This document shows positions 1 through 33,577 of a DNA stretch of 33,577 nucleotides, one piece after another (positions within the stretch are counted from its first letter, which is position 1; the number at the start of each line of letters is the position of its first letter). This DNA is from a cyanobiont of Ornithocercus magnificus (GTDB lineage Bacteria > Cyanobacteriota > Cyanobacteriia > PCC-6307 > Cyanobiaceae): assembly GCA_007996965.1 (NCBI GenBank), contig BIMP01000004.1, positions 1 through 33,577 on the forward strand, written 5' to 3'. A program made the position numbers and the translations under genes. The notes beneath the pieces are model-generated. The model did no database searches. It was given only the letters and a program-made list of their open reading frames with translations, and had not been told where the DNA came from.

Positions 1-119
1 TCGTCTGCGAACATGTCTACAACCCCTGAGCGAAACCTGGCTTATAGATGAGCAAAACACCGTCTCGATTGCTGGCTGCTAAAATAGCCCCCCTTGTGAG
101 CAAAGTCATTAGATAGTGG

Positions 120-523
120 TCAGGGGGACCTTCCTTGATTTTCGACGTACTGGCAGATCATGCTAATGGGTGCTCCGCCACAGGAACCGGCGAAGTAGCT
201 CCGACTCCATAGTTGTTCGCGTGGGGTCGCAGCAAGAACTCCTTACACAGCATCTGACTGGACATGCCCTTCATGGCATTATGATCCCAGCCACTGACTG
301 CTTTGGCGGGTGCTCCACCAGCAGGTGAACGTGATCGACTTCGCCGTTCAACTCCAGCAACACACATTCCAGCTTTTGGGCCACGTCCTGACAGACCTCT
401 TGCACTAGCTTCAGCTTTGCCTTTACCAGGACCTTGTGCCTGTATTCTGATTGCAAAGACCAAGAAGTGGACAACGAGCTGAGAAACGCCGTGCCTGCCT
501 TGCCGGAGCTTGTCTAGTTGCAT
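120..523 (-). pseudogene. tnpA: Decayed IS200/IS605-type transposase TnpA
   Basis: This is a relic of the small Y1 HUH single-strand transposase that moves IS200/IS605 elements. Pieces of one protein lie in three different minus frames. An N-terminal piece from 523 reads RQGRHGVSQLVVHFLV. A central piece (474 to 271) carries the HUH motif in VDHVHLLVEHPP. A C-terminal piece ending at the stop at 120-122 carries SYFAGSCGGAPISMICQYVE, whose Tyr is in the position expected for the catalytic tyrosine. At least two or three indels break the gene, so no active protein is expected. It lies head to head with the tnpB relic, the divergent IS605 layout. The family call is strong because all three conserved blocks can be reassembled in order. 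Confidence 0.8.
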
Positions 524-1634
524 GGCAGACCTAATTTCTCATCCTGTTGGCATCAAGGCACGCTATCGCTTCCACCTCTTATCCGCAGCTGCACAGCGCA
601 TTGTGTTGATGCAGCTGTTCGGCTGTACTCGCAGGGTGTGGAACGATGCTCTAGCTCACTGCCAAGAGCTGCGAGGAGTGGGCGAGAAGACACCTTCTAA
701 TTCTGAATTATGACCTCCGTGGATGTCGGCAGCCAAAGTGGAGTCCCCTGGCTGTCAGCAGTACCTTCAACGCCTTTGTGAAAATCGGCTTTGGATCTGG
801 CGGTGGCCTACAAAAAACTCCTGGACCAGCTGCACCGGCAAGCGCAAGGGACCGAAGGTGCGAGCACCTCGCTTCAAGTTGAAGCGAGACAACCAGCAGG
901 CAGCTCTGTTCACGAAGGTGGCTTCTGCTGCCACGAGCGCACCCTGCAGTTTCAGAAGATTGGCAAAGATGCCCATCGAGTGGAGCCGCTACCTACTGGC
1001 GGAGCCCAACTCCTGCACGGTGATCTGTGATTCTTTGGGGCGCTACTTTGCCTCTTTCGTGGTGGAATTGAAAGGCACCACCAGCTGCACCATTTGTCCT
1101 CAGGAAAGGTGAGCTATTGGCACTGACCTGGGCTTGGCATGCCCTGCCACTATGTCGGATGGTGAAAAGGTGCCCTTCTTAAAGTGCTTTGATGCGGCGC
1201 GGAAGCATTTGCGCCAATCGTAGAGATGCCTATCCCGGCAGTGTAGAGATTACACCCGCATAAACAAGGTGACGGGACGACAGCAGCGGGGAAGTCACCG
1301 CTATCCAGGCCATGCGGCGTGAAGTGTCCAGGCTTCACACCAGGGTTGCAGACCAGAGAACCAACGGGATACGTCAACTGATAACTCGTCTGGTGCGTGA
1401 CCACGACTTCATTGCCATCAAGGATCTCAAAGTGTCCGTTATGCTCAGAGCACCCAAGCCAGTGTTTGATGAAGCAATGGATCTATGGCTGACCAATGCC
1501 ATGCCTCCAAGCGCAGTCTGACTAGAGCAATTTTTGATGCTAGCTGGGCCACTTTCCGCACTATGTTAGAGCAGAAGGCTGATCGCGCCGCTATCAAGCA
1601 GGTGGTGGCAGTTAGCCCCTTCTACACCCTTTAG
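510..1634 (+). pseudogene. tnpB: Decayed IS605-type TnpB (RuvC-like RNA-guided nuclease) relic
   Basis: TnpB is the accessory RNA-guided nuclease of IS200/IS605 elements. The N-terminal piece (510-713) reads KARYRFHLLSAAAQRIV and FGCTRRVWNDALAHCQEL, typical of TnpB/OrfB starts. Later pieces in other frames give GKRKGPKVRAPRFKLKRDNQ, then RYFASFVVELKG. GTDLGLACPA follows at about 1,117 and carries the first RuvC aspartate. RVADQRTN..ITRLVRDHDFIAIKDL is seen at 1,345-1,430, and DASWATFRTMLEQKAD near 1,540. Several frameshifts separate the pieces. The usual second catalytic glutamate (IAIED in relatives) is a lysine here (IAIKD). The C-terminal zinc ribbon is missing because a stop falls at 1632-1634. 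It is a dead gene. Confidence 0.8.
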
Positions 1635-1654
1635 GTGGGGGAAGAAGTCAACCA

Positions 1655-1800
1655 GTCGGCTATGATGCGGCATCGATGTTGTGCAAGGAGTTCCCGCTGT
1701 GCTCCCCTCTATACCGAACACCTAGCTATTTTGCCGGTTCCTGTGGCGGGGGGCATTCATCACTCTGATCCGCTAGTGCATTGAAAATCAAGGAAGCTTC
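1655..1800 (+). pseudogene. Second tnpA 3' fragment, opposite orientation to the first
   Basis: A stretch on the plus strand matches the 3' part of the tnpA relic found on the minus strand at 120-300. Shared runs include tgcaaggagttc, gccggttcctgtggcgg and gaaaatcaaggaag, in the same order. It is too diverged and truncated to encode anything. It lies directly after the tnpB relic, so tnpB is flanked by inverted tnpA ends. This suggests two related elements inserted near each other, or a local rearrangement. Confidence 0.65.
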
Positions 1801-1816
1801 TCCTAAAGGGGAGAAG
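1797..1816. repeat. Hairpin at likely IS200/IS605 right end
   Basis: CTTCTCC and GGAGAAG form a perfect 7-bp stem around a 6-base loop, just after the tnpA fragment. IS200/IS605 elements end in subterminal hairpins recognised by TnpA, so this may be an element end. The same position could also serve as a simple terminator. Confidence 0.4.
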
Positions 1817-2139
1817 GTTGAATTCCAGTTCTGAGGTTCAGGAGAACAAGTACGAGTCTTCCGACTGGAGTTTATGTATAGATAGATTAAGCAAGCAGAC
1901 TTAATGCTGTTATTAAGTAATCTCCACCTTACTAGAAGCAGCAGTGCAGGTTTGTTCAGCTGCCATTCACAGCCATTCTACAAGGTCTGAGATTGGAGCA
2001 TGAGAGAAAATCGCTAAAACCATGTAGGCATATGGAAAAGCTCAAAATAGCCTAGGGTGGTCTAAAGCCAGTCCTGCTCCAGCCATGAGCCAAAGCTGAG
2101 CTGAACAGCTAATTAAGTGACCAGTTGCTACGAACGGCC
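1817..2139. other. Gap without recognisable gene
   Basis: No open frame with coding character or recognisable RNA gene is seen between the insertion-element relic and the frameshifted hypothetical gene. Confidence 0.5.
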
Positions 2140-2783
2140 GTGGTTAGTCTGACCACCTTTGGTGTTGCTGCTCTGCTAGCTCAGCACCCAACCTGCTCTC
2201 TGAACTGAGTACAAAAGTCGCTAAAGCTACTGCTGCAAGCAGTAAGGCTAAAGGCGATAGCGGTGATAACATTGCCAAGCCCGTTGATGCGGCAGCAGCA
2301 GCTGAGGCACGCAAGCGCAGAGAGAGTGAAGTAGCGGCTATTCGTTCGCGCATCAAAGATATTGTCGACTTGGAGGTGCGTGAGAACTATGGTCGATATA
2401 TTGGATATATATCTGCGTACAAAGAAGACGAAACATCTAGAAAGCGCTCTGCTAGAACCGATTGTATTGATCGCACAGTAGATTGGCGTGGAAATTTCCG
2501 GAGCTGGATGTCGGCCGAAGAAGCCGGCAAATACCTTGGGAAGCACTATGATATGGTTGGGCAGTACCACGCTTATATCGACCGGAATAAATCACTTACT
2601 CCGTCTAGGCGTAGGTCTATCGGATACTTTGCTAGAGTTAAAAAGTATATCAAGGAAATTAATGAATACGGTAACTTGTATAATAGAATCACTGAAGCGA
2701 AGTATGTGCTCAGCAACTTTTGCCCACGGATCGAAACTCTTCCTAAAGGTACGGCTAATATGTTTAGAAACAGGACGACATAA
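2140..2783 (+). pseudogene. Hypothetical gene, probably frameshifted near its 5' end
   Basis: I do not recognise the family. A frame open from about 2,160 to the stop at 2,783 encodes a hydrophilic, Lys/Arg/Tyr-rich protein. It has an Ala/Lys-rich start (KATAASSKAKGDSGDN, then AAAAAEARKRRESEV) followed by IRSRIKDIVDLEVRENYGRY. No ATG or GTG start is visible in that frame; a TTG lies at 2,370. A GTG at 2,140 in another frame starts a short hydrophobic segment (VSLTTFGVAALLAQ) that would make a plausible signal or membrane N-terminus if one indel near 2,190-2,205 joined the two. I infer a secreted or anchored basic protein broken by a frameshift. A sequencing error or an intact gene starting at the TTG are alternatives. 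Confidence 0.4.
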
Positions 2784-2997
2784 AACCTGCAGGTAGTGCA
2801 TTAGCTCTCGTGATTTTTATCATGGTTGTGGCTACCAGATGCTAGTTCAGAGCACCTGGCGGATTTAGTGCTTCATATCTGGATGCTGTGCCTCTCCTTA
2901 AGAGCAAGAAGAGCAACAGGCCAACGAGCAACAACAGCAGGAGCTGCCTCATGTCTACCGCTAGTGGTGCTTGCCGGCAAGCAACCATCTTACTCAC

Positions 2998-3176
2998 CCT
3001 CCCTCATATTATCGCTATAGACAGCTACGGACACTCAAATAGCTAAAGCCATTGTAAACCTAAATCTATTTTGGATTTGTCTACAGGTTCCTCTAGACAC
3101 CTTGTCGGCGAATACTTTACAATGGCTTTAGCTATTTGAGTGTCCGTAGCTGTCTATAGCGATAATATGAGGGAGG
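2998..3176. repeat. Perfect 61-bp inverted repeat with 57-bp spacer
   Basis: Bases 2998-3058 and 3116-3176 are exact reverse complements over 61 positions. The arm begins cctccctcatattatcgcta and ends agccattgtaaa. The outer flanks diverge immediately on both sides. The right arm starts 11 bases beyond the stop codon of the membrane gene at 3188-3931, so its transcript would end in a very long hairpin. The arms also hold a shorter internal repeat (agcta...tagct). The region 2784-3187 has no convincing gene; a short Gln-rich open stretch lies near 2,910-2,960 (EQEEQQANEQQQQELPHVYR). Confidence 0.9.
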
Positions 3177-3187
3177 AATTTCATTGT

Positions 3188-3931
3188 TTATGCCAACTTT
3201 GCTCTTTGCAGTACCCAGAGCAGTAAGAGAAGACTGACGGAGCCACAGGGTCCAATAAACAGATGCCAGAATTGATCCCCGCTGATGCTGAGTAAGGTCC
3301 CGAAGGCAGTCACCAGACAAATACCGAAAAGAGAATACCACCAGAGATACGGATCACGGAAGTGATACCACCACTGACGCAGAAACAGCACTAGCAATAC
3401 TGACTGCAATGCGATGGTCACACCTTTACCGGCAAGTGCATATGCAAGCTCTGTCATTAGGGTAAGCAACAAAAGGGTTGCTCGCCAGAGGCGGGAAACG
3501 CTCACAGCTGCAGTAAGCAATGCAAGGCCAGCCGCCAGTGCTCCGTAGAATAAACCATTGCTGAGGCTGATACGATTCACATAGATCCAATCAGTCTGAG
3601 TGTGATCAATTATCTCGAACAGAGATGCCAGGGCGAAACAGATAAATCCAGCTGACAAGATTGGGAGTTTGCAACGTGAAGCAATTACAAGCGCCACAAG
3701 CACCGCTTGAAGATGCACGGCTAGTAACAGGAACAGCATATTTTTCCTGTGAGAGAAAAAGATCTGGAATCCTAGCTGCTGACTGTAAAAGCCATGATTA
3801 ACCGATAAGGCTTCAGTACAGTGTATACCGCCAGGTAGCAAGAAGCATTGCGTGAAGTGAGCACCGTCTTTAAGAAGGTCAAGTGACCTGGAGATCGCAG
3901 TAATTGCAGTTAGTCTTCCAGCCATCATCAA
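3188..3931 (-). CDS. Hypothetical polytopic membrane protein
   Basis: A 247-residue protein not assigned to a family. From about residue 64 onward it is mostly hydrophobic, with roughly six candidate membrane helices. Examples are MLFLLLAVHLQAVLVALVIA, then LFYGALAAGLALLTAAVSV near the middle, and SVSLLLLLWVLQ close to the C-terminus. The first 60 residues are polar and Cys/His-containing. The start may be any of three consecutive ATGs at 3923-3931; a GGGAG lies 12-15 bases upstream. An internal start near residue 64 is possible. It is a solitary gene ending beside the 61-bp inverted repeat. The long open frame and consistent membrane pattern support a real gene; the function is unknown. Confidence 0.65.
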   Translation of the reverse strand: MMMAGRLTAITAISRSLDLLKDGAHFTQCFLLPGGIHCTEALSVNHGFYSQQLGFQIFFSHRKNMLFLLLAVHLQAVLVALVIASRCKLPILSAGFICFALASLFEIIDHTQTDWIYVNRISLSNGLFYGALAAGLALLTAAVSVSRLWRATLLLLTLMTELAYALAGKGVTIALQSVLLVLFLRQWWYHFRDPYLWWYSLFGICLVTAFGTLLSISGDQFWHLFIGPCGSVSLLLLLWVLQRAKLA

Positions 3932-4337
3932 CCAAGCTACTCTCCCTGCAGAACAATGACGGAAGCCTGTGGATAAGAATACCGATTGATGAGTGTGATG
4001 CCTTTATGAACTGCTTAGGGGACTGGAGTAACTCTGTGGCCGGTTGCCCAGTTGGCTAGTGTCTAGATCTAGAGTGGCTACCAGCAAGACAGGAGAGGTA
4101 TCAGGCGTTTTCTGCAAGACCAGCTGGAGAGGATGAATCTATAGTAATTAGTCACTTTGATGAAGGTGACTATCTGACCTAGCCATAGTAACTTCTCAGG
4201 AATGGATCAGCGCACTTGCTTCGTAGCTCTAGGTATTGATGTAGGCCAGGCAGCTTCCCTAGGGGGCAAAAAGTATCAGGTTCACGCTACCTGAACCTGT
4301 CCAATAAAGTCGAGGACGAAGTCATGATCTATGCAGC
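3932..4337. other. Gap without supported gene
   Basis: No convincing gene. A 7-bp stem (TAGTCAC/GTGACTA) lies near 4,148-4,170. A 29-codon open stretch starts at an ATG at 4,202 and contains LGIDVGQA, which superficially resembles the start of RNase H-fold transposases, but it is too short to support. Confidence 0.4.
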
Positions 4338-4619
4338 TTAGCATCTGCTCGATGTACCCATAGGCTCTACCAGGCCCAACTTCAAACCGTTCAGAGACTT
4401 ATCCTCATCGAGTGTTTCTTTCCAGTGAAACATGTCTATGCGTCGCCAGTGAGCAAGCTTCTCGGGAGTTTGACAGTGCTGTAACTCTTCACTAGAATTG
4501 GAACTAAATTGTCCACAGATATAGCCAATGGCATCCAGGGCAAAGCAATAGGTGGCATCTTCTAGTTTTCCTTGTTTGGAAAGCTGCTCAATGTGCTGAA
4601 GGGCTTGGTCCCGATTCAT
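4338..4619 (-). CDS. Small hypothetical protein
   Basis: A 93-residue soluble protein starting MNRDQALQHIEQLSKQGKLE, followed by a predicted-helical segment with Cys residues (DAIGYICGQF) and a Trp/His patch (HWRRIDMFHWKETLDED). The start at 4,619 is chosen over a longer frame beginning at 4,682 because AGGAG lies seven bases upstream of this ATG. No membrane segment or signal peptide is visible. I do not recognise the family. The good ribosome binding site and helical, charged composition argue for a real gene. It stands alone, with gaps of about 300-400 bases on both sides. Confidence 0.6.
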   Translation of the reverse strand: MNRDQALQHIEQLSKQGKLEDATYCFALDAIGYICGQFSSNSSEELQHCQTPEKLAHWRRIDMFHWKETLDEDKSLNGLKLGLVEPMGTSSRC

Positions 4620-4940
4620 CAATTTGCTCCTGCTTTTTCGGTTGCTGAGGCGAATAACTTCTGCGAACACATTAGATGACAATGCCGAGTCTAAGCATCG
4701 TACATAAGTTCAGGGTGTGGGCTTAGTGCAACATTATTGAAGATACCTATAGACGCTGAGCCGCCACATTTTGGCTTTTTCAGTGGAGGTTTCATTGCCT
4801 GCCAAGTCATGGCGACATGCTTGTCCTACAGCCCAGTGTCGACTCCTCAAGCCCTAGGCTTGAACTAAATTCTTGCAAGGTTGTTACTGCCGGCTTCTAA
4901 CATCCTTACACCCATATAGCCTAGCTTTCTCTTACACACA
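4620..4940. other. Gap before the ACAD-like gene
   Basis: No supported gene. A 39-codon minus-strand frame (4,691-4,810) is present but shows no ribosome binding site or recognisable motif. The plus-strand promoter of the gene starting near 4,941 must lie here, but no clear -35/-10 pair is evident. Confidence 0.4.
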
Positions 4941-6140
4941 ATGTTGTCAGGTAGAGAAATGATGAGAAAATTAAAAACTTGCTCTGGCGATCAGCACGAC
5001 ATAGCTACGGGTATTGAGTGGTTAATTTCATCGGCTGATGGATCTTCGACAGTGGCTGTTGAGCCAATGAAGATGGTCGATCCCATGGGACCTGCCGAGG
5101 TGAGCATCCATATTGATGCGGCAGCCGAAGCATTGCTGATGAACCTGACGACCAACGCGGCAAACCATGAGAAGCATGGTTTGCCGCGTGCAGTGATGGA
5201 CCGGCTAGCTGCCATTGGTTGGCTTGGAACTGCACCCGCAGTACCACTACAACGTGAGCGTGCCGAGCGACTTGCTATGGCGGATGTGTCTGTCTGGTTC
5301 TGCTGGTCACAACACCAATCGCCCCTCCGACTTCTGCAAAGCTCCTCCAACAACATTTTGAGGGATCGGTGGTTAGAGTCCCTAGCTAACGGCAAAGCGG
5401 TGGGTGCCACCGCATTCGCGCATCTGCGCCGACACGGCCCAGCGAATCCAATTGCTTGTCCGGTGCCTCATGGCTGGGAGCTTAATGGGCGGCTAGACTG
5501 GATCACAGGCTGGGACCTAGCAGATGTGGTGGCGGTGCAGATGCGGGCGGGACATGAGAAGGACGCACCGGTGCTGGCCCTGATGTTGGAGCGGAAGACA
5601 CAAGAACAATTGCCCAAGCCTCTGCAACTTTTTCCCCCTCTAGAGTTAATGGTTATGGGGGGCACCTGGAGCCGGCCTCTGAAGTTCAATCGTCACCAGA
5701 TTGACGATGATGCTGTGCTTAGCAGCATGCCTTTCGAAACCTGGTGTAGCCGCGACAAGGCTCGCACAAGATTTGCTAATCCAGCCGCCTTTGGACTTGC
5801 TCGGGCTGCCCTCGGGGACTTGCGACAGCAATGTGAGCGATATGCTGCTAGCAGCTGGCTCAACGGTTTCCAGCGACTACTGGCTGAAGCCCGAGAACTG
5901 CGTTACCGCTGTTACGCCGCGGTCGACAGGCCAGATGAACTCTCTAATGCACAACACCATAGACTGCGCGCAGCAGCGCTGGATCTGGCACAGCGCTGCT
6001 GTCAGGCTGCCCTAATCAGCCATTCGGGAAGTGCCATGTACACCGGACATGCAAGCGGTCGCCGCCTGCGTGAAGCAGCATTTCTGCAGGTGCAGGCCTT
6101 GATTCCACCTGTCCAGGAGAGATTAATTAATAGTGATTGA
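4941..6140 (+). CDS. Acyl-CoA dehydrogenase-like protein
   Basis: A 399-residue protein of the acyl-CoA dehydrogenase / flavin-monooxygenase fold. The N-terminal helical domain is seen in AEALLMNLTTNAANHEKHG and LPRAVMDRLAAIGWLG. The C-terminal helical domain ends SGSAMYTGHASGRRLREAAF followed by a VQAL stretch, like the last helices of this family. The middle is divergent, and I cannot point to a clear catalytic Glu or a classical FAD signature. It could therefore be an enzyme with another substrate (such as an SfnB/DszC-like oxidoreductase) or a degenerate one. The start is uncertain: ATG at 4,941, or the ATG pair at 4,959/4,962, which has the AGG-TAGAG sequence just upstream. Base composition looks richer in G+C than the surrounding gaps. 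No operon partner is visible. Confidence 0.65.
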   Translation: MLSGREMMRKLKTCSGDQHDIATGIEWLISSADGSSTVAVEPMKMVDPMGPAEVSIHIDAAAEALLMNLTTNAANHEKHGLPRAVMDRLAAIGWLGTAPAVPLQRERAERLAMADVSVWFCWSQHQSPLRLLQSSSNNILRDRWLESLANGKAVGATAFAHLRRHGPANPIACPVPHGWELNGRLDWITGWDLADVVAVQMRAGHEKDAPVLALMLERKTQEQLPKPLQLFPPLELMVMGGTWSRPLKFNRHQIDDDAVLSSMPFETWCSRDKARTRFANPAAFGLARAALGDLRQQCERYAASSWLNGFQRLLAEARELRYRCYAAVDRPDELSNAQHHRLRAAALDLAQRCCQAALISHSGSAMYTGHASGRRLREAAFLQVQALIPPVQERLINSD

Positions 6141-6261
6141 TCTGTGTGTATGCGTGCAAATGTACACTGGCCATAGCTCTGAATAGCAATGTTGGAAAGA
6201 AGGTTATCGGTGGTGAATGGGATTTGCATCCGGTCTAGTCAGAATAGGCCTTCCCAGCTGC

Positions 6262-6480
6262 TTACCATAAGTGGGGCTTGCGGGCTAGATCTGGCAGCCA
6301 AGCACATCCATTTGAGCTAGTAGCTGCCGACAGCAACGGGCATTGTGAACAAACCACCTGCTGATGTGCCTCTAGGGATTCAAGAGCCAGCCAAAACTGA
6401 GGTTTTGGCAGAGCATACTGATGTGCTCTCAATAGCTCCGTAGTTGGCTTATCTTTGCCCAGATCCCAGCTTTTGGCAAC
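6262..6480 (-). pseudogene. Possible gene remnant, 72-codon open frame without start
   Basis: An open minus frame encodes a protein-like stretch including TELLRAHQYALPKPQFWLAL and ESLEAHQQVVCSQCPLL, but has no start codon. A stop lies just upstream at 6,481-6,483. The pattern of alternating hydrophobic residues suggests the 3' remnant of a lost gene. The family is unknown. The rest of 6,141-6,661 shows nothing recognisable. Confidence 0.3.
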
Positions 6481-6661
6481 TTAATGGTGCTTTAACTCCA
6501 CCCTCTCCTTGTTGTTGAGGTGGCGACGCCTGCTCAGGCTGGCCGCCTTGATGTCGCTAATTGACTCGACGTTAATCTAACAATGACCTAGACCAGTAAT
6601 CTAGTATTAAATTAAGTAAATGGCACTAGTAACTAGTGAGATATTACTTCTTAGGTAAAAC

Positions 6662-7414
6662 TTAGAATTGCTGTCTCAGCTGTTTTCTTGCTTCGCTACT
6701 TAGCTTATCATCACTCAATGTCTCACTAAGTTTAAGGAGCTGCTGTCTGCTACTCGGGCTATTAATATACCCAAGAGCGAGCAGCACTGTCCTTGCAACT
6801 AAGCCACAGCTCTGGTAGCATAAATTGGTGAGACGTTTGCAGATAGCAGGACTACCACGACGTTGCAGGATGCGCACTGCGGCAATCACCACTGGGTCCC
6901 GCCAGTCGACTAGAGCGACTTCACATAGTTGCAGTAGAGTTTCATCATCTAGTTGATGCGCTTTGAACATCAATAGATTCAGACCAGCTATTCGGTGTGC
7001 TTGACTAGGTGATTTGAGGCTTTGCTTAATCACACTACAAGGAACCTCTGCTCCCCAGCATTCAAGCGCTTTTAGGAGAGCTAAGTTAGCTTCCAAATCC
7101 GCCTTTTGAAGTTGTTTAAGTAACCATTTGCGCGCTGCTGACTGGTGGCAGAGTCCAGCAGCATAAATAAGCTCGGGCTGTGCTCCATAGTCATTAACCA
7201 ACTGCTTAATGATGGGCCAGCCCTTATCCGCTAAGATACCAAGCCTTTCACAGAGGACTTTACGGATCTCGTAAGGAAGGCTAACTGAGTAGGTTTCTCC
7301 GAGCCAAGATGGCTCTAGGCGGACTTTACGAGATTGAGATAAAGCTTCCCAAAGTTCTGCTTCGCTCTTAGTCATCAAAACACTAAGTCCAATAGCTAAG
7401 AGTGTATCTTCCAC
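6662..7414 (-). CDS. HEAT-repeat protein of the nitrate cluster
   Basis: A 250-residue all-helical protein made of repeated helix pairs of the HEAT/PBS-lyase-like type. Examples are ANLALLKALECWGAEVPC, then SQAHRIAGLNLLMFKAHQLD, DPVVIAAVRILQRRGSPAIC and GLVARTVLLALGYINSPSS. It lies 79 bases downstream of the NarB-NirA frame on the same strand, so co-transcription is likely. HEAT-repeat proteins next to nirA, often called NirB, are known from cyanobacterial nitrate clusters and affect nitrite reductase activity or nirA expression. I infer an assembly or regulatory partner for the reductase. A phycobilin lyase is less likely given the context. The start used is a GTG at 7,414; an ATG 13 codons later (MTKSEAELWEAL) is an alternative. 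Confidence 0.7.
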   Translation of the reverse strand: MEDTLLAIGLSVLMTKSEAELWEALSQSRKVRLEPSWLGETYSVSLPYEIRKVLCERLGILADKGWPIIKQLVNDYGAQPELIYAAGLCHQSAARKWLLKQLQKADLEANLALLKALECWGAEVPCSVIKQSLKSPSQAHRIAGLNLLMFKAHQLDDETLLQLCEVALVDWRDPVVIAAVRILQRRGSPAICKRLTNLCYQSCGLVARTVLLALGYINSPSSRQQLLKLSETLSDDKLSSEARKQLRQQF

Positions 7415-7493
7415 TTTAGTAGGAGTCGCAGATACTTTACCAAAATCTTAAGTCGGTAATAGCAAGGTGATAGGCCTAAATAAAGGATTGGGC

Positions 7494-10400
7494 TTAACTA
7501 TCAGGTACCTCATGTTGAGTTGGGACAGCACCAAACTTATCTATTAAGAGCTTACGAAGCGAGTCACCGATTTCTTCGGCCGGTACGGATTTTTTATAAA
7601 CCTCACCAATTTTCGGATTGGCTCCCTGGGACCCGCCGACAGTTATTGTGTATCCGTCATCTATCACACCTTTGCTATTTCTGACCTTAGTGCCAGTCAA
7701 ACCTATCGCTCCCATATAAGCCTGACCACAGCTATTTGGACAGCCAGTCCAGTGAATCTTAACCTCTTCTGGAAGATCTAGTTCCGAATCTAGCTTTTTT
7801 GAGGTTTTAACTGCTTGTTCTTTAGTGTTGGCAAGAGCGAAGCTACAATAGGTATTACCAGTACATGAGACAGTACCAGCAGTAATAGACCTAGGTTCTA
7901 GAGGAAAACGCTGCAGAAGAAAATCATTTCTAAAAGAGCTCAGCTTATCTTCTGAAAGACCAACAATGATTACATTTTGGTCTTCTGTAAGGCGTACTTC
8001 GCCACTGCCATAATCTAAACTGGCAGTAGCCAGATCTTGTAGATCTTCAGCTGTAAGGCGGCCTACTGGGACATGAAGTCCGGCAAAATAGAATCCTTTT
8101 TGTTTCTGTGGATGAATTCCTAGATGTGATCTAGGGGTGTCGTTAAAGACAGAACCTGGGTCTGGTGTTAGTTGTTGCCCAAGGAACTCTTCAACCATAG
8201 AGCGAAATGCATCTAGTCCCACCTCCTCAAGATAGAAGCGGAATCGTCCCCTATTTCGCTTATTGCGTTCGCCGTTGTCACGCCAGATTTTAATTACAGC
8301 ATCAGTAATCATACAAATTTGATCTGTCTTTACCCAAACATTTAATGGCACTGCATATGCATTCATCTGAGAGGAGAGTATGCCAGCTATCCATACACCA
8401 AATCCCATCACACCATCATTTTCTACGGGATGGAAGATAATATCATTGTGCAGTAAGAAATTATCTTTCGCCCCTGCTACAGCAGCATTCCACTTGCGTG
8501 GTAGATTAGAGAACTCTGGGTTACCTTCGCAGTTATTAGTCAGAAAATTTTGTAACTCTGTAGTATAGGGACGTGTGTCGACTATTTCTAGCGGGTCAAT
8601 ACCAGCTAGAGGATTGCCAGTTATGTTGCGAGGGTTGTCAAATCCTGACTGTATGCTACTGAGGCCAGCTTTCTTGAGGCGTCTCAAAATTTCTGGCAGG
8701 TCACCAATAAGTATGCCGCGTAGCTGTAGATTTTGCCGGGTTGTGATGTCACAGCTGCTAGCATCACCATAACGCCCGACGATAGATGCAACTATACGCA
8801 GCTGGTACTCGGAAAGAATACCATTAGGGATTCGTAAGCGAAGCATAAATTTTCCCGGTGTTTTAGGCCTCCAGAATATTCCGTACCACTTGAGTCGAAG
8901 TTCCAGGTCAGTCTTATTCATTTGTTCCCAGCCTAACTGGGCAAATCTTTCAATCTCGCTGCCCACTAGAAGGCCATCCTTATTGGCTTTGTCTTGCTCA
9001 ATCTTGTTTAGCTTTCTACCATCTAGGTATGATCTGGTAGATGTGAGAGAGCTTGAATTAATAGCCATGGTCTGTTCTTGTTTTACTGTAGGTACTGGTA
9101 GCTTGGGTGTAGCTGGTGCTGCCATTACAGCGCATGCTTTCAGCTCAGGCTGTTTGGATATCGGGCAGACTTGACCATAAATGAGCATATTCACTTCACA
9201 AGCATGCTCCTGAGTAAAGCCCCAGTGCATTGGTAGAAATACTGTGCCTATAAGAATTCGATCTGTCACTTTTACACGGACAGTAAGGTAGCTACGACGT
9301 GAACTAACTACAGCTACTTCCTTGTCGCATAACTTAAATTTTTGGGCGTCAGTGGGATTTATCTCTAGTAATGGCTCAGGATGCATGAGTTGTAGACGCC
9401 TCACCTTTCCGGTGCGCGTCATCGTGTGCCACTGGCCTAAATACCGGCCCACGGTAAGCACCAGAGGATAATCATTGCAAGGTGCTTCTGCGATACCAAG
9501 TGGTTGGTCAGCAGTAAAGTGGGCTAAGCCGCTTTCGGTGGGAAAGTGGTGATCGCTGTAGAGCCTTTTCGCATCTTTTGTCGGCTGACTGCCACTTGGA
9601 AAAGGCCATTGCTGAGGGCCATTTTGCTTAAGTAATTCGTGGCTTAAGCCCGACACATCACAGATACGGCCTTTGGTAATAGATGTAAACTCGGTATATA
9701 CCTCAGCAGCAGAGTCAAATGCAAACTGCTCCTCAAATCCCAGGCGTCGCCCTACCTCAGCGAATATCTGCCAATCCGGCATGCTTTGACCATGGCGGGG
9801 CCGGTAAGCAGGACAGTAGGTGACTCGCCGCTCAGAATTAGTCATTACCCCAGCTTTTTCACTCCACTGACAAGCAGGAAGTAGAAGGTGGGAATAAAAG
9901 GCAGTCTCTGAGCCAGCGTAAACCTCACTAACCACCACAAATGGGCAGCGCTGTGCGGCTGCTTTCACCTGCTTTAAGTTGGGCATACTTACGAGTGGAT
10001 TAGTAGCTGCTACCCACCAGAGATCAATTTCGCCCTTGGCCATTGCTTCTATCTGCTGATAGGCGACTAGGCCTGGTTCAGCTGCTATGCTTCCAGCAGG
10101 GAAATTCCAAGCCTCCTCTAAATCAGCACGGTGCTGACTATTGGTAGTAAGACGATACCCAGGCAGTAATTGGGCTAATCCACCAGCCTCTCTGCCACCC
10201 ATGGCATTCGGCTGACCTGTGAGAGAGAATGGCCCAGCTCCTTCCTTGCCGATCTGGCCGGTAAGTAGATGCAAGTTTATCACTCCACATACAATAGCTG
10301 TGCCCTCTCGTCTTTGGTTTATACCCATTGACCAGAGGCTGAGGATATTTTGGTCGCAACACCACAATTGGGCTACATCTTGTAGCTGTTTCTCAGAGAT

Positions 10401-11258
10401 GCGGCAGAATTTAGCTACTAAACCAGGTGTCCATCTATTTACTTCTTTGGAGAAAGCATCGTAGTTCTCAGTAGCCTTGTTGATAAAGGCCTGGTCTTGC
10501 CTATTGCTGCGCAGGACAAGGTGAGCAATACCATGCAGTAAAGCTAGATCGGTGCCTGGAGCAATCTGCAGATGGATGTCTGCATTCTTAGCAGTATCAG
10601 TCTGACGTGGATCTATCACAATGAGGACAAGACTACTAGGATCTTTCTTCTTGCGTCTAATTAATCGTTGAAATAGCACCGGATGACACTCAGCAGTATT
10701 AGTACCAATCAGAAAAGCTACTGTGCAATGGTCAAGATCTTCATAACAGCAAGGAGGACCGTCAGAACCAAGACTACGTATGTAGCCAGCCACAGCTGAG
10801 CTCATACATAGCCGTGAATTAGCATCAAAGTTATTGGTGCCAAGGGCACCCTTAAATAACTTCTGGGCTAAGTAATAGTCTTCAGTATGAAACTGCCCTG
10901 AGCCATACATAGCGATAGCGCTTGGCCCTTTAGTCTGCAGACTGCTACAGATCTGATCTGTGATTCGGTTTAGAGCTGTATCCCAGCTAACTGGTTGGAA
11001 ATCTACATCTAGGCTTGGTCTGTACATTGGCTGGTATAGTCGACCACAACTTAATGCTTCACCTACACTGGCACCTTTGATGCAAAGTTGCCCGAGACTA
11101 GAAGGATGACTTCGATCTCCACGAGCCGTCCACATCGGATTACCATCAGCATCAAGACGGGTGGGTTTTCCTAACTGTGTTGGTGGTAACATTTCAAGAC
11201 CACACCCCACCCCACAGTATGGGCACTGACTACGCACACTTCCAGAGACTATTGTCAT
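7494..11258 (-). CDS. narB-nirA: NarB-NirA fusion: nitrate reductase joined to nitrite reductase
   Basis: One 1,254-residue frame. Residues 1 to about 711 are a molybdenum bis-MGD nitrate reductase of cyanobacterial NarB type. Cys12, Cys15, Cys19 and Cys59 (CPYCGVGC...CIKG) are the 4Fe-4S ligands, and Cys151 in SRLCMSSAVAGY is the expected Mo ligand. Residues 712-730 form a Pro/Ala-rich linker (MAAPATPKLPVPTVKQEQT). Residues 731-1254 are a complete ferredoxin-nitrite reductase beginning MAINSSSLTSTRSYLDGRKL. It has siroheme/4Fe-4S cysteines at 1132, 1138, 1173 and 1177 (CTGNTYC and CPNSC). Both halves are near the length of the free enzymes, and no stop lies between them. The product would carry out nitrate to nitrite to ammonium in the cytoplasm using ferredoxin. 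The internal Met731 has no good Shine-Dalgarno sequence, so separate NirA synthesis looks unlikely but is not excluded. Confidence 0.93.
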   Translation of the reverse strand: MTIVSGSVRSQCPYCGVGCGLEMLPPTQLGKPTRLDADGNPMWTARGDRSHPSSLGQLCIKGASVGEALSCGRLYQPMYRPSLDVDFQPVSWDTALNRITDQICSSLQTKGPSAIAMYGSGQFHTEDYYLAQKLFKGALGTNNFDANSRLCMSSAVAGYIRSLGSDGPPCCYEDLDHCTVAFLIGTNTAECHPVLFQRLIRRKKKDPSSLVLIVIDPRQTDTAKNADIHLQIAPGTDLALLHGIAHLVLRSNRQDQAFINKATENYDAFSKEVNRWTPGLVAKFCRISEKQLQDVAQLWCCDQNILSLWSMGINQRREGTAIVCGVINLHLLTGQIGKEGAGPFSLTGQPNAMGGREAGGLAQLLPGYRLTTNSQHRADLEEAWNFPAGSIAAEPGLVAYQQIEAMAKGEIDLWWVAATNPLVSMPNLKQVKAAAQRCPFVVVSEVYAGSETAFYSHLLLPACQWSEKAGVMTNSERRVTYCPAYRPRHGQSMPDWQIFAEVGRRLGFEEQFAFDSAAEVYTEFTSITKGRICDVSGLSHELLKQNGPQQWPFPSGSQPTKDAKRLYSDHHFPTESGLAHFTADQPLGIAEAPCNDYPLVLTVGRYLGQWHTMTRTGKVRRLQLMHPEPLLEINPTDAQKFKLCDKEVAVVSSRRSYLTVRVKVTDRILIGTVFLPMHWGFTQEHACEVNMLIYGQVCPISKQPELKACAVMAAPATPKLPVPTVKQEQTMAINSSSLTSTRSYLDGRKLNKIEQDKANKDGLLVGSEIERFAQLGWEQMNKTDLELRLKWYGIFWRPKTPGKFMLRLRIPNGILSEYQLRIVASIVGRYGDASSCDITTRQNLQLRGILIGDLPEILRRLKKAGLSSIQSGFDNPRNITGNPLAGIDPLEIVDTRPYTTELQNFLTNNCEGNPEFSNLPRKWNAAVAGAKDNFLLHNDIIFHPVENDGVMGFGVWIAGILSSQMNAYAVPLNVWVKTDQICMITDAVIKIWRDNGERNKRNRGRFRFYLEEVGLDAFRSMVEEFLGQQLTPDPGSVFNDTPRSHLGIHPQKQKGFYFAGLHVPVGRLTAEDLQDLATASLDYGSGEVRLTEDQNVIIVGLSEDKLSSFRNDFLLQRFPLEPRSITAGTVSCTGNTYCSFALANTKEQAVKTSKKLDSELDLPEEVKIHWTGCPNSCGQAYMGAIGLTGTKVRNSKGVIDDGYTITVGGSQGANPKIGEVYKKSVPAEEIGDSLRKLLIDKFGAVPTQHEVPDS

Positions 11259-11347
11259 TGTGTATAGTATTGAGGAAGAATAGGTTTGTAGCTTTAGCGA
11301 TAAGCTTATTGATCTAGTTTTCTCATGAAAACTTATAGACAGTTTTT
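11259..11347. promoter_or_regulatory. narB-nirA leader with 7-bp hairpin
   Basis: The 89 bases between nrtP and the fusion gene contain a perfect hairpin AGTTTTC-TCAT-GAAAACT at 11,316-11,333 and a 10-bp palindrome ATAAGCTTAT at 11,300-11,309. No canonical NtcA site (GTA-N8-TAC) is present. The short distance favours read-through transcription from nrtP. Confidence 0.4.
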
Positions 11348-12910
11348 TCAGTGATTCACCCCGGCCAATACTGTAACCTCCCCATCATATAACTCGTCAA
11401 AGGAGTTCTTCGGTTCCTTAAGGAAGAAAAGACACAGAAAAGCAACAATCAAGCCAGTTATACCTAGCACCTGAAAGAAAATACTACTGGAGACTTGAAT
11501 CACTTCTGGTGATGGGTTGGTTCCACCACCTATCCAGCTGGGCAATAGGCTAAGGATAGTTAGATAGGTAACAGCCCCAACGTTACCATAAGCACCCACC
11601 AACCCAGCAATTTGGCCAGTAACATTACGCTTGATAAGTGGAACCAGTGCAAAAGTAGCACCTTCACCTGCTTGTACGAAGAAGGAGGTAAACATGGTAA
11701 AAGATAGAGCTACAAGAATACCAGCTAGACCTGTAAAGGTACCTGACTTGATTAAACTCATCATCAGATAGCCAAAGCCAAGGCCCATGGATAGCAGAAC
11801 CATGACGTTCTTGCGGCTGCCGAGCTTGTCAGAAAATATACCACCAGCTGGGCGAGCAACCAAATTTACGAAAGCAAAACAAGAGGCTAGTGCTCCTGCC
11901 ATTGCTTTAGACAGGTCAAAGGTAACCTCGAAAAAAGCAGGCAGCATTGAAATAACAGCTAATTCAGATCCAAAGTTGATTATATATGTAAGTTCGAGGA
12001 TAGCCACCTGGGAAAACTCATAACGATCCTCCTTTGGATAAATCTTTGTGCCGATGATCAGATCGCGGTTGGTACGAATCACTCCTATTGTCTGTACAAC
12101 AAAATAGATTAATGCAGCTAGTAAAGCTAGTGGATAGGCTCTGGCATTAAGGAAACCGACTTTTTGTAAACGCCAGCAAAGTAAACAAAGCACAGCAGTA
12201 AAGGGTATATTCATAACTATTAACCCCCAAAAATCTCGCCTAGATGTAACTTCTAGGCCTGCTGTTTTAGCAGGACGCTGGTAGACCTTACCTGGAGAGC
12301 TATCAGAGGATTGTAAGAAATAGATAATACTGTAAACAGCGGAGATAATACCAGTGAGAGCAACGGCACCGCGCCAGTTTAGGACAACACTGTTAGGTAG
12401 TTCGAGGCCACCAAAGAAGCTAAGCCAACTAGCAAGGCCAACTAGTGTAAGAGCAGAAAAAGCGGAGCCAAAATTACCCCAGCCTCCGTAAATACCTTCT
12501 GCTAATCCAATCTCTTTAGGTGGAAACCACTCGGCTACCATGCGAATGCCAATTACGAAGCCAGCACCAACTATAGATAACAGTAGGCGGGCTGCTACTA
12601 GCTGGTCAAAGTTCTGGGCCGCTGCAAATAGTAGACAAGGAACACATGAAAAAAGTAATAGACTAGAATAAGTTAGTCGTGGACCGAATTTGTCCAACAA
12701 CATACCAATTACTACGCGGGCTGGAACTGTTAACGCCACGTTACAAATAGCTAGAGTCTGAATCTGACTAGTGGTTAAGCCTAGATCAGCCTGAATAGTA
12801 GTAGCCAGAGGGGCTAAGTTGAACCAGACAACAAATGTTAGAAAAAAGGCAAACCAGGTTAGATGAAGTGTCTTATATCTTCCCTGGAGTGACCAAAGTT
12901 TGCTAAGCAT
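11348..12910 (-). CDS. nrtP: Nitrate/nitrite permease NrtP (MFS, NNP family)
   Basis: A 520-residue major facilitator protein with about twelve hydrophobic segments. It carries the NNP-family signatures for nitrate/nitrite porters: GGWGNFGSAFSAL at 142-154, and a second one at 414-446 that includes AGEGATFALVPL and GAYGNVGA. The MFS loop motif GMLLDKFGPR is at 69-78. It would import nitrate (and nitrite) across the inner membrane by proton-coupled transport. Marine Synechococcus use this single-gene permease in place of the NrtABCD ABC transporter. It lies upstream of narB-nirA on the same strand, with an 89-base gap, so substrate uptake and reduction are probably co-expressed. No truncation is evident. 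Confidence 0.92.
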   Translation of the reverse strand: MLSKLWSLQGRYKTLHLTWFAFFLTFVVWFNLAPLATTIQADLGLTTSQIQTLAICNVALTVPARVVIGMLLDKFGPRLTYSSLLLFSCVPCLLFAAAQNFDQLVAARLLLSIVGAGFVIGIRMVAEWFPPKEIGLAEGIYGGWGNFGSAFSALTLVGLASWLSFFGGLELPNSVVLNWRGAVALTGIISAVYSIIYFLQSSDSSPGKVYQRPAKTAGLEVTSRRDFWGLIVMNIPFTAVLCLLCWRLQKVGFLNARAYPLALLAALIYFVVQTIGVIRTNRDLIIGTKIYPKEDRYEFSQVAILELTYIINFGSELAVISMLPAFFEVTFDLSKAMAGALASCFAFVNLVARPAGGIFSDKLGSRKNVMVLLSMGLGFGYLMMSLIKSGTFTGLAGILVALSFTMFTSFFVQAGEGATFALVPLIKRNVTGQIAGLVGAYGNVGAVTYLTILSLLPSWIGGGTNPSPEVIQVSSSIFFQVLGITGLIVAFLCLFFLKEPKNSFDELYDGEVTVLAGVNH

Positions 12911-13321
12911 GAGATCTCAGGAATGAGTGTAGAGAAGCTCTAGCTTCGGAGAGCGCAAGCTCAGGATTTACCCTGTGGCGCTAACACAAGCCGCGACTTG
13001 ATTGCAGCATCTGCTACGTCTTCTCTATGTCGCAACAGCTACAAAATTTATTAGCAGGTACCTGCATATTATCAAGCTACATGAACTGAGATCTTTGAGA
13101 GCTCACTTACCCAACTTTCACAGCAACTTAAGACTCATTTTAGCTAAGTTGGGGTGGGGTTACGGTTCTCTAATCATATAATTTAGGTATGCTGGCTAGC
13201 TTAAGTAAGATTTCTTATACTAGCGGGTCTGCTCATTATAAATGCTTGAGTCTGCAGCTGATAAACTTAACTCTAGAATACCTCTCAGTAATTCCACTGC
13301 AAGGAATCAAGGCTATTTACT
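12911..13321. promoter_or_regulatory. Gap upstream of nrtP, likely promoter region
   Basis: 411 bases without a gene. The nrtP promoter is expected here. No exact GTA-N8-TAC NtcA site was found by eye. The closest is GTA-AGATTTCTTA-TAC near 13,204-13,219, which has a 10-base spacer and lies about 295 bases from the nrtP start. GGTACCTGCATATTATC near 13,057 has only the left half. I cannot assign a site. Confidence 0.35.
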
Positions 13322-14407
13322 CTAGCCTGAGCAATGCTGAGTTGTTGGTTTACTATACCAGGAGATGAGTTGATAAAGTTGTGCCAAGGCTTGGCCACTT
13401 ATCAGTATCTCTTCAGCTAATTCAATCCCTGTCTTGAGTGATTTGGCATATCCACTGAACCAGATATAAACACCAGCATTCCACAGTAAGGCTTTGCGCA
13501 ATGGTCCACTGTTACTCAGGGCTTTCTTAGCCTGGATTGCCCAAGTATTAAGATTTTCCCATTTCAGGTCCTCACCACGGCAGTTGTAATCGTGTGGGCG
13601 AAGGACAAGTCGCTCTAGATTATTGTTGACTAAGTGTGCTGTGATACAGGTGCGACTAATTGGAAGATCCGTACTACCTTCTAAGCCCTTGACAGTAAAC
13701 AGGTTAGTTTCACCAGCTAGTCTTAGTGCTTCCCAAGCACGGTCTTCTGTACTTGGGTGAACGAAACCGCTAACTAATAAATGTTGTCCTTGATGAGGGC
13801 TCCACAAGAGTTCCAGGCTTGCCACCGGTGGACGCTTGCCTAGCTCATTTCTGTAACTAATTAGAGTTTCGGCTAGAGGAAAATGATCTGGCTGGTGGAC
13901 TAAAGCAAAACTTTTCTTTTCAAGCCCTAGCTGTACAACTTCTAGGGAAAGTCCGCTTAACTCCAACCCAAGACTGCGGAACAGCTCGATTGCCGTAACA
14001 CCATATTTCACCGGCATACGACTCCCACCTTGCAGCACCACCGGCTGGCCACAAGCAAGCAGCAATAAACAAGTGAGTGGATAGATTGGTGCTGTGCGCG
14101 TGCGCCCATCGAAGGGCATACAAAAGCAGACTGGTATTCTTGAGTTGGGTTCTGATGTCAGAGCTGGACCGAGATATCGGTAGGTATCGAGCATCCCTGC
14201 AAGTTCCTGGGGCTCGGGTCGGCGAATGCGGTGGGCAATCAGGAAAGCACCGATCTGAGCTGGGGTAGGCTCTTCATAAAGAATGAGTTCCAGGGCATTG
14301 GCAGCTTCTTCACGACTCATTCCTTTGCTAGTGCGATTACCACTACCCACTTTTCGCAGGTAGGATTTGAAGCGTTCTCTTCCGGATACAGCTGGAGCGA
14401 CGATCAT
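13322..14407 (-). CDS. cnaT: CnaT-type protein (TrpD-fold, nitrate-assimilation regulator)
   Basis: A 361-residue protein with the fold of anthranilate phosphoribosyltransferase. The N-terminal helical domain is seen in LRKVGSGNRTSKGMSREEAA and PTPAQIGAFLIAHRI. The catalytic loops are altered: PFDGRTRT (98-105) replaces the Gly-rich GTGGD phosphoribosyl-pyrophosphate loop of TrpD, and MPVKYGVT (131-138) replaces KHGN. A role in tryptophan synthesis is therefore unlikely. In Anabaena the related cnaT gene is needed to express the nirA operon by an unknown mechanism. The location upstream of nrtP and narB-nirA fits that role. It is transcribed divergently from the NTF2-like gene with only 12 bases between start codons. 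No ribosome binding site is visible for the ATG at 14,407. Confidence 0.8.
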   Translation of the reverse strand: MIVAPAVSGRERFKSYLRKVGSGNRTSKGMSREEAANALELILYEEPTPAQIGAFLIAHRIRRPEPQELAGMLDTYRYLGPALTSEPNSRIPVCFCMPFDGRTRTAPIYPLTCLLLLACGQPVVLQGGSRMPVKYGVTAIELFRSLGLELSGLSLEVVQLGLEKKSFALVHQPDHFPLAETLISYRNELGKRPPVASLELLWSPHQGQHLLVSGFVHPSTEDRAWEALRLAGETNLFTVKGLEGSTDLPISRTCITAHLVNNNLERLVLRPHDYNCRGEDLKWENLNTWAIQAKKALSNSGPLRKALLWNAGVYIWFSGYAKSLKTGIELAEEILISGQALAQLYQLISWYSKPTTQHCSG

Positions 14408-14419
14408 GGCGTGATTATA

Positions 14420-14872
14420 ATGTCTGTCTTTATAGAAGTGTTGGTCCCTCCTCTAGACGAATCAAAGTTGCGGACTCTATTTACCAAGGCTTATAGCCAG
14501 GAGAGTCCACCGGCAGAGCAGTGGCGTGCAGTTTATAGCGACAATGTACATTTTACTGACCCGACTCAAGAGAAGCATGGTATTGAGTCCTATATCAAGG
14601 CCCAAGAGGGCCTAATTCGCCGCTGCGATGATATCTTTCTCAAAGCTGGACAAATTGTTGTTCAGGGTAGCATAGCTTTCGTGGAGTGGGAGATGGGGTT
14701 GAAGATTAAAGGTATCGAGTTCGTCTATCTAGGCACCACTCGACTCAGCTTTGGTACAGATGGTCGGATCATAGAACACCAAGATTACTTTGATTTTATA
14801 GGTCCTACCTTCAAACCAGTCCCAATTCTTGGTCCTTTTGTACGCTGGCTCTATCGAAAGTTTGTATCTTAA
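14420..14872 (+). CDS. NTF2-like / SnoaL-type small protein
   Basis: A 150-residue protein of the nuclear-transport-factor-2-like cone fold. Features include an N-terminal helix (SKLRTLFTKAYSQES), the typical NVHFTDPTQEKHGIESY segment, and a C-terminal beta strand pair (RLSFGTDGRIIEHQDYFDF) followed by WLYRKFVS. This fold covers ketosteroid-isomerase-like enzymes and ligand-binding proteins, so the substrate cannot be predicted. The start at 14,420 is the ATG beginning MSVFIEVLV; a longer frame from 14,231 overlaps cnaT antisense and is not favoured. The gene starts 12 bases from the divergent cnaT start, so the two must overlap in their promoters. It ends before a strong hairpin at 14,913. 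Confidence 0.7.
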   Translation: MSVFIEVLVPPLDESKLRTLFTKAYSQESPPAEQWRAVYSDNVHFTDPTQEKHGIESYIKAQEGLIRRCDDIFLKAGQIVVQGSIAFVEWEMGLKIKGIEFVYLGTTRLSFGTDGRIIEHQDYFDFIGPTFKPVPILGPFVRWLYRKFVS

Positions 14873-14912
14873 TTCAACTATGACATAGAATGTCGAGACG
14901 CCACTAATGGCT

Positions 14913-14956
14913 AATGAGCCGCTTAATTAACCAGCTAGGTAATTAAGCGGCTCATT
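14913..14956 (+). terminator. 17-bp hairpin terminator after the NTF2-like gene
   Basis: AATGAGCCGCTTAATTA (14,913-14,929) pairs perfectly with 14,940-14,956 around a 10-base loop, 40 bases after the stop codon. A short A/T-rich stretch follows but no long T-run, so it is only an imperfect intrinsic terminator by the usual rule. Confidence 0.6.
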
Positions 14957-15600
14957 CAAATTGACTTTAAAATAACAAAATTCTCCCTGAGTGATGGATA
15001 AACTCAGGGCAAAAGATTTGTGGGTTTCAGCTGAGGCTAACTTACTCAACACCCAATCCTGCTTTTGTGCTGAGGAGTAGCCCTGCGAGCTTAGTTATCG
15101 AGCTACATATATTTAAATTTGTTTTTTGCCTGTGGTTTATTCTAGGCTTAATTTTTATTTTATGGAAATAAGTAATACTCTCGACACACTGTGTGGAACT
15201 GCCAGCTAATACTGGAAATATGTCACTTTAGCCGAAGTAGAAATGAAGCAATAGTTCTTCCTAAAGAGATGATAACTTACCATAGCTTTCACCTTGTAAG
15301 CACAGCGACCTATCGACGCTAAAATCTTACTTACAGTTGCTGGCAACATAATCTTTATATCTGGAAAGCGCATTTTTTACTAACCATGTTCTAATAAATT
15401 AGGTACTTAGATACTATCGAGTACTATGTCTTGGCCAGCAGCGAAAACATAGATAGGAGCCATACCTCTGGATCTGGTAGGCTCAATAGGGTTGCTGAGG
15501 ATTACTGTTGTACTTAAAGTGCTCATCTCCAATCTATCGATAGCTTAAAGTATTGTATAACTAATGTCCTGAGGGAATAAGCCAGTAGCTAGTCTTTGTA
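14957..15600. other. Gap with a second hairpin
   Basis: No gene recognised. CCCTGAGT (14,985-14,992) pairs with ACTCAGGG (15,002-15,009). On the minus strand this hairpin is followed by a T-rich stretch, as in an intrinsic terminator facing the NTF2-like gene. The remainder up to the GNAT gene shows nothing recognisable. Confidence 0.45.
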
Positions 15601-16491
15601 ATGATGAAACACATGCTTTGCGAGATTCAGCTCATTCAGGCGAAAGACATTCCTTTCGTCATCAACTTGGCACGCAACGAGGGTTTTGCTCCTGGTGTCG
15701 GTGATGTTAACATTTACGCCAACACTGATCTACAGGGTGTCTGGATTTCTCGCCTTGGCTCTAACTCCATAGGTTGTATAGCTGGGATTAAGTATAACCT
15801 AGATTATGGATTTATCGGACTGTATGTCGTTGACAGACCTTATCGAGGAAAAGGATATGGAACTCAACTTTGGGAGCGTGCGTTAAGTCACTTAGACAAT
15901 GTTAAATGTATTGGGCTAGAGGCTGCGCCCAGCTTAGTAGGTCAATACAAGAAATGGGGTTTTCAAGAAGACTCAATTACAACTCGATGGCAATTACTTA
16001 ATCTGTTGCCAGGATGCTCACGTAAAATACCTGAGTCCTCTTATGACTTGGAAGTTGTCTCCTCTCTCAATATCTCTGTCGATGCGATTCAGAAATATGA
16101 TGTGGTTCACGAGATTAGTCCTCGCCCTCATTTTCTTTCTCAATGGTTGAACCATCCCGCTGGAGATGTGTTTTCAGCTGTTGATACAGCTGGCAGCTGC
16201 CATGGCTATCTCCGTATTCGCCCCTGCTTGTTACTTATTGGTGAGGGTTGGCGAATAGGCCCACTATTGGCCCAAGATCAACGAGTTGCTTTATTGCTGC
16301 TCAACTCTATTTTTTCTAGCTACCATGGTGTGATCTTGATTGATTCTCCTGGCCATAATCGAAGTGCCACTGCTTTGCTTAAAAGCTGTGGGTTTAAAGA
16401 GATTTCTTCGACTACGCGAATGTATCGGGGGAAAATTGCCAATCGTCATGACGCTGATATTTTTGGTCTTGCTTGCTTGGAGCTTGGCTAG
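15601..16491 (+). CDS. Two-domain GNAT family N-acetyltransferase
   Basis: A 296-residue cytosolic protein. The N-terminal GNAT domain has the acetyl-CoA pyrophosphate-binding motif A in VVDRPYRGKGYGTQLWERAL (R-G-K-G-Y-G at 82-87), followed by GLEAAPSLVGQYKKWGF. The C-terminal half carries a second GNAT-like domain of the YitH type, ending in DSPGHNRSATALLKSCGFKE with a characteristic MYRG tail. It would transfer an acetyl group to an unidentified small molecule or amine. The start is the first of two adjacent ATGs, and no clear ribosome binding site is seen. It is a single gene bounded by long gaps and ending just before a palindromic hairpin. Confidence 0.8.
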   Translation: MMKHMLCEIQLIQAKDIPFVINLARNEGFAPGVGDVNIYANTDLQGVWISRLGSNSIGCIAGIKYNLDYGFIGLYVVDRPYRGKGYGTQLWERALSHLDNVKCIGLEAAPSLVGQYKKWGFQEDSITTRWQLLNLLPGCSRKIPESSYDLEVVSSLNISVDAIQKYDVVHEISPRPHFLSQWLNHPAGDVFSAVDTAGSCHGYLRIRPCLLLIGEGWRIGPLLAQDQRVALLLLNSIFSSYHGVILIDSPGHNRSATALLKSCGFKEISSTTRMYRGKIANRHDADIFGLACLELG

Positions 16492-16514
16492 TATCTCTAG
16501 ATCTATATAGAGAG

Positions 16515-16546
16515 CATATGCACAAGTAGTTTAACTTGTGCATATG
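16515..16546 (+). terminator. 13-bp hairpin after the GNAT gene
   Basis: CATATGCACAAGT (16,515-16,527) pairs perfectly with ACTTGTGCATATG (16,534-16,546) around a six-base loop, beginning 24 bases after the stop codon. No T-run follows. It is probably a transcription end or mRNA-stabilising structure. Confidence 0.55.
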
Positions 16547-17119
16547 TATCAGCAGATACGCCTCTGGCTAAGTGCTACCAAAGTCTACTAACTGTTACAT
16601 AATGGTTGTTCTCTGTAAAAATCGGCTCTTTAAATAATAAGCGACACTAGGTGAGCAGGGACGGTAGTCCTTTTCTGTACGTTATGGGCACTGCTACATT
16701 AGCCCTGGTGAATAAATCGAGCTGCTCATTTCTTTGACTAATGCTAAATTTACTTAGTATTTCCCTTAAAAGCAATACTTTGCCGCAAAAAACTATAGAA
16801 TACAAGAGTATGCACAGTCTCCCAGAACTAGGCAGATTTCGGACAAAACCTTCTTACATCGGCAAGTATCCCAGGCAAATTAGTCATTTATTATTAGTGA
16901 TTAACTAAACCTATTCGTTTAGAGTATTACAGGGATGTAGAGGATTAGAAATGCTTTCTTTGTTGATCACTGGTCAGATACAAATATATTTTCAATAATA
17001 GAATACAACTATGTTAAGCCAGTAAGCCGTTATAAGTAGTAGAAACTTTTCATGCAGCCGTGTTTGGTCTGCTCTATGCAGATCAATGTACCTTGTAACT
17101 AGCGCTTTCTTGAGCCAAT
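16547..17119. other. Gap without supported gene
   Basis: A/T-rich, with many stops in all frames. Nothing recognisable is seen between the convergent GNAT and TVP38-like genes. Confidence 0.5.
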
Positions 17120-17740
17120 TCATGGTGAAGGATCTGTATTCTGAATGACACGCTTCACCGCTCCTCTTATCAGCCAGATTACTCCTACGGTGGCCATCAC
17201 ACCCACTAACCGAAACAACCAGTTAAATGGGTCTATTTTACCAGCCAGTACATCAGCGAAGCTCGATATATCTCCTGCCAGGGCTCCCAACGCACAGAAG
17301 AGCAGGGTGCCAGGTAGAACCCCTATCAACCCAACTGTGTAGTCACGGAAAGACACACCGCTGAGTCCGTAGGCAAGATTCAAAAGCGAAAAGGGAAAAG
17401 CAGGTGACAAACGCGTGAGAACAATAAGCTTTAGACCCTCTTGGCTCACTGCCTGCTCGATAGCTAGCAGTTGAGGGAATTTGGCCAAACGCTGGCGGGA
17501 CCAGTCACGAAGACCTCTACGGCTTATTATGAACACCAACTCGGCACCCAGGCAAGCTCCGACAAAAACCAGACAGCTACCCCACCAAGTTCCATAGAGC
17601 AAACCTGCCAGCATTGAAACCCAGATCCCTGGTAACAGGAGCATCACCCAGAGTGCATAAAGCGGAATGAAGAGCAGTGTACCCATGGGTGAGCAAAGTA
17701 GCTCAAGCACCATCGGTAGCCAGACCTGAGGTTCATACAT
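17120..17740 (-). CDS. TVP38/TMEM64 (DedA-like, VTT domain) membrane protein
   Basis: A 206-residue inner-membrane protein with the SNARE-associated/VTT pattern. The first hydrophobic segments include LWVMLLLPGIWVSMLAGLLY. The conserved GLLYGTWWGSCLVFVGACLG stretch is followed by a polar helical loop and then LTRLSPAFPFSLLNLAYGL. VSFRDYTVGLIGVLPGTLLF carries the typical F..Y..G...G..PGT motif. Homologues belong to the DedA superfamily of lipid scramblases/transporters. The substrate here is unknown, with lipid movement or membrane homeostasis inferred. The short basic C-terminal tail is cytoplasmic. It is a single gene with no clear Shine-Dalgarno sequence at the chosen ATG. Confidence 0.85.
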   Translation of the reverse strand: MYEPQVWLPMVLELLCSPMGTLLFIPLYALWVMLLLPGIWVSMLAGLLYGTWWGSCLVFVGACLGAELVFIISRRGLRDWSRQRLAKFPQLLAIEQAVSQEGLKLIVLTRLSPAFPFSLLNLAYGLSGVSFRDYTVGLIGVLPGTLLFCALGALAGDISSFADVLAGKIDPFNWLFRLVGVMATVGVIWLIRGAVKRVIQNTDPSP

Positions 17741-18781
17741 GATAATGTTGCAGATTTGAGAAAGGATTCCAACGTTCTAATCAAAACTGTCTGCTCCAAA
17801 CTGAGGCCAGCCACAGGAAGCGAATAAATTAAGAGATAATTAGTGCCATACTAGCGTAGCCATTGTTACCTAATACAGCTGGCTACGTTGTATTTGGCAT
17901 TCAGCATTCTAGCTAGATGCGGCAGTAAGCTGAGTACTCTTGTGGCTAACCTGATAAGTAGCCCTCATGGGTAGATCTATGGGAAACACCAACTTTCTGA
18001 GACTCTCAGTTACACCTTCAAACCTTGGCCTATTCAAGTGCCTGGCGCATGTCACACTTTACAAACCAGTCTACTATATTATAGTCATAAGTATAAGTGT
18101 TTGGTCCTGAGACTAAATTTCTCAAAATACAGCCTTGGCACCTTTATTAAGGGTGAAGAGAACACCAGCAATAGTGAGTGACCCAAAGCTAAAACTACTA
18201 ACTTAGATGATGGCCTAATAAGCCAGTAGTTAGGCGCCATGAGGCTGTTGACCTATAAATTTAGTAGATGCTTTTGGACATAAAGTAACTAGTGTCTTTT
18301 ACTTATGATTAGCACACTGACCAAAAGTTCAGCTACATCTTCGCCAGCCCGCTAACATCTTGAAGTGGTAGAGAGTATAATATTAGTCCTTACTAAACCT
18401 TTAAGAATTCTTCTGCTATCAATGCCAGCCAAACCTGAACTATAGCTTATATTCTAGAGATCTAGATCCCGATAGTGAGGTAGGCATAGTCCTTATCTAG
18501 TAGTAATAAGTAAAACCATAGAGTGGCGATTTGTAGAGGTGTGTAGTTGAAAATAGTGGAACTAGCTGGGCTTTAATGCCCAGATTTCTATTCACCTATA
18601 GTTTTGACTGGTTACAGGAGCTAGCACAAACATAACACAAGAAAAAGGAAGAAACTATGTTCATCAATAGACAAGTAGAAATAGCGGTCAAATTCGTCTA
18701 TCTCCCTAAGATTCTTCTCCAATTAGTAAGACTGCCTAGAGTATAAAGCTCACATATCATAAGCTCAATATAAGCAAGTGG
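17741..18781. other. About 1-kb gap without supported gene
   Basis: No open frame of coding character, tRNA or recognised RNA. A small bulged hairpin (atggcctaa...ttaggcgccat) sits near 18,212-18,241. This may be an eroded gene too degraded to recognise. Confidence 0.5.
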
Positions 18782-20014
18782 CTACCCTATCAGCTGGCCA
18801 TAAACGAATAGAAGACTAAAACATGACAGCATCAAAATTCCGACTCGGCACAGCAAAACCATTGGGCCCCTAAAGCGAGACTCAGGCTTAACCTGATAAC
18901 CCTGCATAACAGTAAAGTTCATCCAAGCAATAGCTGGAGTTGTTATGAAAGAAACAATCATTGCAATATCTAGCAAAAGTGCCATAGACCCAGGCCACAT
19001 AACGATAATAATTGCCGAAAGAGCAGCATATAAGACTAACCATCTCTGGTAGGCTTGCCGGTTTTGAGTGTCAAGTCCTTGAATACTATGTAGTAAACTA
19101 ATTCCTACTGAAGTTGAACGAGGATAACCATCTAGGCAAGTGATCGTGGTGCTAGCCATTGTGATGAATGCTGCGATTGCAATCAGAGGGCGTGCCCAAA
19201 CTCCAATATTGCGGGTATAGAGCTGAACTAGCTGATTAGCAAAAGCATTCCCTTGAGACGAAAACTCCTCACCGGTACCATGCATGGTCCAAGCACCAAG
19301 TATAAGGAACAAAATTGCTAAAGTAACAGTCACCAGATAACCAAGATTAAAATCCTCTTCAATTTCTTCACACAGAATATGGTGGCCTAAGTCTTTTTCT
19401 TGAGCAAAGATCCAGAGTGAAGACCAGGCTGCAAGATCAAGTGGACAAGGCATCCACCCTACAAGAGCAACTAGGAAGGGAAGTGCTTCTAACGTCCAGG
19501 GTGTTGGTTGAAAGAAATTAACATCTGCTGCTGCAGGTCCTTTTAAAAGAACAGTAGCTGTAGCTAGAACAGTTAAGACAATCAGCAAGTAAGTAATGTT
19601 TTTACTAGTCTTGTTAAGACTACGATAACCACCAAACAGAAGTATAGTTAGGCAAAAGCCTAAAAGAGCTAGAGTTAGTAGAGTTGAATTAGCTGGAATT
19701 AAAGTTGTTGCTAGGCTGCCAGCTAAAGATGTCACTGCGGCAATATTAGTTACTCCCGTTGTAAAAGTAATTAATAGAAATAGTGTTAGGTAGATTGGGT
19801 TCTGCCGCTTGTAGCCTTCTAAGAGACTTAGGCTTGTAGCCGCAGTAAAGCTAGTGCCAATAAGGAGGAAAGGATATTTGAGCAAATTTGCTAGCAGTAT
19901 TATCCCAACAAGTCCCAGTCCGTAGATTGCACCTGCCCGAGTTGAAGCAACAAGGTGGGAGCCACCTATAGCAGCAGCAGCCAGTAAAATTCCCGGCCCG
20001 AATGATTTCCTCAT
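18782..20014 (-). CDS. Divergent Nramp-family metal transporter
   Basis: A 410-residue protein with about eleven hydrophobic helices and the Nramp layout. The first helix reads GPGILLAAAAIGGSHLVAST (6-25), where canonical MntH proteins have the metal-binding DPGN; here the corresponding region is GGSH. The sixth helix reads VGWMPCPLDLAAWSSLW, with Cys190 following M-P where canonical members have A..MPH. The metal-site residues therefore differ from manganese/iron-type Nramps. This places it in a divergent bacterial Nramp-like clade whose substrate I cannot name; a divalent cation is likely. It is a single gene with 0.5-1 kb gaps on both sides, and no strong ribosome binding site is seen at the ATG at 20,014. 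Confidence 0.8.
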   Translation of the reverse strand: MRKSFGPGILLAAAAIGGSHLVASTRAGAIYGLGLVGIILLANLLKYPFLLIGTSFTAATSLSLLEGYKRQNPIYLTLFLLITFTTGVTNIAAVTSLAGSLATTLIPANSTLLTLALLGFCLTILLFGGYRSLNKTSKNITYLLIVLTVLATATVLLKGPAAADVNFFQPTPWTLEALPFLVALVGWMPCPLDLAAWSSLWIFAQEKDLGHHILCEEIEEDFNLGYLVTVTLAILFLILGAWTMHGTGEEFSSQGNAFANQLVQLYTRNIGVWARPLIAIAAFITMASTTITCLDGYPRSTSVGISLLHSIQGLDTQNRQAYQRWLVLYAALSAIIIVMWPGSMALLLDIAMIVSFITTPAIAWMNFTVMQGYQVKPESRFRGPMVLLCRVGILMLSCFSLLFVYGQLIG

Positions 20015-20596
20015 ACTTTGCTAATTTTGGTAGACAGACTTACACATAATGTTAGCTAGTTGACAAAATCCATCCGTTAACATTTGACTTTTGATAAGTT
20101 ACCCTATCTGTAATGCTTTGAAATTCATTATAGACTCCTAACTTTGAAACCCTTCATAGTAATCGCTAGTGATGTATTTTATATGTAGAGTTCTTAGGCC
20201 TTTCATCGAAAATTACTAGCTTTCTCTTTATATGTACATCTGGATTTTGAGAAACAAGGACCGAGTATTACAAGTGTGGACTTGATCCTAATCAATAAGT
20301 GCCAACTTCACTTGGTAGCTATTTAAACGGCAAAATTACTGATTTAAGCATGGAGGAGGTTGCCTACCTAGACAGAAGTAATCAGGCTACTATGCTAATG
20401 TCAACTTTACTATCTGTAAAACACTAAAGACTTATCTTCACTGGTGATTTTGGATGGCCAGGATAAAGTTTAGAATAGAGACTAGAAAGCAAGGCAGTTT
20501 TTAGCTCAAAAACCGCAGGGTTTGTAAAGTTTAGAGAGCTGTAATCTTTCAACTCTCTGACAGCTCGGTGGGCAAAGTCTACTAACGCTCTACTAG
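20015..20596. other. Gap without supported gene
   Basis: A/T-rich spacer upstream of the Nramp-like gene. No conserved feature is recognised. Confidence 0.45.
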
Positions 20597-20824
20597 AGCA
20601 GCGGGCCTAAAAGTTATATCATAGTAAAGTTATGGCTTTTAATACGTAATCTATGTCTTTTAGCCATCGTTGTCTGTGCTAGTTTTGTTACAAATATAGC
20701 GGTGCTCTTAAGGCTTCTTGGGAAAGATAAACTATCAGCATTTGCAGCTAATTCATCTAATACTGCTTTAGGAGCTTTGGCTACCGTCTTAGCGTGCAGA
20801 TCAGGAGTCTTCTTTCAGGAGTAA
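20597..20824 (+). pseudogene. Startless small membrane-protein frame
   Basis: An open frame ending at the stop 20,822-20,824 reads LLAIVVCASFVTNIAVLLRL, then GKDKLSAFAANSSNTALGAL and ATVLACRSG. It has a hydrophobic helix and then a second one, as in a small membrane protein. No ATG, GTG or TTG lies upstream in frame after the stop at 20,594-20,596. The end resembles that of the 116-residue protein at 30,039-30,389 (SSSSGTTAVGALVAVLV against NSSNTALGALATVLA). It may be a degraded relative that has lost its start. Confidence 0.35.
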
Positions 20825-21121
20825 TAATCCATCAGATCAGTCTTGTAAAAATGACTTTACTCGACTATCCACCAGAGTGTGGCCAACATTTTAAACGACT
20901 TCAGTCTATTTCTAATGCTACTTCCCACTAAAGTGAGTGAGCGTTGTCCCATTACAATTTTAGCTAGCTAAACTACAAGCTTAAGTGCTCAAGCTCTCAT
21001 CCTATATAAAATTATGTAAGCGAGAAGGTAATTATAGTTAAAGCTATCGTGGTATATTGGTACTAGTTAATAACTTTGTTCATTACATTAGTAGTAGCTG
21101 TGTAGCAATTACTTCGCTTAA

Positions 21122-21982
21122 TTAACATAGTTTACTTAAGCACCATTGTCTCACTGCGTAAACACTCTCCTCAACCTGCTCGTAAGGAAGGACATTCCGT
21201 CCATCAATCATTCTCGTTTCTGCTTGTGGCATGAACTTGGAGTAGGTCTCCATATGTTCCTTGACATTGTCAAAACGTCCAGATCGACTGATCCCTGTAG
21301 CATTCCTGCCAATTAGGATTAAAGTAGGTTTTTTCAGACTAGTCAGAATAGGGCGCCAGTCTTTTCTCCAAGACCCAGCCAGGAAAGAAAACACGGCCCA
21401 TCTTGTACTTTGGTTTCGAGAACCTTTTTCCAGCATTGACAACCACTCATCATCGACATCATTAGGATTAGCAAAAAGCTCTTTTATAGAAAATGATTTA
21501 AGGAATTTACGTCGGCGGAACCACAAATAGAGTATTCGACCTAAGGGACTTGCAAAAAGAAATCTCCAAAGTAGATGACTGGTAAAAGTATTCATTTCCT
21601 CGCTCATAACTTTCCAAGCGGGTGGACCAAAACTAACAACTCCTAGAATATCGTTGGGCGTACTTCTTATCATTTCTAAAGCAATGGGTAATGAAGCACC
21701 TTGTGCAACAAGAATGGCTGGTTTTTTAATGCGAGCATTCATTACTTCTATTAGTTGTTTGGCCCATTCCACGTGAGTCAGTGGTTTACGTACAGAGTCA
21801 TCCTGTTTGTTACTAGCTTGCCAAATGTTCAATTGACTTCCGCAACCAAGTAAGTCAGGGGCAATAATGACTGTATCTGAGTCAATCTCTCTATATTTTG
21901 AAATGAATCGATCCCAGAATTTACCGGATATACCAACCCCAATGGGATGGATTAGAAGTAGAGGGGGTGTTGAATCATTCAC
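21122..21982 (-). CDS. Alpha/beta hydrolase-fold protein, catalytic residues altered
   Basis: A 286-residue protein with the alpha/beta hydrolase pattern: LLLIHPIGVGISGKFWDRF at the start (oxyanion-hole HPIGVG), VIIAPDLLGCG, a nucleophile-elbow region AILVAQGASLPIALEM, and a C-terminal PTLILIGRNATGIS strand. The elbow reads GASLP, so Ser97 could be the nucleophile, but the last Gly of GxSxG is Pro. The expected catalytic His position reads DGRNVLPYEQ, with Asn263 (AAT) where relatives have His. Catalysis is therefore doubtful. It may be a binding protein or a decaying enzyme; some cyanobacterial relatives are non-canonical here too. It is divergent from the DUF1499 gene. Confidence 0.75.
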   Translation of the reverse strand: MNDSTPPLLLIHPIGVGISGKFWDRFISKYREIDSDTVIIAPDLLGCGSQLNIWQASNKQDDSVRKPLTHVEWAKQLIEVMNARIKKPAILVAQGASLPIALEMIRSTPNDILGVVSFGPPAWKVMSEEMNTFTSHLLWRFLFASPLGRILYLWFRRRKFLKSFSIKELFANPNDVDDEWLSMLEKGSRNQSTRWAVFSFLAGSWRKDWRPILTSLKKPTLILIGRNATGISRSGRFDNVKEHMETYSKFMPQAETRMIDGRNVLPYEQVEESVYAVRQWCLSKLC

Positions 21983-22194
21983 AACTGACTTTAGAGTCTA
22001 GTCTCACTATAGTATTGCTGAAGCTGGTTAGCTGTAAGGATGGTTAGATTACCCTTTTGGCTTATCTGCCTAGTGGGCTTAGATTAAGGTTTTGGCATGG
22101 TTAGAGATTTTTGTGCAAAGGACAGCTTTAGGAAAATTGCTCTAGGTAGTCTTACATAGATAGCTAGATTCATGTCTTTGGGAGCTTTCTACTA

Positions 22195-22605
22195 ATGACC
22201 TCGATTACTTTCATGATGATTCCTACTCTACTAATTTTTCATCTGGTGGGCCCTGTACCAAGTGACCTTGGAGTCCATAATAATCAACTCAGCCCATGCC
22301 CAGACTCAGCCCATTGTGCCCGTAATAGCTGGAGTACTAGAAATCTCAGACTGGATTATGCCAAGCTTGTTTCCTTCGTACGTGATATGCCACGTACTAC
22401 TATCATCGAAAAGACTGATGATTACTTACATGCAGAAGTCAGCAGTGCCTTTTTTGGCTTTGTGGATGATCTCGAGATTTATGCAGACAGCGACTACAGT
22501 TTTATTCAGGCCAGATCAGCTTCCCGACTTGGTGATTCGGACTTAGGAGTTAATACTGCACGTCTTACTTTGCTGGAGCAAGTCATTCAGGCGACAGAGA
22601 ATTGA
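22195..22605 (+). CDS. DUF1499 family protein
   Basis: A 136-residue protein. Hydrophobic residues 5-20 look like a signal peptide or membrane anchor. The rest matches DUF1499: an early Cys-rich stretch (SPCPDSAHCARNSW), a central ISV/IIEKTDDYLHAEVSSAFFGF region, DDLEIYAD, and the diagnostic IQARSASRLGDSDLGVN near the C-terminus. The family is common in cyanobacteria and plastids and has no firm biochemical role. Export across the inner membrane is inferred from the N-terminus. The ATG at 22,195 has GGGAG about ten bases upstream. It runs convergently toward the small protein at 22,627-22,911. Confidence 0.8.
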   Translation: MTSITFMMIPTLLIFHLVGPVPSDLGVHNNQLSPCPDSAHCARNSWSTRNLRLDYAKLVSFVRDMPRTTIIEKTDDYLHAEVSSAFFGFVDDLEIYADSDYSFIQARSASRLGDSDLGVNTARLTLLEQVIQATEN

Positions 22606-22626
22606 CCTGCCTAGCAGCTAAGTTGA

Positions 22627-22911
22627 TCAACGGTCCTCTGGAGATCCAGGCAATGGTTCAACCACTGGGGCAGGGGTATAAATACCCTTGAAGACTTCTG
22701 TTTCACGACCCTTCCAGAAGTTCCCTAGCCGCATCAAATCAGCATGGGCTTCCTGAATCTTCGCGATGTACTCCTGAAGATCCATGGTCTCTTTCTGCTC
22801 TTTGAGCTTCTTCAAGCGCAGTATCTGTAGGTTCCAAGGTTTGCCTAACTCCCCACGCTCCTCCAAATAGCGGGCTAGGGATTCTGATGAGGGCTGAGGA
22901 TCTAGCAACAT
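22627..22911 (-). CDS. Small hypothetical protein
   Basis: A 94-residue soluble protein, MLLDPQPSSESLARYLEERG at the N-terminus, then a long charged helix (ILRLKKLKEQKETMDLQEYI) and a Pro-rich tail (YTPAPVVEPLPGSPEDR). The start at 22,911 is preferred over 22,953 because AGGAG lies seven bases upstream of this ATG. The helix could form a coiled coil. I do not recognise a named family, but the strong ribosome binding site and structure support a real gene. It is tail to tail with the DUF1499 gene, separated by 21 bases. Confidence 0.7.
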   Translation of the reverse strand: MLLDPQPSSESLARYLEERGELGKPWNLQILRLKKLKEQKETMDLQEYIAKIQEAHADLMRLGNFWKGRETEVFKGIYTPAPVVEPLPGSPEDR

Positions 22912-23443
22912 AATACTCTCCTTAAAGGAACCAATTGATTCTAGGAACAGCATTATTCAGCTGTAGCTAGTCCACTTCGTAACTTGAGCTAAGCTGGGCT
23001 TGTTACAGGGCATACCTACAACTCCCTAACCGTAACCTGTTCGTAGATGTTACTTGGCGATGGTTACTAACTGCTTAAAGCAATGAGTGTTCTGAGGCTA
23101 TTTGGTCTGTGTAGTAAGTGTCTCAGCCAACACTTCAGACATCCTAAGCCCAGCGATTGGATATTGGGGTGGGTTCAAGGCTGATCAGATGCTATATAGG
23201 CAAGTAGTATCTACTCAGCAGCGAAGCAACTATTGCTCTCACTACTAAAGTGATAGGGCAACGCGCTAGAGTCTTTGACACATGACAAGACTTTAATAAA
23301 TTGAGTATACTAACACAATTAGTGTCAGAATAAGCAGTAGCCTCAAGCCAAACTTTCACTTAGCTTTACCTGAAATTAGTCGATTAGGATTAATTGTTCC
23401 TACTAATAACCTCAAGAAAGGAAAGGCCAGATTTCTAAATGCC
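22912..23443. other. Gap without supported gene
   Basis: No open frame with coding character. It must hold the promoter of the small gene at 22,627-22,911; no clear elements are seen. Confidence 0.4.
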
Positions 23444-23593
23444 TTAGCCATCTTTGTTAATCCTCTTGATTCGATGCAACAGCTCGGCATCACCAACAAT
23501 CACCCGCCGCCGCCCATCTTGACCCATATAGGTCAAGCGGCCCTCCACATCAACGATAAGGGCTGTTTGGGGAATAACAATGTCTTCTGCCAT
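23444..23593 (-). CDS. 49-residue small protein near the phycobilin lyase genes
   Basis: A short complete frame: ATG at 23,593, stop at 23,444-23,446. The protein begins MAEDIVIPQTALIVDVEGRL and continues TYMGQDGRRRVIVGDAELLH, ending in a basic tail RIKRINKDG. Its composition is orderly, with alternating beta-type hydrophobics, Gly turns and a basic end, and no membrane segment is seen. There is only a weak GTGA upstream as a ribosome binding site. It is transcribed away from cpcE, with a 317-base gap. It could be one of the small unnamed genes found in picocyanobacterial phycobilisome regions, but I cannot confirm that. Confidence 0.55.
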   Translation of the reverse strand: MAEDIVIPQTALIVDVEGRLTYMGQDGRRRVIVGDAELLHRIKRINKDG

Positions 23594-23910
23594 TATTTCA
23601 CAGTGGTTAACTTATTAGTAGGTATACCATGCTGAGCTGTAGCTATTGCCTTCCACAAATATCGGTTATGTACTAAGATATGTACAATATAGCTGAGTTA
23701 TCTCGACTAAGCTGACCGAATAGTGGGTGTAGCTTGTGCCCTTAGGCATAGCTAACTCTGTGCAAATATCCAGCCGGCTATAGAAGAGTTTTCCTAGGTC
23801 TTCACTCCATATACCCAACATAGTCTTAAGCTAAACCACTGAAGCTCTCGTAATTCGACAAGCTGCAATAATACAAGGTCCTATTCAGGAAGTCCTTCCG
23901 TACCATATCG
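23594..23910. promoter_or_regulatory. Divergent spacer upstream of cpcE
   Basis: 317 bases between the divergent small gene and cpcE. Promoters for both directions are expected. I see no exact NtcA site and no convincing -10/-35 pair. Confidence 0.35.
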
Positions 23911-24723
23911 ATGAATAAGATGAATAAAAAGACTGTAGAGGGAGCACCGATTGACGAAGCTGAGGCACTGCGGCGGTTAGAGCAAAGAGATGACCCAGCA
24001 AGTCGTTACTACGCTGCTTGGTGGCTTGGCCACGAACGTAGCAAGCACGTACGTACATTACCCCTGCTACGCGCTGCACTCCAAGAACTATTGAACTCTG
24101 GAAACAATCCATCAGAAGAGTGCCGTGCTTTGGCGCTAAATGTACTGCGAGCATTAGTGCACCTCAATGGTGCTGAGGCACGCACAGAGCTGCTGGCCTG
24201 CCTTGAGTACCAAGATTCTGACATCCGTGAGGAGGCCGCTCGTACTATTGGTGCCGCAGGGCTTCGAGAGGCGATTCCAGCTATCTGCCAACAGCTTCGT
24301 TACACTGCTAAGACTGGCGAACACCTCCTAGAGGCCTTGCTCGAGGCTCTTGGTGACTTAGGTCAGGCAGACTCTGAGGTAATCCAGGCTCTTGAGTCTT
24401 TCGCTAGTGATGAACGCCCACTAATTCGCTCAGCAAGCTGCCGTGCCTTATTACAGTTAACTGGTCAATCTCAATGGGCCGAGGCCTTCGCGCAACTGCT
24501 ACAGCATTCTTCCAGCCAGGTATGTAGAGGGGTGTTAATCGATCTGGGTGTCAGTGGCTGGGTGCCTTGCCTAAGGCTGATCCAGGACAGCCCAGTAGAG
24601 AACAGCATCAAACTGATTGCCCTACGAGGATTGGCTGAGCATCCGCGTGGCTTGCAGGCTGCAGGACTAGAGCATAACGAAGCAGTTCAAGCAGTGATCA
24701 ATGCGATGGATGAGTTGCTGTGA
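23911..24723 (+). CDS. cpcE: CpcE-type phycobilin lyase alpha subunit (HEAT repeats)
   Basis: A 270-residue helical-repeat protein of the E/F phycobilin lyase clan. Repeats include EAEALRRLEQRDDPASRYYA with AWWLG, ARTELLACLEYQDSDIREEA, ARTIGAAGLREAIPAICQQL and LEALLEALGDLGQADSEVIQ. The length matches CpcE, and it is followed by a CpcF-sized partner with a 4-base overlap. In this family the E and F proteins form a heterodimer that attaches a bilin to the alpha-subunit Cys84 of phycocyanin. RpcE/RpcF-type attachment to R-phycocyanin is equally possible here. This implies the organism makes phycobilisomes, although no phycobiliprotein gene is in the window. The start may be 23,911 or the Met three codons later. 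Confidence 0.8.
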   Translation: MNKMNKKTVEGAPIDEAEALRRLEQRDDPASRYYAAWWLGHERSKHVRTLPLLRAALQELLNSGNNPSEECRALALNVLRALVHLNGAEARTELLACLEYQDSDIREEAARTIGAAGLREAIPAICQQLRYTAKTGEHLLEALLEALGDLGQADSEVIQALESFASDERPLIRSASCRALLQLTGQSQWAEAFAQLLQHSSSQVCRGVLIDLGVSGWVPCLRLIQDSPVENSIKLIALRGLAEHPRGLQAAGLEHNEAVQAVINAMDELL

Positions 24724-25373
24724 CTGACGAGCGAGCACTGCAGAACGCTTTGGCTGCTATCGATGCAGCAAGCACTAGTACTGAGCTGAGGATAGCTACT
24801 GGCGAACTGGTGCGTTGTCGGCATCTTGATGCAGTCCCGAAGCTAATGGAGGTGATTGGCTACAATAATCCTTCCTTGGCCAATCTAGCCGTTAGCGGTT
24901 TAATTTCCCTTGGAGCAGCTGCTGCGCCACTCATCCTTAAACAGCTCGACCCAAGCAACTACAGTGCCCGCGCTTGGGCCGTCCGCGCTCTAGCTGAAAT
25001 AGGTGATATTTGCGGGCTAACAACTCTGGAACAGGCAATTGCCAACGATATAGGGCCAAGCGTGCGCCGTGCTGCCGCTAAAGGACTTGGCATAATCCGT
25101 CTCTCTAGTAATCCAGGAAAGGCAGAGAAGGAGAGAAGTCGCTGCCTCTATGCTCTGTGCCAAGCGTGCAACGATGGTGAGTGGGTAGTGCGTTATGCTG
25201 CAGCCTTTGGGCTAGAACATCGCCTGAAGAATGTAAGCTGGCGGGAACAACTGTGCTCAAGTGGCGAAAGGGCTCTACAACAACTGTCAGGCGAATCCGA
25301 AGCTGTCAGGATAGTGCGTCTCCGAGCCCATCTCGCCCTTCAGTGCCTTCGCCTCCAAGCCACAACCAATTAG
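24720..25373 (+). CDS. cpcF: CpcF-type phycobilin lyase beta subunit (HEAT repeats)
   Basis: A 217-residue HEAT-repeat protein of CpcF size. Repeat helices include RCRHLDAVPKLMEVIGYNN, then LANLAVSGLISLGAAAAPLI, SARAWAVRALAEIGDICGLT and SVRRAAAKGLGIIRLSS. The region EWVVRYAAAFGLEHRL is a family-typical repeat. The GTG start at 24,720 overlaps the cpcE stop as GTGA, so translation is probably coupled and the two subunits are made in equal amounts. Its likely role is bilin attachment to a phycocyanin alpha subunit together with CpcE. Two hairpins follow downstream at 25,544 and 25,598. Which phycobiliprotein and which bilin it serves cannot be told from this window. Confidence 0.8.
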   Translation: MTDERALQNALAAIDAASTSTELRIATGELVRCRHLDAVPKLMEVIGYNNPSLANLAVSGLISLGAAAAPLILKQLDPSNYSARAWAVRALAEIGDICGLTTLEQAIANDIGPSVRRAAAKGLGIIRLSSNPGKAEKERSRCLYALCQACNDGEWVVRYAAAFGLEHRLKNVSWREQLCSSGERALQQLSGESEAVRIVRLRAHLALQCLRLQATTN

Positions 25374-25543
25374 TGATAGGGTTCACTAACTCGAATAGGC
25401 TCAGGGAACTAATTATTTCATCTTCGGCCTATAAGTTCTTAAATCTGAAGAAAGGCCGCTAGATTTCCGCGATCACAATCGCTTAATTGTCAGTTTTTAC
25501 TAAAAATGCTCTGTTATCTCAACTAGTAGCGAACTCATTTTGG

Positions 25544-25588
25544 CAGTTAGGATAAGTAGGATTAAGTCTAGTTAAGACTTCCTAACTG
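25544..25588 (+). terminator. Branched hairpin downstream of cpcF
   Basis: CAGTTAGG (25,544-25,551) pairs with CCTAACTG (25,581-25,588), and inside it AAGTCT pairs with AGACTT (25,564-25,580). It lies 171 bases after the cpcF stop and could end the cpcE-cpcF transcript. Confidence 0.45.
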
Positions 25589-25597
25589 TCTATAAAT

Positions 25598-25635
25598 CTT
25601 AGGTAAGGGATGCTTACACAGGCTTATTACCTAAG
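25598..25635. repeat. 9-bp stem hairpin
   Basis: CTTAGGTAA (25,598-25,606) pairs with TTACCTAAG (25,627-25,635) around a 20-base loop, ten bases after the previous hairpin. Its role is unknown. Confidence 0.4.
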
Positions 25636-26404
25636 GAAGTACCTAACGACTGTAGACCACAAGTGCAGTCATTGATCAAGTAAAGGGTAACTCAGGCACG
25701 AAAGAAAGCTATATACGAGGTTGAGGTTGACGGAGAAATCTTCTCATAGTTCCACCATTTGCCTAGCACCAGTACTTTGCATGGCTTGCTTGGCTAGTTT
25801 CCTAAAGTCGTCGTCTGAACTGTACAGTTGCTTCAATAATTTCTAAGATTGGAAAAGTGACAAAGTTCACAACCTGCTGGGCTATCATGTTGATGTTACA
25901 TAGTGGTTAGGGTGACAGGTTTTATCTGTTTTAAGTACTAATGGCAGTTTATTTAATAATCTAGAGAGATGAAATGTCACTGCCACGGAGGTTAGTGATT
26001 AGTGCTATGCATATAACATAACAACTTTCAACGTGGGATTTAGGATTTAGCTAGTTAAGTATTTTGCACTATTAGTATGCACAGTGTTAACAGTGTTACA
26101 AGTTTCCCCTAGGAGCCTTGGTGGCAGGTGTCTACCCAGCTCCTTCCCTGATATCTGTATACTCATCTTCACATTTATCGGCTGAACTGAGCAGCATATG
26201 TTGTTCATGCATCCAGACAAATGCTAGAAATGGTGGAACAGTCCGTCAAACAGCAAAAGGTCCCCCAATAGTTCACCTCTACTGGGAGACCGGACGTTGA
26301 ATCATCCCCATGGCCAGACAGTAACCTCGATTTAGTGGGCTACCTACCTGACCAATAAAGAGATCTAAACCGACAGGCTTAATCTTAGGGGAGATTTAGG
26401 CGGG
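25636..26404. other. Gap before the repeat-bearing gene
   Basis: No gene supported. A short direct repeat (cagtgttaacagtgttac) occurs near 26,080. A 60-codon frame at 26,118-26,300 lacks coding character. Confidence 0.45.
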
Positions 26405-27409
26405 GTGTCAACCGACTGGCATCTCCACATGACCACTACTCTCACCAAGCCTCTAGCTGGCATCTGCTTCAAGATCATCAAGGGTTGGGTAAACGTCGCC
26501 CGCAATGGCCGGGGCGGTCAAATCGACGACCAAGGCACACCTTGGAGCCGTCTACCAGCCTGGCAGATCCACGAGCAGGTTGCTCGCGAGTTTTACACCC
26601 AGACGAGTATGCGCTCGGTCTACAGAGCTCTCAAGTGGCTCGAGGAGGCCAAGCTAATCCGCCGCGAGAAGCTTTGGCGCCATGAAAGGTGGCCGGGGCA
26701 GCACTACTGGTACACCCTAGTCGAGGAGCCAACAGACAAGGAACCAGAACCAACAGAAGTCCACAGGTCCTCCAAAACCAAGGCTAGGACTAAATTGACA
26801 CCTTTGGCAAATAGAGGCAGACAACTTGTCAAAACAGAGTTGCCAATGTTGGCAAATCAGTATCTATATACTCTTACTAACAACTCAGATCTAACTAATC
26901 CCCCTCTAAATCTCCCCCACCAGGCACTCGCAGAGCTGGAAGAGCTGGAAGAGCTGGAAGAGCTGGAAGAGCTGGAAGAGCTGGAAGAGCTGGAAGAGCT
27001 GGAAGAGCTGGAACCGGCAGTGGAATTGGAGGAAGCCAAGCTGCAGTCGGTGCTCGGATCCATTCCGGTTCCCAAGACTCGCGCTCAGCTGAAAGGAGAG
27101 CGAGAAAAGCAAGAGAGGCAAAGGGAATTAGAAAGGCAAAGAGCAAGACAGCAGGCGTTGGCTAAAGACGCCAGAAAAGCCGCTGTAGCTACTCAGAACA
27201 TCAACAACCAGAATTGGATTGCTAAGGAGCTGGGCAGCATCCGCAGAAGGATGTGGCAGAACCCAGCTAAGGGTTTTAAACCCACGACTCCCACAGCTTC
27301 CAAAAAACGCTTCCTCGAGCGTCCTGAAAGGGCTGTAGGCAGGGATAAGCAGGGCAGAACCATCAAAGAGGTCTGGGTATCAGGCTACAGATATCTGGTG
27401 GTGGATTAA
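26405..27409 (+). CDS. Winged-helix protein with acidic ELE repeat tract
   Basis: A 334-residue protein in three parts. Residues about 15-110 form a winged-helix-type DNA-binding region (WQIHEQVAREFYTQTSMRSV, then YRALKWLEEAKLIRREKLW). This resembles the Rep-like or HTH proteins of plasmids and genomic islands. Residues 177-203 are nine perfect ELE triplets, an acidic helix. Residues about 225-260 are a basic, Gln/Arg-rich helix (REKQERQRELERQRARQQ), and the C-terminus is rich in Trp/Lys with VWVSGYRYLVVD. The GTG at 26,405 and the ATG at 26,429 are both possible starts. The function is unknown; a role in mobile-element replication or partition is inferred from the primase relic 4 kb away. 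Confidence 0.6.
   Translation: MSTDWHLHMTTTLTKPLAGICFKIIKGWVNVARNGRGGQIDDQGTPWSRLPAWQIHEQVAREFYTQTSMRSVYRALKWLEEAKLIRREKLWRHERWPGQHYWYTLVEEPTDKEPEPTEVHRSSKTKARTKLTPLANRGRQLVKTELPMLANQYLYTLTNNSDLTNPPLNLPHQALAELEELEELEELEELEELEELEELEELEPAVELEEAKLQSVLGSIPVPKTRAQLKGEREKQERQRELERQRARQQALAKDARKAAVATQNINNQNWIAKELGSIRRRMWQNPAKGFKPTTPTASKKRFLERPERAVGRDKQGRTIKEVWVSGYRYLVVD
26933..27013 (+). repeat. Nine perfect tandem copies of a 9-bp unit
   Basis: GAGCTGGAA is repeated exactly nine times (81 bases) without a single mismatch, encoding ELE x 9 in frame with the gene at 26,405. Because the unit is a multiple of three and free of stops on both strands, copy number can change without breaking the frame. 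Perfect identity suggests recent expansion by slippage. Confidence 0.97.
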
Positions 27410-27420
27410 CGACCGAACTT

Positions 27421-27460
27421 CCTTAGAGGCCTCCACAAGCCCCTCTAAGGGGCTTGTGGA
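27421..27460 (+). terminator. Hairpin with two mutually exclusive foldings
   Basis: TCCACAAGCCCC (27,432-27,443) pairs perfectly with GGGGCTTGTGGA (27,449-27,460) around a 5-base loop. CCTTAGAGG (27,421-27,429) can instead pair with CCTCTAAGG (27,442-27,450), which would break the first stem. It starts 11 bases after the stop of the winged-helix gene. There is no T-run afterwards. Confidence 0.7.
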
Positions 27461-28210
27461 TGGATGCGCTTAGGGATTTACATGAATGGTGGTTTAGGGG
27501 CATTACAGGAGGATTTCAGCTGCTTCCTCGCTGCACCTGCCTGGAGTTGGACTTAACTTCACCTTGGATCTGCCGCCCGTCTATAGAAATTTGCTACGCA
27601 TGTCAGTTAGCCTTCAAGCCAAGCCCCACATAGTTCTTGGCTGACAGCAAAAGTATGCAGGAACAACCACTAATCCTTGCTGCGGAATCTAGGTTATTTC
27701 ACCATGATTGCCTGGCTCTTACTGCCTAACTTCATGAAGATTTCGCATCCAGTTGCCTAGAGTAGTGGAGTTGAATGATAATTTTTGGGTGCAGCTATTA
27801 AGAGGAACTCGGGCTAAGCAGATTTCGGAGTATGCTGCAAGGTCTAGGCTTGCTGATAAAGTAGCTGTTATTAGCATAAGCTGGATACAAATCCAGCGTT
27901 AGTCTTACTCGGCCTAAGGAGTAGTCAAAATATGCTTACTTGTAATATGTATTGTTATGAGTAGGTAGTTACTGAAACCATGAATCATAGCCGGCATTCA
28001 ACAGAGCTCTAGAGGGTATCATGTTAGTCTGCAGCAAGTAAAGATCTAAGGCATCCACTGAAACACCACTGATCTGACTTACCCTCTCTGATTAAAATGT
28101 AATGCAACGCAGAGGTACGATGTTCTAAAACTTACAACCCGAAAATTCCCCATTGTTCCTAGTAACGAGCTAAGTTTGGGCATTGGCTGATCTAAATTAG
28201 ATAAGGATTA
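27461..28210. other. Gap without supported gene
   Basis: 750 bases with no convincing coding frame or RNA gene, between the winged-helix gene and the convergent FkbM gene. Confidence 0.5.
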
Positions 28211-29143
28211 CTAGTACAGCTTTTCACAAATTGCTTTCAAAATATTCACATCTTGGGCTACGACGAGAGTTGGAAATTGACTATGCACAATATGTCGATA
28301 CATCACATGGTATCGAGCCGAACTCTCTCCATAAGAGATATTGATTATCTTGGTAGTAGCATCATCATAAGCAAAAATGACTGAAAAAAATTCGTCCAGT
28401 CTTTCCAGGAATTCAGGAATAGATATTCTTTTGAAGGCATTTAAGCACCAATGATTCATCTCTAGCGCAATAACTGGCCTAAACTCTTTTAAAGCTTGCT
28501 CTAGCCCATCAATTACCTCTAGCTCATGACCTTCGACATCAATTTTTATAAATTTGATAGGCGACTGAGTCTTAAACTCAGGACTCATTATCAAATCATC
28601 TCCCTTTCGTATATCAACGACTTCTTTTAAATGCTTACCCAGTTCTACTGACAGATCTTCAGACAAGAAGCCACCACTAGCGTCGTCACTTGCGGCTGTT
28701 AGAACAAGCTTTCGATTCTCCGAGCCAAGACCAAATTGGAAAGTACTTGAATTGCGGATTTTGTTTTTAAGAAGGTTCTCTTCAAGAATTTGTGAAGTCC
28801 TTGGGGATGCCTCAAAAGAATAAACATGGTCATACAAGCTAGAAAGCAGTAGCGTAGTTAATCCGATATTTGCCCCAACATCAAGACAAGAACCATTACC
28901 TAAGGTTGAGGAAATGGCAACAAACAAGCGCACTAAGCCCGGTTCGAATTCTCTCCCAGTCCTGCCCAAGTAAGAATCTCCCCTGACAAAGTACTTTTTT
29001 TTATGAATGCATATTTCCTTGAAAATCGAAAAGGCCTCTACTCCATGTACCTTCTCAGGACCAGTAGTCGATTTGGTGGAGTACTTAGGCTTTCTAATCC
29101 TTAACTTATCGACTATTTTCTTGAGAGCGCTTTTTGTAATCAT
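28211..29143 (-). CDS. FkbM family SAM-dependent methyltransferase
   Basis: A 310-residue methyltransferase. The SAM-binding motif I is CLDVGANIGLTTLLLSSLY (87-105), followed by VYSFEASPRTSQILEENLL with the acidic ribose-binding end. The FkbM signature FIKIDVEGHELEVIDGLEQA (198-217) is intact, followed by PVIALEMN. The N-terminal 60 residues are basic. FkbM enzymes methylate hydroxyls of polyketides, sugars or surface polysaccharides; no substrate can be told here. The start is well supported by GGAGAA about six bases upstream of the ATG at 29,143. It is a single gene with no glycan cluster around it, possibly a horizontally acquired cargo gene of a genomic island. Confidence 0.88.
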   Translation of the reverse strand: MITKSALKKIVDKLRIRKPKYSTKSTTGPEKVHGVEAFSIFKEICIHKKKYFVRGDSYLGRTGREFEPGLVRLFVAISSTLGNGSCLDVGANIGLTTLLLSSLYDHVYSFEASPRTSQILEENLLKNKIRNSSTFQFGLGSENRKLVLTAASDDASGGFLSEDLSVELGKHLKEVVDIRKGDDLIMSPEFKTQSPIKFIKIDVEGHELEVIDGLEQALKEFRPVIALEMNHWCLNAFKRISIPEFLERLDEFFSVIFAYDDATTKIINISYGESSARYHVMYRHIVHSQFPTLVVAQDVNILKAICEKLY

Positions 29144-30038
29144 TGGTTTTCTCCATTGTTTAGTAAGCTAACTTTATCATTTTTTTCTTCAGCTGTTGAA
29201 TTGATAGTTACATAAAAATCTTTTGTTGACAATAACTAATCTGCTATAAACGTGGTGTCAACAGAAACACATTTGTAGAAGCTTGCACCCTTGACAGATT
29301 CTTATAACATAGGGCAAAAACTGGTCATAGTTTCAGAGGGTGGTCAGCTTTCTGAGGGTTCCTCTCTCAGCCCCAGTCCCTCCACAAGATGTGGATAGAA
29401 GTTAAAGATGAGCAACACGCCAGGGCAATATTCAGCGGTCTTTTTAAGAGGATCTCGACTGCTCTGACTCGGGGTAGACTAATGTCTACCTAGAAGTAGC
29501 TGCTCGCTTACACTTACCTACATGAGTCTAGAATAGAGACTTACTGTGATCAGCTTTTCTAATGCTTAGTCAAATATCATGCTCTCTAAATGCTAAGAAG
29601 GCAGAAAAAGACAATAGACTTTCTAGTCAGCCCCTCGCTTAACGAACACCATCTCAGCGCTAGATCTGATTGCATTTCTAGCCAGTTTCATCAGCAGCTG
29701 CTATAATAAGCAGTACCTATAGCACCACACTGGGATAGTGGGTCAGACGGGCAAGACCTAGGCCAAAACTCACTGACCTCACCCCTATTAAGCATTTGAA
29801 GACCGCGACGGCTGGGAGATCTTAAGGTGTCTTGTTAGGTCTGTCTCTTGGCTATGCTGTTGAGATGCCAAAATCCCGGAAAACCCCGGGTATTTGCGGG
29901 AAAGGTTGTTATCATGCATCCACAGCATGAAACCCATGAGAAAAACTTCTCGACTTGATGTCACTAGAAAAATATTGTTTAGATTTGATGACGGATCTGC
30001 TGATCGTGAACCATTGTTAATTTAAAGACGCAGATAGA
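29144..30038. other. About 900-base gap, no gene supported
   Basis: No gene. A motif gatgagcaacacgcc near 29,409 faintly resembles gatgagcaaaacacc at 48-62 near the IS605 relic, and could mark an old element end. C-rich palindromic bits (cccgg..ccccggg) lie near 29,875. Confidence 0.35.
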
Positions 30039-30389
30039 GTGGCAGATCCAGTAGCTAATCAAGAGTCAGATACTCGCACTTTACAGCCCTTAGAGGCCAA
30101 ACTTGATAATGCAGACATTATGTCTATTACTGGAGACTTTACAACCCAAACTACTACCCGGGATCTTGAGGCAGCAAAACATAGTCAACGAATAGAGTGG
30201 ACTATAGTAGCTACATTGGAAACCACTATAGTACTTTCTTCCAGTTTCTTAGGGGCTAGCGCATTCCGGGGACCAAAATCAGAATCGAAAACCATGGATA
30301 GGTTAATTAATTTTTCTTCTAGTTCTGGAACTACTGCAGTTGGAGCTTTGGTTGCTGTTTTAGTGAGACGCAACAGTTTGAGTAATTGA
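30039..30389 (+). CDS. Small hypothetical membrane protein
   Basis: A 116-residue protein with a polar, Asp/Thr-rich N-terminus (ADPVANQESDTRTLQPLEAK), one hydrophobic helix (WTIVATLETTIVLSSSFLGA), a charged loop (FRGPKSESKTMDRLINF) and a second weakly hydrophobic helix with Gly (SSSSGTTAVGALVAVLV) before a basic end RRNSLSN. It could be an inner-membrane anchored small protein with two passes. The start is a GTG at 30,039 with only a weak upstream GAG. The family is not recognised. A startless frame at 20,597-20,824 has a similar end, so the two may be related. Confidence 0.5.
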   Translation: MADPVANQESDTRTLQPLEAKLDNADIMSITGDFTTQTTTRDLEAAKHSQRIEWTIVATLETTIVLSSSFLGASAFRGPKSESKTMDRLINFSSSSGTTAVGALVAVLVRRNSLSN

Positions 30390-30563
30390 GATATACTAGA
30401 CTCGACTTAAATAATTACCTCAGCTCTGTTTTTCATGACTAGAATATAAGGCCTTTGCTTGGAGTTCCTGGCTTTTCCTCAAGAGTTTCTCTATTTACGA
30501 TTTCCGGACTTCACCCTGCCTTTAATGTTCTTTGCAATTCCTATTTTTAATAGCTTCCTACTT

Positions 30564-30839
30564 TTACCAAATAAAGCTTGCACTGCGAATTTGCCCAGCC
30601 CTGATCTTCAACGATTTGTTCCTGCACTTGGGGCATTTATTGCCAGAGAGATTATGATTGAGCACTTGTAGAAATTCACCATGCTCACGACAGCTAATGA
30701 GCACCGGTGTCTTTGCAATTACGTATTCAGTATTTTCATAAGTGTAAGCATTACTATAAATCTTCTTAGCACTCTCGATAAAGATGGGAGTTGTTTTACA
30801 CGCTCTGCCGATTAAAGTTTTCTCGAGCAGTGTTGGCAA
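30564..30839 (-). pseudogene. DUF723-like Cys/His-finger protein, probable fragment
   Basis: A 91-residue frame containing a module seen in phage and homing-endonuclease-associated proteins: FIESAKKIYSNAYTYENTEY, then IAKTPVLISCREHGEFLQVL and LSGNKCPKCRNK. Likely zinc ligands are Cys50, His53, Cys69 and Cys72. In family members this module is usually attached to or repeated beside a nuclease domain, which is absent here. Only a TTG start is available at 30,839, so this is probably the remnant of a longer gene. It sits next to the primase relic, in keeping with mobile-element debris. The module match is good; whether it is expressed is unknown. Confidence 0.5.
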
Positions 30840-31308
30840 CTTCTGACTTCTAGATAAAGGTATTGAATATAGAGTTTCGGCAGTCGTGCGTCAATGCGCT
30901 GGGGCAATTAGTACATGAGTACAATGATTAACCCAAACTATCTAAGCATAGGACCAAATACAGGTCCTCTCAACTCATGTAGTCTTGAGGACAAGCTAAA
31001 AGCTCAAGAATGAAGCTAGGAAAGAGCGTGAGCTAAGTAAAAAGCTGGAGAAGTGCTATTTAAATTGGTCAATTACGGATGCAGCTACAACGCTTACCTT
31101 GACTCAAACCTTGGGATGAAACAGTCGGCAGAGCGAAACCCTGAAATGATGGCTAAAGAACGCGTACGCCTCAAGTCGATTGACTACTTCTCATAATACT
31201 GATTGTGATTGACCAATATGATAATCCAGATTTAACCCCATTGAATTCTAGCGTTAAGCAAACAGCAAGGTTCAAAATTACCTACAGCCTGATGCATAGC
31301 GAGGACCT
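30840..31308. other. Gap with gene debris
   Basis: Short stretches with coding-like character (for example KERELSKKLEKCYLNWSITD near 31,022-31,081) are interrupted by stops. It looks like degraded coding DNA of unknown family. Confidence 0.35.
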
Positions 31309-31455
31309 ATGAAGTTCACAACTTATGAGACTAGAACACACGCTGAGAGCAAATCGTTCCAATCTATCGACAAAAAACTGCCAGAAATTACAGGGGTTGG
31401 AACAGATCAAATCGATGGCGCAGCAACGGATCTGGACAGAGTGTTACAACCTTAG
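31309..31455 (+). CDS. Possible 48-residue small protein
   Basis: ATG at 31,309 with GAGG four bases upstream, ending at the stop 31,453-31,455. The protein MKFTTYETRTHAESKSFQSI..LPEITGVGTDQIDGAATDL is hydrophilic and acidic toward the end. No family is recognised. It lies in decayed mobile-element DNA, so it may be a surviving small gene or a chance frame; the ribosome binding site is the main support. Confidence 0.3.
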   Translation: MKFTTYETRTHAESKSFQSIDKKLPEITGVGTDQIDGAATDLDRVLQP

Positions 31456-31526
31456 GCCTGAGCTCACCAGTTAATAGTTCCTATAGACAACACCTACCCC
31501 TTTGTTCTTCACCTACTCACAACTCC

Positions 31527-33251
31527 TTAGAAGGTTGAAATGGCTGGAACACTTCCCTGAAATCGCTGTTGATGATGATCCTTTGGGTCGATACCGAATG
31601 CCGCAGCCAACTCCTGAATTGAGATCAGCCTCAGGTCTATTCGGTCTTTCACCTGTTCAGATACTCCTCAACTGGGTTGAACGGATTGCTTTGAGCGATG
31701 TATATGAACGCACCCTTGGTGGAATCCTTTTCAATTTCGATGTTGTGCTGATCGGCAGGGAACTGACCGGCTAACTGGCAGTCCATAGGGTTAACGTCGA
31801 TTTCCACTGTTTTCTTCAGGACGTTCCAGCGGAGTTGATACGTCGCTGCCACGAACTGCTGAAGGCTCCGCTTTGGCTGGGTTGTCTTTCTAAGTAGGGG
31901 GAAGGGTTGCTAGCCCTGTGCTCTCCGGTGCCGAAAGGTCCCTGCCTCGCGTGTCCATCACCTCATCGATGAATGACTTGGGAGCTTTTGTGGCCTGGGT
32001 CAAGTGATCCTGAAGTGTCTGGCGTTCATACTCACGGTTGGTTGCATCAACAATCGCCCTGGCACCGTTGGCGATCACTAGAAATTTCTTGGGGTACCGG
32101 AGACTGGCTTCCCCGTACTTGGTGAAGACAGCCCTCAGATACTCAACAGGAGGCAGAGTCTCTCCCAAAAGGTTTTGAAATTCTGGAGGGCAGCTGATCC
32201 CCGGGCCCTGGCCCACTCCTCCATTCCCCACTTGCAGTCATCGGGGGTCTTCTGACCGACATAGGAATAGTCAGCGCTCTGAGATCTCGAGGCAGGTGAG
32301 CAAGCTTGAGACTACGCCCACGGCATAGGCGTACCACCATCGCCAGCAGCCCTTCTGAATGGTGAAAGGGAACATCTGCGTCGCTGACGTAGGCGCCTCC
32401 ACCAAGCCAGGGAATTTGCTGCGCCCTAGATGACTCGGAGCTGTAGCACCACAGCACGAAACGCCGATCAGGTATATACAAGCCAAGGCATTAAACAAGC
32501 CCCCAGTTACAACGATGGGTTCAGCATTGAAGGCACCCATATCTGAGTGTTGGCATCGTGCTCCTTGCTTAGGCTGTAGAGGTATTTTGACTTCCCGCCA
32601 TCTAGTCGCAGGCTGAATGTGGTGTTTGAAGCGGAGAAGGAGGGCGCACTGTCAGGCCTGCCCTGCATCTTTGGGAAACGATCCAACCAGTCGGCCTGAA
32701 TCTCCTCAGAAGTCAGTGGCTGAAAAACACCAGCAGCGACAAATTCATTGATCTGTTCATTGCTAAATCTGCGCTCTTGATTTGTTTCCGATGATGTTCG
32801 GCAAGCGATTTTAGACAATCCTTCTAGTCGCAAGGGCTTCATCAGCATTCTCGGCTATAGGTCTCAAACGCCTCAGCAGGCATCCGACGGAAGCCAGTAA
32901 ACGCCTGGCTCACACTATGGACATGCCACTGAAGAGTGCTGCTGGTACTAAGGCCGACCCACCGGTAATCGCGGCTTTCCTTAAACAGAGGGATCTGATG
33001 ACGCTGGAGCTTTTGCAGAGTCTCTGGATGGATGCCAAGAGCCTTGGCCATGGCGGCGGAGGACACCAATCTTTTTCGGACACGGGGCTTAGTCGGTAAA
33101 GCCCTTCGCTTAGAAAGCAGCAGCAAGTGCAGGGTTCTGAACCCAACCAAACTCGCCTCGCATATGGTCCGCCGAAGCGCTCGACCATCAACTTGATGAC
33201 CGGTGCACCCACATCAGATCCAGGACCGACACGAATAATTTGACCACTCAC
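31527..33251 (-). pseudogene. Multiply frameshifted primase-helicase relic (toprim-like + VapE-like)
   Basis: Reading the minus strand across frames reassembles one large mobile-element replication protein. A 5' part (33,251-32,842) has RVRKRLVSSAAMAKALGIHP, an HTH-like stretch. Next come FSNEQINEFVAAGVFQPLTS, then EPIVVTGGLFNALACIYLIG with APSHLGRSKFPGLV, and YVSDADVPFH in another frame. These look like the toprim-type DUF3854 core, where relatives have VTEG; the Glu is Gly here. The 3' part reads YPKKFLVIANGARAIVDATN, YQLRWNVLKKTVEIDVNPMD and NPFNPVEEYLNR. After a frameshift it continues VKDRIDLRLISIQELAAAFG, like the start of a VapE-type helicase; the helicase body is missing. At least four frameshifts make this dead. 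Confidence 0.6.
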
Positions 33252-33577
33252 GCGGAGGGTTGTGCGCAGAACTTCTGCTTTTTCGTCATTGCTAAGGGGG
33301 TGAAGAGATGCCTCGCGCGAGGGAGCGAACCCAAGACCTGCGACTTAGGGCAGCCGGTACAGAGCAGCGGAAGCCAGCGATCGGAACTTAGGGCTCTCAT
33401 CCACACCTGTCCACTGCCTTGAACTGCCCCAATCGACTCATCCGCATCTAGGCAATCCCTGAAATCGCTTGCGGTGGAATGTTTGAGGAGACCTTCCAGT
33501 CCCCATGAGTCATTTGGGTGATACAGATGACTCTGCTCCAATCGCAGACAGACACCTCAGAAACATCTCAGACAAGC
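33252..33577. other. End of window, probably 5' debris of the same relic
   Basis: A minus frame (33,248-33,541) runs through here with RALSSDRWLPLLCTGCPKSQ. It may be the upstream part of the primase relic in yet another frame, cut by the window edge. No independent gene is supported. Confidence 0.3.

Follow-up and report, generated by a model that had tools for sequence, protein, structure and literature searches.

A single open reading frame spanning nitrate reductase NarB and ferredoxin–nitrite reductase NirA in a cyanobiont of Ornithocercus magnificus: a probable gene fusion at a rearranged locus

Are the two reductases of nitrate assimilation encoded as one protein in this dinoflagellate cyanobiont, and if so, how did the gene arise and what might its product do? 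The question is raised by a single open frame in the window, that is, the whole 33,577-nucleotide stretch of DNA analysed here, which corresponds to the complete contig C4 of a genome of 16 contigs (1.88 Mb, given as 95.6% complete). The frame runs from an ATG at position 11258 to a stop at 7494 on the minus strand and contains zero internal stops over its 1,254 codons. The uninterrupted frame described in the first-pass annotation is thus confirmed, with no stop between the two modules. The plus strand of the same segment contains 67 stops, and the remaining two minus-strand frames contain 89 and 110. Chance could not plausibly produce a frame of 1,254 codons that carries two full enzymes. 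The features of the locus are as follows:

7494..11258, minus strand: narB-nirA fusion gene, open frame of 1,254 codons plus stop
9126..11258, minus strand: NarB module, residues 1–711 (Pfam PF04879, PF00384 and PF01568; cysteines; 73% identity to NarB of relatives)
9069..9125, minus strand: junction, residues 712–730 (MAAPATPKLPVPTVKQEQT), apparently a remodelled NarB C-terminal tail acting as tether
7494..9068, minus strand: NirA module, residues 731–1254 (NF007125; PF01077 and PF03460; 77% identity to NirA of relatives)
11348..12910, minus strand: nrtP, (NapA-type) nitrate/nitrite permease (NCBIfam TIGR00886, above cut-off)
6662..7414, minus strand: HEAT-repeat protein, directly downstream of the fusion (Pfam PF13646; synteny)

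Both enzymes are complete, as the first-pass annotation had proposed, and the Pfam and NCBIfam domains bear this out. In the first part of the protein, the molybdopterin Fe4S4, molybdopterin and dinucleotide-binding domains (PF04879, PF00384, PF01568) all lie within residues 8–710 and score above their cut-offs. The 4Fe-4S cysteines are found at 12, 15, 19 and 59, and the molybdenum ligand Cys151 sits in the motif SRLCMSS, whose LCMSSA form is likewise present in the NarB relatives compared. NarB identity to the nearest genera is 67–74%. The module matches 276 of the 285 columns that are invariant in all relatives examined, and its root-to-tip distance is unremarkable (rank 41 of 47). The nine otherwise invariant columns that have changed (of about 280) are the highest number for any sequence in the set, partly because this NarB is the lone member of a long-branch lineage; they may also reflect a mild relaxation of selection on the NarB module.

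The second part contains the NIR_SIR and NIR_SIR_ferr domains (PF01077, PF03460), and residues 741–1247 match the ferredoxin–nitrite reductase profile NF007125 at 842 bits (cut-off 594), covering profile positions 3–511 of 513. All four siroheme/4Fe-4S cysteines are present (1132, 1138, 1173 and 1177); these and the NarB ligands occupy exactly the positions given in the first-pass annotation. The module matches 231 of 240 columns invariant in the relatives compared and has an unremarkable root-to-tip distance (rank 7 of 24). Like NirA of marine picocyanobacteria (NF007125), to which it is up to 77% identical, it is complete and shares the cysteines and the start methionine, here residue 731. 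In contrast to these proteins, it is not a separate frame, and NarB precedes it in place of its own untranslated leader. The NarB module in turn shares with picocyanobacterial NarB the domains, the cofactor cysteines and an nrtP gene directly upstream, but it lacks a stop of its own and the final ~15 tail residues seen in relatives, and it continues into NirA.

A whole-genome search identified this frame as the sole narB and the sole nirA of the genome. The other match on the NarB side is a distant molybdopterin oxidoreductase on contig C11, and the other match on the NirA side is a weak siroheme-reductase-like frame on contig C1 (27% identical), which is probably a sulfite reductase.

At the junction the protein reads ELKACAV-MAAPATPKLPVPTVKQEQT-MAINSSS. 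The first-pass annotation had described a 19-residue linker here; the length (residues 712–730) stands, but in large part the segment is similar to the C-terminus of conventional NarB proteins, which is variable (..IVAPAVSVVKPVEQ..). It thus looks like an inherited NarB tail, not a linker made for the purpose. Relatives' NarB typically ends in ELKACAVIVAPAVSVVKPVEQEKGRLEALRRLLTPALR followed by a stop, and in the fusion the last ~15 codons of narB, its stop and all DNA up to the nirA ATG are absent. NarB tails are variable, and several genera are entirely devoid of the ELKACAVIVAPAVSVVKPVEQEKGRLEALRRLLTPALR end, so that its loss in the fusion need not matter. The concern over a simple missed stop is mostly answered by the absence of the ancestral narB end, stop and intergenic DNA. 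Nevertheless, the codons directly before Met731 (AAA CAA GAA CAG) are each one base from a stop, and a single consensus base error there could hide one. As the start methionine of NirA is retained, free NirA may be produced as well, by internal initiation at Met731. We detected no clear ribosome-binding site before this residue; such sites are absent from many picocyanobacterial genes.

We found no second fusion in 400 genomes of the family Cyanobiaceae, of which 287 carry at least one of the two genes at the threshold applied: a single match over both halves was obtained only in the genome of the window, which is the single genome of its genus in the comparison set. With a query spanning the junction, run against largely the same 400 family genomes, the other matches listed were NirA-type frames alone. 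Two genomes in which matches apparently extended past NarB (G187 and G008) were considered as cases of adjacent narB and nirA and rejected, there being no nirA beside those narB genes. No further fusion was present among 386 genomes sampled across the phylum. Beyond the phylum, the sampling consisted of plasmids, where six records reach a query coverage of 80% or more for the fusion; none is a fusion by annotation, the halves lying on separate genes, with one of the six having no listed feature at that place. The matches of haloarchaeal and other plasmids to both halves were thus rejected as fusions, since they correspond to separate neighbouring genes where annotated. The search for other single proteins covering both enzymes, suggested in the first-pass annotation, hence returned none in the family, the phylum sample or the annotated plasmids.

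The statement that no NarB-NirA fusion had been described is likewise borne out within the part of the literature that we searched, in which we found no description of a nitrate–nitrite reductase fusion. In the fusions described so far, the added partner is a flavoprotein, a globin or NirD (PMC4013037, PMC9837059). NasA-CysJ, which also appeared as a plasmid match, similarly joins an assimilatory reductase to a redox module, but the partner of the nitrate reductase is a sulfite reductase flavoprotein, an electron-supplying domain and not the next enzyme of the pathway. In the raphidophyte NR2-2/2HbN the partner of the nitrate reductase is a globin, and in NirB-NirD the nitrite reductase is fused to a small subunit; none of the three couples nitrate reductase to the enzyme acting after it. 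The closest functional counterpart combines nasA and ferredoxin–nitrite reductase side by side on haloarchaeal plasmids, annotated as separate genes. All checks available indicate that the fusion is real and so far unique. It was proposed as an undescribed system; the architecture is indeed new, but the two enzymes are already known.

How the two genes came together can be traced by comparing the locus with that of relatives. Upstream of the fusion, separated from it by 89 bp, lies nrtP in the same orientation; relatives show this nrtP-narB order as well, and nrtP and the fusion are likely co-transcribed. No perfect GTA-N8-TAC NtcA site was present upstream of nrtP, which decides nothing. In the nearest relatives narB and nirA are on the same strand and usually 6–9 kb apart; two genomes whose NirA is of another type have them ~2.5 kb apart, and in some further relatives the genes are inverted or otherwise ordered. 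Among marine relatives, for example G168 (for which the moa gene names were partly taken from matching copies on contig C11), the order is moaA and mobA (both reverse), nrtP, narB, narM (reverse), others, moaC, moeA, others, moaE, moaD, moaB, cobA, another gene, nirA, a FNT transporter gene and the HEAT-protein gene. The last two follow nirA in relatives. Here, the HEAT-protein gene is retained, and the FNT (FocA/NitM-type) nitrite transporter is missing from positions 6662–7494 of the window, and a search of the rest of the genome did not recover it.

Most of the genes once located between narB and nirA have been relocated rather than lost. Contig C11 carries moaA, mobA, narM, moaC, moeA, moaE, moaD and moaB in the ancestral order; mobA adjoins narM, nrtP-narB having been cut out between them, and we looked for but did not find a remnant of nrtP-narB at this site. 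The fused narB, in contrast to that of relatives, adjoins neither narM nor mobA. On contig C1, cobA, its neighbour and a carbonic-anhydrase-like gene lie together. These several breakpoints are mutually consistent, which argues against a single chimeric join. A single Prochlorococcus cell offers a natural parallel for deletion at the locus: it is reported to retain only nirA and narB after loss of the transporter and molybdopterin genes (PMC6370341).

Elsewhere in the window, a transposase fragment (phrog_506, weak; 723–1112, plus strand) is a possible trace of mobile elements behind the rearrangements. Long intergenic gaps occur at other places too, and the segment 29200–33577 contains only short overlapping frames, with no tRNA or Rfam match; these are possibly decayed genes. 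The product of the gene at 26405–27409 has a winged-helix-like region with weak similarity to phage replication-initiation proteins; the gene includes a repeat of nine perfect copies of the 9-base unit AGAGCTGGA (26932–27013), encoding a Leu-Glu-Glu run. A cpcE/cpcF-type phycocyanin lyase gene pair occupies 23911–25373 on the plus strand, both members scoring under the NCBI equivalog cut-offs (CpcE-like 145.7 against 330, CpcF-like 206 against 220).

For the NarB module, the genome seems to retain the full set of genes for its cofactor. The molybdenum-cofactor synthesis genes (moa, moe, mob) are all on contig C11, together with narM, whose product matures nitrate reductase, and cobA (uroporphyrinogen-III methyltransferase), the step of siroheme supply that our search covered, is on contig C1. 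We therefore rejected the idea that NarB is a relic left after deletion of the molybdenum-cofactor and siroheme genes. Beside the molybdenum-cofactor cluster lies a gene for a 764-residue molybdopterin oxidoreductase of the FdhF/YdeP family (contig C11, 4103–6397, minus strand), a candidate second user of the cofactor in this reduced genome. This enzyme could also account for the retention of the molybdenum-cofactor genes, so that narM is the more specific argument for a working NarB. Since both halves are conserved, the fusion protein is probably functional.

The first-pass annotation had also asked for a structure prediction of the modules and linker. The AlphaFold2 model (residues 45–1244) consists of two confident modules and a disordered tether (pTM 0.55), with a stretch of very low confidence at ~678–740. 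NarB tails were misplaced relative to the fusion in the MAFFT alignment, and the model is thus weak around residues 678–712, where the low confidence may be due to this misplacement. The tether appears flexible in the model, and no fixed interface between the modules is predicted, although this is weak evidence. Accordingly, the earlier proposals that nitrite is channelled to the siroheme site, and that both modules share a docked ferredoxin, find no support in the model, given the pTM of 0.55, the disordered tether and the lack of a fixed interface or domain arrangement.

A channelling enzyme, with a built interface that hands nitrite on to NirA from NarB and one ferredoxin docking for both, would make sense of two consecutive reactions that are both ferredoxin-dependent, as known for these families, in a genome for which we recovered no FNT nitrite transporter. 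Nitrite leakage occurs in some Prochlorococcus that have no FocA, with 20–30% of the nitrate taken up being released in this form; however, Synechococcus WH8102 is devoid of FocA and does not leak nitrite (PMC10470740). As the tether is mostly the variable tail of NarB, and the model is as described above, we consider channelling highly improbable, the least probable of the explanations weighed here. More weight, though still a minor share, goes to the view that genome reduction produced the fusion as a by-product, neutral or in decay and without functional meaning, with NirA made mainly from Met731, or one module inactive. The retained Met731, the disordered tether with no fixed domain arrangement and the rearranged genome, with its lost FNT transporter gene and a transposase fragment in the window, would fit such a history. 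On the other hand, both modules are conserved with every cofactor ligand, narM, the molybdenum-cofactor genes and cobA have been kept, and Met731 is not preceded by a clear ribosome-binding site, weak as this last point is in picocyanobacteria.

The remaining explanations deny the fusion itself. It is unlikely that a deletion left two genes a few bases apart and that one consensus base error then erased the narB stop. The four successive codons one substitution from TAA or TAG, the intact ancestral start of NirA and the NarB tails of several genera, which end shortly past the same point, would all accommodate this scenario, but only a few bases could carry such an error, the frame shows no other defect in either gene, and we saw no such tight narB-nirA pair in relatives. 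Even less probable is an assembly or amplification chimera, in which narB and nirA would not be neighbours in the living genome. The reference may derive from amplified single-cell DNA, where deletion-type chimeras occur, and in many relatives the two genes share a strand, separated by a few kb. Nevertheless, the junction is far inside the contig, the two coding sequences meet in frame at precisely the start of NirA, and the intervening genes have their own new contexts on contigs C11 and C1 (e.g. narM beside mobA), so that several breakpoints would need to be artefacts.

We thus favour, with reasonable confidence, a genuine narB-nirA gene fusion, most likely yielding a single protein of two modules that is expressed together with NrtP; the fusion is known from one genome, as assembled sequence. 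As this picocyanobacterial genome shrank, rearrangement and deletion would have placed nrtP-narB directly against nirA, in frame, and the fusion would be translated as one chain with both modules active. NarB reduces nitrate to nitrite with two electrons from ferredoxin, and NirA reduces nitrite to ammonium with six. The NarB module would accordingly draw two electrons from reduced ferredoxin, a supply that we infer from knowledge of the family, and the NirA module six further ones. As the tether appears flexible, any benefit would come from the 1:1 stoichiometry and the nearness of the active sites rather than from a built tunnel.

That the fusion limits nitrite loss is an attractive hypothesis because the FNT channel is absent and some FocA-less Prochlorococcus leak nitrite. 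Its full form, in which a dinoflagellate symbiont that had lost FNT/FocA evolved a natural single-chain enzyme reducing nitrate to ammonium and retaining nitrite by active-site nearness, is a bold and rather doubtful proposal. If made as one protein, the fusion would be, as far as our searches show, the first natural fusion of consecutive nitrate-assimilation reductases, and would supply the modules of an eight-electron pathway in a 1:1 ratio. Given the leak observed in Prochlorococcus (PMC10470740), whether tethering NirA to NarB lowers the loss of nitrite is directly testable, and efforts to engineer nitrate assimilation could take the fusion as a ready-made design.
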